DNA from: Halosimplex salinum
Lineage (GTDB): Archaea; Halobacteriota; Halobacteria; Halobacteriales; Haloarculaceae
Assembly: GCF_003730195.1 (NCBI RefSeq)
Contig: NZ_QWGG01000007.1
Coordinates: forward strand, 124,001 to 188,000
Direction: 5' to 3'
Length of the DNA stretch: 64,000 nucleotides
Shown here: positions 1 through 64,000 of the stretch, in pieces
Position numbering within the stretch: position 1 is the stretch's first letter
How the letters are laid out: each line of letters starts with the position of its first letter
Program-made: the position numbers and the translations under genes
Notes under the pieces: generated by a model
What the model was told of the DNA's origin: nothing
What the model saw: only the letters and a program-made list of their open reading frames with translations
The model's database searches: none

Positions 1-1287
1 CAGGTCGACCGGCGGACCCGTCGCTGGACCGGCGTCACCGGTCTGGGCCTGCTCTGCGTCGGATTCGGCCTGTGGGCGGGGTACACCGCGGTACCGCCGT
101 CGCTGGTCGTCGCCGCCGCAGTCGCCGTCGGCGCCGCCGGCTACGTCTACCTCTCCTCGCCGCCGCCGGTTTCCCTCGCCGTCGAGCGGGACCTCTCGCC
201 GGCCGACCCGGCGCCGGGCGAGTCGGTGACGGTCACCGTCACCGTCACCAACGAGAGCGACGACTTCCTGCCGGACCTGCGGCTGGTCGACGGCGTCCCC
301 GCGGCCGTCCGCGTCGTCGACGGGTCGCCCCGCTTCGCCACCGCCCTCCGCGGCGGCGAGTCGGTCCGCTTCTCCTACACCGTCGAGGCGGTCCGAGGCG
401 ACCATCCCTTCGAACCGGTCCACGTCGTCGCCCGCGACTTCAGCGGCGCGCTCGAACGCGAGCGCCACGTCGCCGCGGACTCGGGCGTCGCCCTCGCGTG
501 CGCGCTCGACCTCGCCGCGGACGAGTCGGTCCCGGTCCACCCCCAGACGGCCCGGCGAGTGGGTCGAGTCGTCACGGACACGGGCGGGAGCGGTCTCGAA
601 CTCCACTCGGTGCGCGAGTACCGGCGCGGCGACCCGATGAACCGCATCGACTGGAACCGCGTCGCGACCACCGGCGAGTTCGCCACGCTCCGCTTCCGCG
701 AGGAGCACGCCGCGACGGTCGTCGTCCTCGTGGACGCTCGCGACGAGGCCTACGTCGCCCCGCGGATCGACGCGAAGTCGGCGGTCGACCACGCGGTCGA
801 GGCGGCGGACGTGCTCGTCGCGTCGCTCGTCGGCGCGGGCGATTCGGTCGGGCTGGCCGCGCTCTCGCCGGAGTGGTGCTGGCTGGAGCCCCGCGGCGGC
901 GCCGGGCAGGCCGCCCGCGCCCGTCACTGTCTCGAGACCCATCCCGCCTTCGACGGCCGACGGCCCGCGGGCGCGTTCCACGGCGAGACCCAGGAGCGGC
1001 GCCTCCGACGTGAACTCCCCGGCGACGCCCAGCTCGTCCTCTGCTCGCCGCTGTGTGACGACGCCGCCGTCGCCATCGCCCGACAGCTCCACGCCCGCGG
1101 CTTCCCCGTCACCGTCGTCAGCCCCGACGTGACCGCCCACGCGTCCACGGGCCAGCGCCTCGCGGCCGTCGAACGCGCGATCCGTCTCTCCGACCTGCGC
1201 CGCTCGGGCGTGCGCGTCGTCGACTGGGACACCGACCAACCGGTGGAGGCGGCCATCGACGCCGCCCGCAGGCGGTGGTCGGCGTGA
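1..1287 (+). CDS. DUF58 family protein, 5' end cut by window edge
   Basis: The frame is open from base 1, so the true start lies outside the window. The visible part opens with two hydrophobic segments (bases about 37-165), followed by a repetitive beta-rich stretch (TVTVTVTNESDD) and then the DUF58 core with REYRRGDPMNRIDW, the family's usual arginine/GD/DW signature. A vWA-like C-terminal half contains VVVLVDARDEA. DUF58 proteins are membrane-anchored partners of MoxR AAA+ ATPases; a MoxR gene lies 1.4 kb away on the other strand (2673-3620). The gene overlaps the next one by 4 nt (GTGA), which points to translational coupling. The family call is solid; the cellular role is not known. Confidence 0.88.
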   Translation, partial: QVDRRTRRWTGVTGLGLLCVGFGLWAGYTAVPPSLVVAAAVAVGAAGYVYLSSPPPVSLAVERDLSPADPAPGESVTVTVTVTNESDDFLPDLRLVDGVPAAVRVVDGSPRFATALRGGESVRFSYTVEAVRGDHPFEPVHVVARDFSGALERERHVAADSGVALACALDLAADESVPVHPQTARRVGRVVTDTGGSGLELHSVREYRRGDPMNRIDWNRVATTGEFATLRFREEHAATVVVLVDARDEAYVAPRIDAKSAVDHAVEAADVLVASLVGAGDSVGLAALSPEWCWLEPRGGAGQAARARHCLETHPAFDGRRPAGAFHGETQERRLRRELPGDAQLVLCSPLCDDAAVAIARQLHARGFPVTVVSPDVTAHASTGQRLAAVERAIRLSDLRRSGVRVVDWDTDQPVEAAIDAARRRWSA

Positions 1288-1775
1288 GCGTCGTCCGTCG
1301 CCCCGCCCGGGACTCCGTCTGGATCGCCGTCGCCCCGGGGGCGGTCGCGGTGCTGGGACTGGCCGTCGACCTCGTCGCCCTCGCCGTCGCGTTCGTCGGC
1401 CTCGCGGTCGTCTGGGCCGCGACCGACCGATCCTCCCGGCTCGGCGTCACGGCGGGGAGCGGCGCGATGTTCGCCGCGCTCTGTTACGCGGGTATCCGCG
1501 GCGCATCGCCGGCGCTCCTGCTCGTCGTGACCGCCGGCACCGTCGTCACCTGGACCACCGCCCAGCACGTCGTCGGCCTCGCGGACCACCTGGGTCGGGA
1601 CGCGCCCGTCCGCCGGTCCGTCCTCGTCCACGCGAGCGGCGCGTCGATCACGACGCTTCTCGCCGGCGCGCTGACCCTGGGCGTCTACCGGTCGGTCACC
1701 GCCTCGTTCCCCCCGAGCGTCCTCGTCTTCCTGCTGGTCGGGAGCGCGCTCCTCCTGTACGCGCTCGAACCGTGA
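1284..1775 (+). CDS. Integral membrane protein downstream of DUF58 (DUF7519-like)
   Basis: This is a 163-residue protein with about four to five hydrophobic segments and no soluble domain. GTG at 1284 is chosen because it overlaps the DUF58 stop (GTGA); another in-frame GTG lies at 1275. Haloarchaeal DUF58 genes are often followed by a small membrane protein of this kind, so it probably belongs to the MoxR/DUF58 envelope system. The DUF7519 label is from memory and moderately sure. No catalytic motif is visible. Confidence 0.7.
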   Translation: MSVVRRPARDSVWIAVAPGAVAVLGLAVDLVALAVAFVGLAVVWAATDRSSRLGVTAGSGAMFAALCYAGIRGASPALLLVVTAGTVVTWTTAQHVVGLADHLGRDAPVRRSVLVHASGASITTLLAGALTLGVYRSVTASFPPSVLVFLLVGSALLLYALEP

Positions 1776-1849
1776 GCGGGCGCGGCCCCGCGTGACGGTC
1801 GGCTGATCGCGGGGAAACCCACATATCGTCGGCCGCCGTCGATTACGAT

Positions 1850-2224
1850 ATGGGATCTACCGACAGACCGACGGTCGAAGACGTGATGTCAACGCCACTC
1901 GAGACGATTTCGGCCGACGCGACGGTGATGGAGGCCGCACAGCGGATGCGAGACATGGAGATCAACGCGCTGGTCGTGCTGACCACGCCGCGGGCGATAA
2001 TCAGTAGCACGGACGTGCTCGGCGCCGTCGCGGAGGGCCACGACATCACGGACCTGGCGGTGTCGGAGGTGATGACGACCGACGTCGAGACGGCGACGCC
2101 GGACCTCTACATGGAGGAGGTCGCCGCGATGATGGAGACCTACGGGATCAAGCACCTCCCGGTCGTCGACGGCGACTACGTCGGGATGGTCTCCTCGACG
2201 GACGTCACCGCGCACCTGTCCTGA
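1850..2224 (+). CDS. CBS-domain pair protein
   Basis: This is a 124-residue cytoplasmic protein made almost only of two CBS motifs. The first runs from VEDVMSTPLETISADATV, the second from VSEVMTTDVETATPD, and each ends with a VVSSTDV-like strand (IISSTDVLGAV, MVSSTDVTAHL). Stand-alone CBS pairs bind adenine nucleotides or similar ligands and act as energy or ion sensors. A TATA-like acatatc lies about 27 nt upstream of the ATG, so the mRNA is probably leaderless. The target of regulation cannot be told from its neighbours. Confidence 0.9.
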   Translation: MGSTDRPTVEDVMSTPLETISADATVMEAAQRMRDMEINALVVLTTPRAIISSTDVLGAVAEGHDITDLAVSEVMTTDVETATPDLYMEEVAAMMETYGIKHLPVVDGDYVGMVSSTDVTAHLS

Positions 2225-2309
2225 ACTGGCTCACGGGACTGGACCGGGGCGCCGTCGCCCTGTCATATGCAAGGTGAAGGAAGTTGCGCGGAGGGACCCG
2301 ATCGAACGT

Positions 2310-2666
2310 ATGTCCGAGAGCGACGACGACGACCACGAGATGGGCGTCGAGTTCGGGTCCATCGAACACGTCTTCGAGGCGGTCTCCTACCCGGTCACTG
2401 CCGAGGAACTCGTCGACCAGTACGGCGACGCGGAGATCGAGCGCACCAGCGCCGACCCAATCTCCATCGCCGACCTCTTCGACGGGATGGGCGACCAGAC
2501 CTTCGAGTCCGACGAGGAACTCCGCCAGGGGATGCTCAACATGATGCCCGCCGAGTCGGTCGGCCGCCAGCACTACTCCGACCGCGGCGGCTCCGACCAG
2601 GACGACGTCGACTCGGAGGAGATGGCGGACGACAACGAACAGCAGATCGAGGACCGCGGCGAGTGA
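2310..2666 (+). CDS. DUF5789-like small acidic protein
   Basis: This is a 118-residue, very acidic protein. The core YPVTAEELVDQYGDAEIER followed by a short helical segment (ISIADLFDGMG) resembles the haloarchaeal DUF5789/DUF2795-type small domain; the C-terminal 40 residues are Asp/Glu-rich and probably disordered. The ATG at 2310 (MSESDDDD) is chosen over the in-frame ATG at 2274 because it begins the usual acidic N-terminus. The function is unknown. Its 3' end faces the moxR gene, 6 bp away. Confidence 0.65.
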   Translation: MSESDDDDHEMGVEFGSIEHVFEAVSYPVTAEELVDQYGDAEIERTSADPISIADLFDGMGDQTFESDEELRQGMLNMMPAESVGRQHYSDRGGSDQDDVDSEEMADDNEQQIEDRGE

Positions 2667-2672
2667 CCGCCT

Positions 2673-3620
2673 TCAGACGGTCGGGACGGGCACTTCGTCG
2701 AGGACCGCGTCGACGACCGAGGACTTCTGCACCTCGTCGACGCGGGCGTCGGGCGTGAGGACGACGCGGTGGGCCAGCACCGGCTGGGCGACGCGTTTCA
2801 CGTCGTCGGGGGTGACGTACTCGCGACCGACCATCGCGGCGCGGGCACGGGTCGCCTCCAGCAGTCGCTGGGTCCCGCGGGGCGAGACGCCGACCGCGAC
2901 CCGTCGGTCCTGTCGCGTCGCGCGAGCGATCGACGAGACGTAGGTCACCAGGTCGTCGTCCACGCGGACGGACTCGGGCGCCTCGCGCAGGTCGGTGACG
3001 AGTTGCTGGTCGAGCACCGGCGACACCGACGGGCTCTGCTCGTCGCGGGCGAGCCGTCGATGCAGGAGCTCCTCCTCGCCCTCGTCGTCGGGGTAGCCGA
3101 TGGAGCTCTTGACGAGGAAGCGGTCGACCTGCGCCTCCGGGAGTTCGAAGGTCCCCTCCATCTCGACGGGGTTCTGCGTCGCGAGGACGAAGAAGGGCGA
3201 GGGCAGGTCGTACGTGTCGCCGTCGACGGTGACCTGCTCTTCCTCCATCGCTTCGAGGAGGGCAGACTGGGTCTTCGGGGGCGCGCGGTTGATCTCGTCG
3301 GCCAGCACGACGTTGGCGAACAGCGGGCCCTCGTTGAACTCGAACTCGCGCTCGCGCTCGTTGAACACGTGGGTCCCGGTGATGTCGGCGGGGAGGAGGT
3401 CGGGCGTGAACTGCACGCGGGAGAACTCGAGGCCGAGGGCGGTCGCCATGCTGCGGGCGGTGAGCGTCTTCCCGGTCCCCGGCACGTCCTCCATGAGGAC
3501 GTGGCCGCGGCCGACGAAGCCCAGCAAGACGGTCTCGAGGAACTCGCGGTCGGCGATGACGGCCGAGCCGATCTCGTCGAGAACCCGGTCGCACTCCGCG
3601 CTCGCTTCGGTGACGTCCAT
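2673..3620 (-). CDS. MoxR-family AAA+ ATPase
   Basis: This is a 315-residue ATPase. Walker A is DVPGTGKT (about residues 45-52) and Walker B with sensor context is VVLADEINRAPPKTQ; the AAA_3 core is followed by the C-terminal lid (VSPRGTQRLLEATRA). MoxR ATPases act as chaperones that mature or insert cofactors into envelope or oxidoreductase complexes, generally together with DUF58 and vWA proteins such as the one at the left edge. The ATG at 3620 (MDVTEAS) starts the conserved part; upstream in-frame codons read into the intergenic region and are rejected. The usual moxR-DUF58 order is broken here: the genes lie on opposite strands with two unrelated small genes between. Confidence 0.92.
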   Translation of the reverse strand: MDVTEASAECDRVLDEIGSAVIADREFLETVLLGFVGRGHVLMEDVPGTGKTLTARSMATALGLEFSRVQFTPDLLPADITGTHVFNEREREFEFNEGPLFANVVLADEINRAPPKTQSALLEAMEEEQVTVDGDTYDLPSPFFVLATQNPVEMEGTFELPEAQVDRFLVKSSIGYPDDEGEEELLHRRLARDEQSPSVSPVLDQQLVTDLREAPESVRVDDDLVTYVSSIARATRQDRRVAVGVSPRGTQRLLEATRARAAMVGREYVTPDDVKRVAQPVLAHRVVLTPDARVDEVQKSSVVDAVLDEVPVPTV

Positions 3621-3781
3621 GGGTTCTCGTGAGCCTGCCGACACTTTATCTGTTCGGTTACTCTCGTCGTGGCGACCGCGACGCGCCCGACGACTCCGGT
3701 CCCGCGGCGGGGTGAACCGACCCCCGGTCGCCTCCCGCGGATCGTAACCGATAAACCCGGGATGGGCGTACGACCGAGTGA

Positions 3782-3866
3782 GCCGAGGTAGCCTAGCCTG
3801 GCCAAGGCGCCTGCTTCGAGAGCAGGTCTCCGCAAGGACTCGAGAGTTCAAATCTCTCCCTCGGCG
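3782..3866 (+). tRNA. tRNA-Ser (CGA)
   Basis: This is an 85-nt class II tRNA. The acceptor stem GCCGAGG pairs with CCTCGGC (discriminator G), the anticodon stem CCTGC/GCAGG encloses the loop TTCGAGA with anticodon CGA (Ser, codon UCG), a long variable arm follows, and the T arm is GAGAG-TTCAAAT-CTCTC. CCA is not encoded. A TATA-like gataaac lies about 26-32 bp upstream. No intron is seen. Confidence 0.96.
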
Positions 3867-3873
3867 TTCTTCG
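3845..3873 (+). repeat. Left copy of tRNA-Ser 3'-end repeat (putative att-like site)
   Basis: These 29 nt cover the T loop, the 3' acceptor strand and 7 nt beyond tRNA-Ser. An imperfect direct copy (23 of 29 identical) lies at 6145-6173, exactly 2300 bp away. Identical blocks are agttcaaatc at one end and gttcttcg at the other. Confidence 0.5.
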
Positions 3874-4008
3874 CGCACTGCTCTGCGAGCGACAGCGGTG
3901 CCTGTCTCTCGCTCGGAACGCGGTTCGGAGAGACCGTTTCGTCCACCGGATCGAAATTCGGGTAGCGATCCCTCGAAGCCCGCCACAGTATCACACTAGT
4001 AAGTTATG

Positions 4009-4025
4009 TATACGTGAGACGTATA
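4009..4025 (+). promoter_or_regulatory. Inverted repeat in the promoter of the islet lipoprotein gene
   Basis: TATACGT-GAG-ACGTATA is a perfect 7-bp inverted repeat inside an AT-rich stretch (about 4000-4035) ending 9 bp before the ATG. It overlaps the likely TATA/start region, so it may be an operator. The local base composition differs sharply from the rest of the window. Confidence 0.45.
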
Positions 4026-4034
4026 TAATAATTA

Positions 4035-5831
4035 ATGGATGGAAACACTCGTGCGAATATCGAAGCGGTGGAGACTACCGGCAGGAGCCCTCTGGTGACC
4101 CGTCGAGCGGTCCTCGCAGCCGGTGGCGCTGTCGCACTCGGGAGCCTGGCTGGCTGTACTGCACTCGATGGACTCCTGAACCGAGTCGGCGAGCGAGCGA
4201 TCGGGACCAGGACGGCGTCGCCGGCCGGCTTCTACGCCGGTGGCGAGACAGACGGCGTGACGGCGTACAGAAGCGGCCCGGTCGACGTGCGATTCGTCCC
4301 GCCGACGCTACGGGCGGACTCACGACGCATCGAGATAGACGGCTGGAGCACCACCACGACCACCCAGGCGCAGGACTACAACTCCTCGCGCTCGAACAAA
4401 CCGAGCACGGTCTGGGTGCCCGATCCCCACGACGAGGATTCTGACGGCGACGGTATCGGGTCGCTCGTGACGGTGCTGGACGTGGAGCGGGCGCTCCTGG
4501 TCTACGCCGACGCTGCCATCGCGGCCGTCGATGGTCGCTCGAGCGACGACGCGAAGGCCGCTCTCGACGCGTTCATCGACGCGACGACGACGGTCCGGGA
4601 CGAACTCGAAGGCTGTTCCGCGGAGACCTGCAGTACCGTCTTCGAGCACGCCGACTCGCGGAAGGGACTCGCCCGGGACGCGAGCGACGCTGTGGACGCG
4701 GGCGAGTGGGATCGCGCGAGGAGGTCGCTCCAGCGAGCCCGCCGGATCGTTCGGGGGGATATCGAAGACGTCTTCGCGGACCTGGACAGTGACGGTGACG
4801 GACTCGTAGACGGTACGGAATCCCTCTACGACTACCTCGACGGGGAGCCGACGGTCGGCGAACACTTCGCCGTCAGTCTCCCGGACGCCAGCGTCCGGGG
4901 CGGTGGTCCCGGCCTGGCGGACGAACTCACGCCACAGCGAGTCCTGGACTACTTCACCGGCGAGCGAAACGCCGGCAGCTGTGGGGGGAGCGACAGGGCC
5001 GTCGCCGTCCACCGAGACCTCTCGTGTCGAGACCTCCTCTCGGCGACGCTCACCGCACCCGCCGGGCGTCGCGGCATCGACAAGAAAGATCTCCGCCGGG
5101 GAGTGGTCGCTTTCGAGACGTCGGGGGGCGTCGTCGTCACCGGAGCGACGCCGGCCGCCGCCGACGCGGTGCCGATTCTCGGCGTCGACCCGGACAACAC
5201 CGTCTCGGCGGTCGAATCCCTCGACTCGTGGGGCGAGGACGGAAGCTCGGGCGAGGCGACCCTGTCGCCGGTTCTCGTTCGTCCTGTCCTCGCGACCCCG
5301 GCGGACTGTCCGTGCCCGATGCCGGCGCTGTTCCACGTGCGGCGAATCCGTCACGAGGACCAACTGCTCTTCGTCGGTGGCTGGCACATCGACGACGGTG
5401 CACTCTACGAGAACGCCGCGACGCTGCTGGTCGCCGACGGGCCGAACATCGTCGCGGGCGTCACCGGCTCGGACGTCGAGGACGGCGGGGTCGACCTCCG
5501 GTCGCGCGGAAAGATACGGAAAAAGCCCGGACGGAAGACATACGCGAACATGACGCTCAGCACGCCATACGATCCGGGCGCCGGGCACTTGCCCGCGGGC
5601 GCCCATCCGGTGTGCAGAGACGACGGGGAGCTGTACTGCTGGGGAGTCCAGTCCCGGGAAGCCCTCGCCAGGAACGAGACGGGCGGCTGTCCCGGCGGGG
5701 ACGGCGACGCTCCCGCGTGGTCGGTCGTGACGGCGCTCGATGCACCGGTACTACACCTCGTCGATGCGGCCGATGCATCGAACGACGTGAAGTTCAAGGC
5801 GGGGGCGGAACTGTCGAAAGCGGTCAACTGA
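4035..5831 (+). CDS. Orphan Tat lipoprotein with Ca-binding-like DxDxDG segments
   Basis: This is a 598-residue protein I do not recognise. The N-terminus has a twin-arginine signal (TRRAVLAAGG) and lipobox LAGC, so it should be exported folded and lipid-anchored. A helical region at about residues 150-240 is flanked by two EF-hand-like acidic loops (DEDSDGDGIGS and DLDSDGDGLVDGTES, the second of the thrombospondin-3/dockerin loop type). Beyond that come several Cys motifs, including CSAETC, DCPCPMP and two late CR/CW sites, which may form disulfides. The gene stands alone between tRNA-Ser and an imperfect copy of the tRNA 3' end, with an AT-rich promoter, which suggests acquired DNA. No homologous domain name can be given. 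Confidence 0.8.
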   Translation: MDGNTRANIEAVETTGRSPLVTRRAVLAAGGAVALGSLAGCTALDGLLNRVGERAIGTRTASPAGFYAGGETDGVTAYRSGPVDVRFVPPTLRADSRRIEIDGWSTTTTTQAQDYNSSRSNKPSTVWVPDPHDEDSDGDGIGSLVTVLDVERALLVYADAAIAAVDGRSSDDAKAALDAFIDATTTVRDELEGCSAETCSTVFEHADSRKGLARDASDAVDAGEWDRARRSLQRARRIVRGDIEDVFADLDSDGDGLVDGTESLYDYLDGEPTVGEHFAVSLPDASVRGGGPGLADELTPQRVLDYFTGERNAGSCGGSDRAVAVHRDLSCRDLLSATLTAPAGRRGIDKKDLRRGVVAFETSGGVVVTGATPAAADAVPILGVDPDNTVSAVESLDSWGEDGSSGEATLSPVLVRPVLATPADCPCPMPALFHVRRIRHEDQLLFVGGWHIDDGALYENAATLLVADGPNIVAGVTGSDVEDGGVDLRSRGKIRKKPGRKTYANMTLSTPYDPGAGHLPAGAHPVCRDDGELYCWGVQSREALARNETGGCPGGDGDAPAWSVVTALDAPVLHLVDAADASNDVKFKAGAELSKAVN

Positions 5832-6341
5832 GAGCGCCGGCGTACTCCCGTGACGTCCTCTCCGAGCTTCGTTACAGGAGCGGGGTGACGGTTCGGAAAG
5901 TCTGTACCGCACTGTACGCGCTGTGTCTCCGGATCGACTCGGTGAACATCACCTTCGGCCGATGGAACACTGTGAGTGTCCCGGCACGGCTACCGGGCGA
6001 GTGCTACGAGGGCAACGAGGGTAACGGACACTCGTGATCTGCACGTGCGACCTGTATTCGGCACGACGCTCAAAACCTCTCTCTGACTGAGAGTTTCGAC
6101 GGGGACGAGGGGACGAGTCGCAGCGCGAGCCACCGTCTGGGCGTAGTTCAAATCACCTTCCCGGTGTTCTTCGTCGTTTTCAGCCCGGGAGTGCCCCGTC
6201 GGGTCGCCTGCCGTCCCGGACAGCGCGGCGACGACAACCCGGGCGCGACGGCGAGGGACGCGGCCGCTGACAGCGGCCAATCGCGACGCCCGGTCCCGAC
6301 CCCGCCGTCGGGGACTCGGTCGTCCCGCTGGACGCACGCTG
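5832..6341. other. 510-bp gene-free stretch with degenerate tRNA-end copy
   Basis: I see no convincing gene on either strand. The only recognisable element is the tRNA-Ser 3'-end-like sequence at 6145-6173. A short inverted repeat (ctctctctgactgagag, about 6078-6094) is also present. The remainder is GC-rich and unstructured to the eye. Confidence 0.5.
6145..6173 (+). repeat. Right, degenerate copy of the tRNA-Ser 3'-end repeat
   Basis: It matches 3845-3873 at 23 of 29 positions, with both ends conserved and differences in the middle. It cannot be part of a tRNA gene: the flanking bases do not form T-arm or acceptor stems. It may be a decayed attachment site of the kind left by integration into a tRNA gene. 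Confidence 0.45.
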
Positions 6342-6947
6342 TCAGTCCTCGCCGCCCGTCCCGGGGTTCTGGAGGACGGCGGCGACGATGCCGGCGGTCT
6401 GGCCGAGGCCGACGACGACGATGCCGACCGCGGCCTCGACGGTGGACCCGGCCAGCGCGTACGTGCCGGCGCCGGACAGCGCGAGGATAGCGCCGGCGAG
6501 GTACACTGTACTGAAGGGTTTCTCGACGGGTCCGGCGGTCGCGACGTAGGCCAGCGCCGGGAGGATCATCCAGCCGTACAGCGTCACCGCCAGCGTCGGG
6601 TCCGACCCCGGCGTTATCGCCATGTCGACGGCGCCGACGAGGGTGATCAGGAAGCCGAGCACGAGAACGCCCTGCCAGACGCCCAGGACGGGGCCGGTCA
6701 TCTGCTCGCGAGCGCCGACCGCGAAGGCGCCGAGCAGGACCGTCATCACGCAGAGCGCGACGAAGAGCGCGTGCCGGGAGACGAGCGGGGAGACGTGTGC
6801 GCCCAGCGTGACCAGCCACGCGGCGGGGACGAGCAGTGCGGGAGCGACGTCGGTCAGCGAGCGGCTCACGGCCGTCGATACGGAGAACACCCAGTTCGGC
6901 GTTTCGGTGTCACGCGCGGTCCCCGGCCGAGACCCGGGCGCAGTCAC
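6342..6947 (-). CDS. Polytopic membrane protein coupled to DUF2070 gene
   Basis: This is a 201-residue protein with about six hydrophobic segments and short polar ends; no known domain is recognised. It overlaps the upstream DUF2070 gene by 4 nt (ATGA), so the two are co-transcribed and probably translationally coupled, which suggests that the products work in the same membrane complex. There are no charged catalytic motifs in the loops. Confidence 0.7.
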   Translation of the reverse strand: MTAPGSRPGTARDTETPNWVFSVSTAVSRSLTDVAPALLVPAAWLVTLGAHVSPLVSRHALFVALCVMTVLLGAFAVGAREQMTGPVLGVWQGVLVLGFLITLVGAVDMAITPGSDPTLAVTLYGWMILPALAYVATAGPVEKPFSTVYLAGAILALSGAGTYALAGSTVEAAVGIVVVGLGQTAGIVAAVLQNPGTGGED

Positions 6948-8872
6948 AGGTTCGTGACGAGAAAGAGGAGCGCGGAGACGGCGAGGGCGGCGGTGATGAT
7001 CGCGCCGGCCAGCGGCGCGCCCATCGAGACGGCGGCGTTGGCCGTCGAGGCGAGCATCTCCGTGCGGTCGTTGCCGAAGACGGTCACCTCGGCGCTCTCG
7101 CTCTCCATGCCGGCCTCGACCGGTTCGAGGTCGTCGACCGCCCGGTCGACGAGGTCGGCGATCAGCGCGATCAGGTCCGCCTCGGGGATGGCGTCGCCGA
7201 CCTGGTTCTCGGCCTCCATCGTGTTGACGACGTGGGTGTCGGTGGTCAGCACCTCGAGTCGGTCGACGGCGTCGATGCGGGAGACGATCCGGTCGCGCAG
7301 GCCCGGAACCATGTTGTTGCCGTCGACGAAGATGTACGCGGTCCGCTGTCCCTCCACACCGTCGGACTGCTCCGCAGCCTGAGGTGCCCCCGACTCCGCG
7401 GCGGAACCGGGGACGTCGAAGACCGCGACGCGGATGCCGAGCGGACCGATCCCGTCGACGGGGTCCCAGGGGGTCTCGTCCCAGGCGACGCCGAGTTCGA
7501 ACGGCTGTCGCGTGGCGTTCCCGAGGAGTTCTCCGACCTCGCTGGCGCCGTAGATCATGTCGAACGAGCGCTGGCTCCCGGGGACGACGTGGCCGAGGTC
7601 CTCCCCTTCGAGGCCGTTGTTGCAGTTGTGCGCGTCGGCGAGCATCACGTCGTCGAGGCCGCCGGTGCGGGCCTCGGAGACGGCGGAGAGACCGACGGCG
7701 TACTCAACGTCGTCGGCGAACCCCGGCGCGTAAGTCGAGGTGACGAAGGCGTCGTCGCCGAACGCCTGGCCCGTCAGGGTCGCTTCGCCCTCGTTCACGC
7801 GGACGGACTTCGTGGCGCGGTCGCCGTACTCGATGCGCTGGTATGCGGTGTTGGCGGTGTCGATGACCGTCTCGACCTCGCGTTCGGTGACGAGGTTGAA
7901 GTCGTGGCCGGCAGTGGCGTGGGGCGGGAAGGCGAGGCCGTCGGCCTGTTCGGCGATCCGTCGCGGGAGGTTGCCGCCGCCGATGTCGCCCATGGGTCCG
8001 GGGTGGAGCATCGGGAGGACGAACCGCGCCTTCTCGCCGCCCTCGGGGCGGCGCACGGAGAGGACCGTCACCGGGACGATGGCGTCCTCGCCGATGTCCT
8101 CGAAGAACGTCTCCAGTTCGCGGCTCCCCTCGGCGACGTGGCCGATGAACCCGCGGACGAAGTCGAGGACGCTCACGCCGAGACTGCGCTTCCAGGGCTG
8201 GTCGATCACGGTGAGGAACAGCCACACGCCGGCCGCGTAGATCAGGCAGAGCGCGGCCAGGATGGCGAACTTCCCGGGGTCGACGTACTGCATCTCGGCG
8301 ATGCGCGCGGGCGCCTCGTCGGCCCGGAAGAGGTAGGCGCGGGTGAGAGGGCCACCCCACTCGAGGTAGCGCATCGTCCCGCTGTAGACGAACAGGAGGA
8401 GGGCGGCGCTGACGGTCTGGATGCTCGCGGCCGCGGACGCGACGACGAGTCGCTGGCGCGAGACGGCCATGATGACGAACAGCCGCAGGGCGAAGATGGA
8501 GGCCAGCGCGACCAGCAGCGTGTCGACGACGAACGACTGGCCCAGCGGCGTGAGGACGGATATCACTGCCGCGACCATCACCACCGCTATCGTGACGAGC
8601 TCACACGCCAGCGCGAGGAGCGACGCCTGGTTGCGGGAGAGCTGCCCGCCGAGCTTCCGGTCGACGTACGGCGTGAACACGCTCGCCGCGACGGTCGGCA
8701 GGCCGATGTAGAACACGCCCTCCCAGGCGTCCTCGAACAGGAAGCGGGAGTCGAAGGCCGCGAGGCCGATGACCGCCGCGATCAGCAGGGCGAACCCGAC
8801 GCTGGAGTACCAGCTGGGCGCCCGGAAGACGAACCGCGAGAGACTCGCGAGGTTTCCCTGTGTGGTCGTCAT
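6944..8872 (-). CDS. DUF2070 family membrane protein
   Basis: This is a 642-residue archaeal DUF2070 protein. About seven transmembrane segments fill residues 20-240, a large soluble domain (about 250-610) contains VLPMLHPGPMGDIGGGN and LADAHNCNNGLEG, and one C-terminal membrane anchor follows. The conserved His/Asp/Gly clusters in the soluble part look enzymatic, possibly metal-dependent, but no activity is established for the family. It is the first gene of a two-gene operon. The ATG at 8872 (MTTTQGN) gives the usual family length. Confidence 0.9.
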   Translation of the reverse strand: MTTTQGNLASLSRFVFRAPSWYSSVGFALLIAAVIGLAAFDSRFLFEDAWEGVFYIGLPTVAASVFTPYVDRKLGGQLSRNQASLLALACELVTIAVVMVAAVISVLTPLGQSFVVDTLLVALASIFALRLFVIMAVSRQRLVVASAAASIQTVSAALLLFVYSGTMRYLEWGGPLTRAYLFRADEAPARIAEMQYVDPGKFAILAALCLIYAAGVWLFLTVIDQPWKRSLGVSVLDFVRGFIGHVAEGSRELETFFEDIGEDAIVPVTVLSVRRPEGGEKARFVLPMLHPGPMGDIGGGNLPRRIAEQADGLAFPPHATAGHDFNLVTEREVETVIDTANTAYQRIEYGDRATKSVRVNEGEATLTGQAFGDDAFVTSTYAPGFADDVEYAVGLSAVSEARTGGLDDVMLADAHNCNNGLEGEDLGHVVPGSQRSFDMIYGASEVGELLGNATRQPFELGVAWDETPWDPVDGIGPLGIRVAVFDVPGSAAESGAPQAAEQSDGVEGQRTAYIFVDGNNMVPGLRDRIVSRIDAVDRLEVLTTDTHVVNTMEAENQVGDAIPEADLIALIADLVDRAVDDLEPVEAGMESESAEVTVFGNDRTEMLASTANAAVSMGAPLAGAIITAALAVSALLFLVTNL

Positions 8873-9010
8873 ACCTATCGTTGTACTTCGATGAACGCAC
8901 GGCTACTTTAAACGTGTGAGTCACGTCAGACGCCCGTCAGCCCGCGAGAGGGGCGCAGAACTGCGAAGATTCCTCCCTGTGAAGCGGGACAGTCGTCGTC
9001 GACGGACGCG

Positions 9011-9559
9011 TCACTCGCAGATAGCGAGGAAGTTCTCGAAGACCTCGTCGCCGCGTTCGGTGTGGGCGACTTCGGGGTGGAACTGGACGCCGTACAGGTT
9101 CCGGTCCACGTCGCTCATCGCCTCGACGGCGCAGATGTCGCTCTCGGCGGTCCGCTCGAAGCCGTCGGGGACGCGCACGACTTCGTCGGCGTGACTCGCC
9201 CAGACGCGGACGCTCGGGGCGAGCGACCCGAGAAGCGGGTCCGTGTCGTCGAGCACGTCGACGGTGACGTCGGCGTAGCCGCCGTAGTCGCCCTCGCCGA
9301 CCTCGCCGCCGAGTTCGCGGGCGATGACCTGGTGGCCCAGACAGATGCCGAGGACCGGCACGTCGAGGTCGAGGTAGTCGGGGCAGTTACCGATGCGGTC
9401 GATCGAGGGGCCGCCCGAGAGGACGAGGCCGTCGGCGTCGATCTCCTCGGGGGGCGTCTCGTTGTCGACCAGTTCTACGTCCACGCCCAGGTCCCGGAGC
9501 GCCCGCTGCTCCAGATGTGTGAACTGGCCGTGGTTGTCGATCACGTCGATGCGGGTCAT
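9011..9559 (-). CDS. guaAA: GMP synthase, glutamine amidotransferase subunit
   Basis: This 182-residue class I glutamine amidotransferase is the separate GATase subunit typical of archaea. It releases ammonia from glutamine for the ATP-PPase subunit, which converts XMP to GMP; the partner gene is not in this window. The catalytic triad is visible: Cys73 in GICLGHQ and His161/Glu163 in GVQFHPEV. The oxyanion region LSGGPS is at about 48-53. The length fits the archaeal subunit. It lies alone, divergent from the membrane-protein pair at 9719. Confidence 0.95.
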   Translation of the reverse strand: MTRIDVIDNHGQFTHLEQRALRDLGVDVELVDNETPPEEIDADGLVLSGGPSIDRIGNCPDYLDLDVPVLGICLGHQVIARELGGEVGEGDYGGYADVTVDVLDDTDPLLGSLAPSVRVWASHADEVVRVPDGFERTAESDICAVEAMSDVDRNLYGVQFHPEVAHTERGDEVFENFLAICE

Positions 9560-9718
9560 TACGGCCCCGTAACTCGCCGGACGATAAAAGGTGCCCGGAA
9601 CGCGCAGGACTGGCCGCCCGCTGGGCGGTTCTGCCCCCCGTCTCGCCCCCTCGTGGACGCCCGTTCGACGCCCAACCTGCCGGCGCGTTTATACGACTCG
9701 CCCGTCTTCCGCCGCTAG

Positions 9719-10792
9719 ATGCGACGAGTCGTCAGAGTCGTGGTCGGGTTCGCGCTGGCACTGCTGGCTGTCGGGGGGTTCCTCTGGTTCGTGGGCCCGG
9801 CGAGCGTCCTCCGCGAACTGTCGCGGGCAGACCCCGTGGTGCTCGGGAGCGGCTTCCTCGCGGTCGTCGGGGCGTTCTACTGCTGGAGCGAGGCGCTCCG
9901 TCGCCTGCTCGCGAGCGTCGGGCAGGACGTGCGCGGCCCGCGCTACCGCGCGGCGTTCATGAGCGGCGAGTTCCTCAAACAGGTGATCCCGATGGGCCAC
10001 TCCGGGGGGCCGGTGTTCGTCTCCTACGCCGTCAGTCGCGAGACCGACGCCCCCTACGAGGAGGCGCTCGCGGCCGCGACCGTGGTCGAGTTCGTCAACA
10101 TCGGCTCCTCGGTCGCGCTCGCCGTCGTCGGGCTCTGCGTGCTCCTCGCGACCGGGACGGCTACGGACGGCCCCGTCTTCGTCGCGCTGGTCGTCGGACT
10201 CGTGATCGCCGTGGGGTTCCTGCTCTCGACGGCCCTGCTGGTGCACTACCGCCGCGCGCTCGTCGAGCGGTTCGTCCTCCGACTGGCGGCCGCGGGGCGG
10301 GCGACGGTCGGTCGCGCCTCTGCGCGGGCGCGAACGGGGCTCGCCGGCGACCGCATCGAAGCGACGTTCGAGACGTACTACGCCGCGTTCGACCGCGCGC
10401 TGGGCGACCGCGGCGAGGTGTGGCGTGCGGCCGCCGTCTCGCTCGCGGGCTGGGCGCTCTTTCTCGTCCCGATGTACACGAGCTTCCTCGCCATCGGCGA
10501 ACCGGTGCCGTACGCGCTCGTGATCCTCGTGATTCCGGTGTTGAGTCTCGTCAACGTCGTCCCGCTCCCGGGCGGGCTGGGCGGGTTCGAGGTGGCGTTG
10601 GCGGGCGTCGTCGTCGCGCTCGTCGGCGTCGACCTCCCGGCCGCCACCGCCGGCGTCTTCCTCTATCGACTGTCGAACTACTGGTTCGTCGTCCTGCTGG
10701 GGGGACTCGCGTCGCTCGCGATGTCCGTGCGACTCGCCGAGCCGCCGAGCCCGCTCGGACCGACCGAGGGCGGGCTGACCGAACCGAAGTGA
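9719..10792 (+). CDS. LPG-synthase-type membrane protein (UPF0104), copy 1
   Basis: This is a 357-residue polytopic protein (about eight transmembrane segments) of the lysylphosphatidylglycerol synthetase TM-region / UPF0104 family. Signature stretches are GEFLKQVIPMGHSGGPV and PLPGGLGGFEVALAG. Family members flip or modify lipids; archaeal relatives are linked to lipid-sugar handling, but no substrate can be assigned here. A TATA-like tttata at 9688-9693 implies a leaderless mRNA starting at the ATG. It is a tandem duplicate of the next gene. Confidence 0.88.
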   Translation: MRRVVRVVVGFALALLAVGGFLWFVGPASVLRELSRADPVVLGSGFLAVVGAFYCWSEALRRLLASVGQDVRGPRYRAAFMSGEFLKQVIPMGHSGGPVFVSYAVSRETDAPYEEALAAATVVEFVNIGSSVALAVVGLCVLLATGTATDGPVFVALVVGLVIAVGFLLSTALLVHYRRALVERFVLRLAAAGRATVGRASARARTGLAGDRIEATFETYYAAFDRALGDRGEVWRAAAVSLAGWALFLVPMYTSFLAIGEPVPYALVILVIPVLSLVNVVPLPGGLGGFEVALAGVVVALVGVDLPAATAGVFLYRLSNYWFVVLLGGLASLAMSVRLAEPPSPLGPTEGGLTEPK

Positions 10793-10874
10793 CGGAGCGG
10801 GCCCGCGAGGCACCGTCGACGGAGTCGGCGCTCGGCGGACGATTTTTACCGGCCGGCGTCCTCTGTTCACGAGT

Positions 10875-11936
10875 ATGTCACGTCGGCTTCGACTGGTCGT
10901 CGGGTTCGCGCTGGCACTGCTGGCCGTCGGCGGGTTCCTGCTGGCCGTCGGCCCGGAGGCGGTGTTCTCCGAACTCGCGACCGCGGACCTCGCGGTCCTC
11001 GCGGTCGGGTTCCTGTCGGTGCTCGTCGCCCTCGCCTGCTGGAGCGAGGCGGTGCGTCGCCTGGTCGGGTCGACCGGTCACTCGGTCGGGGGGGTGCGCT
11101 ACCGGTCGGCGTACCTGAGCGGCGAGTTCCTCAAGCAGGTGATCCCGATGGGCCAGAGCGGCGGGCCGGTGCTCATGTCCTACACGGTGAGCGCGGAGAC
11201 CGACGCGCCCCACGACTCGACGCTGGCGGCGTCGATGGTCTTCGCCTTCCTGAACGTCCTCGCGTCGCTCGTCCTCGCCGTCGTCGGACTCGCGGTGTTG
11301 ATACTCACCCGTCGCGGTCCGTCGGGCGCGCTCCTCCAGTCCGTGCTGGTGACGATGGTCGTCATCTCGGTCGGGATCATCGGGCTGACGCTCCTCGCCG
11401 TCTATCGGCGCTCCGTGCTCGAACGCGCGGCGCTGGCGGCGTCCGGCGGCCTGCGACGGACCGTCGGACGCCTCTCCGAGCGAGCGGCCGCGGCGCTCGC
11501 GCCCGACCGCGTCCGCGAGACGCTCGACCGGTACACCGCCGTCGTCGGACAGCTGACGGGCGACCGCCGCGGGATCGCCGCCGCCGTCGGGCTGTCGATC
11601 ACGGGCTGGATATTCTTCCTGCTCCCGCTGTACACGAGCTTCCTCGCCATCGACTCGCACGTCCCGTTCACGCTCGTCGTCTTCGCCATCCCCGTCGTGA
11701 CGCTCCTGAACGTCGTCCCGCTCCCGGGCGGGCTGGGCGGGTTCGAGGTGGCGCTGGCGGCGCTCGTCGCGGCGATGGCGACCGTCGATCTCCCGACGGC
11801 GACCGCCGCTGTCTTCCTCTTTCGCCTGTCGAACTACTGGTTCATCGTCCTCGTCGGCGGCATCGCGGCGGCGTCGCTCTCCTTCGGCGTCAGCGAGGCG
11901 CCGCTCCTCCCCGGCGAAGAAGACGAGACGGTCTGA
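10875..11936 (+). CDS. LPG-synthase-type membrane protein (UPF0104), copy 2
   Basis: This 353-residue paralogue of the preceding gene has the same topology and motifs (GEFLKQVIPMGQSGGPV, PLPGGLGGFEVALAA). Long identical nucleotide stretches shared with copy 1, for example about 40 bp around 10551 and 11709, point to a fairly recent or gene-converted tandem duplication. It has its own TATA-like box (gattttta, about 27 nt before the ATG), so the copies can be expressed independently. The loop composition in the middle third is the most divergent part. Confidence 0.88.
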   Translation: MSRRLRLVVGFALALLAVGGFLLAVGPEAVFSELATADLAVLAVGFLSVLVALACWSEAVRRLVGSTGHSVGGVRYRSAYLSGEFLKQVIPMGQSGGPVLMSYTVSAETDAPHDSTLAASMVFAFLNVLASLVLAVVGLAVLILTRRGPSGALLQSVLVTMVVISVGIIGLTLLAVYRRSVLERAALAASGGLRRTVGRLSERAAAALAPDRVRETLDRYTAVVGQLTGDRRGIAAAVGLSITGWIFFLLPLYTSFLAIDSHVPFTLVVFAIPVVTLLNVVPLPGGLGGFEVALAALVAAMATVDLPTATAAVFLFRLSNYWFIVLVGGIAAASLSFGVSEAPLLPGEEDETV

Positions 11937-11972
11937 CCGCCCCAGGGACCGGTCCCCGTCGGGGAGACGCCC

Positions 11973-12443
11973 TCATTCGAGCTTCGTCGGGTCGAAGTGT
12001 TCGTTCCGTCCTTCCCACGCGCTCTCGTCGCGGCTCGCACGCGTGTCGAGGTACACTTCGACGCCGTTGCCGTCCGGGTCGGCGAAGTACAGCGCCTTGC
12101 TGATGCCGTGGTCGACGGGGCTGACCTGTACCTCGCGCGCACGCAGGTCCTCGTAGACGTTCGCGAGCGCGGCGGGCGTCTCCACCTCGAAGGCGACGTG
12201 GTACAGACCGACGCCGTGGCCCGGTCCGTCCGCGCCCGCGCCGACTTCCTGGAGGGCCACGTCGTGGTGGCGCTCGCCCCACGAGAGGAAGGCGTATCGC
12301 CCCTCGCGCTCGGTGAGGCCGAGACCGAGTACCGACCGGTAGAACTCCAGCGCCCGCTCCAGGTCGCGTACCTTCAGGTGGACGTGACCGACCGTGTGAG
12401 GGTGTGTCGACGCCGGACCTTCGCTGTCGTCCTCGGCGTTCAT
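11973..12443 (-). CDS. VOC-family (glyoxalase/extradiol dioxygenase-like) protein
   Basis: This is a 156-residue single-chain VOC fold with two beta-alpha-beta-beta-beta units. Likely metal ligands are His22 (HVHLKV), His82 (LYHVAFEV) and Glu129 (GNGVEVYL), the spacing of catechol 2,3-dioxygenase/glyoxalase-like proteins. SKALYFADPDGNGVEVYLD is the typical closing motif. The substrate is unknown; ring-cleavage, glyoxalase and resistance roles all use this fold. It converges on the UPF0104 pair. Confidence 0.88.
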   Translation of the reverse strand: MNAEDDSEGPASTHPHTVGHVHLKVRDLERALEFYRSVLGLGLTEREGRYAFLSWGERHHDVALQEVGAGADGPGHGVGLYHVAFEVETPAALANVYEDLRAREVQVSPVDHGISKALYFADPDGNGVEVYLDTRASRDESAWEGRNEHFDPTKLE

Positions 12444-12513
12444 ACTCCGGTATCGGCGCTCGCGTCCAAAAGTCTACGTGTGGTCGACGGCGCCGGTGGG
12501 ACGTTCGCCCCGC

Positions 12514-13011
12514 TCAGGTCACGATCAGGTAGACGAGCGCGGAGACGATCAGGAGCTTCTTCGTCACGATGACGCCGAGGACGACGGACTGGACGGTGAG
12601 GTCGTCGAGCCACTCGGACGCGCGCCGGCGTGTCCTGTCGGTGAGAGACGGAGCCGTCGGCGAGGCGTCGCTCAACGACGCCGGGCCGCCGTCCGGGAGC
12701 GCCGCCGCCGGGACCCAGCGCCCGTCGAGGTAGGCCACGGTGATCGGCTCGTCCTCGAGGTAGGGGAGCTGGTCGTACTCGTAGCCCGCCGCGGCGGCGA
12801 CGGACTGCAACTCCATCACGTCGCGCTCCCTGTCGAGGTCGAACGTCACTGACTCGGACTCGGGCTTCCAGTCGAAGCCGAACGCCAGCCGAGCGGTGTC
12901 GTCGCCGACCGTCACGTCCGTCACCGTCGCCCGCTCTCGGTTGCCCGCGATCTCGCGTTCGCTCCGCTGGAGCGTCTCGTACTCGTCGTCGGTGTACTCG
13001 CGGAGGGCCAT
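12514..13011 (-). CDS. Hypothetical protein with single C-terminal membrane anchor
   Basis: This is a 165-residue protein of unknown function. The N-terminal 120 residues are soluble and acidic, with beta-strand pattern (ATVTDVTVGDDTARLAFGF); a linker follows, then one C-terminal transmembrane segment (VVLGVIVTKKLLIVSALVYLIV), so it should be tail-anchored with the body in the cytoplasm. No domain is recognised. It is co-oriented with the HNH-like gene upstream but separated by about 80 bp. Confidence 0.65.
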   Translation of the reverse strand: MALREYTDDEYETLQRSEREIAGNRERATVTDVTVGDDTARLAFGFDWKPESESVTFDLDRERDVMELQSVAAAAGYEYDQLPYLEDEPITVAYLDGRWVPAAALPDGGPASLSDASPTAPSLTDRTRRRASEWLDDLTVQSVVLGVIVTKKLLIVSALVYLIVT

Positions 13012-13095
13012 CGGTATCGATCGTGACAGCGGGACGGAGATAAGCGCTCCGCGTATCAGCTGGCCGAACAGTCGCGTCAGGCGTCGTCGTCCGTG

Positions 13096-13659
13096 TCACC
13101 CGTCGTCGTCCGCGTCGAACCGCTCGGCAGCGGACTCGAAGCCCAGCTCCGCCTGCTCGCGGGAGCGTCGCCCCTCGCGTTCGGCGATCGCTTCTGGGTC
13201 CGGGTTGGCGTCGTCGCCGACGCTCGCCCAGGACTTGTGGACTTTCGCGTGACACCACCGGCAGAGGAAGACGGTGATCTCGTGGCTCGGGTCGTCGTCG
13301 CCCCCGGTGGCGCCGGTCCGGTAGGAGAGGTGGTGTTCCTCCAGGAGCGGCCGTTCGTCGTCGTGGGCCATCCGGTGTTCTTCGAGGCCGCAGCGCTCGC
13401 ACTCGCGGTCGCGATTCCGCGCGCGGAAGTGCGGGCAGTCGGCCCAGTCCCACGGGCCGGTGAGTCCCTCCTCCGCCAGATCGCCCACTACCGGACAGCG
13501 GAAGTCTTCGCGACTGCGCGCGTTCGCGAACTCGGGGTCGCGGTCGCCCTGTTCGACGGCGAACCGACAGCGGCCCTCGTCGGTGCAGTGGTCACACCGG
13601 TCGACGTGGGCGTAGGGGTCCTCCACGCCGACCGACGTGCCCGAGGGCGTCTTCTCCAT
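13096..13659 (-). CDS. HNH-like zinc-binding protein
   Basis: This 187-residue protein contains several Cys pairs: CDHCTDEGRC near the N-terminus and CERCG in the middle. A beta-beta-alpha-metal segment follows, EEHHLSYR ... VFLCRWCHAKVHKSW, which matches the HNH nuclease layout (adjacent histidines, then CxxC and CHAKVH). The C-terminus is a charged helix. HNH proteins are nucleases or zinc-binding structural proteins; DNA cleavage is possible but not shown. The conserved catalytic His would be one of the HH pair. Neighbours give no hint of restriction or mobile DNA. Confidence 0.68.
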   Translation of the reverse strand: MEKTPSGTSVGVEDPYAHVDRCDHCTDEGRCRFAVEQGDRDPEFANARSREDFRCPVVGDLAEEGLTGPWDWADCPHFRARNRDRECERCGLEEHRMAHDDERPLLEEHHLSYRTGATGGDDDPSHEITVFLCRWCHAKVHKSWASVGDDANPDPEAIAEREGRRSREQAELGFESAAERFDADDDG

Positions 13660-13720
13660 GGGATCCCGTGTGGTCTGGATCGATTTGAATGGTCCGCTCG
13701 TCGGTCGGTCCCGGGTCGGA

Positions 13721-14395
13721 CTACCGGTCGCGCACGCCGACCAGCGCCGACATCGCCGTCGACTCGGCCTTCCGGAGGTGCTCGGCGGCGGTCGCGGTCG
13801 CGCAGTCGAGTTCCGCGGCCACGTCTTCGACGGTCGCCCGTCGCGGTTCGTCGTAGTACCCGGCGTCCAGCGCCGCCTCGACCGCCTCGCGCTGGCGCGC
13901 GGAGAGTTCGCCCGCGACGCTCTCGGAGGCGACCCGTTCGCCGCCGACTTCCTCGACGGTCACGTCCGCACCGGGCGGGACGCCGCTCACCGCGGCCTGC
14001 ACGTCCGCGTCCCGGCCGACGAGCGTGAACGTGCTGCTCCCGTCGGCGTGACACTCGACGGGCGGGACGGTCAGGAGGCTGTCGCGGGTGAAGTTCTCGA
14101 ACAGCGCCCGCGCGGCGGCCCCGACCTCGCCCGCGAGGAAGCAGTAGCACGCCGCCTCGTCGATCGGGAGGACCTCCCACTCGAAGTCGGGGAACGCCTC
14201 GCCCCGCTCGTCGAGTTCGCTCTCGAATCGGTCGTAGTCGCCGCCGAGGCGGAGGAGGAAGGCGGCGGGCGGCGTCGCGACGTTCCAGTTGACGATGTCG
14301 ACCGTCGAGAGGTAGCCCGCGCCGCGAGTGAGCAGTTCGTACACCGGTGGCAGGGCCGCGTCTGGCGGGTCGAACGTGATCCGCACGCGCTTCAT
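13721..14395 (-). CDS. Bacterio-opsin-activator-type HTH regulator
   Basis: This is a 224-residue regulator with an N-terminal sensor-like domain (about 1-155, ligand unknown) and a C-terminal HTH_10 domain of the Bat type: LSARQREAVEAALDAGYY followed by VEDVAAELDCATATAAEHL. The ATG at 14395 (MKRVRITF) is chosen; the longer upstream frame crosses the divergent sdhC-like gene and is spurious. It is divergent from the sdhC-like gene across a 117-bp region that holds a perfect 16-bp palindrome, so it may control that gene. Confidence 0.82.
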   Translation of the reverse strand: MKRVRITFDPPDAALPPVYELLTRGAGYLSTVDIVNWNVATPPAAFLLRLGGDYDRFESELDERGEAFPDFEWEVLPIDEAACYCFLAGEVGAAARALFENFTRDSLLTVPPVECHADGSSTFTLVGRDADVQAAVSGVPPGADVTVEEVGGERVASESVAGELSARQREAVEAALDAGYYDEPRRATVEDVAAELDCATATAAEHLRKAESTAMSALVGVRDR

Positions 14396-14450
14396 ACCCG
14401 CTGGAGCGCCCGCGGTCGCAAAAACGTCGGGGGTCGGTGACACGGGCCCC

Positions 14451-14476
14451 ATATAAATCGGCCGCAGATCTGCGGC
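14451..14476 (+). promoter_or_regulatory. TATA box plus perfect 16-bp palindrome before sdhC-like gene
   Basis: An atataaat box (14451-14458) is followed directly by GCCGCAGATCTGCGGC (14461-14476), a perfect palindrome that would end just before or overlap the expected transcription start (about 14480). This is the classic position for a repressor operator in archaea. The mRNA would carry a leader of about 30 nt. Confidence 0.6.
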
Positions 14477-14512
14477 AGTAGCGCCAGATACGCGGCCGCC
14501 CTCGCCTCGCAC

Positions 14513-14917
14513 ATGGGAGAGACGTACGACCGCGGGACCGTCGAATCGTACGACCGCTGGACGGAGTTCTCGGCCGGGATGTGGGCCTGGCTGCTCCACA
14601 AGTTCAGCGGCTGGATACTCGTGGGCTACCTGTTCATGCACATCCCCGTGCTCAGCACGGGCGTCCAGTCGATGGGCGGCGGCGCGGACACGTACACCGC
14701 GACGCTCCAGGGACTCGAGAGTCTGCTCGTCGTCCGGTTTCTGGAGGTCGGCCTCCTCGCGGTCGCCGTGTTCCACGTCCTCAACGGGGTCCGTCTGCTG
14801 CTGATCGACCTCGGTCTCGGGCTGGAGAACCAGGACCGGAGCTTCTACCTGTCGCTGGTCGTCACGGGGGCGATCGTCGTCGCGAGCGTGCCGACGTTCC
14901 TCGGCGGGCATCTCTGA
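14513..14917 (+). CDS. sdhC: Succinate dehydrogenase cytochrome b subunit (SdhC-like), isolated
   Basis: This 134-residue protein has three transmembrane segments and the pattern of haloarchaeal Sdh[24 protein letters not shown] for the first helix, where the His (LLHKF) is conserved, and [16 protein letters not shown] with a candidate haem-ligand His. SdhC anchors complex II and passes electrons to quinone. In haloarchaea it normally heads sdhCDBA; here DUF192 and a synthase gene follow and no sdhD, sdhB or sdhA is present in the window. It is either a paralogue or a split operon. Confidence 0.82.
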
Positions 14918-14962
14918 GAACCGGGGCGCAACCGTTTTCCCCCGCCGTGCGAACCGCCTACC

Positions 14963-15319
14963 ATGCGCCTCGTCCACGAGCCGGCCGACGGCGGGTCTCG
15001 CGTGCTCGCGACGGACGTGGAGCGGGCCGACTCGCTCCTGCAGAAGATCAGGGGGCTGATGGGCAAGTCGTCGCTCCCCGACGGCTACGCGCTCGTGTTC
15101 GAGTTCGGGCGGACGAGCTATCGCGACGTGCACATGCTGTTCGTGCGGACGCCGCTGGACGTGGTCTGGCTCCGCGACGGCGAGGTCGTGCAGGTGAAGA
15201 CGCTCGCCCCCTGGCGGGGCACCGGCGTCGCCAAGGCCGACTGCTTCGTCGAACTCCCGGGCGGCGCCGCCGACGGCGTCGAACCCGGTGACAGGGTCGC
15301 GTTCGAAGACGGCGAGTGA
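14963..15319 (+). CDS. DUF192 family protein
   Basis: This is a 118-residue DUF192 protein. The hallmarks are present: RADSLLQKIRGLMGKSSLPDGYALVF at the start, a middle block ending MLFVRTPLDVVWL, and a C-terminal strand region. The family forms a small beta-barrel of unknown function, often exported in bacteria; no signal peptide is seen here, so it should be cytoplasmic. It starts 45 bp after the sdhC-like gene and may share its transcript. Confidence 0.88.
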   Translation: MRLVHEPADGGSRVLATDVERADSLLQKIRGLMGKSSLPDGYALVFEFGRTSYRDVHMLFVRTPLDVVWLRDGEVVQVKTLAPWRGTGVAKADCFVELPGGAADGVEPGDRVAFEDGE

Positions 15320-15407
15320 GCGGACGCAGTCGCGGGCCGGAGCGCTCACCGCGCCGACGGCGAACCCGACGGTTTAATTAGGCGCGCTCGCTTCACCTCC
15401 GAGTACG

Positions 15408-15485
15408 ATGTCGGACTATACCGACACGGAGGATAGAGGAAGTCGCCTCACGGCGGCTGGCCGCGAAATTCTCCGTCATGTGTGA
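15408..15485 (+). CDS. 25-codon leader ORF overlapping the synthase start
   Basis: The ORF runs from ATG at 15408 to TGA at 15483-15485, overlapping the downstream ATG (15478) by 8 nt in another frame. A TATA-like tttaatta (15373-15380) sits about 28-35 bp upstream, so transcription should start at or just before this ATG, making the ORF leaderless and the synthase the second cistron. The peptide starts MSDYTDTEDRG and ends EILRHV. It could be a coupling or attenuation leader; coding status is unproven. Confidence 0.45.
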   Translation: MSDYTDTEDRGSRLTAAGREILRHV

Positions 15486-17043
15486 TGGCTCCGGTGAGCG
15501 CGAAGGGACAACGCTGTTCGGCGATCATCCCGAGACGACTCACCTCTCTGACGTCGGAGACGTACAGTTTCTCGACACGACGCTGCGCGACGGCGAGCAA
15601 GCGCCGGGTGTCTCGCTCACCCCCGACGAGAAAGCGCGCATCGCGCGTGCGCTCGACCGCGCGGACGTGGATTTCATCGAGGCCGGGAGCGCCTGTACCG
15701 GCCCCGGCGAGCGCGAGACCATCTCGCGCGTCGCCGAGCTAGACCTCGACGCGACGGTCACGAGCTTCTGTCGCGGCATCCAGCGCGACATCGACCTCGC
15801 GATGGAGTGTGGCGTCGACGGGATCAACCTCGTGGTGCCAGCCAGCGACCGCCACGTCACCGAGAAGGTCGGCACCAGCTACGAGCAGAACGTCCGGGAC
15901 ACGGTCGAACTCGTCGAGTACGCGAAGGACCACGACCTCTGGGTCGAGGTCATCGGCGAGGACGGCTCCCGGGCCGATCTCGACTACCTCGAAGAACTGC
16001 TCGGGGCCTCGCTCGACGCGGGCGCCGACCGCATCTGCTGGGCCGACACCGTCGGCCACGCGACCCCGGACGGCGCGCTCGACGCCGTCTCCCGGCTCTC
16101 CGAGCTGGGACCGGTGAGCGCCCACACCCACGACGACCTCGGGCTCGCCGTGATGAACGCCCTGACCGCGGTCGCGGCGGGCGCGGACGTGGTCCACGGG
16201 ACGATCAACGGTATCGGCGAGCGCGCGGGCAACGTCGCCATCGAGGAGGTGGCGATCGCGCTCTCGCACGGCTGGGGCGTCGAGACGCTCGAACTCACCG
16301 AGGTGTACGACCTCGCGGAGCTCGTCGCGAACGCGACGGGCATCCAGCTCCCGCCCAACAAGGCGGTCGTGGGCCAGAACGCCTTCACCCACGAGTCGGG
16401 CATCCACACCGACGGCACCCTGAAGGACGACGCGATGTACGAGCCCTACCCGCCGGAGAAGGTGGGTCGGGAACGGCGGCTCGCGCTGGGCAAACACGCC
16501 GGTCGCGCCGGCGTGAAGGCCGCGCTCGACGAGCACGACTTCGAGGTGACCGACGAGGAACTCGCGAACGTCGTCTCCCGGGTGAAGGAGATCGGCGACC
16601 GCGGCAAGCGGGTCACGGACGCGGATCTCCTCACCATCGCCGAGGACGTGACCGACAGCGCCCACGACCGGCGCGTCGAGATCACGGAACTCACGACGGT
16701 CGCCGGCGGGAACACGCCGACTGCGACCGTCTCCCTCCTCGTCGACGGCGAGGAGCGCACCGAGGCGGAGATCGGTTCCGGGCCCGTCGACGCGGCGATC
16801 AACGCCGTCCAGTCGGCGCTGGGCCACTCCTTCGACACCCACCTCGAGTCCTACCACGTCGACGCGATCACCGGCGGGACGGACGCCATCGTCACCGTCG
16901 AGGTGGAGATGTCCCGCGGCGACGACCACGTCACCGTCTCCGCGAGCGACGTGGACATCACCCGCGCCTCGGTCGACGCGATGGTCGAGGCCATCGACCG
17001 CCTCGTCGCTACCAGCGACGACCGCGTCATCGCCGACGACTGA
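15478..17043 (+). CDS. Citramalate / 2-isopropylmalate synthase family
   Basis: This is a 521-residue HMGL-like TIM-barrel synthase. It condenses acetyl-CoA with pyruvate (citramalate synthase, isoleucine route) or with 2-ketoisovalerate (LeuA, leucine route). The N-terminal catalytic loop FLDTTLRDGEQAPG (RDGE at 37-40) and the metal site HTHDDLGLAVMN are intact. The C-terminal LeuA-type allosteric domain (about 385-515, with GGNTPTATVSLLVDG) is present, so feedback inhibition is expected. Which 2-keto acid is used cannot be decided by eye. It stands apart from ilv/leu genes and is preceded by an overlapping leader ORF. Upstream in-frame extension is blocked by lack of a start codon in a plausible place. 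Confidence 0.88.
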   Translation: MCDGSGEREGTTLFGDHPETTHLSDVGDVQFLDTTLRDGEQAPGVSLTPDEKARIARALDRADVDFIEAGSACTGPGERETISRVAELDLDATVTSFCRGIQRDIDLAMECGVDGINLVVPASDRHVTEKVGTSYEQNVRDTVELVEYAKDHDLWVEVIGEDGSRADLDYLEELLGASLDAGADRICWADTVGHATPDGALDAVSRLSELGPVSAHTHDDLGLAVMNALTAVAAGADVVHGTINGIGERAGNVAIEEVAIALSHGWGVETLELTEVYDLAELVANATGIQLPPNKAVVGQNAFTHESGIHTDGTLKDDAMYEPYPPEKVGRERRLALGKHAGRAGVKAALDEHDFEVTDEELANVVSRVKEIGDRGKRVTDADLLTIAEDVTDSAHDRRVEITELTTVAGGNTPTATVSLLVDGEERTEAEIGSGPVDAAINAVQSALGHSFDTHLESYHVDAITGGTDAIVTVEVEMSRGDDHVTVSASDVDITRASVDAMVEAIDRLVATSDDRVIADD

Positions 17044-17144
17044 GGCCCGGCAACAGTTCTCTCGGAGCCGGTTCCGGTCGCGGTGGCTCAAACGGTCGCT
17101 GAATCGTTCCCAGTTACTTTATACGTCGTGGTTGACACTCGACC

Positions 17145-19055
17145 ATGGATAGAACAGTCGTCGTCGCCGGGACGCTGGTGCTCGGCGTCGCGATCGGTGT
17201 GAGTCTGCTCGCGGCGGTCTCGGGGACGGGCGCGTTCGCGGACGTGGGGCTGCTCGACGGCGGAGACTCGGGACTCGACACGTTCGACAACGAGAGCGAC
17301 TTCCGGGCGTACGTCCAGAGCGACGCCACGCGACTCAGATCCGGGGTCCCGTCAGCGAGTCGGGGCGGCGGCGACGGCGGCGACGGATCCGCCCGGGAGA
17401 CCGCGGACGCGTCGGCCGGCGAGGCGTCCGGCGGCGCCGACCGTCGCGTCGCGGAGACGAACGTCCAGACGAGCGGGCTGGACGAACCGGACCTGGTGAA
17501 GACCGACGGTCGGCACTTCTACTACGCGACCCCGGACGACAGGATCCGCAGCCGGGCCGTCCCGGAACAGCGCGGTGAGACGCACGTCGTCGACGCTGAC
17601 GACCCTGCCTCCCCGGAGGTGGTCGGATCGGTCAACACCTCGGGACGGCTCCTGCTGGTCGGCGACTCGCTGGTCGTCATCCGCGAGGACGAAGTGGTCG
17701 GGTACGACGTGAGTGCGCCGGGCGACCCCGAACGGACGTGGTCGCGCGGGCTGAACGGGTCGGTCGTCTCGGCGCGCGCGACGGACGACCAGATCTACCT
17801 CGTGGTCCGACAGGACGTCACCGCGTCGACGACGTGCCCGTTCCGGCCGTTCGGGAACGAGACCGTGGACTGCGAGTCGATACACCACCCCGAAGAGCGG
17901 GTCCCGGTGGACGCGACCGTCTTCGCGTTCTCGGTCGCGCCGGCCACGGGGGAGGTCGACGACCGCGTCGCGTTCGTGGGCACGCGCGACAACTCGGTCG
18001 TCTACATGTCCGAGGACGCGCTGTACGTCACCTACACGAACCCGACTGACCGCGGCGAGGTGTACTCGCGGGTGGTCGAGTCGTTCGAGCGGACGCCGGA
18101 CCGCGTCGACCGGCGCATGCGCGAACTCCGGTCGTACGACCTCTCCGAGCGGGCGATGCTGACCGAGGTCGAGCGCGCCTACCGGAGCTGGGTCGACTCG
18201 CTCGACGACGAGGAGGCCGAGCGGGTCCACGAGAACTTCACCGACCACGCGCGGTCGTACGTCAGGGCGGAGAGTCGCAACCTCACGACGACCGGCGTGG
18301 TCCGCGTCGGCGTCGGGACCGAGGACGACCTCGCGGTCGAGTCGGTCGGGACGGTCCCCGGACGCCCGCTGAACCAGTTCTCGCTGGACGAGTACGACGG
18401 GACGCTCCGGATCGCGACGACCGTCCCGGGCGCGGGCGCGGACGGGAACGAGAACGACCTCTACACGCTCGACGCGGACTCGCTGGAGCGACAGGGCGCG
18501 GTCCGGGGGATGGGCGAGAACCAGTCGATCTTCGCCGTCCGCTACGTCGAGGAGCGGGCGTATCTGGTCACGTTCCGGCGGGTCGACCCGTTCCACGTGG
18601 TCGACGTCTCGGACCCCAGCGACCCGGTCGAGCGCGGCGAACTCGAGCTACCGGGCTTCTCGCGGTACCTCCATCCCGTCGACGACGATCGTATCCTCGG
18701 GATCGGTCGCGAGGACGGCCGCGTGAAGGCGGTCCTGTTCGACGTGTCGAACGCGTCGAACCCGACCATCGCGGAGTCGAAGCGCTACGACCGGTCGTGG
18801 AGCGAGATCGAACGGACCCACCACGCGTTCCTCCTCGACCGGCGCCACGGAGTGTTCTTCCTGCCGACCGAACGCGACGGCCTCGTCGTCGACTACCGGA
18901 ACGACTCGCTCGAACTCGAGACAACGGTCGACGTCGAGGACCCGACCCGCGCCCGGTACGTCGGCGACTACCTCTACGTGTTCGGGCGAGACGAGATAGC
19001 CGTCGTCGACGAGACGACGTGGGAGCGAACGGCGACCGTCGAACTCGACGGCTGA
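17145..19055 (+). CDS. Secreted or membrane-anchored beta-propeller protein
   Basis: This 636-residue protein has an N-terminal hydrophobic segment (residues about 4-27), a Gly/Ser/Asp-rich linker, then the C-terminal beta-propeller family domain (Beta_propel, COG4880). The domain opens TNVQTSGLDEPDLVKTDGR, the family signature, and continues with repeated blades such as HVVDVSDPSDPVERG. A helical insertion at about residues 300-375 interrupts the blades. Family members are extracytoplasmic and of unknown function, possibly protease-like or structural. The box ctttata lies about 25-30 nt before the ATG, giving a leaderless mRNA. Confidence 0.88.
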   Translation: MDRTVVVAGTLVLGVAIGVSLLAAVSGTGAFADVGLLDGGDSGLDTFDNESDFRAYVQSDATRLRSGVPSASRGGGDGGDGSARETADASAGEASGGADRRVAETNVQTSGLDEPDLVKTDGRHFYYATPDDRIRSRAVPEQRGETHVVDADDPASPEVVGSVNTSGRLLLVGDSLVVIREDEVVGYDVSAPGDPERTWSRGLNGSVVSARATDDQIYLVVRQDVTASTTCPFRPFGNETVDCESIHHPEERVPVDATVFAFSVAPATGEVDDRVAFVGTRDNSVVYMSEDALYVTYTNPTDRGEVYSRVVESFERTPDRVDRRMRELRSYDLSERAMLTEVERAYRSWVDSLDDEEAERVHENFTDHARSYVRAESRNLTTTGVVRVGVGTEDDLAVESVGTVPGRPLNQFSLDEYDGTLRIATTVPGAGADGNENDLYTLDADSLERQGAVRGMGENQSIFAVRYVEERAYLVTFRRVDPFHVVDVSDPSDPVERGELELPGFSRYLHPVDDDRILGIGREDGRVKAVLFDVSNASNPTIAESKRYDRSWSEIERTHHAFLLDRRHGVFFLPTERDGLVVDYRNDSLELETTVDVEDPTRARYVGDYLYVFGRDEIAVVDETTWERTATVELDG

Positions 19056-19094
19056 CGGGGCGCTGGTTCCCTTCGACGCGAAGCCGCCGGCCCC

Positions 19095-19253
19095 TCAGGC
19101 CGACAGCCACGCGTACGTCTGGACGGCGCCGAACAGGACTGCGAGCGCGCCGTTCTCGATCAGCAGTGGCTGGTTCCCGGCGAATGCGGTGCGGGAGACG
19201 AGCGCGAGGACGCTGAAGAGCGTCGCGAGCGCGAGGTTGTACTTGGCGAGCAC
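19095..19253 (-). CDS. 52-residue membrane protein with GTG start
   Basis: This short frame starts GTG at 19253 and reads MLAKYNLALATLFSVLALVS, then FAGNQPLLIENGALAVLFGA and ends YAWLSA. Two hydrophobic segments with a polar turn give a two-helix membrane hairpin. An in-frame TGA lies 6 nt upstream of the GTG, which fixes the start. The third-position GC pattern is coding-like. Its 5' edge touches the palindromic element at 19259-19340, which therefore now supplies its upstream region. The function is unknown. Confidence 0.6.
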   Translation of the reverse strand: MLAKYNLALATLFSVLALVSRTAFAGNQPLLIENGALAVLFGAVQTYAWLSA

Positions 19254-19258
19254 GACTC

Positions 19259-19340
19259 ATACGGACTGTTGCAAGCGTTTACCGGGTCGACCGCACGCCA
19301 TCGTGCGGTCGATCCCGGGATGTCTTGCAACAGTCCGTAT
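19259..19340. mobile_element. 82-bp palindromic MITE-like element
   Basis: Terminal inverted repeats of 17 bp are perfect: ATACGGACTGTTGCAAG (19259-19275) and its complement (19324-19340). An inner 10-bp perfect stem CGACCGCACG/CGTGCGGTCG surrounds a CCAT loop (19298-19301), extended by CCGGG/CCCGG. TA dinucleotides sit near both outer ends, as expected for an IS630/mariner-type target duplication. There is no coding capacity. The family assignment is inference; it could instead be a bidirectional RNA hairpin. Confidence 0.6.
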
Positions 19341-19417
19341 CAGGTCTCCTGGTCGAGGTCGACGAGGCCGTCCGATCCCATGGGAACCCGTTCGAGCGCG
19401 CGAGGGACAAACCTTCG

Positions 19418-19960
19418 TCAGAACGGGTCGTCGCCGCCGAAGGGCGAGTCGTCCTCGTCGTCGCCGAAGTCGAACCCCTCGTCTTCCTCGCCGAGGTCGT
19501 GCTGGCGGCGGGCCTCCTCCTCGTCGACGAAGCCGAGTTCGTCGGGGTCGCGGCCGGCCTCGTCGACCACCTCGTCGGAGACGATGATGGGGCAGTCCAC
19601 CCGCAGGGCGAGGGCGATGCCGTCGCTCGGGCGGGCGTCGAACACCATCTCCGAGCGCTCGTCGTCGGTGTACTGCTCGGTGTCGATCTTCGCGTAGAAG
19701 GTGCCGTCGGCGAGGTCGTCGATGCGGATCCGGTCGATGGCCGCGCCGAACTCGGCGACCATGTCGACGAACAGGTCGTGCGTGAGCGGCCGCTCGAAGG
19801 GCGTCCCGTCGAGCGCGTGTTGCATCGACTGGGCCTGGTCGGCGCTGACGAAGATGGGTACCAGTTCGTCGCGGACGCGCAAGAGGACGACCGGGTGGCC
19901 GGGCCCGTCGTCGCCGACGCCGACGCCGACCCCCTCGACTGTGGCCTCGTGTGTTGCCAT
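19418..19960 (-). CDS. Bifunctional nuclease domain protein (DUF151)
   Basis: This is a 180-residue protein with a BFN/DUF151 core at residues about 10-140, including VVLLRVRDELVPIFVSADQA and FDARPSDGIALALRVDCPI, the most conserved block of the family. The C-terminus is a long acidic tail. Members have been described as DNase/RNase, but the activity of haloarchaeal ones is not established. The ATG at 19960 (MATHEATVEG) is chosen over a longer frame reaching into non-coding sequence; a TATA-like cttttt lies about 27-33 nt upstream. Confidence 0.9.
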   Translation of the reverse strand: MATHEATVEGVGVGVGDDGPGHPVVLLRVRDELVPIFVSADQAQSMQHALDGTPFERPLTHDLFVDMVAEFGAAIDRIRIDDLADGTFYAKIDTEQYTDDERSEMVFDARPSDGIALALRVDCPIIVSDEVVDEAGRDPDELGFVDEEEARRQHDLGEEDEGFDFGDDEDDSPFGGDDPF

Positions 19961-20147
19961 ACCACAGGGTTGGAGCGCGAGCGTGAAAAAGACCGTGCGC
20001 ACCCGTCCCTCTCGCGGCGGGGTATCTCCGAGCCTTCGGGCCTTCGGCCTCACGGGGGCAGCGTGGCGGCGGTAGCGAGGGAGCGACGGCCTCTCGAACC
20101 GTCGGCGCGACCCGGGACGCCGCGCTCGACCGCTCACAGCGGCCCGG

Positions 20148-20840
20148 TCACCGGTCGTCGGTGACGACGTGGTCAGCTAGCCCGAGGTCGAGCGCTTCGA
20201 TCCCGTCGACGACGAGTTCGGCCATCCGACGAGCGCCCTCCTCGCTGAAGTGCGTGTCGTCGGTGACGCCGTCGGGATAGTTGGGATGTTCGCCCGGCGA
20301 CAGGTGGAGGTAGAGGCGCTTCGACGCCTCCGGTCCCAGTTCACGCAGGAGCGACTGGCTCTCGGCGTCCGCGTCGATGAACGGAACGTTCGCCTCCCGT
20401 GCGACGGTTCGGACGATCTCCGAGTACTCCCGATGGGTGTCCTCGAGCGTGCCCTCCTCGTCGAAGTGGCGGCGCGCGATCGGCGTGAGCAACACCGGCG
20501 TTCCCCCGCGTTCACGCGTCTCACCGACGAACTTCTCAAGGTTGGCCTCGAACTGCGGCTTGGGCGTGTAGCGGTCTTTCGAGGGCACCTCGTCGTTGTG
20601 GCCGAACTGAACGAACACGTAGTGGTTCTCGGCCAGGTCACGTACTACGGGCTGCCAGCGCCCCTCCTCCAGGAAGGAACTCGTGCTCCGCCCGTTCCGA
20701 GCGTGGTTCACCACCGTCACCGAGTCGTCGAAGTAACTGGGGAACGGCATCCCCCAGCCAGTCTCCGGGCGCGCGCTCTCCGACTTTTCGGCGATGGTGG
20801 AATCTCCGATCAGGTGGACGGTGACCGACTCGGACGACAT
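20148..20840 (-). CDS. SGNH hydrolase, rhamnogalacturonan acetylesterase-like
   Basis: This 230-residue esterase shows the SGNH blocks: block I GDST with nucleophile Ser14, block II with NHARNGRSTSSF, block III FGHND, and block V DDTHFSEEG with the catalytic Asp/His. The order and spacing match rhamnogalacturonan acetylesterases (CE12), which remove acetyl groups from pectic sugars. No signal peptide is seen, so it should act in the cytoplasm on imported oligomers or on another acetyl ester. It is a single gene, with a TATA-like acatat about 28 nt upstream and a probably leaderless mRNA. Confidence 0.88.
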   Translation of the reverse strand: MSSESVTVHLIGDSTIAEKSESARPETGWGMPFPSYFDDSVTVVNHARNGRSTSSFLEEGRWQPVVRDLAENHYVFVQFGHNDEVPSKDRYTPKPQFEANLEKFVGETRERGGTPVLLTPIARRHFDEEGTLEDTHREYSEIVRTVAREANVPFIDADAESQSLLRELGPEASKRLYLHLSPGEHPNYPDGVTDDTHFSEEGARRMAELVVDGIEALDLGLADHVVTDDR

Positions 20841-20924
20841 TTCGAGAGTGGTCCCCGAGAGCGGATATGTAAGTATCGGTTCCGGCGAGTTCGGCTCGAC
20901 CCCGTGGCGAGCGTCACGATCACT

Positions 20925-20956
20925 CCGGTCGCGTCTCGGTCCGGTCGCGTCTCGGT
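20925..20956 (+). repeat. Two exact 16-bp direct repeats
   Basis: CCGGTCGCGTCTCGGT occurs twice head to tail (20925-20940, 20941-20956), followed by a partial third copy (ccggtcacg). It lies in the 391-bp intergenic region between the SGNH hydrolase and the secreted acidic protein. Confidence 0.7.
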
Positions 20957-21108
20957 CCGGTCACGACCGAACCTGCTGGTCCCGACGCGTGCCGCCGCGG
21001 TTCCGCCGACCGACCGGTTCGAGGCCGTCGCGAGCGCGCGCCATCCCGCGGGCTGGGCCGCTCGACCCTTTGCCCCACCTGATCGCGTGTTCGTTCGCCT
21101 AAGCCCCG

Positions 21109-21163
21109 TTAAACCGGGTTAACGGTCGGCATAACTCGGCTAAATCGGCCGAAATCGGGGCAA
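21109..21163 (+). promoter_or_regulatory. Helically phased A-runs upstream of secreted protein gene
   Basis: Short A-runs (21111-13, 21121-22, 21133-34, 21142-44, 21152-54, 21162-63) recur about every 10 bp, each followed by a CGG-like triplet (taaaccgg, taactcgg, taaatcgg, gaaatcgg). Six in-phase runs would bend DNA or present repeated half-sites on one face. A GC hairpin (CCCCC-TTCAA-GGGGG, 21181-21195) and a GGAGG motif (21217-21221) follow before the ATG at 21232. Confidence 0.5.
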
Positions 21164-21231
21164 CTGGGTGTCAGCGCTTGCCCCCTTCAAGGGGGTCGGG
21201 CCGGCTACGAGTGAGTGGAGGCAGACACCTC

Positions 21232-21711
21232 ATGAAACTCAAAATCGTCGCGGTGTTCGCGAGCGTACTGCTGATCGCTACCGGCGCCGCGATGGCGATG
21301 CCGGGCAACGCGCCCGACCAGGCACAGGACGACAACGCACAGGCGGACGACCACGCGGCCGACGAGGCCGACGCGGACACCGCGGACGCGAACCAGTCCG
21401 AGGCTGACGACGCGACCGACTCCGAGGCGGACAACGAGTCGGACGCGCGACGCGGACCGCCCGCTGACGCGCCCGGTGCCGGCGCGGCCGACGCCGCCGA
21501 CGGCAGCCAGGGCCCGCCCGTCGACCTGCCCGCGCAGGTCCCCGACTTCGTGAGCGACGTCCACGAGGCCATCGGGAACCACGCCGGCGACGCGGCCGAC
21601 GGCGCGCAGTCCCTCGGTGAGACGATCAGTTCGCTGACGCCGGGTGACGACGCGGACGCGAACGAGACCGCGTCCGACGCCGGCAACGTGACGGCCACGC
21701 CCGCGCCGTAA
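21232..21711 (+). CDS. Secreted acidic low-complexity protein
   Basis: This 159-residue protein has a Sec signal peptide (MKLKIVAVFASVLLIATGAAM) and probable cleavage after AMA. The mature part is Asp/Ala/Gln/Asn-rich and almost certainly disordered, with one short helical patch (VPDFVSDVHEAIGNHAG). The ATG at 21232 is supported by GGAGG 11-15 nt upstream and by the signal peptide; earlier in-frame codons lie in the phased A-run region. Unlike most genes here it seems to have a structured 5' leader of about 60 nt. The function is unknown. Confidence 0.75.
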   Translation: MKLKIVAVFASVLLIATGAAMAMPGNAPDQAQDDNAQADDHAADEADADTADANQSEADDATDSEADNESDARRGPPADAPGAGAADAADGSQGPPVDLPAQVPDFVSDVHEAIGNHAGDAADGAQSLGETISSLTPGDDADANETASDAGNVTATPAP

Positions 21712-21760
21712 CGTGAGGCGTTCGCCGTCGTCGCTCCCGTTCCCCACCTAACTCATTTCA

Positions 21761-21820
21761 CCCCACCCCACCCCACCCCACCCCACCCCACCCCACCCCA
21801 CCCCACCCCACCCCACCCCA
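21761..21820 (+). repeat. Pentanucleotide array (CCCCA)12
   Basis: Twelve exact copies of CCCCA occur with no sequence variation, in the gap between two convergent gene ends (21711 and 21961). The complementary strand reads (TGGGG)12, which can form G-quadruplexes. Perfect identity suggests active slippage, so copy number should vary between strains. Confidence 0.95.
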
Positions 21821-21960
21821 CCTCTCCACCTGATGCGGTCGGGTCTCACACCCGACCCATCCCGTTTTCGGTCGCCCTCCCGCGTTCGGTCCGTTGACAG
21901 GCTCCGCTGAACGGTCCTCCGTCTGTTCGTTCGTGACTCACACGGCCAGCGACGCGACTG

Positions 21961-22257
21961 TCAGAAGAACGTGCCGAGGACGGCCATGTAGAGGATGACC
22001 GTCGCCGCGTAGATGACGCCGAGAGCGACGACGGCTTTCGCGTGGAAGAGCCAGAGTTCGTCGCGCTCCTCTTCGAGCGCGGCCTCGTAGCGCTCGCGCT
22101 CGGCGTCGGTCGGGTCGTGGCGCTCGCCGACGTGGAGGTCCCGGCCGTGGTCGCTGCGGAACGGCCGCTCACAGTACGGGCAGCGTGCAGCGACGCGCTC
22201 GCCGTCGGGAACGGCGGTGTCGCGGACGGGACGGAGCGTGGGTGCGTGGTCGGTCAT
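21961..22257 (-). CDS. C2H2-like zinc finger protein with membrane segment
   Basis: This 98-residue protein has a single zinc finger CPYCERPFRSDHGRDLHVGERH (CxxC...HxxxxH) at residues about 25-46, a charged helix, and a C-terminal transmembrane segment (AVVALGVIYAATVILYMAVLG). It therefore places a small zinc domain at the cytoplasmic membrane face. The layout fits a haloarchaeal family (DUF7410-like, from memory). It is followed by the polytopic protein gene in the same direction upstream, and the two may be one unit. Confidence 0.78.
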   Translation of the reverse strand: MTDHAPTLRPVRDTAVPDGERVAARCPYCERPFRSDHGRDLHVGERHDPTDAERERYEAALEEERDELWLFHAKAVVALGVIYAATVILYMAVLGTFF

Positions 22258-22298
22258 CGTGTCAGGTCGGTCATCGTGTCAGGTCGATCCTCTGGGGG

Positions 22299-23723
22299 TC
22301 AGACGAACGGCGGCGGCGCGTACGGTTGCGTGATCACCCATAGGCTGCTCATCGTGTAAAAGACCATCACCACCACCGACGGGTACTGGCTCCGGATCGC
22401 CGCGAGCACGCCCGGGAACAGTTCGAACGACAGCGAGTGGGCCACCCAGATGGCGAGGACGTGCCCGCCGAGGACGCAGAGCAGTTTCACCGACCCGAAC
22501 CAGCCGGGCAGGACGAGCGCCATCGGGTTCGCCGGCGGCGCGAACGGGCTGATCGCGACCGCGCCGAGGGCGGGCGCCAGTCCGAGGAAGTAGCCCAGGA
22601 AGTGCGCGAGGTGGTAGCCGGCGGCGATGGGGAGGAGCGCGGGCGCGAACCAGCGCTCGATAGCCCGCGCGGTGACGTAGGTGTCCGCGGTGTCCCGTAC
22701 GTTCCGCGCCGCGAGGCGGTAGACGCCGAGAAATGCCGCGAAGCCCGCGAGGAGGACGACGGCGTACACGAGCAGTGCCGGGACGCCGAGTGAGACGACC
22801 GGTTCGACGGCGGCCGCCCACGTCGGCGTCGCGACGAGGCCGTCGTAGGTCGTCACCCACAGCAGGGCGACGACGAAGGCGACCTCGCCCGGTCGGTCCG
22901 GCAGGGGGTCCTCGGTGAGCGCGGTGCCGGGCAGTCGGAGCGTGAGCGAGCCGTCGAAGTCGCGCTGGAGAGGTGCGACGCGGCCGTAGGCGGCGAACAC
23001 GCGGCTCACGGGGTCGACGCGGTCGAACCACGCGTCGCCGTAGCGGACGGCGCCGGCGACGGTCGCCAGCGAGTAGCCGAGGACGACGACCGCGAGTAGA
23101 CGCGGGTTCTCCCCGACAGGACTGACGACTTCGAGGAAGACGAGGGCGAGCAGGCCCGCGACGGCCGGCCAGACGCCCCACCGGTCCGGGAGGGCGCCGT
23201 CGCTCGCGTCGTCGAACAGCCGGTCCCGTGCTCGCCGGACGAATCGGGTCGGCGCGCGCCACGGGTTGACCGCGGGCCACGTGTTCCCGACGAGGTAGGT
23301 GGTCGTCGTGTAACCGGCCCACCAGCCGACCCAGACCACGAGCAGCGCGAAGTTCTGCGTGGGGGTGGTCGGTCCGGCGAGACCCGTCGCGACGACGATC
23401 AGGAGGACGCCGAACGAGACGGCCCGGAGCGCGGGGACCGCGACGCGGCGGAGCTGAGCGGACGTGGGGAGCGCGACCCGCCACCAGTTCACCCCGCGCA
23501 TCGCCTCGTGGTCGGTCAGGAGCGTCGTGAACAGGAAGGAGCCGCCGACGACGATGCCGCCGGTGAGGATCACCAGCCACGTCGGGACCGACGCCGAGGC
23601 GACCGACCCGCCGAGCGACCCGGAGTGTGCGGCGGCGCGTCCGGCGAGCGCGAGCACGACGACCGCGGTCGCGCCGGCGCGCGCGAGGGGTCGCCAACCT
23701 GCTCGCTGTCCATCCCTGCCCAT
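22299..23723 (-). CDS. Large polytopic membrane protein (about 12 TM)
   Basis: This is a 474-residue protein with an N-terminal signal-like segment ending AAAHSG, then about a dozen transmembrane helices. Patterns such as NTWPAVNPWRAP and HLAHFLGYFLGL resemble actinobacterial membrane proteins annotated as fenitrothion-hydrolase-like, though the link is weak. Several His and Trp residues in membrane segments could bind metal or haem. It ends 42 bp from the start of the zinc-finger protein gene, so co-transcription is likely. No substrate can be named. Confidence 0.7.
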   Translation of the reverse strand: MGRDGQRAGWRPLARAGATAVVVLALAGRAAAHSGSLGGSVASASVPTWLVILTGGIVVGGSFLFTTLLTDHEAMRGVNWWRVALPTSAQLRRVAVPALRAVSFGVLLIVVATGLAGPTTPTQNFALLVVWVGWWAGYTTTTYLVGNTWPAVNPWRAPTRFVRRARDRLFDDASDGALPDRWGVWPAVAGLLALVFLEVVSPVGENPRLLAVVVLGYSLATVAGAVRYGDAWFDRVDPVSRVFAAYGRVAPLQRDFDGSLTLRLPGTALTEDPLPDRPGEVAFVVALLWVTTYDGLVATPTWAAAVEPVVSLGVPALLVYAVVLLAGFAAFLGVYRLAARNVRDTADTYVTARAIERWFAPALLPIAAGYHLAHFLGYFLGLAPALGAVAISPFAPPANPMALVLPGWFGSVKLLCVLGGHVLAIWVAHSLSFELFPGVLAAIRSQYPSVVVMVFYTMSSLWVITQPYAPPPFV

Positions 23724-23867
23724 GCGTTGGCCACCCTTCCGACTCCAGCCGCATAACTGCTCGGCGCGTCGGAGCGGGTCATCCGAGAAGAACGCTGCGC
23801 CGGCCCGACGGGCGGCCGCCGGTTTGCGCGGTACGGCCGCGACAGCTCGCCGAACGCTCGGCGGCGG

Positions 23868-24128
23868 TCACCCAGCTTCGCTCTGCGTGGACGGCACGGG
23901 TTCGACCGCCGACTCGCAGGTCGAACAGGTGTCCTTGTCGACGGCGACGTACACCGTCTCACAGCCCGGACAGCGAAACAGCGACGAGCGGGTCCCGCTG
24001 GACGGACCCGCTGTTCCGTCCCTGCCCCTGCCCCCGTCTCCGTCTCCGTCTCCGTCTGCGTCCGTTCGGTTCTCGGTGCCTCGAAGTCTGCGCCCGACCG
24101 ACCCGGCCAGCTCGGTGAGAGACTGCAT
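23868..24128 (-). CDS. Small zinc-ribbon protein
   Basis: This 86-residue protein has a disordered Gly/Asp-rich middle (residues about 20-45) and a C-terminal zinc ribbon, FRCPGCETVYVAVDKDTCSTCESAV, with two CxxC knuckles. Such haloarchaeal mini-ribbons may bind nucleic acid or a partner protein. It starts 12 bp after the stop of the DUF7344-type regulator, so the two form an operon, regulator first. Confidence 0.75.
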   Translation of the reverse strand: MQSLTELAGSVGRRLRGTENRTDADGDGDGDGGRGRDGTAGPSSGTRSSLFRCPGCETVYVAVDKDTCSTCESAVEPVPSTQSEAG

Positions 24129-24140
24129 CGTCGAATCCGC

Positions 24141-24533
24141 TCAGTCGCTCGCGGTCGACCCGAGATGTGACTGGACCTCGTCCGCTCGGTCGGACGGTGT
24201 CACCGTCTTCCGGTCCTCGTCGTACCGCACGACCCCCGAATCGGCCATCATCGGGAGGTGTTTGTGTACGAGCGAGACCTCGACGGTGCTCCGTTCGATA
24301 TCCGACCGGTCGGTCCCCTGTCGCTGGTCGCTCCACGCGACGACGTCCGCCGCCAGCTCCGCGACCGTGACCGGTGACTCGGTTCGCTGGAGAGAGTGCA
24401 ACATCACCCGACGGTAGGGATCCGTGAGCACCTCGAAGAGTTCGTCCCGTCGCTCTCCACCTACGTCCGGTTCCGATCGCTCTGTTCCGGTAACTCTGTT
24501 TTCCACATCTGACGGGTACTGCTCGGTCGGCAT
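24141..24533 (-). CDS. DUF7344-type winged-HTH regulator
   Basis: This is a 130-residue regulator. The core DELFEVLTDPYRRVMLHSL starts a winged helix and closes with VSLVHKHLPMMADSGVVRYDEDRKTV, the pattern of the haloarchaeal DUF7344 family. The ATG at 24533 (MPTEQYPS) is preferred; a frame 12 codons longer starts inside the promoter. The region upstream carries a CACACG/CGTGTG inverted repeat and TTTCGCA repeats, perhaps autoregulatory sites. It is followed by the zinc-ribbon gene. Confidence 0.82.
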   Translation of the reverse strand: MPTEQYPSDVENRVTGTERSEPDVGGERRDELFEVLTDPYRRVMLHSLQRTESPVTVAELAADVVAWSDQRQGTDRSDIERSTVEVSLVHKHLPMMADSGVVRYDEDRKTVTPSDRADEVQSHLGSTASD

Positions 24534-24567
24534 AAGAGTTGTTTGGCAGATATCTAATCGATTGTGC

Positions 24568-24630
24568 ATTTCGCAGTTTCAAATTCCCGTTTCGCGATTC
24601 GCACACGAAGACGTGTGAGTTTCGCACTCG
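24568..24630 (-). promoter_or_regulatory. Repeat-rich promoter region of the DUF7344 operon
   Basis: CACACG-AAGA-CGTGTG (24602-24617) is a perfect 6-bp inverted repeat. Three TTTCGC-type direct repeats flank it on the plus strand (about 24568, 24590 and 24620). The spacing places them roughly 35-90 bp upstream of the start codon, compatible with operator sites. Confidence 0.45.
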
Positions 24631-24681
24631 CACCCCGAGGTGTTACGGAATCCACAGCGGCGTTCCGGCGGCGAGTGAGGC

Positions 24682-25176
24682 TCAGTCGTCTTCGGTTTCA
24701 CCGTCAGTGGCGTAGGGGTCCGTGAAGAAGAAGTGGTTGAACGGCTGCACCCGTCGCTGGCGCAGGATCTCCGAGCTCTCGATCGAGAGTCCGATCTCGT
24801 GTAACGCGTCGGAGATACGGACCGTATCGGCGGTGTTGGTGCCGACGGCCTCGACGTAGAGGTTGCGACGCCCGGTCAGCGTCTCCCGCACGTCCACGAC
24901 GCCGCGGACGTCGAGTATCCGCTCGACCATCTCCGATCGTGCAGTCGGCGGCGCCGAACAGACGAACAGGACCTGGAGGGGGAGACTCGCCTTCTCGTAG
25001 TCGATCTTCGGGTGGTACCCCTCGATGATCCCGTCGGATTCGAGTTCCCCGATCCGGTTCCGGACAGTGCTCGCGGACACGTCGACCTTGTCTGCGATCT
25101 CCTGGGCCGTCCGATTGCGCGCGTCGAGCTGGAGCTCGTGCAGGATGCCTCGGTCCACGTTGTCCAGTTGTACCAT
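24682..25176 (-). CDS. Lrp/AsnC family transcriptional regulator
   Basis: This 164-residue protein opens MVQLDNVDRGILHELQLDARN with an AsnC-type HTH (ASTVRNRIGELESDGII) at about 25-50, followed by a RAM-like ligand domain (VLFVCSAPPTARSEMVERIL, VVDVRETLTGRRNLYVEAVG). The length is normal. Lrp proteins sense amino acids and control their metabolism; the effector is not predictable. The last 25 residues (FNHFFFTDPYATDGETEDD) are an unusual aromatic/acidic tail. It is divergent from the 93-residue membrane protein gene. Confidence 0.9.
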   Translation of the reverse strand: MVQLDNVDRGILHELQLDARNRTAQEIADKVDVSASTVRNRIGELESDGIIEGYHPKIDYEKASLPLQVLFVCSAPPTARSEMVERILDVRGVVDVRETLTGRRNLYVEAVGTNTADTVRISDALHEIGLSIESSEILRQRRVQPFNHFFFTDPYATDGETEDD

Positions 25177-25318
25177 ACCCGGAGTCCGGGTGCCACACGG
25201 ATAGGTGTCCGGAGCGCCACGCCGTCTCGGACTGGCCGGCCGCGTCCGACCCACCGGTTCGGCGGACGCCGCCGGACTGGAACGCGGCGTTTTTTGCGGT
25301 GGGCGCCCAACCCGGGGT

Positions 25319-25600
25319 ATGGCCGAGACCGACGAGGGCGGCTACGACCGGAAGCAGGCGGCGCTGGCGGTGACGCCGTTCCTCCTGCTCGGGTTGGCGG
25401 ACGTGCTCCTCCTGCTGTGGTGGGGGCTCGACCCGCTGTGGGGCTTCATGATCCTCCCGCCCATCCTCTTTATGAGCGTGCTGGCCTGGATCGGCTTTCG
25501 GACCGGTCTCGTCGGCAACAGAGTCGTCGACGAGGGCATCCACGGGCCGTCGGTCGGTGACGTCGAGGAGTCGGCGGTCGGAGACGTCGACCACGAGTAG
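25319..25600 (+). CDS. Small two-helix membrane protein
   Basis: This 93-residue protein has two transmembrane segments (AALAVTPFLLLGLADVLLLL and LWGFMILPPILFMSVLAWIG) and an acidic tail. The ATG at 25319 (MAETDEGG) is preferred over a longer frame. A T-run ttttttgcgg about 30 nt upstream may be the promoter. The family is not recognised; its role is unknown. Confidence 0.7.
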   Translation: MAETDEGGYDRKQAALAVTPFLLLGLADVLLLLWWGLDPLWGFMILPPILFMSVLAWIGFRTGLVGNRVVDEGIHGPSVGDVEESAVGDVDHE

Positions 25601-25695
25601 ACCGCCGACTCCGGCTCACGGAGCGAGTCCACGAACGGTGAGCGACGGCTACAGTCGCCACTGGCGAGGGTGAACGCCGGCCGAGTGTCGGCCGG

Positions 25696-25986
25696 TCACT
25701 CCCCGAAGAGGTCGTCGACGGCGCCGCGCGCGGCGAGGGCGGCGTCGTCGGCGACGCGGTCGGGGTCGCCCGATGCGTCGGGCGCGTTGAGGTAGACGTC
25801 GACTTCGAGGATGCCGTCCTCGAAGGTGACGGTCACGTCGAGGTCGTCGACCGCAGAGCGGCCGAATCGCGAGAAGACGACGTTCTCGGCGGCCTCGGCC
25901 GCGGTCTGGACGACCGTCTCGTCAGAGGGGTCGTCCGCGTCGCCGTCCGCGGCCTGCGGGTCGCTCGCCGAGTCGTCGGCTGGCAT
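25696..25986 (-). CDS. DUF3194 family protein
   Basis: This is a 96-residue protein; residues about 25-95 (TAAEAAENVVFSRF ... DLDVTVTFEDGILEVDVYLN) match the archaeal DUF3194 alpha/beta fold. DUF3194 genes are commonly found directly after prefoldin beta, as here: its start directly follows the pfdB stop. The N-terminal 25 residues are acidic linker. The function is unknown, probably linked to protein folding. Confidence 0.88.
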   Translation of the reverse strand: MPADDSASDPQAADGDADDPSDETVVQTAAEAAENVVFSRFGRSAVDDLDVTVTFEDGILEVDVYLNAPDASGDPDRVADDAALAARGAVDDLFGE

Positions 25987-26373
25987 TTACGCGCCGCCGG
26001 CGCCGGGACCGCCCGGACCGCCCATGCCGCCGCCCTGGAGCATGTTCTGGAGTTCGGTCTGGAGCTCCTCGAACTGCTCCTGGACGCGCTCTTCCTGCTT
26101 CTGGAGCGTGTCGGTGCGGACTTCCAGGCTCTCGACCTTCTCTTCGAGGTCGTCCTGGGCCTCGCCGTACTCGGTCTGGACGAGCAGCTCGCCGACGCGG
26201 CGGTACATGCCGGCGTCCTCGTCGATGTTCTCGAGCTCTTCGAGGGCCGTCTGGGCCTCCTGGAGCTGTGTCTCTGCCTGCTGTTTCTGCGCGGCGACCT
26301 GCTGGGCCTTCTCCTGCAGATCCTGTAGTTCCTCGAGTTTCTCCTGTGCTTCAGGCGGCAGATTACCCTGCAT
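25987..26373 (-). CDS. pfdB: Prefoldin beta subunit
   Basis: This 128-residue protein has two long coiled-coil helices (residues about 7-45 and 72-112) linked by the beta-hairpin region [18 protein letters not shown], as in archaeal prefoldin beta. Four beta and two alpha subunits form a jellyfish-shaped chaperone that hands unfolded proteins to the thermosome. The C-terminus is Gly/Met/Pro-rich. A TATA-like tttttca about 27 nt upstream suggests a leaderless mRNA covering pfdB-DUF3194. Confidence 0.95.
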
Positions 26374-26481
26374 ACATTGTCGTGGGCGACCCGTCGTGAA
26401 AAACCCCCGCTTTCCGGTCGGGGCGGTGACAGCCGACAGCCGCTCGCCGCGGCGGGTCCGAGACCGCCCGCGGGCGCGGCC

Positions 26482-26886
26482 TCAGTCGTTCAGACCGTCG
26501 ACTTCTTCGACGTGTTCGAGCCACTTCTCGACGGTCGGCTGTCCCCAGTAGCGGACCGTGCCCGAGCGCTCGTCGTAATCGACGACGCCCGCGGCGTCGA
26601 GCCGCGGCAGGTGCGACTCCGTGAGCTCCGAGGCGAACTCCTCGTGCGTGCGTCCGTGCGTCTGGTCGAGCCCTACCGGCTCGCACGCGGCGAGCAGCAT
26701 CGCCAGTTCGTCCACCGTCGCAGTGGTCACGTCTCCCTCGCGGAAGAACTGACAGATCTCTCGACGCCGCCAGTCCGCGAGCGCGTCGAACACCGTATCG
26801 ATGAACGGTCGCTCCCCCTCCTGCTCGTCTCCTGTGGACTCCATACGACCCCGTTCTCCATCTTCTGACCCTGTCCGTTCACTCAT
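26482..26886 (-). CDS. DUF7344-type winged-HTH protein
   Basis: This is a 134-residue regulator with core VFDALADWRRREICQFFREG ... SHLPRLDAAGVVDYDERSGTV, the DUF7344 pattern; the C-terminus YWGQPTVEKWLEHVEEV is an added helix. There are two possible starts: ATG at 26886 (MSERTGSEDG) and 26844 (MESTGDEQ). The first is used because its N-terminus is acidic and typical. A 7-bp inverted repeat with CTAG cores lies 44-61 bp upstream. It sits between pfdB and the large sensor gene, all on one strand. Confidence 0.8.
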   Translation of the reverse strand: MSERTGSEDGERGRMESTGDEQEGERPFIDTVFDALADWRRREICQFFREGDVTTATVDELAMLLAACEPVGLDQTHGRTHEEFASELTESHLPRLDAAGVVDYDERSGTVRYWGQPTVEKWLEHVEEVDGLND

Positions 26887-26929
26887 ACCCGTCTGCCTTA
26901 CTGTTCCCTGCTCTCCACCAAGAACATCG

Positions 26930-26947
26930 GCCCTAGAAGCCTAGGGC
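26930..26947. promoter_or_regulatory. CTAG-cored inverted repeat upstream of DUF7344 gene
   Basis: GCCCTAG-AAGC-CTAGGGC is a perfect 7-bp inverted repeat with a 4-nt loop. CTAG is a rare tetranucleotide in haloarchaeal DNA, so two copies in one repeat are notable. It lies between the sensor gene's stop (27012) and the HTH gene's start (26886): operator or terminator. Confidence 0.5.
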
Positions 26948-27011
26948 ATTTGTTATTGAAATCACGTGTTCGTCCGACTGAACGTTCGAGGCGAAGGCGG
27001 GGTCCCCGGGA

Positions 27012-29687
27012 CTACGAGTCGAACATCGCTTCGAGGACGCGGCGGTGGCCCTTCCGGAGGTGCTGGAGGAACGTGGTCGACGCGATGTCGAGCGAGTCGG
27101 CGAGCGTCTCGGAGTCCGCCTCGCGCGGCCACTCGTAGTAGCCGTTGTAGTAGGCGGTCTTGAGGACGGCCCGCTGGCGGTCGGTCAGGCGAGCGCCGAT
27201 GTCGCCGTGGGCGTGCCACCAGGGCGGGTCGGTCCGGTGGGCCTCGCGTTTGGCGACGAGGTTCGTGTCCGGGAAGCGCTCGTTCATCGCGTCGGTGATC
27301 TGTCGCACGTCGGCGTCGGCCGGCGCCTCGACGAACATCGTGCCGACGCCGTCCTCGACGACGCCGCGTTTCCCGCGCGCCCCGGCGTCGGCGAGGTACT
27401 GGAACACCGAGTCGGTCAGCGTCATCTCGTAGTGGGGCGCCACTTCGCCGTCGAGCCGACGCAGCTGTTCGAGGTTCGGAAGGTCGCGTGCGACGGACTC
27501 TCCCAGTTCGGGGTCGGCGCCCTCGACGGTGAGGTAGTTGACGACCCGGTCGTCGCCCGTGCGGACGGCGTGGTCGATCTCGAAGCGACAGTCGTGCCGG
27601 CGGCTCGCGTCGTTGAACGGCGTCTCGCCGCGCACTTCGAACTCCAGTTCGAGGACGCTGTCGGCCTCGACGAGCCGGCGGTACTGGGCGGCGGCGAGCG
27701 CGAAGCCGACGACCTCGCCGAGGGTCTCGAAGCCGTCGATCTCCCGCCGGCTGAAGGCGTTGGGTCGGTCCGCGTACACGCCGAGCAGGCCGTGCGTCGT
27801 CGACCCGTGCGTCAGCGGGACGGCCGCGACCGACTGGAACCCGTTCTCGAGTGCGGCCTCGCGCCACGGCTTGAAGCTGGGATCCTCGTTCACGTCGTGG
27901 ACGACCTGAACCTCGCCGCTCCGATATGCCTCACTGGCCGGTCCGCCGCCGTTGTCGCCCGCGTCGACGTTCACGGTGATCGAGTCGAGGTACCCCTCCG
28001 CGGGGCCGGCCGACACTTCCGGCCGGAGTTCCCGGTCGGAAGACTCAACGCGGCCGATCCACGCGAACTCGTAGTACTCCGAGTCCGCGAGTCGCTCGCA
28101 GACGGTCTCCTTGATCGCCTCGCTGGTAGTCGCGCCCGTCAGCGCCCGCATGCTCTCCTGGACGAGCCCCTGGATCTCCGCCAGCGTCTCCAGTTCGTCG
28201 CGCTGGCGCTCCAGTTCCGTGATGTCGCGCGCGATGCTCACGGTCCCCTGGACGTCGCGGTCGGGGCCGTGATACGGCGCGATCGTCAGCTGGACGATCA
28301 GGCTGCCGCCGTCGCCGTCGGGGAGCTCCTCCTCGACGACGCGGGCGCGACCCGTCTCCAGCACCGACCGACGGTGGGCCTCCATCCGCTGGGAGACCGG
28401 GTCACCGAACAGGTCCCCGGACGTCGACCCGACGACCGTCTCGCGGTCGAGTTCGATGTTCGTCAGCATCGCTTCGTTGACGACCTGGTAGCGGCCCTCG
28501 ACGTCCTGCATGACGATCGGGTCGGGACTGCTCTCGATGACCGCGCGGAGCTCCTGCTCGCGAGTCTGGAGTTCGGCCTCGCGCCGCGTGCGGTCGGTGA
28601 TGTCGATGGCGACCGCGATGGCGCCGTCGGCGCTGGCCGGCACCGCTTCGGCGTCGCCCCCACCGGTGAACGGCTCGAAACAGGCCTTGTACGTCCGCCC
28701 GGCGATCGTCGCGGTCGCGGTGGACGTCTCGCCGGCCAGCGCCCGTTCGAACCCGCCGACCAGATCGGGACAGACCGACTGGAACGCCTCGACGGGCGCG
28801 CCGAGGAAGTCGTCGCGGTCACAGACCATCGCGTCGAAGTCCATCCCCTGACAGTGCTCGATCCGGCCCTCTTCGTCGGCGGCGACCATCATCACCGGCA
28901 GGTCGTCGAGGATAGCCGCCAGCCGTTCCCGGTTCGCCGCGAGTTCTTCGCGACGGCGCTCGCGCTCGGTCACGTCGCGGACGGCGTTGACGACGCCGAC
29001 GACCGCCCCCTCCCGTTCGATCGGAGATAGCCGATTCTCGACGATGCCCGGTCCGTCCTCGAGTCGCGCCTCCGAGGTGATGTTCCAGCTATCGGTTTCG
29101 CCCGCGAACAATGCGCGGAGGGCCCGCATCCCCTCCTGGAACACGTCGCCGTCGACGATCCCGAGTTCGCGCAGGCAGTCCACGTCGCGCCCTTCGACTC
29201 GTTCGGTCGGGATCCCGGTGAAGCGGGTGAACCCGTCGCTGGCGGTCCGGATCGTGTACGACCGGTCGACGACGTAGACGGCGTCGGCCGCGGCGTCGAC
29301 GCTGGCCTCGTAGAGCGCACGCTCGTTCTCGAACGGATCCGAATCGAGCGACAGCGTCACGACGACTGCGGTGACGCTCTCGTCCCGTTCGACGGGTCGG
29401 CAGGCGACCGTCGCCGGTCGGTCCGTCGGTTCGACGGCACCGCTCCCGATGGTTCGCTCGGCCGTATCCACCGCGCGCGCGAGCGGGTCGCTCGGGCAGT
29501 CGACGAGGTCAGAGAACGCCGACCCGACGAGTTCGCTCGTCGCGCCCGCCTCGTCGGCGAACGGGTCGTTCCACGCGCGGATGCCCCCCGACGGATCGCA
29601 GACTGCGGTCGGACCGTCGACGGCGTCGAGCAGTTCGGCGACGACCGGATCCGCGACCGCCTCGCGGCGCTCGGTCCGCTCGCTCAC
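27012..29687 (-). CDS. PAS/GAF multi-domain Bat-type sensor-regulator
   Basis: This 891-residue cytoplasmic protein has tandem PAS domains (about residues 15-120, 125-245, 250-370 and 375-500), each with typical turns such as VVDRSYTIRTASDGFTRFTG. A GAF domain (about 520-675) contains AVPLTHGSTTHGLLGVYAD. The bacterio-opsin activator region (about 680-820) and the HTH_10 domain (LTDRQRAVLKTAYYNGYYEW ... LDIASTTFLQHLRKG) end the protein. There is no kinase domain, so sensing is coupled directly to DNA binding. Ligands such as light, oxygen or redox are possible but not proven. It sits between pcc1 and pfdB. Confidence 0.92.
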   Translation of the reverse strand: MSERTERREAVADPVVAELLDAVDGPTAVCDPSGGIRAWNDPFADEAGATSELVGSAFSDLVDCPSDPLARAVDTAERTIGSGAVEPTDRPATVACRPVERDESVTAVVVTLSLDSDPFENERALYEASVDAAADAVYVVDRSYTIRTASDGFTRFTGIPTERVEGRDVDCLRELGIVDGDVFQEGMRALRALFAGETDSWNITSEARLEDGPGIVENRLSPIEREGAVVGVVNAVRDVTERERRREELAANRERLAAILDDLPVMMVAADEEGRIEHCQGMDFDAMVCDRDDFLGAPVEAFQSVCPDLVGGFERALAGETSTATATIAGRTYKACFEPFTGGGDAEAVPASADGAIAVAIDITDRTRREAELQTREQELRAVIESSPDPIVMQDVEGRYQVVNEAMLTNIELDRETVVGSTSGDLFGDPVSQRMEAHRRSVLETGRARVVEEELPDGDGGSLIVQLTIAPYHGPDRDVQGTVSIARDITELERQRDELETLAEIQGLVQESMRALTGATTSEAIKETVCERLADSEYYEFAWIGRVESSDRELRPEVSAGPAEGYLDSITVNVDAGDNGGGPASEAYRSGEVQVVHDVNEDPSFKPWREAALENGFQSVAAVPLTHGSTTHGLLGVYADRPNAFSRREIDGFETLGEVVGFALAAAQYRRLVEADSVLELEFEVRGETPFNDASRRHDCRFEIDHAVRTGDDRVVNYLTVEGADPELGESVARDLPNLEQLRRLDGEVAPHYEMTLTDSVFQYLADAGARGKRGVVEDGVGTMFVEAPADADVRQITDAMNERFPDTNLVAKREAHRTDPPWWHAHGDIGARLTDRQRAVLKTAYYNGYYEWPREADSETLADSLDIASTTFLQHLRKGHRRVLEAMFDS

Positions 29688-29852
29688 GATACCCCCACCC
29701 CGAACCAGTCTCGACCCATAGTTGCTGAGAGTAGGGTACAGTGTCGAGACGCATAACTTGTGGGCCTGGTTACGACGCGTTCGCGCGTGAAAACGGGGTG
29801 AATCGCCCGCAGCGCGTGAATCGGATGGCCGCGAGTCGTTCCGGGGCTCCGG

Positions 29853-30110
29853 TCACCCGTCGACCCGCGGCGTCGCGGCCCCGCAGGTCTCGGCGACGGA
29901 GACGAGCGACAGCCAGGTGTTACACCCCGCGCGGAGCGCGACGAGGTCGGCGGCGGCGACGGTGACGGTCAGCGTCGCGCCGTCGCGGTCGAGCGTCGCC
30001 GTCGTCCGGTCGCCCTCGATGTCGCCGACCTCGACGCCGACGCTCCGTTCGACGCGGCGGGCGCTCTCGGGGTCTGGGTACTCGCACTCGAAAACGGCCT
30101 CGTGGTCCAC
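29853..30110 (-). CDS. pcc1: KEOPS complex subunit Pcc1
   Basis: This 85-residue protein has the Pcc1 fold signature: an N-terminal strand (HEAVFECEYPDPESARRVERSVGVE) and the C-terminal helix LVALRAGCNTWLSLVSVAETC. Pcc1 dimerises KEOPS, which makes the N6-threonylcarbamoyl group of A37 in ANN-reading tRNAs. The other KEOPS genes are not here. It starts 9 bp after the rpoP stop, in the usual L37ae-RpoP-Pcc1 order. Confidence 0.92.
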   Translation of the reverse strand: MDHEAVFECEYPDPESARRVERSVGVEVGDIEGDRTTATLDRDGATLTVTVAAADLVALRAGCNTWLSLVSVAETCGAATPRVDG

Positions 30111-30119
30111 GGCTGGCGG

Positions 30120-30254
30120 TTATCGAACGTCGACGTCCTTGATGTCGCGGCTCCGCTCCTTGAGGAGCACGCGGTGGCCGCAGTACGGACAGCGGACGCC
30201 GCCGTACTCGTCGAGTTCGACGTCGCGCTTACAGCGGGAACACTTGTAGCTCAT
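30120..30254 (-). CDS. rpoP: RNA polymerase subunit P
   Basis: This 44-residue zinc-ribbon protein starts [19 protein letters not shown] and continues [20 protein letters not shown]. It is the archaeal RpoP (Rpb12-like) subunit. Two CxxC knuckles bind one zinc. Its ATG overlaps the L37ae stop by 4 nt, so the genes are translationally coupled. Confidence 0.96.
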
Positions 30255-30556
30255 TCTTCGACTACTTCGACGTCTTCGACGTCTTCGTCGTCGGAGAGCG
30301 CGGCGCGGATGGAACGGGTGACCGTCCGGCCACCGGGGGTCGTGGGGCTGTACGCGCCGCCGGTGAACGTGTGGCCGCAGTAGCCACATTCCCAGATGCC
30401 GGTGCCCTGGCGGTCGACGCGGTCCTTGCCGCAGTCGGGGCACTTGTGGTCCTCGTTCATCTCGCCCTCGATCTCGGCGACGCGGCGGCGAGCGACGCGG
30501 CCGTACCGCGCGCCGAACCGACCCGCGCTCCCGGTTCGTCCCGTATTACTAGCCAT
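30251..30556 (-). CDS. rpl37ae: Ribosomal protein L37ae (eL43)
   Basis: This 101-residue protein opens with the basic N-terminus [19 protein letters not shown], followed by a zinc ribbon of the large subunit, [22 protein letters not shown] with two CxxC pairs, and the closing [18 protein letters not shown]. The acidic C-terminal tail is a haloarchaeal feature. TATA-like ccgtataaac at 30581-30590 lies about 29 nt before the ATG, so this is the leaderless first gene of the L37ae-RpoP-Pcc1 operon. Confidence 0.96.
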
Positions 30557-30642
30557 AGTATCGCATTGTCCGGCAGTGGGCCGTATAAACCCTGCGAGTC
30601 GCTCCGGCCGGACCGCCGTCTCACTCGTCGACGCCGCGCCCG

Positions 30643-31368
30643 TCACTCCTGCAAGTCCGCCTCGCGCAGCGCCTCGTTGAGGTCCTCGCGGACGACCTCG
30701 CCGAGGTCGCGCTCCCGTGCGGTCGTGACGACGCGGTTCTCCTGGACGGAGGAGCCGTCGCGGATGAGCAGGCGGACGTTGCCGTTCTCGCCGGCGCGGG
30801 TGGCCTTCGCGCGGACGCCGGAGCGCGAGCCCGACCCGCCGGCGTCGATCGGGCCGGGGATGATCTTCTTGACGTGGGGGTGGCCGGCGACCGTCTGGAT
30901 GGCGCGCTGGCCGGCGCGCCCGCCGACGAGCGTCGAGTGCGAGCCGCCGATCTTCTTCCGCGGCGGCGTCTCGACGACTTCGAGCGGGGCCTCGCCGCGA
31001 CGCGAGCGGACCGCGTCGATTGGGTTCTCGGCGTCGCCGATGCGGTAGAACTCGTGGTGGAGCTGGCCGCGCACCGCGCGAAGCACCTCGCGGTCGCCGG
31101 TCGCGTACACTTCGTCGGGGCGCTTGCGGCGGACCTCGTCGGCGATCAGGCCGGCGAAGTTCCGGAGCTCGATCACGCCTGTCTCGCCGCCGTCCTCCGG
31201 GGTGGTCGTCACCTCGCGGACGCCGGCGACCTCCTCGTCGACGAGCGTGGTGACGCGGGCGCGGTCGCGGTCGAGTTCGAGGACGACCGCGTCGGCGTTG
31301 TCGGAGCGACAGACCAGGCAGTAATCGCCCGGCCTGTCCAGCGCCGACCCACACCGTCGACAGTCCAT
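30643..31368 (-). CDS. DUF2103 family protein
   Basis: This 241-residue protein begins with a zinc ribbon ([18 protein letters not shown]) at residues 3-20. The DUF2103 core follows, with [19 protein letters not shown] and [19 protein letters not shown]. The basic GSHST and KKIIPGP motifs suggest nucleic-acid binding; the family is archaeal and uncharacterised. It lies directly upstream of the L37ae operon on the same strand, fitting a role in translation or RNA handling, which is inference from context. Confidence 0.86.
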
Positions 31369-31463
31369 GTCCGGTGATATTCGCGTCGACGCTCAAAAGG
31401 AGCGCGAAAGCGCCGCCGTGCCCGACGACCGCGGCCGGTCGAGCAGTCGAACCGGGCCCCGGA

Positions 31464-32474
31464 CTACCGCTCCTCGGCGGTGATCCGATACGTGCGCCCG
31501 TCGTACGCGATGGCGGGATTCTCGTCCGACCGGACGCCGAAGATGGGGACGACGCGCGTCGTCGTCTCGACGCGCACCTCGCGCACGTCCGGGTCTGCGT
31601 GGGCGAGCGCGTCGCGGAGCGGCCACTCCCGACACGCCTGCTCGGTGATCAGCGCTCTGGCGTCGGACGCGTCGTCGTCGCGCGTGAGGACGTACGTCGC
31701 TTCGGTGCCGCCGTCGTCGCCGCCGTCGCGGCGCGGATTGTCGGCAGACACGACGACGGTGTCCCCTTCGCGACGCGTGCCGGTCACCGCGGCGGAGGGC
31801 ACGAGGTCGAGCGGCGGCCCCTCTAGTTCGAACCGCGCCGCACAGACGGTCTTGTGTTCGTAGGTCGGTGTCTGATCCTGCTCTCTCCACCAGCCCTCGG
31901 CGGCGAACGCGTAGTGGCCGCCGCCGACGGGGTCGACAGCGATCGATTCGGTCCCCTGGCTCCGGAGAGTCGGCTCTTCGACGTCGTCGTTGCCGAGCGC
32001 GAGCGTCCAGGTGTGCGATTCGCCGGGCGCGAGACGCATCAGCGGTTCCGGCACCCCCTGCGGGGCGACGCGGTGCCACTCCCCGCCTTCCCAGCGGTAG
32101 AGCGCCCAGTCGTAGAAGTTCGTCCTGAACGTTCGGTCGGTGCCGTTGCGGAGCGTGAAGGCGTTCTCGGCGTCGGGGAGCGCGACCGACGACGCGGCGT
32201 GTTCGAGCAGGAGCGACGAGTCGGGGTCCGACACCTCGCGGAACCAGACCACGCGGTCGACGTCGTCGCGATCAGGCGGGAACGGCGCGTCGTGGGGCGG
32301 CGTCGGCGCCTCGGTCGAGCGGTCGGTTCTATTCCTGTCGGTCGTGGTGTCCGTGTCGGCGGTGTCGGAGGAGTCGTGGGTCGGTGAGCCGGCGTCGGCC
32401 GAGTCCGCGAGACACCCCGCGAACCCGGCGACGACGAGGCCGCTGGCGCTCGCGAGGACGGTGCGGCGGTTCAT
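31464..32474 (-). CDS. Tat lipoprotein of unknown function
   Basis: This 336-residue protein has twin-arginine signal [17 protein letters not shown] with lipobox FAGC, then a Thr/Asp-rich linker (about 25-60) and a beta-rich domain with [23 protein letters not shown] and [15 protein letters not shown]. That resembles an immunoglobulin-like fold similar to BsuPI-type extracytoplasmic domains, low certainty. ATG at 32474 (MNRRTVL) is preferred over 32486 because it places the arginines normally. It lies downstream of truD on the same strand. Confidence 0.75.
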
Positions 32475-32575
32475 GTCTCGGTCCACGATCCGTCGGGATA
32501 TACCCCTTCGGGAGGCTCAACCGACCGCTTCAGCCAACTCGTGGCGTCGTCGGTCTCGGGCGCCTCGTGGACCGC

Positions 32576-33988
32576 TCAGAGGTCTTCGGGGTCGCGCTTG
32601 AGGTACTCACGGAGGACGACCGTCGCGTAACTCCCTTTCGGGAGCGAGAACGCGAACGACAGCGCGTCCGCGTCGTCGGTCTCGGCTCCGTCGGTGCCGT
32701 GCTCGACGGAGAGGTCAGTCCGCAACAGTATCGCGCGTCGCGTCCCCGTCGACTCGAACTCGTCCGGCAGGTCGAAGTCCTCGGGGGAGAGGTCCAGATC
32801 GTCGAGCACGTCGCGTTCGATCTCGCCGGGTTCGCCGTCGCCCAGTTCGGTCTCGGTGCCGACGAGCGGCGCGGTGACGAACGCCCGACCGCGCTCGCAG
32901 TGGCGCCGGACCGTCCGCAGACGGTCCTCGGTGACGCGCTGGGTGCGGTCGGTGTCCGGGAGCGCTATCCCGTCCGGGGCGTCCGAATCACTGAAACACA
33001 CCACGTCGCCCGCGACGGGTTCGTGGAAGGGGAGCCCCCGGTCCAGTCGTTCGGAGAGGATGCGGTTGAACGCGTAGGACTGGGCGGCGTTGACGAACAG
33101 GCGCTGGAGGTTCGAGGGGACCGCTTCGAGCGCGGCGCGGTAGTCCTCGTCGTCGAGGTCGCCGTCTCCCGCCTCCTGTCGTTCGACCAGTCGGTGGCAC
33201 ATCGACCGCTCGAAGCCGAGGCGGCGGGGGAGCCGTTCGAGCGCGCCGGCCCAGTCCTCGGTCTCGTCGACGTAGGCTCGCGCGTCCCGCGTCGACTCGG
33301 GTTCGCGCTCCGCGGGACTTCCGACGTAGGCCAGCACGGCGCCCTTCCAGTTCCCGCGGACGATCTCCAGGCCGACCTCGTGGGTGACCGGTCGCTTGCT
33401 CCCGAAGCGCTGCTGGCCGAAGTAGTTGGGGACGCCGACTGTGGTCTCGTCGGCGTCATCCGCCAGCGCGTCCGCGGACTCGTCGCCGGTCGCGAACGCC
33501 CGGAGATCGTCGGTGATCGCCGGGGCGTTCTCGGACGCGTCGGTGTCCCGGACGACGATATCGAACGCGTTGCCGGCCAGGTCGCCGAAGAGGACGGGGC
33601 GGCCCGTCCGCCCGAGGAGTTCGATATCGACGCCGCTGATCTCGACGTCTCGCAGCGCGTCGGGGTCGGCCTTCGCGACGGAGAACAGCTGGGTCGTGAC
33701 GGCGTGTTTGTCCTTCGTCCCGGCCCAGGAGACGCGCTCGCGGGAGATGCCGAGTCGGTCCGACAGTTCGGAGGCGAAGTCGTTGGTGTCCCACCGGTGG
33801 AGGGTGACCCGGGCGAGCAGGTGGGGGTAGCCGCCGGGGTCGGCGTCGAGCGGTTCGGGGTCGAACGCCTCGATCTCCGTCACGCGGAAGTCCTCGGGGG
33901 ACGCCCGGAGGTGGCCGCCGACGCCGGGCGCGTCGCTGACGTAGTACTCCATCCCGACCGCCCGCTCGACGGCGTGTGCCTGGCGCAT
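32576..33988 (-). CDS. truD: tRNA pseudouridine synthase TruD
   Basis: This 470-residue protein makes pseudouridine at position 13 of tRNA. Motifs seen are [17 protein letters not shown] with the catalytic Asp, the [11 protein letters not shown] block, and the TruD insertion domain between them and the C-terminus. The N-terminal 45 residues ([20 protein letters not shown]) are the archaeal pattern. A TATA-like cttactcc lies about 28-36 nt upstream. The length is in the upper archaeal range. Confidence 0.95.
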
Positions 33989-34079
33989 CGACTGGTCGTG
34001 AGTCGCCCGGGCAGGAGTAAGTGTCTGTCGACCGGTCGCGACCGCCGGCCGTCGGCGGTCGGTCGACCCGCCCGGCCGG

Positions 34080-34598
34080 TCACTCGATAGTGACGTTTCC
34101 GGTCGCGCGCTGCTGGTCGTTCAGTCGCACCTCGACCTCGTACTCGCCGGGTTCGGCGGGGTTGTCGACGGCGGGGTAGCCGACGACGACCTCGTCACCC
34201 GTCTGGAGGGTGTAGTCCGTGTCGAGCGTCACGTCGAAGGAGTACGCGTTGTTGTTGACGCCGCTGACGTGGCTCTCGTCGAACGTCCGGTCGAGTTCGC
34301 CGTCGCCGTCGGTGTCGACGCCGAGGACGATCGCCTCGTGCTGGGCGGAGTCGACCGTGAAGTTATCGCGCGGGTACGTCGCGCCGATCTCGGTCCACTC
34401 GCTGCCGTTCGTCGTCTCGTCGACCGTCATCCGTAGGGTCTGGTTGACGCCGGTCGCGCCGGCGCTGTCGTCTTCGAGCGCGACCCGGTCGTCCGAAACC
34501 GTCGTCTCGGGCTGACCGCTGTCGGCCCCGCCGAGGGCCGAACAGCCAGCCAGTGCGACCATCGCCACGAGTCCGATCACGAGTAGGCTCCGTCTCAC
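34080..34598 (-). CDS. Sec lipoprotein with EF-like loop
   Basis: This 172-residue protein starts at GTG 34598 ([19 protein letters not shown]). A hydrophobic signal and lipobox LAGC fix the start, since longer frames lack a signal. The mature part has a beta-sandwich pattern ending [22 protein letters not shown] and an acidic loop [12 protein letters not shown]. The domain (about 50-165) resembles archaeal pilin-like or type IV-like secreted lipoproteins only in general style. It is divergent from the metallo-hydrolase gene. Confidence 0.75.
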
Positions 34599-34737
34599 GC
34601 TTCGGGGGAAGGACTTCCCACTGGTAAACGTGTTGCACGAATCCCGACAGAAAGCTTTTACCGGAGGGCGTATCCGGGGGAGGCGCGCCGTGGCGGGCCC
34701 GAAACGGAAAGGTGTCGGGAACCCGTGTGTGTACGCG

Positions 34738-35544
34738 ATGGAGGTCACGCAGGTCAGCGTCGAGGTCGAGACACGGGCGCCGACCGGTGAGACGAGCGCG
34801 TACGTGCTGGGGTCGGACCCCGCGGTGCTCGTCGATCCGGCCGCGGAGTCCGCAGACCTCGACGGGTTCACCGCGGAGCGCGACGTGGCTCACGTCGCGG
34901 TCACGCACCACCACCCGGACCACGTCGGCGCGGTCGCTCGCTACGCCGACCGTTGTGATGCGACGGTCTGGGCGCGCGTCGGTCGCGCGGACGCCTTCGA
35001 GGCGGCGACCGGGGTCGAGCCCGACCGGACGTTCGCCGAAGGGACGCACATTCCGACCGGGAGCGGACAGGTCCGCGTCGTCGACACGCCGGGGCACGCG
35101 CCGGAACACGTCGCGTTCGCCGCGAGCGGGGTCGGGGGCTCGGCGGATTCGGTACTGGTCTCGGGCGACCTCGCGGTCGCGGAGGGGAGCGTCGTCGTCG
35201 GCGCGCCGGAGGGGGACGTGCGCGCCTACCTCACTTCGCTCCGGCGCGTGCACACGATGGGCCCCGACCGACTCCTCCCTGCGCACGGTCCGATCGTCGA
35301 GGGTCCGGCGGTTCGCGCGACCGCCACGCGACTGATCGCCCACAGGCTCGAACGCGAGAAGCGCATCCGCGATGCGGTGGGGGCGGGCGCCGAGACCGTC
35401 GTCGAAGTCTGCGACGCGGCCTACGACAAGGACCTGACGGGCGTGCGCGACCTCGCCGAGGCGACCGTTCGCGCACACCTCGAGAAACTCGCCGTCGAGG
35501 GGCGGGCCCGGTGGAGCGGCGAGCGCGCTCGTCCGTCGGAGTGA
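34738..35544 (+). CDS. MBL-fold metallo-hydrolase
   Basis: This 268-residue hydrolase has the metallo-beta-lactamase signature THHHPDHVG (about residues 59-67, HxHxDH type), a following DTPGHAPEHVAF and SGDLAVAEG, and the C-terminal PAHGPIVEG. A winged-helix-like tail (LAEATVRAHLEKLAVEGRARW) follows, as in LACTB2-like nucleases/hydrolases. The substrate is unknown. ATG at 34738 (MEVTQVSVEVE) begins the fold; a longer frame is non-coding. The divergent gene is the lipoprotein at 34598. Confidence 0.9.
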   Translation: MEVTQVSVEVETRAPTGETSAYVLGSDPAVLVDPAAESADLDGFTAERDVAHVAVTHHHPDHVGAVARYADRCDATVWARVGRADAFEAATGVEPDRTFAEGTHIPTGSGQVRVVDTPGHAPEHVAFAASGVGGSADSVLVSGDLAVAEGSVVVGAPEGDVRAYLTSLRRVHTMGPDRLLPAHGPIVEGPAVRATATRLIAHRLEREKRIRDAVGAGAETVVEVCDAAYDKDLTGVRDLAEATVRAHLEKLAVEGRARWSGERARPSE

Positions 35545-35607
35545 CTTGACTGCCCTGCGGCCGACCGGTCGCGACGTGCTTTTCTCCGTCGGCGCGGTAG
35601 CGGACGC

Positions 35608-36312
35608 ATGGAGACTCTCGAAGCCGAGCGCGAGCGGGCCGCCGACCTCGACGTAGGCGAGCTGGCCGACGCGATCGAGTCGATCGGCTTCGAGTGCACG
35701 CGCTGTGGCGCCTGTTGCAAGGCCGTCGAGGGCTGTGGCGGGGCGGACGAGGACGCTGACGATACCGACGACGATTCCACGGGGCACGACCACACGGCGA
35801 CGGTCTTCCCCGACGAGGTGCGCGAGTTACAGGCGACCGAGGAGTACGACTGGCGGGACGTGGCGCGGCCGATGCCGTACGGGCTGGTCGAGAGTGAAGA
35901 CGGGCCACAGGGAGAGACCTTCGAGTGGGCGCTCCAGACGGACGAGTGCGGCGACTGCGCGTTCTACGAGGAGGACGACGGCACCGGCGCCTGCACCGTT
36001 CACGAGGACCGGCCGCTCGTCTGCAAGACCTACCCCTTCAGCGTCGCGCTCGGTGGGACGAGCCAGCCGATGGGCGAGGCCGTCGACGAGGAGGGGATGG
36101 TCCGCGCTCACGAGTGTGAGGGGCTGGGCCGGGACATCTCTCGGGATGAGGCCGAGGAGTTGGCCGCGGCGCTCAAAGAGCGGGCGATCCGGGAACTCGA
36201 CGAGGCCATCGAAGTGCGGGACAACTACCGTCCGATCGAGCGGGATTCGGGCGAAGTCGTCGTCTACGACTCCGAGGGAGCGAAGCGCCCCGACGGGACG
36301 AAGAGAGAGTAG
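35608..36312 (+). CDS. YkgJ-family cysteine-cluster protein
   Basis: This 234-residue protein contains CTRCGACCKAVEGCGG near residue 32 and CGDCAFYEEDDGTGACTVHE with RPLVCKTYPF further on, the CxxCxxCC ... CxxC ... C pattern of the YkgJ family, thought to bind a metal or Fe-S cluster. An acidic insertion (DEDADDTDDDSTG) after the first cluster is typical of halophile adaptation. TATA-like cttttctc about 28 nt before the ATG gives a leaderless mRNA. The function is unknown. Confidence 0.88.
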   Translation: METLEAERERAADLDVGELADAIESIGFECTRCGACCKAVEGCGGADEDADDTDDDSTGHDHTATVFPDEVRELQATEEYDWRDVARPMPYGLVESEDGPQGETFEWALQTDECGDCAFYEEDDGTGACTVHEDRPLVCKTYPFSVALGGTSQPMGEAVDEEGMVRAHECEGLGRDISRDEAEELAAALKERAIRELDEAIEVRDNYRPIERDSGEVVVYDSEGAKRPDGTKRE

Positions 36313-36348
36313 GAGTGGTGTGTTGCGGAGGCTGAGCGGGGCGGCGCG

Positions 36349-36578
36349 GTCGGCGGATGCTGGGCGGGACGGTCGGCGGATGCTGGGCGGGGCAGTCGGC
36401 GGATGCTGTGCGGGGCGGTCGGCGGATGCTGGGCGGGGCGGTCGGCGGCTGCTGGGCGGGGCGGTCGGCGGCTGCTGGGCGGGGCGGTCGGCGGATGCTG
36501 GGCGGGGCGGTCGGCGGATGCTGGGCGGGGCGGTCGGCGGATGCTGGGCGGGGCGGTCGGCGGATGCTGGGCGGGAAC
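36349..36578 (+). repeat. 23-bp tandem array, 10 copies
   Basis: Unit: gtcggcgg[a/c]tgctg[g/t]gcgggRcR (23 bp), ten contiguous units starting every 23 bp from 36349, with a partial unit before. Units 5 and 6 share the a-to-c change, and unit 3 has tgctgtg, which fits local duplication. Because 23 is not a multiple of 3, any frame cycles, so this is not coding. G-runs (ggg, gggg) could form quadruplexes. There are no spacers, so it is not a CRISPR. Confidence 0.95.
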
Positions 36579-36580
36579 GT

Positions 36581-36599
36581 ACGGCGCCGAAGGCGCCGT
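36581..36599 (+). repeat. Hairpin ACGGCGCC-GAA-GGCGCCGT
   Basis: A perfect 8-bp stem with GAA loop directly follows the tandem array, with a short T run after it. It is the first of three hairpins in this gap. Confidence 0.8.
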
Positions 36600-36603
36600 T
36601 TCA

Positions 36604-36635
36604 CCGAGCGCGCCGTCGGCGCGCTCGGCCTTTTT
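36604..36635 (+). terminator. Strong hairpin with T5 tail
   Basis: An 11-bp stem CCGAGCGCGCC (36604-36614) pairs with GGCGCGCTCGG (36618-36628), loop GTC, followed by CC and T5 (36631-36635). It is the most terminator-like element in the window and would end the transcript of the YkgJ gene after the tandem array. Confidence 0.65.
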
Positions 36636-36653
36636 CACCCATGTTTTTGCGTC

Positions 36654-36695
36654 GGGGGTTCCCGCAGCGAGCCGAAGGCTCGCGAGGAAACCCCC
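36654..36695 (+). repeat. Long imperfect hairpin with GAA loop
   Basis: GGGGGTT (36654-36660) pairs with AACCCCC (36689-36695); an inner 7-bp stem GCGAGCC-GAA-GGCTCGC (36667-36683) closes it. It lies 25 bp before the TRAM gene TATA box. Confidence 0.7.
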
Positions 36696-36762
36696 GTCGG
36701 AAAAAGATGGTAGCTGAGATTTATAAAACAGGGCTCCTATGTCCAGAGCGGAGGTCTACATA

Positions 36763-37158
36763 GTGGAAATCTCAGATAAGCTGCTGTGTCTGTTCAGTGC
36801 GGACGTATCGGACGACGGTGACCGGTACGTCGTAGAGGTGCCGAAACGGGAGATCGACACTGGGGCAGTCGAACCGGGGGAGACGTATCGCGTCGCTCTC
36901 ATCGCCTCGGAGGTCGAGACAGCGAGTGAGACGGACGAGGAGAACGTCCCCTCCGAGCCCCAGCCACCGGTCGAGGGCGGCGAGATCCGGTACGTCGAGA
37001 TCGAGGACATCGGCAAACAGGGCGACGGTATCGCGCGGGTAGAGCGGGGCTACGTCATCATCGTCCCGGGCGCAGACGTGGGCGAACGCGTCAAGGTCGA
37101 AGTCACGGAAGTCAAGTCCAACTTCGCGGTCGGCGAGATAATCGAAGAAGACCTGTAA
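36763..37158 (+). CDS. TRAM-domain RNA-binding protein
   Basis: This 131-residue protein has a short N-terminal domain (MEISDKLLCLFSADVSDDGD) and a C-terminal TRAM domain (YVEIEDIGKQGDGIARVERGYVIIVPGADVGERVKVEV), an OB-like RNA-binding fold found with tRNA-modifying enzymes and alone in archaea. GTG at 36763 is chosen over ATG at 36739: the TATA box tttataa (36720-36726) would start transcription near 36748, and GGAGG (36750-36754) is well placed before the GTG. It is likely an RNA chaperone; its target is unknown. Confidence 0.85.
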   Translation: MEISDKLLCLFSADVSDDGDRYVVEVPKREIDTGAVEPGETYRVALIASEVETASETDEENVPSEPQPPVEGGEIRYVEIEDIGKQGDGIARVERGYVIIVPGADVGERVKVEVTEVKSNFAVGEIIEEDL

Positions 37159-37238
37159 TTCTCTCCGCGCCGACCGTCTCAGCTCCCTACCGGTCGAGTC
37201 ACCACTCCGATCTCTCTGGCTCCGGTGGCTCCAGTCTC

Positions 37239-37281
37239 CCGATCGGTTCACGAGGCGCCCGATCCGAACCGATCGGGCGCC
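37239..37281 (+). promoter_or_regulatory. Two mutually exclusive 11-bp hairpins
   Basis: Stem A: CCGATCGGTTC (37239-37249) with GAACCGATCGG (37266-37276), 16-nt loop. Stem B: GGCGCCCGATC (37254-37264) with GATCGGGCGCC (37271-37281), 6-nt loop. Both use 37271-37276, so only one can form. It lies in the TRAM gene 3' region, about 80 nt past its stop. Confidence 0.55.
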
Positions 37282-37446
37282 CGTCGGTGGCTGGTACGAC
37301 CGGTTAACCAACGGCACCAACGGCGCGGAGCGTATCCACTCTAGGCACGTGTTACGCAGGGGGTCGGTCCGCAAAATCGCAAGAGGGCGGCGGGGTTTAC
37401 CGATCGTACCAAACCCGCTTTAGTACCACAGTACCTCGGAGTAGGT

Positions 37447-37698
37447 ATGAGCGCGACCACCGCGAGCGCGACGGGCGAATCACTGACCCTCTCGGAGAAG
37501 CAGCGACGGATCCTGGAGTACCTCCGGGACAACGCCGACACGCAGACGTACTTCAAGTCGAGACTCATCGGCGACGAACTCGACCTCTCGGCGAAGGAAG
37601 TCGGGTCGAACATGACCGCGATCCAGGAGAGCGACCTGGGACTCGACGTGGAGAAGTGGGGATACTCCTCGTCGACGACGTGGAAAGTCACCGCCTGA
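37447..37698 (+). CDS. Small winged-helix-like protein (DUF7123 type)
   Basis: This 83-residue protein reads LTLSEKQRRILEYLRDNADTQ and FKSRLIGDELDLSAKEVGSNM, a compact helix-turn-helix fold, with a C-terminal SSSTTWKVTA strand. The match to the haloarchaeal DUF7123 family is from memory. It is probably a DNA-binding or adaptor protein. TATA-like gctttagt about 25 nt upstream gives a leaderless mRNA; GTACC repeats (37407, 37423, 37431) flank the promoter. Confidence 0.78.
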   Translation: MSATTASATGESLTLSEKQRRILEYLRDNADTQTYFKSRLIGDELDLSAKEVGSNMTAIQESDLGLDVEKWGYSSSTTWKVTA

Positions 37699-37734
37699 AT
37701 CGAGCCTTCGATATCGCGCTTTTCTCACAGTCGG

Positions 37735-37794
37735 TAGCCACTGCTGTCTGGCGATAGCGACTGCTATCGACCGAAGCCGGCTGCTGTCGACCGA
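37735..37794 (+). repeat. Three degenerate 20-bp tandem units
   Basis: Units at 37735, 37755 and 37775 share the pattern agcc/gactgctgtcgaccga with several changes. They lie between two convergent gene ends. They are noted for completeness; no function is apparent. Confidence 0.6.
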
Positions 37795-37874
37795 TGCCGG
37801 CGGTCGGAGGCTCGCGACTGCCGTCGCTCGGGAGACGGTCCGGCTGTGGTCAGAACGACCGTTCGGCGACGTCG

Positions 37875-38477
37875 TCAGGGGTCGTAGGAGACGATGTCGT
37901 CGGCGTCGGCGGCCAGTTCGGCGGCTTCGGGGCCGAAGGAGTCGGCGTGCTGGACGAGCAGGAGCAACAGCGTCTCGGGGCGTTCGAGCTGGTAGCCGCG
38001 CTCGCGGGATATCAGTCCGGCGTCCTCTAGCTGACTGGCGTACTTGCTGACGGTCGGCGCGGAGACGCCGAGCTGCTCGGCGAGCGCGGTGCCCGAGGCC
38101 TCGGGGTCGCGCAGGAGTGCGACGACCATCCCGCGGGGCGTCTCCCGCCGCAGGTAGCCCAGCGCGACCTGTTCGAACTCGGAGAAGCGGTCCGCGGGGA
38201 AGTAGCGACGGTACTCGCCGTCCTCGCGGCTCTCGACCGTCCCCTCGCGCTCCAGTCGGCGGAGGTGGTGCTGGGTCTCGCCCGTTCCGAGCTGGAGGTC
38301 GTCGCGGATCTTGGAGAAGTGGGCGCCGGGGGTCGCGGCGACGTAGCCCAGCAAGGCGCCGGGCGCGTCGCTCTCGCTCTCCTTGGCGAGACCGACGAGC
38401 GGGCTGGTGGCGCCGAGCGCCGCGAAGCGCCTGAGCGTCGCCCGCTTGCTCTCGTCGACGTCCCCCTCACGACTCAT
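37875..38477 (-). CDS. Double winged-HTH transcriptional regulator
   Basis: This 200-residue protein has two winged helices: residues about 35-90 (ALLGYVAATPGAHFSKIRDDL, HHLRRLEREGTVESRED) and about 115-175 (ALAEQLGVSAPTVSKYASQL, LISRERGYQLERPETLLLLL). The arrangement is that of haloarchaeal MarR/TrmB-like regulators with a repeated HTH. ATG at 38477 (MSREGDV) is chosen; TATA-like ataaaac about 27 nt upstream gives a leaderless mRNA. The target is unknown. Confidence 0.84.
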   Translation of the reverse strand: MSREGDVDESKRATLRRFAALGATSPLVGLAKESESDAPGALLGYVAATPGAHFSKIRDDLQLGTGETQHHLRRLEREGTVESREDGEYRRYFPADRFSEFEQVALGYLRRETPRGMVVALLRDPEASGTALAEQLGVSAPTVSKYASQLEDAGLISRERGYQLERPETLLLLLVQHADSFGPEAAELAADADDIVSYDP

Positions 38478-38586
38478 TATCGGCGTCTTGGCGGCGGGGT
38501 GATAAAACGCCTTCGCTACCTGCACTGATCTCGAAACGAACGGACGGCGAGTGCCGGACCGTCGGGGACGGTCCGAAAGGGAGGGC

Positions 38587-39804
38587 TTACTCCGTCTCGG
38601 TCTCGGGTTCGGCTTCCGCTTCGCGGTCGCCGGCGGTGCCGTCGGCGCCGGGGCCGCCAACCGGACTGCCCGAGGGGTCCATCTCGGAGTCCATCTCCTC
38701 GATGACCTCGTCGGGGTCGCGGATGTTCGTCGCGTCCTTGCCTTCCTTGATGGCCTGGGCCTCCTGCTCCATGGCGTCGACGTCGACCTCGGCCTCCTCG
38801 TCGATCTGGCCGAGGATCTCTTCGATGTTGTCGAGGCCGATGAGCTCGCGCGTCTCGGCGTCGAAGTTCAGGCTGTCGAGTTCGCTCTCGCCGTTGGCCT
38901 TGGCCATCTCGGACACGTCGCTGCCCGAGAGGTGCTTGCCGTAGCGACCGACGAGCGAGGACAGTTCCTGCGGGAGGATGAACGTCGAGGACTCGCCCTG
39001 CCCGATGTTCTCGAGGGTCTCCATCCCCTTGTCGATGATAGCGCGTTCGCCCATCGACTCGGCGGACTTCGCGCGGAGGACGGTCGAGATGGCGTCACCC
39101 TGCGCTTCGAGGATCTGCGACTGTTTCTTCCCCTGCGCGCGGACGATGTCGGACTGCTTCTCACCCTGTGCCTGCTCGATGGCGGAGCGGCGTTCACCCT
39201 GCGCTTCGAGGATCATGGCACGGCGTTTGCGCTCCGCGGAGGTCTGTTGCTCCATGGCCTGCTGGACGTCCTTCGAGGGGTTGACCTCGCGGACCTCGAC
39301 GCTCTCGACGCGGATCCCCCACTCGTCGGTGGGTTCGTCGAGTTCCTTGCGGATCTTCGCGTTGATCTCCTGGCGCTTGTTGAGCGTGTCGTCGAGTTCC
39401 ATGTCGCCCAGGACTGCGCGGAGGGTGGTCTGGGCGAGGTTGGAGACCGCTTTCTTGTAGTTGTCGACCTCGAGGAACGCCTTCTTGGCGTCCATCACCT
39501 TGATGTACACCACGGCGTCGGCGGTCACCGGCGAGTTGTCGCGGGTGATCGCTTCCTGCCGGGGCACGTCGAGCGTCTGCGTCCGCATGTCGAACGCGTA
39601 GGTCTTCGAGACGAACGGCGGAACGAAGTTGATACCGGGTTCGAGGAGTTTCCGGTACTCACCGAACACCGTCAACGCTCGTTTCTCGTAGGCGTTGACG
39701 ATCTCCACCATCTGGTACACCATCACGACCGCGAGCAGTAGTAAGATCACTGCCACGATCGGGAGTGCCCCACCGACGCCTTGCAGTACTGTTGCGGGGA
39801 ACAT
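38587..39804 (-). CDS. SPFH/stomatin-family membrane protein
   Basis: This 405-residue protein has an N-terminal transmembrane anchor (VAVILLLLAVVMVYQMVEIV), then the SPFH/band 7 domain (about 40-200, with LEPGINFVPPFVSKTYAFDMR). A long alpha-helical region follows with repeated EAQGERRSAIEQAQGEKQ units that form a coiled coil. The C-terminus is acidic and disordered. Stomatins organise membrane microdomains and partner with NfeD proteins, whose gene follows upstream on the same strand. A TATA-like ctttttatc lies 27 nt before the ATG. Confidence 0.93.
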   Translation of the reverse strand: MFPATVLQGVGGALPIVAVILLLLAVVMVYQMVEIVNAYEKRALTVFGEYRKLLEPGINFVPPFVSKTYAFDMRTQTLDVPRQEAITRDNSPVTADAVVYIKVMDAKKAFLEVDNYKKAVSNLAQTTLRAVLGDMELDDTLNKRQEINAKIRKELDEPTDEWGIRVESVEVREVNPSKDVQQAMEQQTSAERKRRAMILEAQGERRSAIEQAQGEKQSDIVRAQGKKQSQILEAQGDAISTVLRAKSAESMGERAIIDKGMETLENIGQGESSTFILPQELSSLVGRYGKHLSGSDVSEMAKANGESELDSLNFDAETRELIGLDNIEEILGQIDEEAEVDVDAMEQEAQAIKEGKDATNIRDPDEVIEEMDSEMDPSGSPVGGPGADGTAGDREAEAEPETETE

Positions 39805-39917
39805 ACGTTCGAAGTTGGCCCCTCCAGATAAAAAGTGTTGGGTGACCGACCACACATGTGCGGTCGTGAGAACGGAGAGCGCGGCGAGTTTCCGCCGACG
39901 AGATGCTCGGACCCGAC

Positions 39918-40526
39918 TCAGGCGGGGTCGGTCTCGAACTCGCGGTCCTCGTCGCGGTCCTCGCTCCGGGAGCGGTCGCCGTCGCCGTCGGACGAGGGAT
40001 TCGAGTTCCGCCGGCGTTCACGCGCGAGTGCGCGGTCGATGTCGTCGACGCCGCCCGAGAGCGGTTCGACGGTGACGACGTTGCCGCCGCCGGGGTCGAC
40101 GACCATCACTTCCGTGCCCTCCTCGATCTCGCCGTCGACGCTCTTGGCCCGGTAGTAGGGGTTGAAACCGCCCTCGTCGAGTTTGACTTCGCCCTCGGTG
40201 GTGGTGATCCGCTCGGTGACGCGACCGGTCGCCCCGCGCAGGGAGTCGGAGTCGCTGGTCTGCTCGCCGCCCTTGCCGCCGTAGAAGTCGAACTGTCGGT
40301 AGACGTAGAAGGCGGCGGCCCCGGAGACGAGGACGAGTCCGGCGAGGATGAGCGGCGCGAGGACGCCGAGCCCCGACGGGAGCGCCAGTCCGACCAGTCC
40401 CGCGGCGAGGAGGGCGACGCCGAGGACGATGAAGTGTGCACCCGGCGCGAACGCTTCGGCGATGACCAGCGCCGCTCCCGCGAGCAGGAGAAACAGCGAG
40501 AGGTTCTGCCCTATCCACTCGATCAT
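39918..40526 (-). CDS. NfeD-family membrane protein
   Basis: This 202-residue protein has four transmembrane segments in residues about 10-90 (LFLLLAGAALVIAEAFAPGAH) and a C-terminal OB-type NfeD domain (GATGRVTERITTTEGEVKLD ... EVMVVDPGGGNVVTVEPL). NfeD proteins pair with stomatin/SPFH proteins, here at 38587-39804. The tail is Asp/Arg-rich. The call is secure; the cellular process is unclear. Confidence 0.9.
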   Translation of the reverse strand: MIEWIGQNLSLFLLLAGAALVIAEAFAPGAHFIVLGVALLAAGLVGLALPSGLGVLAPLILAGLVLVSGAAAFYVYRQFDFYGGKGGEQTSDSDSLRGATGRVTERITTTEGEVKLDEGGFNPYYRAKSVDGEIEEGTEVMVVDPGGGNVVTVEPLSGGVDDIDRALARERRRNSNPSSDGDGDRSRSEDRDEDREFETDPA

Positions 40527-40597
40527 ACCCGAAATTTGGTCGCCTAACCGAAAACACTTCTGCTCGGACGGGTTCGCCGCCGCGGTCGCGGGATCGG

Positions 40598-41038
40598 TCA
40601 GAACCTGACGAAGACGGCGTAGACGACGGCGGTCACGACGGCGACGCCCAGCGCGATACCGCCGATGGTCGTCGGGGTCAGCGGCGTGACGATGCTGGCG
40701 AACACCAGCAACACGAGCAACGCGCCGGCGGCGACGAAGACGGCGCTCTCCAGTTTCGGCGTGTCCGACTCGACCGGCACCTCGATGTTCACCGACCCCG
40801 CGACGTTGCCGCCACCGTCCGCCGCTTCCGCCGGGTCGCGCTCGCTCTCTGACTCGGACTCGGTCCCGCCGAACGCCACCGTCGGGCCGTCGTCGTCCGC
40901 GCCGACGGTCGCGCCCCAGTTCTCGTCGGCCTCGTCGAGCGTGTCGCTCTCGTCCACGTCGCCGGTGTCGTCGCCCACCTCGTCGACCGAGAAGCGCCAC
41001 TCCTCCTCGTCGTCCTCGTCCCCGGCGTCGTCTGGCAT
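40598..41038 (-). CDS. Acidic protein with C-terminal membrane hairpin (DUF7312 type)
   Basis: This 146-residue protein has an N-terminal 80 residues that are strongly acidic and disordered (MPDDAGDEDDEEEWRFSVDE), with WRFSVDEVG and NWGATVG as conserved-looking short motifs. Two transmembrane helices follow (SAVFVAAGALLVLLVFASIV and TIGGIALGVAVVTAVVYAVF). It matches a haloarchaeal family named DUF7312 from memory. It lies upstream of the nfeD gene with its own TATA-like cttttta. Confidence 0.78.
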   Translation of the reverse strand: MPDDAGDEDDEEEWRFSVDEVGDDTGDVDESDTLDEADENWGATVGADDDGPTVAFGGTESESESERDPAEAADGGGNVAGSVNIEVPVESDTPKLESAVFVAAGALLVLLVFASIVTPLTPTTIGGIALGVAVVTAVVYAVFVRF

Positions 41039-41153
41039 GCCCGACCGTAACGGACGGGCGTAAAAAGGGCTTGCCGTCGGTGGCCGACCGGCGCCACTCC
41101 GCCGACATGTCGGTGTGGGAACCTTTTTTACACGGGCGCATGAGCCGTCGGCT

Positions 41154-41228
41154 ATGAGTGTGTACTGGGTGCGGAACCCGTCCTCGACCGTGGTCCGACC
41201 GCGGCGACGGCCCGGTGAGCGGCGATGA
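41154..41228 (+). CDS. 24-codon ORF overlapping the ABC ATPase start
   Basis: The frame ATG 41154 to TGA 41226-41228 overlaps the ABC gene ATG (41225) as ATGA. The ORF begins MSVYWVRNPSS and ends basic (RRRPGERR). A T-rich TATA-like tttttta at about 41124-41130 would start transcription at this ATG, making the ABC ATPase the second, coupled cistron. Coding status is unproven. Confidence 0.4.
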   Translation: MSVYWVRNPSSTVVRPRRRPGERR

Positions 41229-41989
41229 CCGACCGCGCGATCGTCGCCGACGGTCTGACGAAGCGATTCGGCGAGGAACTGGCGGTCTCGGACCTCTCGC
41301 TTTCGATCGGTTCCGGGGACGTGTACGGGTTCCTCGGGCCGAACGGGGCCGGGAAGACGACGACGATGCGGATGCTGACCTCGTTGACGCGTCCGACCGC
41401 CGGCACGGCGACCGTCGCCGGCGTCTCGATAGCCGATCGGCCGGCGCTGACCGAGCGGATCGGCTACCTGCCCGCCGACCCGCCGGTGTTCGACGAACTC
41501 AGCGGTCGGGAACACCTGCGGTACGTCGCGCGACTGCACGAGATTCCGCCGGACGAGGCGACCGACCGGATCGAGGCGATGCTGGACCAGTTCGGCCTCG
41601 CCGGGGACGCCGACCGCCGGATCGAGTCCTACTCGACGGGGATGCAGAAGAAGGTCGGCGTCATCGCGGCGCTGGTCCACGACCCCGAGGTCGTCTTCCT
41701 CGACGAACCGACCAGCGGGCTCGACCCGCGGGCCGCCCGCACGATGCGCGACACCATCGCCGAGTTCGCCGACCGCGACGTGACGGTCTTCCTCTCGTCG
41801 CACGTGCTCTCGGTCGTCGACGAACTCGCCGACACGGTCGGCGTCATCGACGACGGGAAACTCGTCGCGGAGGGACCGCCAGAGGAACTGAAGCGACGGG
41901 TCGAGGGCGACGGTGAGACGGACCTCGAGACGGCGTTTCTCGACATCACGAAGGAGGACGATGAACTCGACGACGTCGTCGAAGCCTGA
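41225..41989 (+). CDS. ABC transporter ATP-binding protein
   Basis: This 254-residue ATPase has Walker A GPNGAGKTT (about 38-46), signature YSTGMQKKVGV and Walker B EVVFLDEPTSGLDP. The STGM form of the signature is typical of the NatA/ABC-2 exporter branch. It pairs with the permease that starts 29 nt inside its 3' end, so the two form an efflux-type transporter. The substrate is unknown. Confidence 0.93.
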   Translation: MTDRAIVADGLTKRFGEELAVSDLSLSIGSGDVYGFLGPNGAGKTTTMRMLTSLTRPTAGTATVAGVSIADRPALTERIGYLPADPPVFDELSGREHLRYVARLHEIPPDEATDRIEAMLDQFGLAGDADRRIESYSTGMQKKVGVIAALVHDPEVVFLDEPTSGLDPRAARTMRDTIAEFADRDVTVFLSSHVLSVVDELADTVGVIDDGKLVAEGPPEELKRRVEGDGETDLETAFLDITKEDDELDDVVEA

Positions 41990-43688
41990 ACCCGAGTCGC
42001 CGAGTCGGCGGGGGCGGTTCCCGTCGCCCCGGATCAGTGCGACTATCGCGACCGTCGAGGTCCGACGGATGCTCCGCCGTATCCGGTCGCAGGACGTCTG
42101 GCTCGCGCTGGTCGCGGTCAGTTCGCTCGCGGTCCTCGCGGTCCTCCCGATACTGTTCGGTGTGGCCAGCGACTGGGGCGCGTCGTTCGCGAGCGGCGAC
42201 GCCGGTCCAGCCGCCACGGTCGGGTTGCTCGTCGCGGTCGCGTGGGTGTTTCAGGTCGCGATGGCCGTCGTGGCCGGCGTCGGCTCGTACGGCGAGGTCG
42301 ACAACGAGGCGGGGATGCTGACGATCCGCCCGCCGAAAGACGTCGCCGGCGGGATGCTCCTGATGAACACGGTCAGCTACGCGGTCTACCTGCTGGTCCC
42401 GTTCGTCGCGGGGTTCGCCGGGCTGTCGGCCGGCGTCGGCTCGCCGCTCCCGCTCGCGGGTGGACTCGCTGCCGTGGTAGCGATCCTCGCCAGTTCGATG
42501 GCTATCGGCTATCCCGTCGGACTCGCGATAAAGGGCGTCGTCCGTCGCTCCGGGACCCTCTCGCGCCTGAAGCCGGTGATCGGCGGCGTCGTGGTCGTCG
42601 CCTACTTCTGGATAATGTTCGCCGGGCACCTCCCCGCGCTCGTCGACGCGCTCGAACCGGCGACGAGCGGGCCGCCGCTGGGGTGGCTGGGCGACCTGGC
42701 GCTGGTCACGACTCCGGGCGCCGGCGCGTCACCGCTCCGTGCCGCCGGGGCGCTCGCCCTCGCGCTCGTCCTCGTGCCCGTCGGGACACTCGCGACCGTC
42801 CGCGCGGCCACGTACGCGTGGTACGCCGACCCGAGCCGTGACGACGGAGACGAGGTGGAGGGTGAGGGGACGGCACCCGCCGCTCGGACGGCGTCCGCCG
42901 GAACTCCTCCGCTGGACCGCGTGCTCGGACACCTCACCCGGCGACAGGGAACGCTCGGCGTGGCGTCGGTCACGCTCGTGCGGGCCTATCGCGCACCGCT
43001 CCAGCTGGTGTTCGTGGCGGCGCCGCTGCTGTTCGCGCTTCCGATGGTCGAGGGGGTCGTCGCGACCGGGACGGTCCCGGACTACGCGCCGTGGTTCGCG
43101 ATGTTCTACGGCGCGTGGGCCGCCGGCACCGCGTTCCCGCTCAATCTCGTCGGCAACCAGGGGGCGACGCTCCCGGCGCTGCTGACCGCACGCGCCGACG
43201 GCCGGCAGGTCGTCCACGGGAGCGTCCTCGCCGCCGTGCTCCCGCTGGCTCCGGTGACGGCTGCGCTGGCCGCCGCCGCGGCCCACGCGGGCGGACGCTC
43301 GACCACGGCGGTCGCCGCCATCGGCGCGCTCTCGGTCGCCGTCGTCGCCGCCGGCGCGCTGATCGCGGCGGGTCTCGGCGCCCTGTTCCCCCGCTTCGAC
43401 GGGATCGACGTCAGCGGCGGGCGGTCGGCCGTCCCGCCGAGCAAGGCCGCGTTCGCGCTGTTCTCGCTGGTCGTCGTCCTCGCGGTCACCGCCGCCGGCG
43501 TCCTGACCGACGAGGTGTACCACCTGCTGATACACGCGCTGCTCTCGGAGTATCTCCCCTTCGGCCTCTCGGTCACCCTCGACGGCCTCGAGACCGTCTC
43601 GGTCGGCGTCGCCGTCGCCGTCGCGGCCGCCGTCCCGGCGGCGTACCTGCTGGCGGTCCGGCGGATAGACGACTACCGTATCGAGTAA
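41961..43688 (+). CDS. ABC-2-type exporter permease
   Basis: This 575-residue protein has about twelve transmembrane helices arranged in two halves, separated by a cytoplasmic loop (about 270-330). Start at ATG 41961 (MNSTTSSKPEPES) is supported by aaggagg 4-10 nt upstream; the gene overlaps the ATPase gene by 29 nt. The two halves resemble fused ABC-2 permeases. The final segment ends VRRIDDYRIE in the cytoplasm. The substrate is unknown. Confidence 0.9.
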   Translation: MNSTTSSKPEPESPSRRGRFPSPRISATIATVEVRRMLRRIRSQDVWLALVAVSSLAVLAVLPILFGVASDWGASFASGDAGPAATVGLLVAVAWVFQVAMAVVAGVGSYGEVDNEAGMLTIRPPKDVAGGMLLMNTVSYAVYLLVPFVAGFAGLSAGVGSPLPLAGGLAAVVAILASSMAIGYPVGLAIKGVVRRSGTLSRLKPVIGGVVVVAYFWIMFAGHLPALVDALEPATSGPPLGWLGDLALVTTPGAGASPLRAAGALALALVLVPVGTLATVRAATYAWYADPSRDDGDEVEGEGTAPAARTASAGTPPLDRVLGHLTRRQGTLGVASVTLVRAYRAPLQLVFVAAPLLFALPMVEGVVATGTVPDYAPWFAMFYGAWAAGTAFPLNLVGNQGATLPALLTARADGRQVVHGSVLAAVLPLAPVTAALAAAAAHAGGRSTTAVAAIGALSVAVVAAGALIAAGLGALFPRFDGIDVSGGRSAVPPSKAAFALFSLVVVLAVTAAGVLTDEVYHLLIHALLSEYLPFGLSVTLDGLETVSVGVAVAVAAAVPAAYLLAVRRIDDYRIE

Positions 43689-43731
43689 CACGGTCGCGTC
43701 GGGAAGTGCGCCCGTCGGATCGGCTCGAACC

Positions 43732-45837
43732 CTACCGGATCTTCGTGCCGGGTTCGGCGTCGCCGTGGGTGGTCAGCAGGTCGGCCTCCTCGCCGGCGGC
43801 CAGCACCATGCCGTTGGACTCGACGCCGAACAGCTCGGCCTTCTCCATGTTCGCCAGCAGGACGACCTTCGTCCCGGGCAGTTCGTCGAGGTCGTGGAGC
43901 TGCTTGATGCCGGCGACGACCTGTCGCGTCTCGATGCCGATGTCGACCTCCAGCCGGGCGAGTTTGTCCGAGTCCTCGATGGGCTCGGCCGACTCGATCC
44001 GCCCGACGCGGATGTCGACCTCCTCGAAGTCGTCGAAACTGATGCGGTTCTCGGCGAGGGCTTCCACGTCCATACTCCCGTCCTCGCCCTCGTCGGCCTC
44101 GTCGGTTTCGGTTTCCGCGTCGTCCGCGTCGGCCGCGTCGGCGACCTCCTGCACGCGGTCCTCGAGTTTCTGGTTCAGTTCCTCGACGCGCTCGTCCTCG
44201 ATCTTCTCGAACAGTTCGGTGGGTTCGCCGAAGTCGGCCGGCGGCGCTTCGAGCGCGTCGTCGAGGGTGGCGTCGGCGACCGATCCGTCCTCGCCGAGCT
44301 GGTCCCAGAGGCGGCCGGCGGTGTCGGGCGTGGCCGGGTAGACGAGGACTGCGACGGCCTTGGCGACCTGGACGCAGTCGCGGACGACCGGCGCGGCCTC
44401 GTCGTCGTCCAGGTTCCAGGGCTCGTGGCGCTGGATGTACTCGTTGCCGAAGCCCGCGAGGCGGACCGCGGCCTGCGTGGCCTTCCGCACGGAGTAGTCG
44501 TTGATCGCGGCTTCGAACTCCTCGACGGCCTCCTCGATGCGCTCGCGGACCTCGCTGGACACCTCTACCTCGGGCGTGCCGCCGAAGTTCCGTTCGGCGA
44601 AGAGGAGCGACCGATAGGCGAAGTTACCGACGTTGCCGACGAGTTCGCCGTTGACCCGCTCCTGGAAGCGGTCCCAGGAGAAGTCGATCTCGTCCTGGAA
44701 GCCGCCGACGGTGGTGAGGTAGTACCGGAGGGTGTCCGGGTGGAACCCCTCGTCGAGGAACTCGCGGGCCCAGATGGCGCGATTGCGACTCGTGGAGAAC
44801 GCGTCGCCGTCGAGGTTCATGAACCCGCTGGCGACGACGGCGCGGGGCTCGTTGTAGTCGGCGCCCCGGAGCATCGCCGGCCAGAAGACGGTGTGGTGCT
44901 GGATGATGTCCTGCCCGATGATGTGGACGATCTCCCCGCCGTCGGGGCGGTCGTCGGTCCCGTGGTTCTTCCAGGTCGCCTCCCAGTCGTAGGTGTCGCT
45001 CCCGACGCGCTCGCTGTACTGCTTCGTCGAGGAGACGTACTCGATGGGCGCGTCGACCCAGACGTACAGGACGAGGTCCTGCCCGCCGTCGTCGCCGGGG
45101 TAGTCGACGCCCCAGTCCATGTCGCGGGTGATACACAGGTCCTCGAGTTCGCCCTCGATCCACTCGCGGGGCTGGTTCTTCGCGTTGTCCGTGCCCTCGA
45201 GGCGGTCGATGAACCCCTGCAGGTACTCCTGGAAGTCGGCGAGGCGGAGGAACTTGTGGTCGCGGGCGCGGTACTCGGCGGGGTTGCCGGTGATGGCGCT
45301 GACGGGGTCTTCGATCTCGCCGGGTTCGAGGTGGCGCTGACAGCCGTCGTCGCACTCGTCGCCGCGGGCGTTCGCGCCGCAGTGGGGGCAGGTCCCCTCG
45401 ACGAAGCGGTCGGGGAGCCATTGGTCGGCGTCGGGGTCGTAGGCGACCTGTATCTCCTTCTCGTGGACGTGGTCGCCGTCGATCCACGACTCGACGAACT
45501 CCCGGGTGAGTTGCTGGTTCGTGTCGTCGTGTGTGTGGCCGTAGTTGTCGAAGTCGACGTCGAAGCGCGGGAACGTCTCCTCGTACTGTTCGTGGTAGCC
45601 CAGCGCGAGCTCCTCGGGGTCGACACCCTTCTCGGTCGCCTCGACGGCGATGGGGGTGCCGTGCATGTCGGACCCGCTGACGAACGCTGTCTGCTGGCCG
45701 AGCGTCCGCAGGGCGCGCGAGAGCACGTCGCCGCCGACGTACGTGCGCAGGTGGCCGATGTGCAGGTCGCCGTTGGCGTAGGGCAACCCGCAGGTCACGA
45801 CCGCGGGGTTCTCCGTGGGAAAGTCGTCGTGGCTCAT
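43732..45837 (-). CDS. metG: Methionyl-tRNA synthetase
   Basis: This 701-residue enzyme has a class I HIGH motif as LHIGHLRTYV at about 21-30 and a KMSKS counterpart FSTSRNRAIW. The zinc knuckle CPHCGANARGDECDDGC matches the long archaeal form. A C-terminal EMAP-type tRNA-binding domain (VDIRVGRIESAEPIEDSDKL) is fused, preceded by an acidic linker. It charges tRNA-Met. A TATA-like cgttaaag lies about 28 nt upstream. Confidence 0.97.
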   Translation of the reverse strand: MSHDDFPTENPAVVTCGLPYANGDLHIGHLRTYVGGDVLSRALRTLGQQTAFVSGSDMHGTPIAVEATEKGVDPEELALGYHEQYEETFPRFDVDFDNYGHTHDDTNQQLTREFVESWIDGDHVHEKEIQVAYDPDADQWLPDRFVEGTCPHCGANARGDECDDGCQRHLEPGEIEDPVSAITGNPAEYRARDHKFLRLADFQEYLQGFIDRLEGTDNAKNQPREWIEGELEDLCITRDMDWGVDYPGDDGGQDLVLYVWVDAPIEYVSSTKQYSERVGSDTYDWEATWKNHGTDDRPDGGEIVHIIGQDIIQHHTVFWPAMLRGADYNEPRAVVASGFMNLDGDAFSTSRNRAIWAREFLDEGFHPDTLRYYLTTVGGFQDEIDFSWDRFQERVNGELVGNVGNFAYRSLLFAERNFGGTPEVEVSSEVRERIEEAVEEFEAAINDYSVRKATQAAVRLAGFGNEYIQRHEPWNLDDDEAAPVVRDCVQVAKAVAVLVYPATPDTAGRLWDQLGEDGSVADATLDDALEAPPADFGEPTELFEKIEDERVEELNQKLEDRVQEVADAADADDAETETDEADEGEDGSMDVEALAENRISFDDFEEVDIRVGRIESAEPIEDSDKLARLEVDIGIETRQVVAGIKQLHDLDELPGTKVVLLANMEKAELFGVESNGMVLAAGEEADLLTTHGDAEPGTKIR

Positions 45838-46150
45838 ACTATGCGATACCTCCAGTCGACTCTTTAACGCGGTGATTCGATGTCATCGTGGATCGGCTGT
45901 CCGTGGTCGTCTCTGTGGGCGGTGCGTGCGAGGGCCGACGTTTCACCGGTCGCGTCGGACCGCGCTGGTCCGCTGTGGGGTATGAGCCCACGGACGGCGA
46001 CTGGGTCCACCCGGCGCTACCGAGAAGGTCGCATGCGCATACGGCCGGGTGGACCCGCGTGGAACACACCGGAGGATACCGCGGCGTCGGCAAAAAGGTT
46101 GGTCTTCCGTGGGACGAGTCACCAACTGCCGGTGGGAGGGCCGACCCGGT
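45838..46150. other. Intergenic stretch (313 bp)
   Basis: It holds the metG promoter (45864-45870). I see no convincing coding frame on either strand; the frames open here lack coding-like composition and start signals. Confidence 0.5.
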
Positions 46151-46828
46151 TCAGTCTTCGACCGAGACGCCGCCGAACAGGGCGAATCCAGTGACGACGA
46201 GGTCGACCTCGTCGTGTTCCTCCTCGCGGCGGGGGCGCTCGTCGTCGGCCGCGCCGAACAGGGGTAACACGTCGACGCGGACGTTCCAGTCGCGGGGGAC
46301 GACGACTTCGACGCCACCGAACATGGCGTTGGCGTTGATCGTCGCGGGCGGATGTTCGACCACCGCGTCGCGCAGGTCGAGTTCGACGGCGCCGAACGCG
46401 GCGGTCAGGTCCGCCCCGTGAAACGCCTTCGAGGTCGAGCGCTCGGCGCGTCCGCCGAACACGGCGACCGTGGTCAGGAAGTCGGACTCCCTGGCCACGG
46501 CGCGGGCGCGGTACTGGCCGAGGATCAGCGAGAGGCCGAAGAGGACGATCAACACCGGCCACAGCGAGAAGACGGTGTCGGCCGCGAGGTAGTCGAGCGC
46601 GACGAGTTGCCAGCCCCCGGCGACCAGCACGACCATGAGCGGGCCGACGACGTTGCGGAACCCGCTGGCGACGATGGCGAACAGTCCGATCAGGACGAAC
46701 AGCGTCGGGACGTAGCCCAGCAGGCGTTCCGTGTCGTAGACGCCGGTCGTTCGAGCGAGCAGTACCAGGCCGAGGAGCACGACGACTCCACCGACGAGTA
46801 CCTGTGAGGTGACGCGACGGTACTCCAT
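46151..46828 (-). CDS. LiaF/DUF5668-like membrane protein
   Basis: This 225-residue protein has about four transmembrane helices (residues 10-115), then a soluble beta-solenoid-like C-terminus with FGGRAERSTSKAFHGADLTA, AAFGAVELDLRDA and AMFGGVEVVVP. This is the repeat pattern of LiaF-type C-terminal domains (DUF2154/DUF5668), which sense envelope stress in bacteria. The role in archaea is unknown. ATG at 46828 (MEYRRVTS) is chosen, as longer frames run into unrelated sequence. Confidence 0.8.
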   Translation of the reverse strand: MEYRRVTSQVLVGGVVVLLGLVLLARTTGVYDTERLLGYVPTLFVLIGLFAIVASGFRNVVGPLMVVLVAGGWQLVALDYLAADTVFSLWPVLIVLFGLSLILGQYRARAVARESDFLTTVAVFGGRAERSTSKAFHGADLTAAFGAVELDLRDAVVEHPPATINANAMFGGVEVVVPRDWNVRVDVLPLFGAADDERPRREEEHDEVDLVVTGFALFGGVSVED

Positions 46829-46938
46829 ACGAAAGGTTCGTTGGGTGACACGATAAAGATAGCTGGGACGGGGACTAACACGAGCGATGTGGGGCGTATG
46901 TGGAACGAACGACGGACGGACGTCGCAACCGCCGAGCG

Positions 46939-47241
46939 TCACTCCCAGGTGATCTTGACGAGGAAGGCGACGGCGACGAGTTCGAGGACGTTCACCGCCA
47001 TCGTGCCGCGCTTGGCGATGGGGGCGGAGTAGTAGACCCACTCGTGGAAGGTCGGGTGGAACGAGTAGAGGTAGAACGTCAGGAGGTTCTGGGCGAGGAG
47101 GACGCAGGCGAACACGAGGAGGCCGAGCGTGTGCTTGGCGCCGTGAGAGCGGTAGTTGCGGGCCCAGACGGTCGCCAGCCCGAGCAGTAACACGATGTTG
47201 AGGAGGACGGCGGCGCGGGCGACCTCGAACCAGGGGTTCAT
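46939..47241 (-). CDS. Small membrane protein (DUF7521 type)
   Basis: This 100-residue protein has three transmembrane helices: AAVLLNIVLLLGLATVWA, LGLLVFACVLLAQNLLTFYLY and AVNVLELVAVAFLVKI. A polar loop contains SFHPTFHEWVYYSAP with His residues that could bind metal. In haloarchaea such a protein often sits beside a small ArsR-like HTH gene, as here (47327-47614), which may regulate it. The TATA-like catataac box at about 47270-47277 and a ggaggg before the ATG are seen. Confidence 0.78.
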   Translation of the reverse strand: MNPWFEVARAAVLLNIVLLLGLATVWARNYRSHGAKHTLGLLVFACVLLAQNLLTFYLYSFHPTFHEWVYYSAPIAKRGTMAVNVLELVAVAFLVKITWE

Positions 47242-47326
47242 CCTCGACTCCCTCCTTTGGGGTACTCCGTGTTATATGCTGTCCAAATTGTCTCCACACT
47301 CCGGCGGTCGGTAGTCGGTCGTTGAG

Positions 47327-47614
47327 TCATGATTCCTCCTCCAGAACGGTCGCGAGGACCTCCTCGACGGTGTCCCAGTTGGCCCGACACTGGTCGGTGG
47401 GCAGGTAGACGGCGCCGTAGTCGTCGCCGCTGGCGGCGACGACGTTGTTGTCCGCCAGCACGTCGAGGTGGTGACGGACGGTCGTGTAGTCGAGGTCCAG
47501 ATCCTCGGCGAGCTGGTTCGCGTTGCGCGGCCGCTCGTCTATCGCTCGCAGGAGTCGCGCCCGATTCTCACCCCCGCGGGTGCTGGCGAACACGTACCAC
47601 AGCACCCCTTCCAT
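47327..47614 (-). CDS. ArsR-like winged-HTH regulator
   Basis: This is a 95-residue single-domain HTH. Helices 2-3 read NRARLLRAIDERPRNANQLAEDL and YTTVRHHLDVLADNNVVAAS. No Cys pair typical of metal-sensing ArsR is seen. It is followed by the DUF7521-type membrane protein in the same direction, suggesting a regulator-membrane pair. ATG at 47614 (MEGVLWYVF) is used; a TATA-like cttacaa lies about 27 nt upstream. Confidence 0.85.
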   Translation of the reverse strand: MEGVLWYVFASTRGGENRARLLRAIDERPRNANQLAEDLDLDYTTVRHHLDVLADNNVVAASGDDYGAVYLPTDQCRANWDTVEEVLATVLEEES

Positions 47615-47739
47615 TACCCGTAGGTGAACTGGCCCCCTTGTAAGCGCACCGGCGACGGAACCGCGGACGGCGGCGGTGAGTCGGGTCTGCGGGCCGGTGG
47701 TCGCCGGTGGTCGCCGCGGCTGTCGCGGTCGGTGGCCGG

Positions 47740-48312
47740 TCAGATCGAGGCGACGGCGCCGCGGAAGATCAGGATCCAGACGAGGAACCGCCCGACGCTC
47801 CCGACGAACGTGGCGAGAGCGAACTTGACGTAGTCGTCTTCGAGGACGGCGAAGGCGTAAATCGACAGCGTGTCGGGGAAGGCGGGCACCGAGAGCGCGA
47901 GTGCGAGTCCGGCGTAGCCGTACTTCTTCGAGAGCTGGACGACTTTCGACTGCGACCACTCGATCACGTCGAACCGCGAGCGCCGGAGGGCGCGGACGAC
48001 CGGGCCCGCTTCCTTGGCCTCCTGCCCGATGTGGAAGGCGAAGACGCTCCCCGCGGACTTGCCGACGCTGGCGACGAACACGACGAGGGTGAGGTTCGCC
48101 CATATCGGCAGGCCGAGGCGGAGTTCGTTCGCCAGCGGGAGGACGATCTCCGAGGGGAGCGGCAGGATGAACGTGATCAGGAAGGAGTAGGCGGCGACGA
48201 TGAGGAGACCGGCGGGTCCAGTCGCTGTGCAGACCGCTTCGACGACCGTCGACCCGCCGGGGTCGCTACAGCTACCGGCGAGGACGAGCACGGGGACCTC
48301 GGCGAAGGGCAC
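47740..48312 (-). CDS. DedA/VTT-domain membrane protein
   Basis: This 190-residue protein has about five membrane segments. The VTT (SNARE-associated) domain runs residues about 35-185, including LPLPSEIVLPLANEL and the amphipathic VPAFPDTLSIYAFAVL block with SVGRFLVWIL. DedA-type proteins act as lipid flippases/scramblases. It is closest to the YqaA-like type because of short loops. The start ATG at 48312 carries a short Cys-containing region before the first helix. Confidence 0.85.
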   Translation of the reverse strand: MPFAEVPVLVLAGSCSDPGGSTVVEAVCTATGPAGLLIVAAYSFLITFILPLPSEIVLPLANELRLGLPIWANLTLVVFVASVGKSAGSVFAFHIGQEAKEAGPVVRALRRSRFDVIEWSQSKVVQLSKKYGYAGLALALSVPAFPDTLSIYAFAVLEDDYVKFALATFVGSVGRFLVWILIFRGAVASI

Positions 48313-48367
48313 GAGCGGCGATTGCGGCCGGGTTGTCGTAAGCTTTCATATTTTCCCACTATATCCG

Positions 48368-49417
48368 TCAGTACCAGTCGAGGTCCGCGACGAACGAGCG
48401 GAGCATCGACCTGGTGACGTGCGGCATACAGACGACGCGCATCTCGCCGGCGCCGGTCTTCGTGACGCGCCAGCCCCGGGAGCGAAGCTCCTCGGTCATC
48501 GGCACCGAGAGGTCGGCGGCGACCAGCGGGAGTTCCGGTTCGACGACCGCGTGGCCGCGGGCGGCGAGTCGGTCGGCGAGCCACTCGGCGTTGTCCATCG
48601 ACGCGCGGTACTGCTCGCGGTACCCCTCGGACCAGAGCGCCTCCATCGCGGCGACGGCGCTGGCGACGCCCGCACCGCTCCGGGTGCCGGTCAGCGTCAC
48701 CTGCGAGGTCGACTCCAGGTACGGCGTCTGGATGGCGAGTTCGTCGAGCAACGCCCGCGAGCGGACCAGCAGGCCGCCCGCCGGGATCGCGGCCTGCCCC
48801 ATCTTGTGCGGGTCGATGGTCATCGTGTCGACGTCGGCGTGGCCGAAGTGCCACTCGTGGTCGGTGAAGGGGAGGGCGAACCCGCCCCACGCGGCGTCGA
48901 CGTGACAGAGGGCGCCGGCGTCGTGGGCGAGGTCGGCGAGGGCGGGGACGGGGTCGACGTAGCCGTACTCGGTCGAGCCCGCGACGGCGACGACGCAGAC
49001 GGTGTCGTCGTCGACGAGTCGACTCATCGCCGCCGGGTCGGCGCGGTGGTCGGTCGTCGGCGCGGTGCGAAGCTCGACGCCGAGCAGGTCCGCCGCTTTG
49101 GTGAAGGAGAAGTGGGCGCTGGTGGGCGCGACGACGTTGGGATCGTCGGTGTCGGCGCGATTGCGGGCGATCCGGACCGCCTGGATGTTGGCCTCCGTCC
49201 CGCCGCTCGCGACGTAGCCCTCGGGGTCGGGGTGACCGGTCACCTCGCCGAGGAGGCCGACCGCGCGTTCTTCGAGAGTGGCGACGCTTTCGTAGGTGCC
49301 CGGGTCACCGGGGTTGGTCGCGAGGAAGCGTTCGGCCGCGTCCCGAGCCGCGGGGTGCGGTTCGGTGCACATCGACGACAGGACGCGCTCGAAATCCTGC
49401 GGCTCGGCCAGCTGCAT
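48368..49417 (-). CDS. mfnA: PLP decarboxylase (MfnA-type aspartate/tyrosine decarboxylase)
   Basis: This 349-residue PLP enzyme has its PLP lysine in TIDPHKMGQ (Lys205); the cofactor-binding His is in [10 protein letters not shown] and Asp in CHVDAAWGG. In haloarchaea the MfnA-type enzyme decarboxylates L-aspartate to beta-alanine for CoA, or tyrosine to tyramine in methanogens; for this organism the aspartate role is the better guess. ATG at 49417 (MQLAEPQDF) is supported by length. It is not in an operon. Confidence 0.92.
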
Positions 49418-49485
49418 ACCGACAGACACGGATGCGAGTCGTTTAGCTATTGCGCTCTCTGGCGGCGTCGGTCCGCGTTCCAGCC

Positions 49486-50217
49486 TCAGTCGACGGCCCG
49501 TTCGAGGTACTCGATCAGGTCGTCGACGACCGCGGGGTCGTAGGTGACGACGCCCGTGTACTCGTCGGGGTCGGCCTCCTCGGCGATCATCGCGCACTTC
49601 CGGCCGTCGGCTCCGTCACCGTCGAAGGCGACGACCCAGAACTCGGTGAGTTCACCGGTCGTGTCGGGTTCGACGGTGACGTTCTCGATCGGGGGCGGCT
49701 CCCAGTCGGGCGTCCCGAACACGACCACTTCGAGATCCGTCGACCCGACCAGTCGCCGGTACGCCGGTACCTGGGCTCTGAACGCGGACAGCGACTGGAA
49801 GGTGACGGAGAGCCGACCGCGGCCGTGGCGGTAGGCGCGGTCCTCTATCTCGCGAGCGGTCGCCACCAGTCGGCGCCTGTCGTCCATCACGAACGTCGTC
49901 CCCGAGAGCAGCGAGACGAGTTCGCGATACGCGGACTCCCTGGTCTCCGTGTCCCACGGCGGCCGCTCTACGGGGTCTCGCAGGTCGCCGAGCGCCGCCG
50001 CGGAGACCGACCCGAGGTGTCGGTCGCCGCTCCTGACGGTGAGATAGCTGTCGGACTCGGGGATCGGGAGGTACTCGTGGGTCAGCGTCGCGTCGAACTG
50101 CCCGAGCACCGACTCGACGTCCGCGTAGGCTTCGGGACCGAACGTCGTTATCCGTTTCACCGGACCGCGCGCCCGGTCGCGCAGTTCCCTGAGCGACGTG
50201 GCGGTGTCAGTTTCCAT
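49486..50217 (-). CDS. DICT-domain sensory protein
   Basis: This 243-residue protein has a DICT domain at about 1-150 ([20 protein letters not shown] and [18 protein letters not shown]). The C-terminal part, [22 protein letters not shown], is the closing segment. DICT domains accompany light- and redox-sensing proteins. Its start overlaps the upstream HTH gene by 11 nt, so the pair is one unit: HTH plus sensor. Confidence 0.8.
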
Positions 50218-50686
50218 CCCCCGGCCCCCCGCTGTCGGTGCCGCTCCCGCGGTTCACGCTCCCGTCGCTCTCGGACGTCGTCGAGTCGGTCGACTGTCCA
50301 CACCCGCTCTCGTCGACCGCGGCGAGCACCCGTTCGAGGTCGAGTCTGGCCGCGCTCGTATCGGCGTCGAGCGAGGCGTCGACCACCTCGTCGGCGGCCG
50401 CCGAGAGGCCGAGGAACGTGACCGTCCCGGAGTCGGTGTCGTAGCGCACGAGTCCCGCTTCGGCGAGCGCGGGCAGGTGGGCGTGGTGGAGTGTCGCCCG
50501 CACGTTCCGGTCGGTCATCGACTCGCCCCGGCCCGGTCCGGCCTCGATCCACCCGGTCACCGTCTCCGCCAGCGTGGCGAACGACGCCGTCTCGTGCTCC
50601 CGGAGGTAGTAGACCACGACCCGACGGTGGGGGTGCGACAGCACCTGAAACAAGTGGGAGACTTCCTCTGTGTCGCCTGTTACCAT
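50207..50686 (-). CDS. DUF7344-type winged-HTH regulator (coupled to DICT)
   Basis: This 159-residue protein has a winged helix at residues about 8-95 (HLFQVLSHPHRRVVVYYLREH, VRATLHHAHLPALAEAGLVRY) of the DUF7344 type. The tail from about 110 to 159 is disordered and Ser/Thr/Gly-rich. It is the first gene of the HTH-DICT pair. A likely DNA-binding partner for the DICT sensor. Confidence 0.83.
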   Translation of the reverse strand: MVTGDTEEVSHLFQVLSHPHRRVVVYYLREHETASFATLAETVTGWIEAGPGRGESMTDRNVRATLHHAHLPALAEAGLVRYDTDSGTVTFLGLSAAADEVVDASLDADTSAARLDLERVLAAVDESGCGQSTDSTTSESDGSVNRGSGTDSGGPGDGN

Positions 50687-50874
50687 CTATGTATATCGTA
50701 TCGCTTCGATGAAGAATCTATTGGCCGTTGGAACGCTCCCACTCGGGGAGACGGCGGAGACGCCGGAGTCGGGCCGTGGGCGATCAGGGCGTCCGGTCGG
50801 GCGGTAAGTGAGAGTTGTCGCGCGGTCGCGATCGACTACCGAAACTTATAGCGGCGGCCGTCTTACGCGGTGGT

Positions 50875-51618
50875 ATGTCCACCGAGCAGTCTCTGGCGGG
50901 ACAGTCAGCGATCGTCACCGGCGCCAGTTCCGGGATCGGCGAGGCGACGGCCCACGCCCTCGCCGAGGACGGCGCCGACGTGGCGCTGGCCGCCCGGCGC
51001 GAAGAGCGACTCGAATCGATCGCGGCCGACCTCGAAGACGCCTACGGGGTCGAGACGCTGGTCGTCCCGACGAACGTCCGCGACGAGGACGCCGTCGACG
51101 ACCTGGTCGACCGGACCGTCGACGCCTTCGGCGGCCTCGACCTGCTGGTCAACAACGTCGGCGTCGTCGCCGGCGAGGGCGTCGACGACCTCTCGACCGA
51201 GGAGTACCGCACGATGATGGAGGTCAACGTCGACGGCTACTTCTTCGCGACGCGCGCGGCCTTGCCCCACCTCCGCGAGTCCTCGGGGACGCTCGTGTTC
51301 ATCGGGAGCTTCGCGGGCCAGTACCCCCGGCCGTTCAACCCGGTGTACGCCGCCTCGAAGTGGTGGGTCCGCGGCTTCGCCAAGAGCGTCTCCGCCGACG
51401 TGGGCGAGGACGACGTGGCCGTCACGACGATCAACCCCGCCGAGGTCCGCAGCGAGTTCGCCAGCGAGAGCGGCGAGTCCTTCGAGGAGCGCTTCGAGCG
51501 CGGCGAGGCATCCGAGCCGACCGAGATCGCCGAGGCCGTCCGCTTCGCCGCGAAACAGGACCCCTCGATGGTCTCCGAGATGGACCTGTATCGCCGCGAC
51601 AAGCTGACGTTCTTCTGA
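50875..51618 (+). CDS. Short-chain dehydrogenase/reductase
   Basis: This 247-residue SDR has the cofactor motif TGASSGIGEATA (about 16-27), NNVG as the NNxG motif, the catalytic Ser in VFIGSFAGQ and YAASK as the YxxxK pair. It is NAD(P)-dependent with unknown substrate. ATG at 50875 is supported by TATA-like cttata about 27 nt upstream (leaderless). Confidence 0.93.
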   Translation: MSTEQSLAGQSAIVTGASSGIGEATAHALAEDGADVALAARREERLESIAADLEDAYGVETLVVPTNVRDEDAVDDLVDRTVDAFGGLDLLVNNVGVVAGEGVDDLSTEEYRTMMEVNVDGYFFATRAALPHLRESSGTLVFIGSFAGQYPRPFNPVYAASKWWVRGFAKSVSADVGEDDVAVTTINPAEVRSEFASESGESFEERFERGEASEPTEIAEAVRFAAKQDPSMVSEMDLYRRDKLTFF

Positions 51619-51636
51619 AAAATCCGGCGGGCGAGT

Positions 51637-52584
51637 CTACTCGCCCGTTTCGGTCGCCGTTGCCGTCTCTTCTTCCGGCGTCGCCGTCTCGTCCGTCGGC
51701 GTCTCTGTTTCGCCGTCGGGAGTTCCGGTCCCGTTCTCCTGGCCCTGAACCGCTTCGAGCGCGCTCCAGAGGACGGTTCCCTGCTCGACGATATTCGACG
51801 GTGCCAGCGCGGGGTCGGTGAGCGTCTCGCGCGCGAGTTCCACCGGCCCGACCCGCGGTTCCGGGAGCGCTTCGGGGTCCTCCGTCTCGAAGGGGGCGTC
51901 CGTCTCGTCGCCGACTACGACGCGCATCGCCATCCCGAACACCTCGTGAGGCGAACAGAGGAAGTCGTAGACGCCCGGTTCGTCGAACGCGAGCAGCCAG
52001 AAGTCCGGTATCGGTCCGTCGCCCTCGCCGCCCGTTCCGGTCGCGGTCCCGGTCGCCGTGGGCGTCTCGGTCTCCATCCCCGCCGTGGTTTCGCCGCCGG
52101 GGGTCTCCGTCTCCGTTCCCTCGGCTTCTTCCTCGACGGCCGGCGTCGGCGGGTCGACCATGTCGCCGGGGATCGAGTCCGGTCGCCAACCCAGGAGCGG
52201 CGAGGATATCGCGTCGACGCCGAGCGGCACCCGCCGTCGCATCCCGAATGCGGGATGGTACGAGACGACGTTGTGGTCCGGCGTCACGAACTCGAACCGG
52301 ACCACGTCGCCTGGCCGGACGTGCAGCCCTGTCGGCTGGAAGAAGAAGTCGGCCGGCCGTTCCGGGTTCGTCGGTGGGGCGCTGATCAGCGTCTGTACGC
52401 GATGGACCGACCCGGCCTCCTGGAGCCCGTCGTGTCGATCGACCGCCCCCGCGTCGACTTCCCCGACGGCTTTCCCGTCCCGACCGCTGACGACGGCGGT
52501 CCCGCCCAGGGCCGCGAGCACCGTTCCCGCGCCGACCGCTTTCATCACGTCGCGCCGCGATGTATCGAGGTCTTGCGGTGACAT
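51637..52584 (-). CDS. Tat-exported cupredoxin (halocyanin-like)
   Basis: This 315-residue protein has Tat signal TSRRDVMKAVGAGTVLAALGG. The type I copper site reads DHNVVSYH at the first ligand, FLCSPHEVFGMAM with Cys, His and Met ligands. A 60-residue Glu/Thr/Gly-rich insertion (about 150-200) separates the first His from the rest, and the Thr/Glu-rich C-terminal tail could be glycosylated. It likely carries electrons outside the membrane. No lipobox Cys is seen, so it may be soluble or held by the tail. Confidence 0.85.
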   Translation of the reverse strand: MSPQDLDTSRRDVMKAVGAGTVLAALGGTAVVSGRDGKAVGEVDAGAVDRHDGLQEAGSVHRVQTLISAPPTNPERPADFFFQPTGLHVRPGDVVRFEFVTPDHNVVSYHPAFGMRRRVPLGVDAISSPLLGWRPDSIPGDMVDPPTPAVEEEAEGTETETPGGETTAGMETETPTATGTATGTGGEGDGPIPDFWLLAFDEPGVYDFLCSPHEVFGMAMRVVVGDETDAPFETEDPEALPEPRVGPVELARETLTDPALAPSNIVEQGTVLWSALEAVQGQENGTGTPDGETETPTDETATPEEETATATETGE

Positions 52585-52807
52585 TGCGACTGTCAGTGAG
52601 GGCGTCGGGATCCTTCGTTATCAACGAGGTATCTGGCCGGGAGCGACGGCAACGGACCGTTACTCCGCCGTACTTCGCCACCGGGACCGCTCGGTCGATC
52701 CGTCCGTCCGCCGAGCGATGCCCGAGGCTACTGCGTTCGACGAGCCATTTGCCAACAGTTACCAATGGCCGCTGGACGGCGAGGCCATCTGTGGGTGTCT
52801 CCGGCGG

Positions 52808-53716
52808 TCAGAGTTCCTCGAGGTAGTCGAGCGCCCGCTCCAGTCGGTCCTCCCAGAGGTCGACCACGTAGTCGTCGGGGTCGGTCGTCGGCCCGCGCAT
52901 GTGGGTCGCGTCGGCGGCGACGAAGCCGCGGCGGGCCTGGATCTCCTTGTCGAAGCGGACGAACGTCTCACCGCCGGCGCTGTGGTTGAGCATCGGCAGG
53001 AGTCGGTCGTGAATCTCGATCGCCCCGTCGCGGTCGCCCGACTCGTACCGGTCGAGTATCTCGACGTAGAACTCGTGGAGGCCGCCCGTGGGGATCACGC
53101 CGACGCCGCCGCGATCCAGCAACTCGATCAGGTGTTTGCCGTTCGAGCCGACGAGCACGTCGACCGCGCCGTCGGTCGCGTCGAGGAGCGCGGTCGCGTA
53201 CGGACCCGGCGGTTCGCACTCAACCTTGAAGTGAGAGACGTTCGAAACGTCCTCGCTCAACGCGGCGAACGTCTCCGGGGCGATGGTCACGCCGACGTTC
53301 TGCGGGGCGTACTGGACCATGACCGGCAGCGAGACGGCGTCGGCGACGCTCCGCATGTGCTCCAGGAGCGCGCCTTCGCTCGGGCCGGCCATGTGCGGCG
53401 GGAGGAGCATGAGGCCGTCGACGCCGGCGTCGGCGTACCACTCGGCCCGGTCGACCGCCGCGCTCGTGGTCTGCTCGGTCACCGAGACGTACACCGGCAG
53501 GTCGAACTCGGCGCCCGCGTCGACGGCGACTCGCGTGAGTTCGCGCCGTTCGCCGTCGCGCAGCTTGTAGAACTCGCTGCCGAACCCGAACAGGATCACG
53601 CCGTCGCAGCCGCCGTCGGCGAGCGCGGCGATCTGCGTCCGGACGCTCTCGTAGTCGATCTCGCCCGACTCGCGGCACGGGACGGTGAGGATCGGAAGGA
53701 CGCCCTCGAATGGCAT
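52808..53716 (-). CDS. DHDPS-family aldolase
   Basis: This 302-residue TIM-barrel lyase has Schiff-base Lys164 (SHFKVE) and Tyr136 (VMVQYAPQN) as in N-acetylneuraminate lyase/DHDPS enzymes. The GTTGE-type loop is altered to GFGSEF, so dihydrodipicolinate is not the likely substrate. With the adjacent dehydratase and PEP synthase, a 2-keto-3-deoxy sugar-acid aldolase releasing pyruvate is the best guess. Same direction as the dehydratase, 96 bp downstream. Confidence 0.85.
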   Translation of the reverse strand: MPFEGVLPILTVPCRESGEIDYESVRTQIAALADGGCDGVILFGFGSEFYKLRDGERRELTRVAVDAGAEFDLPVYVSVTEQTTSAAVDRAEWYADAGVDGLMLLPPHMAGPSEGALLEHMRSVADAVSLPVMVQYAPQNVGVTIAPETFAALSEDVSNVSHFKVECEPPGPYATALLDATDGAVDVLVGSNGKHLIELLDRGGVGVIPTGGLHEFYVEILDRYESGDRDGAIEIHDRLLPMLNHSAGGETFVRFDKEIQARRGFVAADATHMRGPTTDPDDYVVDLWEDRLERALDYLEEL

Positions 53717-53812
53717 ACCCGTGGGTCGGCGGGGAGCGCTTTCAACGTTCGGGCGGCGGAAGCGGTCGCCTCCGCCCCGGGAAGCGCTGCCGGACCGTCG
53801 ACTCGCCGGGCC

Positions 53813-54952
53813 TCACTCGACGAGGGTGCGGTCGGTCCGGTTCGCCTCGACGAAGTCCCAGTCGATCTCGATGCCGAGGCCGTCGCCGTCGGGGACGGGG
53901 ACGTGGCCGTCGTCGTCGATCTCGTCGACGGGCTCGGCGAGGCCGGCCTCAGAGTGCCACTCGGTGTGGGGGTGGAGCAGGCCGTGCTCGTAGTAGTTCG
54001 AGTTGGGGGCGGCGCTGAGGAGGTGGAGGTGGGCCGCGCCGCCGAGGTGCGGTTCCACGTCGAACCCCGCGGCCTGTGCGGCGTGGGCGGTCTTGAGCGC
54101 GCCGGTGATCCCGCCGCCGAGGTGGGCGTCCACGCGGAGCATGTCCAGCGCGTCGTCGAAGAGGTGGTTGACGCTGCCGAACGGCTCGGTTCGGGAGTGT
54201 TCGATCCCGAGCAGCGGCGTGTCGATCTCGTCGGCGAGCCGGCGCATGGCGTAGACGCTCTCGCCGGTGTCCCACATCGGGTCCTCGTACCAGTAGAAGT
54301 CGAGGTCGTCGAGCACTCGCCCGACTCGCAGGGCGTCGCGGTAGGTGGTGTACGTGCTGGAGGGGTCGAGCATGAGGTCCAGTTCGTCGCCGACCCGCTC
54401 GTCGACGGCGCGACACACCTCGATGTCGAGGTCCGGGTCACCCAGGGGGTGGAGCTTGTAGCCGGGATACCCGCGCTCGGCGCACGCTTCGGCGTGGTCG
54501 GCGAAGACCTCGGGGGTGTCGTGTTCGGGGTTGCCCGGCAGCGTCGAGGCGTACGCCGGGATCCGGTCGCGCTTCCCGCCGCCGAGCAGTTCGTACAGCG
54601 GCGCGCCGTAGTGCTGACCCGCCAGGTCCCAGAGCGCGACGTCGATCGGCCCGATCCCGATCCGGTCGGTGTGGCGCCCGCGCCGCCAGAAGTCCATCCA
54701 GACGTCCTCGCGCGCGAGCGGGTTCCGGCCGATCAGCTCCTCGGCCCACATCCGTATCTGGGCGAGCTGGACGTTCGGGAACATCACGCCGCGGTAGTGG
54801 CCCTCGGTCCCGTCGCGCGTGCGGACCGTGAGGATAAACATCGCTTCCGTCCGCTCCGCGCCGGGGACGTAACAGCCGGCGCCGTCCTCGCGGATTCCGT
54901 GGTCTTCGATCGCGTTCTCGTACTCGTGGATCTCGATCTCGGCTATCTCCAT
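53813..54952 (-). CDS. Enolase-superfamily sugar-acid dehydratase (mandelate racemase subgroup)
   Basis: This 379-residue protein has metal ligands Asp196 (LMLDPSS), Glu223 (YEDPM) and Glu251 (GIEHS), and acid/base residues Lys166 (YKLHP) and the Asp275-His302 dyad (RVDAHLGG, EPHLGG), a spacing near that of mandelate racemase. The usual KxK is KxH here (His168), as in some sugar-acid dehydratases. ATG at 54952 (MEIAEIEIHE) is preferred to 54985. It lies between ppsA and the aldolase gene, 75 bp from ppsA. Confidence 0.86.
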   Translation of the reverse strand: MEIAEIEIHEYENAIEDHGIREDGAGCYVPGAERTEAMFILTVRTRDGTEGHYRGVMFPNVQLAQIRMWAEELIGRNPLAREDVWMDFWRRGRHTDRIGIGPIDVALWDLAGQHYGAPLYELLGGGKRDRIPAYASTLPGNPEHDTPEVFADHAEACAERGYPGYKLHPLGDPDLDIEVCRAVDERVGDELDLMLDPSSTYTTYRDALRVGRVLDDLDFYWYEDPMWDTGESVYAMRRLADEIDTPLLGIEHSRTEPFGSVNHLFDDALDMLRVDAHLGGGITGALKTAHAAQAAGFDVEPHLGGAAHLHLLSAAPNSNYYEHGLLHPHTEWHSEAGLAEPVDEIDDDGHVPVPDGDGLGIEIDWDFVEANRTDRTLVE

Positions 54953-55027
54953 CGGCTTCCCTGACCGATGCACCGATCGCGACAAAAGCCTTCGCGCCGC
55001 GGAACTGCCGGCCGGGAACGCGGGCGC

Positions 55028-57349
55028 TCAGCGGACGTTGTCGAGCAGCAGCTTCTGCTCGACGCGCTTGACCTCGTGTTGCACGTCGCGGACGGCGTCG
55101 ATGTTCGCGGAGATGGAGGTGACGCCCTCGTTGACGAGGTGGTTGACCATCTCGGGCTTCGAGGCGGCCTGGCCGCAGATGCTCGTGGAGACGCCCTTCT
55201 CCCGGCAGGTCTCGATGGTCTCGCTGATGAGTTTGAGGACCGAGGGGTGCAGCTCGTCGAAGCGGTCGGCGACGCGGCCGTTGTTGCGGTCGACCGCGAG
55301 GGTGTACTGGGTGAGGTCGTTCGTGCCGAACGAGACGAAGTCGACGCCGGCGTCGGCCATCGACTCGACGCCGAGCGCGGCGGCGGGCGTCTCGATCATT
55401 ACGCCCCAGTCCTGTTTGTCGGGGTCGATACCCTCCTCCTCCATGAGTCGGCGGGCCTTCAGCACGTCCTCGGCGTCGTTGACGAGCGGGAACATGATCT
55501 CGACGTTGTCGTAGCCCAGTTCGAACAGCCGACGGAACGCGGCGAGTTCGTGGGCGAACAGGTCGGGGCGGTCGAGACTGCGGCGGATGCCCCGGTAGCC
55601 GAGCATCGGGTTGTGTTCGGCGGGCTCGCTCTCGCCGCCCTCCAGCTGGCGGAACTCGTCGGTGGGGGCGTCGAGGGTGCGGACGCGGACGGGTCGCGGG
55701 TAGAACTCCTCGGCGACGCCGCGCACGCCGTCGACGATCTCGGAGACGTAGGCGTCCGCGCCGTGGTCGTCGATGTAGCGCTCGGGCGTCTTGTTCGTCG
55801 AGAGGATCATGTGCTCCATCCGCAGGAGGCCGACGCCGTCGGCGCCGGTCGCCGCGGCCCGCTCGGCCGCGTCGGGGATGGAGACGTTGACCTTGACTTC
55901 GGTGGCCGTCATCGGCTTGACGGGCGCCTGCGGGCGCACCTCCTCGACGGGTTCGCGCTCCTGACCGCCGGTGGCGTCGCCCTGCTCGACGGTGCCCTTC
56001 TCGCCGTCGATGGTGACGACCTGCCCGTCGTGGAGGCGCTCGGAGCCGTGTTCCGTGCCGACGATGGCCGGGACGCCGAGTTCGCGCGAGACGATGGCGG
56101 CGTGGCTGGTCATGCCGCCCTCGTCGGTGATGATCCCCGAGGCCCGCTTCATCGCGGGCACCATGTCGGGGGTCGTCATCTCGGCGACGATGATGTCGCC
56201 CTCCTCGACCTTGTCGAGGTGGTCGAGTTTCGAGACGGTCCGGGCCGGGCCCGCCACGCGACCGGGGCTGGCGCCGATGCCGCTGAAGACGACGTTGCCT
56301 TCGCCGGAGTCGGTCGACCCGCCGGACTGTGCGGCGCTCCCGCCGTCGGCGACGCCGGCGATGTCGCCGACGCCGTTGGATGTGCCCTCGACATCGCCGG
56401 CGTCTTCGTCGATGGTCGTGATGGGTCGGGACTGGAGGACGTACAGGTCGCCGTCGGCGATGGCCCACTCGACGTCCTGCGGGTCGCCGTAGTGAGCTTC
56501 GATCTCGTCGCCGAGGCCGACGAGCCGGTCGAGTTCCGCCTCCGAGAGCACCTGTTCGTCGCGCCTGTCCTCGGGGACGGGCCGCTCGATGGTCTCGCCG
56601 GTCTCCTCGTCGCGGACGTGCATCACCTTCTTGGTGGCGACGGTGGCGTCGCGGAGTTCGCCCGTCTCGCGGTCGAGGACGTACTTGTCGGGGGAGACGG
56701 CGCCGGAGACGACCGCCTCGCCCAGCCCCCAGGCAGACTCGACGATCGCCTGCGGGGCGCCCGTGGTGGGGTGGCTCGTGAACATGACGCCGCTCTTCTC
56801 CGCGTCGACCATCAACTGGACGACGACGGCGATGTTGACCTTCTCGTGAGAGAACCCCTGCTCCTGTCGGTAGTAGATCGCTCGCTGCGTGAAAAGGGAG
56901 GCCCAGCAGTCGCGCACGCGGTCGAGCAGGCCCGAGCGCGTGACGTTGAGGTAGGTCTCCTGCTGGCCGGCGAAGGAGGCGTCCGGGAGGTCCTCCGCGG
57001 TCGCCGAGGAGCGGACGGCGACGGACGCCTCGCCGTCGTCGACGTCGTCGTAGGCCGCGAGGATCTCCTCGCGGATGGGCTGGGGCATCTCCGTCTCGCA
57101 GATGAGTTCCTGTGCGCGTTCGGCCGCACGGGCGAGCGCCTCGGAGTCGTCGACGGACACGTCGACGGCCTCGAACAGCTCCTCGTCGATCCCGGTGTCC
57201 TCGATGAACTCCCGGTACGTCTCGGCCGTCACGACGAACCCGGGCGGGACCGGCAGGCCCGCTGCTGTCAGCTCCCCCAGGGATGCGCCTTTGCCACCGA
57301 CCGAGTCGAAGTCCTCGGCCGTAACGTCGTCCAGCCAGAGTAATGCCAT
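55028..57349 (-). CDS. ppsA: Phosphoenolpyruvate synthase (pyruvate, water dikinase)
   Basis: This 773-residue enzyme is pyruvate + ATP + water to PEP + AMP + Pi, for gluconeogenesis. The N-terminal ATP-binding domain (VGGKGASLGELTAAGLPVPPGF), the swivelling His domain (GGMTSHAAIVSRELGVPAIVG) and the C-terminal PEP/pyruvate TIM barrel (LRMEHMIL, FGTNDLTQYTLAVDRNNG) are all present. ATG at 57349 (MALLWLDDV) is chosen: the TATA-like tttatcg at about 57407-57413 implies transcription start near 57383, downstream of the alternative GTG (57397). Confidence 0.95.
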   Translation of the reverse strand: MALLWLDDVTAEDFDSVGGKGASLGELTAAGLPVPPGFVVTAETYREFIEDTGIDEELFEAVDVSVDDSEALARAAERAQELICETEMPQPIREEILAAYDDVDDGEASVAVRSSATAEDLPDASFAGQQETYLNVTRSGLLDRVRDCWASLFTQRAIYYRQEQGFSHEKVNIAVVVQLMVDAEKSGVMFTSHPTTGAPQAIVESAWGLGEAVVSGAVSPDKYVLDRETGELRDATVATKKVMHVRDEETGETIERPVPEDRRDEQVLSEAELDRLVGLGDEIEAHYGDPQDVEWAIADGDLYVLQSRPITTIDEDAGDVEGTSNGVGDIAGVADGGSAAQSGGSTDSGEGNVVFSGIGASPGRVAGPARTVSKLDHLDKVEEGDIIVAEMTTPDMVPAMKRASGIITDEGGMTSHAAIVSRELGVPAIVGTEHGSERLHDGQVVTIDGEKGTVEQGDATGGQEREPVEEVRPQAPVKPMTATEVKVNVSIPDAAERAAATGADGVGLLRMEHMILSTNKTPERYIDDHGADAYVSEIVDGVRGVAEEFYPRPVRVRTLDAPTDEFRQLEGGESEPAEHNPMLGYRGIRRSLDRPDLFAHELAAFRRLFELGYDNVEIMFPLVNDAEDVLKARRLMEEEGIDPDKQDWGVMIETPAAALGVESMADAGVDFVSFGTNDLTQYTLAVDRNNGRVADRFDELHPSVLKLISETIETCREKGVSTSICGQAASKPEMVNHLVNEGVTSISANIDAVRDVQHEVKRVEQKLLLDNVR

Positions 57350-57589
57350 GACCGTACCCGCACTGTCGCCCAGCAGGAGTAAGAACTTTCCGGCCACGCT
57401 ATCGATAAATACCTTGCGTTAGGCGGGTAACGGGGCCGTTTTCTGGAATATTGTTTCGGTTCCGAGTACCTGTGCCACCGTCACACGGTGGTGCGTGACA
57501 CGGGCCGCGGTCGCGGTCGGACGGTCGGTGGGCTCACCCTACGGACGAGCAACCGGATCTTAATGCGCGGGGAGCCGTACACAGCGTGT

Positions 57590-58741
57590 ATGCGCAGTCG
57601 CGCGGTCGGGGTGCTATTGGTGTGCGTCGTCGCGGCGAGTCTGGGTCTCGGCGCGCTCGACAGCGGCGGTCACGAACACGATGGGGGCGACGCGGTCGAA
57701 CTGGCTGACACGGATAGGCCCACAGCGGACCGGCTCGTCCAGCCCCGGGAGGGCGGGAGTCACCTCTGGCCGTACACGAGCAGGCGTCGGTCGGTCGACG
57801 GACGGACGCTCGCGCTGAACGTGGTCGTCCTCGGGGAGCCCGACCGTGTCAGGCGAGTGCTGGAACACCGGTCGGACGCCGACTGGACGGGGGCCGAGGG
57901 CGACGCCGCCATCGGAGAGACGCCGTGGCGGCACGCGAGCGGGGCGACGCGCTACACCTACGTCGCGGACGCGCCCGACGGTGACGGTCAGTGGGTCGAC
58001 GCGACCTACCAGCTCGGCGTCGGCTCGTACTTCACCTCTCGCGTCCACGCGCGAGCGTACCCGGCGCCGTCGGGGAACTGGACGGCGCTGCAGGCCCACA
58101 CCGAGTACTGGGACTGGTTCCGGCTTCGCCACACGGTCACCGGGACCGGTCCCGGTGCGCGCTTCGTCGAGGAGGACTTGCGCGGACTCAGCGTGACGAC
58201 GGACCTGCGACAGGAGGACTACGGCTTCGGCGGGAGCGGGGACAGGGGCTGGCTCTCGGTGATCGAGTTCGGGTCGGCCGGGGCGGCGGGGTTGCTACTG
58301 GTCGCCTCCCGACGGCGGTTGCGGGCGCGGGCGACGGACCTGGCGCTCCCGGTCGTGCTCGTCGCGCTCGTGCTCGGCGTCCGGGGCGCGGGCGTCGCCC
58401 TCGCCGACCTGACCGTCGGGACGAACCCGCAACTGCTCGCGGGTATCCTGTATCCGGTGCTGGTCGCCGGACCGCTCGTCGCCACCGCGAAACTCGCGCC
58501 GGCGGAGCCACTCCGGGCCGCTGCGCTCGCGACGCTCGGGCTCGGCGCGGGACTCGCGCTCGACCTCGCGGTCGTGGACGTCGCGGCCGTCCCGACCCGG
58601 CTGGCGCTCCACCGCGTCGCGCTCGTGGGCGCGCTGGCGGTCGTGGCGGTCGGCGCAAGCGAGAGCGACCGTCGACTCGTCGCGACGGGCGTCGCCGCGT
58701 GGGCGCTGACCCTCGTGCTCCCGCTCGCAGGCGTCGTTTAG
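57590..58741 (+). CDS. Membrane protein with LssY-C-like extracytoplasmic domain
   Basis: This 383-residue protein has an N-terminal signal/anchor (VGVLLVCVVAASLGLGALD) and an extracytoplasmic domain of about 200 residues (LNVVVLGEPDRVRRVLEHR, YQLGVGSYFTSRVHARAYP) that resembles the LssY C-terminal domain. The second half is about six transmembrane helices. TATA-like ttaatg about 27 nt upstream of ATG 57590 supports a leaderless start. The LssY link is moderate; the role is unknown. Two genes downstream is a PAP2 phosphatase, and bacterial LssY-C domains often travel with PAP2. Confidence 0.68.
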   Translation: MRSRAVGVLLVCVVAASLGLGALDSGGHEHDGGDAVELADTDRPTADRLVQPREGGSHLWPYTSRRRSVDGRTLALNVVVLGEPDRVRRVLEHRSDADWTGAEGDAAIGETPWRHASGATRYTYVADAPDGDGQWVDATYQLGVGSYFTSRVHARAYPAPSGNWTALQAHTEYWDWFRLRHTVTGTGPGARFVEEDLRGLSVTTDLRQEDYGFGGSGDRGWLSVIEFGSAGAAGLLLVASRRRLRARATDLALPVVLVALVLGVRGAGVALADLTVGTNPQLLAGILYPVLVAGPLVATAKLAPAEPLRAAALATLGLGAGLALDLAVVDVAAVPTRLALHRVALVGALAVVAVGASESDRRLVATGVAAWALTLVLPLAGVV

Positions 58742-58889
58742 CCCCTGACGAGGACCGTTCAGGCCGGGGTCGGTCCGGCGACGGAGTATGTCCGAGCTTA
58801 CCGTCGCCGTCGTGCGAGTAGCCGACTATTGATGCGTATTGTGACCACAGGAGACTAATACTCCCTCCTCCAACGAGTCCGAACGAACG

Positions 58890-60665
58890 ATGACAGGACG
58901 GGAGGCGGGGTCGGCGGGTGTGAGTCGGCGGTCGGTGCTGGCGACAGCGGCGGCGGCGGTCGGCGCGGTCAGCGGGTGCGCCAAGCGCACTCGAAACGTG
59001 ATGGCGCGGGACCCCGCGAGTCAGGTGTCGCTCCGGATCCTGACGGTTCCGGTCGACGCCAACCCGTACCCAGCGCGGATCGCACAGGCGCTCGCCGCCA
59101 ATCTCCGGGCGTGCGGCGTCGACGCGGGCGTCGAGCCGACCGGGCCGGAGGCGCTGTACCGTCGCGTCCTCCTCGACCACGACTTCGACCTCTACGTCGG
59201 GCAGTTTCCGCGGACGGACTGGCGCGACCCCGACCACCTCTACGCGCTCGCTCACTCGGTGTACGCCGGCGAGCCGGGGTGGCAGAACCCCTTCGGCTAC
59301 ACCAACCTCCAGCTCGACGACGCGCTGGAGACCCAGCGGACCACGAGCGGGGCCGAACGGAAGACCGCCGTCGCCGCGGTCCAGGAGCGCCTGGCGGAGT
59401 CCCAGCCGTTCACGACGCTGGCCGTTCCCGACGCGCTGAGCGCGGTGCGGACGGACCGGTTCGGGAACTGGCGCGGGAGCCCGATGGACCCGCTGACGCT
59501 CCTCGGGCTCTCACCCACCGGAGAGGCGACGACGCTCCGACTCGGGACGACCGACGGCCGGATCACCGGGAACCGCAACCCGATCACCGCGGAGTTCCGG
59601 ACGCGAGGGACGTTCGTCGACCTGCTGTACGACTCGCTGGGCCGCCGGGTCGACGGCGTCCTGCGACCGTGGCTGGCCGCCGACTGGCGGATCAGCGAGC
59701 GGGACGGCCAGTTGCAGGCGCTCCTCTCCCTCCGCGAGGACCTCACCTGGCATGACGGCGAGCCGCTGACCGCAGACGACGTGGCCTTCACCTACGAGTT
59801 CCTCGCGGACACGTCGCTCGGCGCGGCGGAGAGCCCGATCCCGGCCTCGCGCTACCGGGGTCGGACCTCGCTGGTCGCGGACGTGTCGGTCGTCGACGAG
59901 ACGACGGTGCGGGTCGCCTTCGCGGACTCGTCGCCGGTCGTCGCCGAGCGGGCGTTCACCGTGCCGCTCCTCCCCGAGCACGTCTGGGCCGAGCAGACGG
60001 AGACGGCGCGGGTCGCCGGCGTCGAGACCAACCGCACCATGACCGAGGCGCTGGCCTGGAACAATCCACAGCCGGTCGGGAGCGGACCGCTCCAGTTCGA
60101 GCGAGCGGTGCCCAGCGAGTCGCTGCGCCTCTCCCGGTTCGACGACCACTTCCTCCGGGACGACCCCGAAGACCTCCCGGAGCGGCTGACCGGCGCGCCC
60201 GCCTACGAGGAACTCAGGCTCTCCGCGGTGGGATCCGACGACGCCGCGGTGGAACTGGTAGCCGCCGGCGACGCCGACGCGACAGTCGCTCCGGTCGGGG
60301 CGGCCGTCGTCCCCCGGATCGGCCGGGAATCGGCGCTCGACCTCGTCAGCCGCCCGTCCCGGGCGTTCTATCACCTCGGGTTCAACACGAGGACGGCGCC
60401 GCTGTCGAACACCCGGTTCCGCCGAATCGTCGCCAGGCTGTTCGCGCGGTCGCGGATCGTCGAGTCGGTGTTCGACGGCTACGCACAGCCGGCGGAGACC
60501 CCGCTCGTGGGGACTGGCTGGGAGGTCCCCGAGCGGACGCTGGACGACGTCGGCCCCGGCGACACCTTCGTCGGCGAGGGAGGGGAACTCGACACCGAGG
60601 CGGCGAGAGCGGCGTTCGTCGAGGCCGGATATCGATACGACGACGGCGACCTCCTGTCAGAATGA
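58890..60665 (+). CDS. Family 5 solute-binding lipoprotein, apparently circularly permuted
   Basis: This 591-residue protein has a Tat signal (VSRRSVLATAAAAVG) with lipobox VSGC at Cys30. Residues about 47-207 read like the normal C-terminal segment of SBP_bac_5 proteins (ARIAQALAANLRACGVDAGV, DFDLYVGQFPRTDWRDPDHL, NPFGYTNLQLDDAL). Residues about 215-591 read like the normal N-terminal and middle part (LRPWLAADWRIS, LREDLTWHDGEPLTADDVAF, GSGPLQFERAVPSESLRLSR, FYHLGFNTRTAPLSNTRFRR) and stop at AARAAFVEAGYRYDDGDLL, exactly where the other segment should follow. No ABC permease or ATPase gene adjoins. The stop overlaps the PAP2 gene by 4 nt (ATGA). A TATA-like ctaatact lies about 30 nt upstream. 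Confidence 0.88.
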   Translation: MTGREAGSAGVSRRSVLATAAAAVGAVSGCAKRTRNVMARDPASQVSLRILTVPVDANPYPARIAQALAANLRACGVDAGVEPTGPEALYRRVLLDHDFDLYVGQFPRTDWRDPDHLYALAHSVYAGEPGWQNPFGYTNLQLDDALETQRTTSGAERKTAVAAVQERLAESQPFTTLAVPDALSAVRTDRFGNWRGSPMDPLTLLGLSPTGEATTLRLGTTDGRITGNRNPITAEFRTRGTFVDLLYDSLGRRVDGVLRPWLAADWRISERDGQLQALLSLREDLTWHDGEPLTADDVAFTYEFLADTSLGAAESPIPASRYRGRTSLVADVSVVDETTVRVAFADSSPVVAERAFTVPLLPEHVWAEQTETARVAGVETNRTMTEALAWNNPQPVGSGPLQFERAVPSESLRLSRFDDHFLRDDPEDLPERLTGAPAYEELRLSAVGSDDAAVELVAAGDADATVAPVGAAVVPRIGRESALDLVSRPSRAFYHLGFNTRTAPLSNTRFRRIVARLFARSRIVESVFDGYAQPAETPLVGTGWEVPERTLDDVGPGDTFVGEGGELDTEAARAAFVEAGYRYDDGDLLSE

Positions 60666-61453
60666 CGCTCCTCCCCGTCCTCTCCAAGGTCGTCGCCGTC
60701 GATCTGGTGGTCGTCACCGTGAGCGCGCTCGTCCTCGTGGGGCCCGAACGCCTGCGCGAGACGGCGGCGGAACTCCCGGACCGACTGCGGGATGTGGCGG
60801 TTCCGCTGGTGGTCCTGGCGGTCGTTTTGCTCGTCAACAGTCTCATCCGCGAACCCGTCACGGAGGTCGCCTGGCTCGTCGGCGTCAACGTCACGCCGAT
60901 CATCTACGGTATCGAGGGCGACTTCGTCGCGTGGTTCCAGTCGCTTGGCACCCCCGCCGTCACGACGCTGTTCTCCTACGCCTACGTCTACGGCTACGTG
61001 TACGTCCTGGTCTTCCCCCTCGTCGCCTACGCCGCCCTGGAGGACTCCCGCGCACTGCGAGAGCTCACCGTCGCCTACAGCGTCAACTACGCCCTCGGGC
61101 TGGTGTGTTACGTCCTCGTCGTCGCCTACGGGCCGCGGAACCTGCTCGGCGAGACCGTCGAGTCGCTGCTGTACACCCAGCACCCCGAGTTCCAGTTTCT
61201 CACCAGCCGCGTCAACTCGAACACGAACGTCTTCCCCTCGCTGCACACCTCGCTGTCGGCGACGGTGATCGGCGTCGCTTACGACACGCGCGAGACGTAC
61301 CCGTGGTGGCTCGCAGTCGCGACCGTGGTCGGCCTCTCGATCATCGGCGCGACGATGTACCTCGGCATCCACTGGGCGACCGACGTGGTCGCCGGCCTCG
61401 TCCTCGCGGCGATCGCCGTGACTATCGGCCGACGATACGCGAACCGACAGTAG
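60662..61453 (+). CDS. PAP2-family membrane phosphatase
   Basis: This 263-residue protein has about six to seven transmembrane helices. The PAP2 signature is PSLHTS (residues 192-197) and GIHWATD (235-241) with the catalytic His237 and Asp241. It resembles the PAP2_3 / inositol-phosphoceramide-synthase-like branch, so it may move or remove a phosphate-linked head group of a lipid. It starts on the last bases of the solute-binding gene, so the two are translationally coupled. Confidence 0.9.
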   Translation: MTLLPVLSKVVAVDLVVVTVSALVLVGPERLRETAAELPDRLRDVAVPLVVLAVVLLVNSLIREPVTEVAWLVGVNVTPIIYGIEGDFVAWFQSLGTPAVTTLFSYAYVYGYVYVLVFPLVAYAALEDSRALRELTVAYSVNYALGLVCYVLVVAYGPRNLLGETVESLLYTQHPEFQFLTSRVNSNTNVFPSLHTSLSATVIGVAYDTRETYPWWLAVATVVGLSIIGATMYLGIHWATDVVAGLVLAAIAVTIGRRYANRQ

Positions 61454-61472
61454 AAGGGCCGCGAACTCCCTC

Positions 61473-62390
61473 TCAGGCTTCGATGATGTCGTCCTCGTCG
61501 CTCTCCGGGATCGTCAGGTCGCCGTCGAGCGTGGTGACGGCGCGGCCGCCGACCCTGGGAGCCGTCACACCCTCCACTCCCTCGCGCGTGTCGACCAGCA
61601 CTCGACCCGGTCGGTCGAGGAAGTGGCCCTGCTCGAAGACGAGGGGGTCTTCGGCGTCGAGCGCGCCCTGGTAGCGCAGATACGACCCGACCGCGCCGCT
61701 GGCGGTGCCGGTCACGGGGTCCTCGGCGATGCCGGCCAGCGGGACGAACGAGCGCCCGTGGAGGGTCGCCTCGCCCTCCAGCGTGTCGAAGGTGAAGGCG
61801 TACAACCCCTCGGTGTCGGTCGCCTCGCACAGCGCTTCGATGGCCGCCAGGTCGGGGTCGACGGCGGAGAGTTGCTCGAAGTACCCCACCGGAACGACGA
61901 GGAAGGGGAAGCCCGTCGACGCGCGGGCGATGGGGAGGTCCTCGCCCACCTCCGAGAGCGCCGCGACGTCGAGACCGAGGGCGTCGGCGGCGTCTTCGAG
62001 GCTCACGTCGACTTCGCGGATCTCCGGCGGCGACTGGGTGAGCCAGACGGTGCCGTCGGGTTCGACTTCCACGTCGTGGGTGTCGGCGTTCGTCTCGACG
62101 GTGTAGTCGCCGTCGTCGATCACGTCGCGGTCGTACAGCGAGGCGAAGGCCGCGACGGTGGCGTGACCACAGAGGTCGACCTCGCGTTCGGGGGAGAAGA
62201 AGCGCAGGCGGCGGTCGGCGTCGTCGCCGGGCAGGACGAACGCCGTCTCGCTCGCGCCCAGTTCCGAGGCGACGGCCGCCAGCTGGTCGTCGGCGAGGTC
62301 GGCGGCCTCCGGGACGACGCCCGCGGGGTTGCCGGCCATCGGTTCCTCCGTGAACGCATCGACGAGGTGGACGCGGCGGTTGTCGCTCAT
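61473..62390 (-). CDS. PhzF-family isomerase/epimerase-like protein
   Basis: This 305-residue protein matches the PhzF fold: start VHLVDAFTEEPMAGNPAGVV, the conserved Glu in ELGASETAFVLPG, the RFFSPEREVDLCGHATVA motif and the second-half GIAEDPVTGTASGAVGSYL. Family members are isomerases of unknown substrate outside phenazine synthesis. ATG at 62390 (MSDNRRVHL) is preferred over 62408. It converges on the PAP2 gene. Confidence 0.92.
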   Translation of the reverse strand: MSDNRRVHLVDAFTEEPMAGNPAGVVPEAADLADDQLAAVASELGASETAFVLPGDDADRRLRFFSPEREVDLCGHATVAAFASLYDRDVIDDGDYTVETNADTHDVEVEPDGTVWLTQSPPEIREVDVSLEDAADALGLDVAALSEVGEDLPIARASTGFPFLVVPVGYFEQLSAVDPDLAAIEALCEATDTEGLYAFTFDTLEGEATLHGRSFVPLAGIAEDPVTGTASGAVGSYLRYQGALDAEDPLVFEQGHFLDRPGRVLVDTREGVEGVTAPRVGGRAVTTLDGDLTIPESDEDDIIEA

Positions 62391-62628
62391 GCACACCCCG
62401 TCGGCCACCTCCCAGATAAGTCGTTAGGTGTGGGCGGGCGTGCGCGTGCGATCGACCGTGTCCCAATCGGACGTGCTTCTGACTGCACCCGCACGGCGCC
62501 CGAGTCGAACCGGCCGGGGCTTTCACGCTGTTCGCGGTCGCACTGGGACTCCTGCTGTCCGTGGTCACGGAACTCGATGCCGTGCTGTCGACAGAGTCTC
62601 CCGAAACGGAGACTCCGAGAACGTCCGA

Positions 62629-63810
62629 TCAGATCGGGTCGAGTTCGTTCCCGTCGTCGGTGATGAGGTCGGAGATCTCGTCCTCGCGGGTGGCGCTCTG
62701 CTGTTCGATGTTCTGCTTGGCCTCGACGCCCTGGTCCTGCAGTCGGTCGATGCGCGGGACGCTCGTCACGTTCGAGAGCAGGACGGCCACCGAGAGGGTG
62801 TCGGCGTACTCGCGGGGGTCGTCGCCGGCCAGCACCTCGACGCTGCCGGTCTCCTCCTCCAGCCAGCGCCGCGCCCGGCGGATGCCCTTCTGTGAGACTT
62901 CCTCGGGCGGGCCGGAGACGACGATCAGGGAGCGTTCGGCCGACGAGAGGTCGGCGGGGCAGGTCATCCGGGACTGGACGGCCTTGCGGACGAGCCCGTG
63001 GACTTTCATCGTGGTGTCGGCGTGCTCGCCGTTGGACTGATCGCCGTCGGTGAAGCGGGAGAGCAGGCCCTTCTCCTCCTTCGTGGACGACTCGAGCTCC
63101 TCGGAGGCGTAGGCGACGGTGCTGACGCCGCCGGTCGAGAGCGTTCGCTTGACGTCGGAGGAGTCCATCGCCGCCTCGGAGACGCGCGAGCCGTCGATCT
63201 CGCCGGCGGCGAGGAGGGTGACGACGCGGCGGGCGATCTCCCAGTTGGTGCGGTCGTAGCCGCGCTCGACGGTCTCGCCGTGCTTGCGCCAGGTGTCGTT
63301 GTCGAAGAGGAGGAGGTTCTCGGTCGCCTCCGTGAACGACGGGAGCGAGCGTGCGGCGTTGAACGCCGCCCGGCCGCCCTCGTCGGCGCTGGGCAGGACG
63401 CCGAGGCCGTACACCGGTTCCTCGTACAGTTCGTCGAGCGTCTCGCCGAACACCGGCGCGCCGCCGCTGCCGGTGCCGCCGCCGAGGCCCGCCACGAGGA
63501 GGAACCCGTCGATGTCGTGGATCGGGACGCCGTCGAGCGCGCGCTCGATCTCGTGGGAGTCGCGCTCGGCGACCGACGCGCCGACCTCCGGGTCGGCGCC
63601 CGCACCGCGCCCTTTGACGCGCTGGTCGGTCTGGCCGATGAGTATCTGGTGGTCCCGCGGGACGTACTCGAGCCGTTCGAGGTCGATCTCCGCGGAGTTG
63701 ACCGCGAGCGCGAAGCGCCAGAGGGACCGTCCCGTGTCGCGCTCGAACTCCAGGAGCTTGTCTACGATCTTTCCCCCCGCATTGCCGAACCCGATGACGG
63801 CGAGGTTCAT
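62629..63810 (-). CDS. CetZ-family tubulin-like GTPase
   Basis: This 393-residue protein has a tubulin/FtsZ GTPase core: start NLAVIGFGNAGGKIVDKLLE, the G-box GLGGGTGSGGAP (residues 108-119), and a T7-like region NWEIARRVV. The C-terminal domain differs from FtsZ and has an acidic tail, as in CetZ proteins that control haloarchaeal cell shape and motility. TATA-like gtatagtt at about 63838-63846 gives a short or absent leader. Confidence 0.9.
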   Translation of the reverse strand: MNLAVIGFGNAGGKIVDKLLEFERDTGRSLWRFALAVNSAEIDLERLEYVPRDHQILIGQTDQRVKGRGAGADPEVGASVAERDSHEIERALDGVPIHDIDGFLLVAGLGGGTGSGGAPVFGETLDELYEEPVYGLGVLPSADEGGRAAFNAARSLPSFTEATENLLLFDNDTWRKHGETVERGYDRTNWEIARRVVTLLAAGEIDGSRVSEAAMDSSDVKRTLSTGGVSTVAYASEELESSTKEEKGLLSRFTDGDQSNGEHADTTMKVHGLVRKAVQSRMTCPADLSSAERSLIVVSGPPEEVSQKGIRRARRWLEEETGSVEVLAGDDPREYADTLSVAVLLSNVTSVPRIDRLQDQGVEAKQNIEQQSATREDEISDLITDDGNELDPI

Positions 63811-64000
63811 GCGTCTCCGTGGTTCGTGTGTCGTGGTAACTATACACCACTTTCTCGGTCAGCGGGGCGCACAAGCCGTCCCTTACTCGCTCCGTAGCGG
63901 TCGCCGGAGAACGGTCCGATCCGCACGGTATACGCAACGAACTCGACGCAAACCGGCAACCGACTGGGTGCCTCTCTCGACGAGCACCAGGCTACCGAGG

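Follow-up and report, generated by a model that had tools for sequence, protein, structure and literature searches.

The window, a stretch of 64,000 nucleotides of Halosimplex salinum DNA, holds an open reading frame that raises the question of whether a family 5 solute-binding protein can carry its conserved segments in a rotated order and, if so, what such a protein would do. The gene (58890..60665, + strand, ATG start) encodes a product of 591 amino acids ending in ...AARAAFVEAGYRYDDGDLLSE, which we denote cpSBP, for a circularly permuted SBP_bac_5 protein with its cut at what we call site A. Residues 1-30 (58890..58979, +) form a predicted Tat signal peptide with lipobox, as judged from the sequence and from the homologue alignment. 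This N terminus carries a twin-arginine motif and the lipobox SRRSVLATAAAAVGAVSGC with C30, and R13, R14, G29 and C30 are invariant across 54 homologues. Block 1 (residues 47-209; 59028..59516, +) corresponds to the C-terminal segment of ordinary family 5 proteins and block 2 (residues 214-591; 59529..60662, +) to their N-terminal segment, both assigned by PF00496, hhalign and structure fits. The old C terminus is joined to the old N terminus at about residues 210-213 (59517..59528, +); the limits of this join were inferred from the boundaries of the structure fits and are precise to a few residues.

We compared the protein with the PF00496 model. Full-length cpSBP scored 166.6 bits against a curated cut-off of 32.4 bits, which meets the criterion for a family match, and its best stretch aligned residues 258-587 with model positions 2-284. 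Block 1 searched alone matched model positions 292-363 (E = 7e-5) with 22.5 bits, below the cut-off. The two blocks match C-terminal and N-terminal model positions, respectively, in the rotated order that the preliminary description had proposed. Because the PF00496 score of block 1 alone was weak, profile-profile and structure comparisons carry most of the weight in its assignment. hhalign analyses of the 54-sequence cpSBP family alignment against 22 conventional proteins placed block 1 at positions 430-547 of the conventional template (E = 1.8e-8, probability 95%) and block 2 at positions 63-405 (E = 1e-45), with no doubled or missing segment relative to that template. The best match in the PDB, 5isu_A, was found in rotated pieces, with cpSBP residues 230-540 on chain positions 32-307 and residues 61-205 on 353-492. 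None of the PDB chains among the matches listed in phmmer searches with the window protein (P0001), L126 and L256 aligned in one stretch across the junction. The window protein scored 788 bits in one piece with a family HMM in the permuted order, and only 553 + 218 bits with the re-rotated HMM, whereas conventional proteins with clear signal in both parts showed the opposite preference, the re-rotated HMM scoring better. A rotation test with the conventional profile failed to pick up the weakly scoring block 1 in approximately half of the PAP2-linked proteins (see below), so that this group was assessed with a profile of its own family, hhalign and structures. The usual N-to-C order of conserved segments, a criterion for SBP_bac_5 proteins, is not met by cpSBP, and the protein counts as a permuted branch of SBP_bac_5/cluster C rather than as an ordinary member.

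AlphaFold2, with the family alignment as input, yielded a model of cpSBP with a pLDDT of 87.0 and a pTM of 0.84. Residues about 206-591 of this model were aligned by VIA-align with residues 18-356 of AppA (1xoc_A; Z 22.6, rmsd 3.0, 330 aligned residues), and the same region also fits residues 3-327 of NikZ (4oeu), i.e., the N-terminal two thirds of the cluster C chains. An AlphaFold model of block 1 alone (pLDDT 84.5, pTM 0.68; residues 44-212) fits AppA 358-520 (Z 11.2, rmsd 5.0, 158 aligned residues), NikZ 329-494 and AgaA (6hlx) 343-476 (Z 11.4, rmsd 2.6). The two fits tile AppA with a junction at 356/358, and because they adjoin there, nothing appears to be missing or doubled in the fold. 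Together with the absence of a second C-terminal copy in the hhalign analyses, this is in agreement with the single clean cut that had been suggested from the sequence. Both fits concern predicted models, with the blocks fitted separately, and no superposition of the joint model that is free of chain order was performed. The criterion of a three-domain, two-lobe cluster C fold is met by the tiling of AppA and NikZ, for a predicted and not a solved structure. The expectation that the fold is kept, and does not consist of two unrelated domains, was also borne out, since the modelled blocks map side by side on the same solved chains. The best structural matches were cluster C proteins, and cluster B proteins were not among the direct comparisons.

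It is extremely improbable that cpSBP consists of two distinct domains, unrelated or independently acquired, that merely resemble a rotated binding protein: although block 1 alone remains under the Pfam cut-off, the blocks fit neighbouring stretches of the same solved chains without overlap, the full-length model reaches a pTM of 0.84, and the re-rotated family profile finds the conventional relative L277 as a single match of 170 bits. An assembly or gene-calling fault was excluded, as colinear full-length homologues with their own Tat signals are present in dozens of independent genomes. As far as sequence and predicted models can tell, cpSBP is almost certainly a circularly permuted, Tat-exported, lipid-anchored extracellular cluster C binding protein.

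The old termini of the cluster C fold meet in domain I, as in OppA. In cpSBP they are linked by the short join, which may have been cheap because the old ends meet there. The new termini are located in the loop after the conserved '...AGY..' helix, within domain III, which would place the lipid anchor on the second lobe rather than on domain I; this position of the anchor is an inference from the known fold. A flexible lipoprotein linker would allow the anchoring of a new end.

cpSBP shares its sequence family, the fold of both blocks, the WHDGEPLTADDV motif and lipoprotein export with cluster C/family 5 proteins (PF00496; AppA 1xoc, NikZ 4oeu, DppA 1dpp). In contrast with them, its segments are rotated, its anchor is inferred to be on the other lobe, and its family has no adjoining ABC permease. 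Among binding proteins, natural circular permutation is on record for Tp0684/MglB-2, a tethered lipoprotein of Treponema pallidum assigned to 'cluster Bc' (PMC4990184). Both are permuted tethered lipoproteins, and cpSBP has the permuted topology found in cluster Bc (TpMglB-2-like) proteins, but MglB-2 has a cluster B fold and a glucose ligand and represents a different family and a different cut. The initial statement that no such case had been described thus holds only in part: no natural permutation of a cluster C protein was found in the literature searched, most subscription papers being outside its scope, whereas MglB-2 is a precedent, the sole one found, in cluster B. What is new here is permutation in cluster C, the number of cut sites and the pairing with PAP2.

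Using a threshold of E <= 1e-22, we found full-length colinear homologues of cpSBP in 269 of 391 Halobacteria genomes and in 70 of 86 genera, a count that takes in a few divergent dpp-linked relatives. The same order is conserved across Halobacteria. Forty-three loci were fetched, from genera such as Halosimplex, Halorubrum, Halorussus, Natronorubrum and Halobacterium. No permuted site A homologue was detected outside the class Halobacteria among the matches from 197 Halobacteriota genomes, and the four matches beyond the class (L277, L281, L282 and L283) all have the conventional order. The PAP2-linked cpSBP family is old, large and widespread in Halobacteria.

In most of the divergent site A proteins (L114-L122), the C terminus lies at ...AGY.WDD..LLYP(E) or nearby. 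At L114-L118 and L120-L122, dppB, dppC and ATPase genes come next; no dpp genes were seen at L119, on a short stretch only. Those eight loci meet the SBP_bac_5 criterion of an ABC permease/ATPase operon, which is not met in the PAP2-linked family. Given the gene order at the eight loci, the permuted site A form is very probably a working component of ordinary Dpp-type importers. It may be that site A arose twice, in the PAP2-linked family and in the dpp-linked relatives, and one tree does join the conventional proteins L281/L283 to the PAP2-linked clade with a bootstrap of 100 and places the dpp-linked clade elsewhere. Nevertheless, a single site A clade was not rejected (p-AU 0.56, log-likelihood 1.83 higher, C20 model), and the end points are nearly identical (...AGY.WDD..LLYPE), so that we regard two origins as rather unlikely.

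Five more cut sites (B-F) besides site A were identified in other SBP_5 proteins, in archaea and bacteria. Sites B, C and D occur within one haloarchaeal DppA family, whose permuted proteins are 40-54% identical to conventional members; their segments are given in the coordinates of the conventional L160. Site B ([421-620][72-412]) is found in L126 (9205-11148, i.e., G000:C23:117204-119147, - strand), the second permuted SBP_5 protein of the window's genome, which belongs to a complete operon with dppBCDF downstream. Its cut falls one helix upstream of site A. This form is common to about 15 Halobacteria genomes, and in many genomes close relatives with about 47-54% identity over the larger part have the conventional order. 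Within the stretches fetched for scanning, the rotation test assigned the conventional order to the remaining SBP_5 genes of the window's genome, though several scored low. Site C ([545-622][60-540]; L147, L151, L154 and L155/L168) is cut outside the PF00496 model, so that the Pfam annotation of these proteins looks normal. Site D ([194-620][51-186]; L169 5610-7472, + strand, genome G201) was found in one genome only, with conventional and B forms in its genus. The rotation test placed the cuts at model positions 363-369 (B), 474-495 (C) and 146/155 (D).

Sites E and F came from a survey in which 78 of 86 proteins, haloarchaeal ones included, were conventional. Site E ([139-551][43-129]; L251, L252, L255 and L256) adjoins dppBC in four Chloroflexota genomes, and residues 85-455 of one site E protein matched chain positions 126-501 of Escherichia coli DppA (E = 8e-65). 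Site F ([303-539][99-293]; L254 3637-5382, - strand) was found in one bacterial genome, where it adjoins dpp genes; its second segment is weak (21 bits), making it the least certain cut. L250 looked permuted but was discounted as a partial protein at a contig end. In Chloroflexota, two open frames (L257 1995-7001, 1669 residues; L258 2499-6299, 1267 residues; both - strand) carry a conventional SBP_5 domain after about 780-1080 residues of unidentified sequence. Several of the permuted forms probably serve normal Dpp-type importers, and the existence of about six cut sites in all indicates that the family 5 fold tolerates circular permutation.

We built trees of re-rotated sequences, in which B, C and E each formed one fully supported clade, site D fell among conventional proteins (83-92 with L159), and site F grouped with a conventional bacterial protein (100). 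There are six arrangements beyond the conventional order, and the C20 tree required 7 changes for 8 labels. This count is blind to gain versus loss, and we assumed the conventional order to be ancestral, since it prevails among the surveyed bacteria. Tandem duplication followed by trimming is the textbook route to circular permutation, which is usually told as a rare accident when natural. More than one natural permutation in one superfamily is known for the circularly permuted GTPases (YRG/YlqF, cpRAS) (PMC2430557), whose repeated permutation resembles that of SBP_5 proteins, in an unrelated domain. Here one family of three-domain proteins of ~500 residues has apparently been cut at about six places, three of them in one group of 40-54% identical relatives with the same operon position. 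Such matched before/after pairs could serve to test the function of a protein's termini and of the site at which it is anchored. Domain annotation that ignores segment order misses these permutations, as illustrated by site C, wholly outside the PF00496 model.

The next gene at the window locus encodes a PAP2_3 family membrane phosphatase/phosphotransferase (60662..61453, +), whose start overlaps the cpSBP stop (ATGA). The linkage to PAP2 and not to an ABC importer was absent from the preliminary description. The protein belongs to the PAP2_3 (PF14378) enzymes and keeps their H...H...D catalytic motifs; FPSLH (H195) and GIHWxxDV (H237, D241), the catalytic motifs of the PAP2 superfamily, are kept in 98% of 45 sequences. 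PAP2_3 is the next same-strand gene at 42 of the 43 cpSBP loci, the contig ending at the 43rd, and the gap is mostly -4 to +4 nt. Among 145 genomes, each of the 94 with PAP2 also has cpSBP. In the comparable part of the genome list, cpSBP without PAP2 is limited to two exceptions, G188 and G242, with weak matches only, which are presumably of the dpp-linked type. At L096, which is not one of the 43 loci, no PAP2 gene was present within the 1.5-kb flank. There is very little doubt that cpSBP and the PAP2_3 gene form a co-inherited genetic unit.

cpSBP is made together with the PAP2_3 enzyme from the overlapping next gene, and the PAP2-linked form does not work with a neighbouring ABC importer. 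The role that we favour is that of a tethered receptor serving the PAP2 enzyme, the ligand being unknown. That cpSBP captures an extracellular ligand and hands it over to, or controls, the PAP2 active site is a tentative inference that may well prove wrong, as contact with PAP2 is untested. A conserved neighbourhood is no proof of joint action, and cpSBP could instead be served by dpp permeases encoded at other places in the genome. The protein might then be rotated but ordinary, feeding a distant dpp-type permease, with PAP2 a neighbour that has a separate job, e.g., lipid carrier recycling. Several dppBCDF operons in the same genome make this conceivable, as do the same-cut relatives in dppBCDF operons, which make it very probable that the permuted fold functions with such importers. 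However, no dppB/dppC homologue was found within about 6 kb at any of the 43 loci, 40 of 44 pairs have PAP2 no more than 30 nt away, the two genes are duplicated together in tandem and their co-occurrence is 94/94; we thus consider a distant permease possible but on the unlikely side. The explanation as a whole, a rotated lipoprotein in a PAP2 unit with a ligand-related role, within a family of recurrent permutation, is moderately well supported. It is doubtful, if conceivable, that relocation of the anchor by permutation is a repeated, selected change in family 5, one haloarchaeal form having left transport to become an extracellular receptor for PAP2. We know of no report of a PAP2 enzyme with a dedicated solute-binding protein, and none was found in the literature searched; the PAP2-linked branch represents a surface system of two genes that is widespread in Halobacteria and has yet to be characterised.

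The whole cpSBP-PAP2 pair is duplicated in tandem at L066 and L082, and more than one copy is present in several haloarchaeal genomes. Upstream of cpSBP, the window carries a gene for a predicted membrane protein (57488..58741, +; true start probably near 57590) without a match in Pfam or NCBIfam. Members of its family, which has many invariant residues, occur at 16 of the 43 loci; in 15 cases the gene immediately precedes cpSBP and is read from the same strand.
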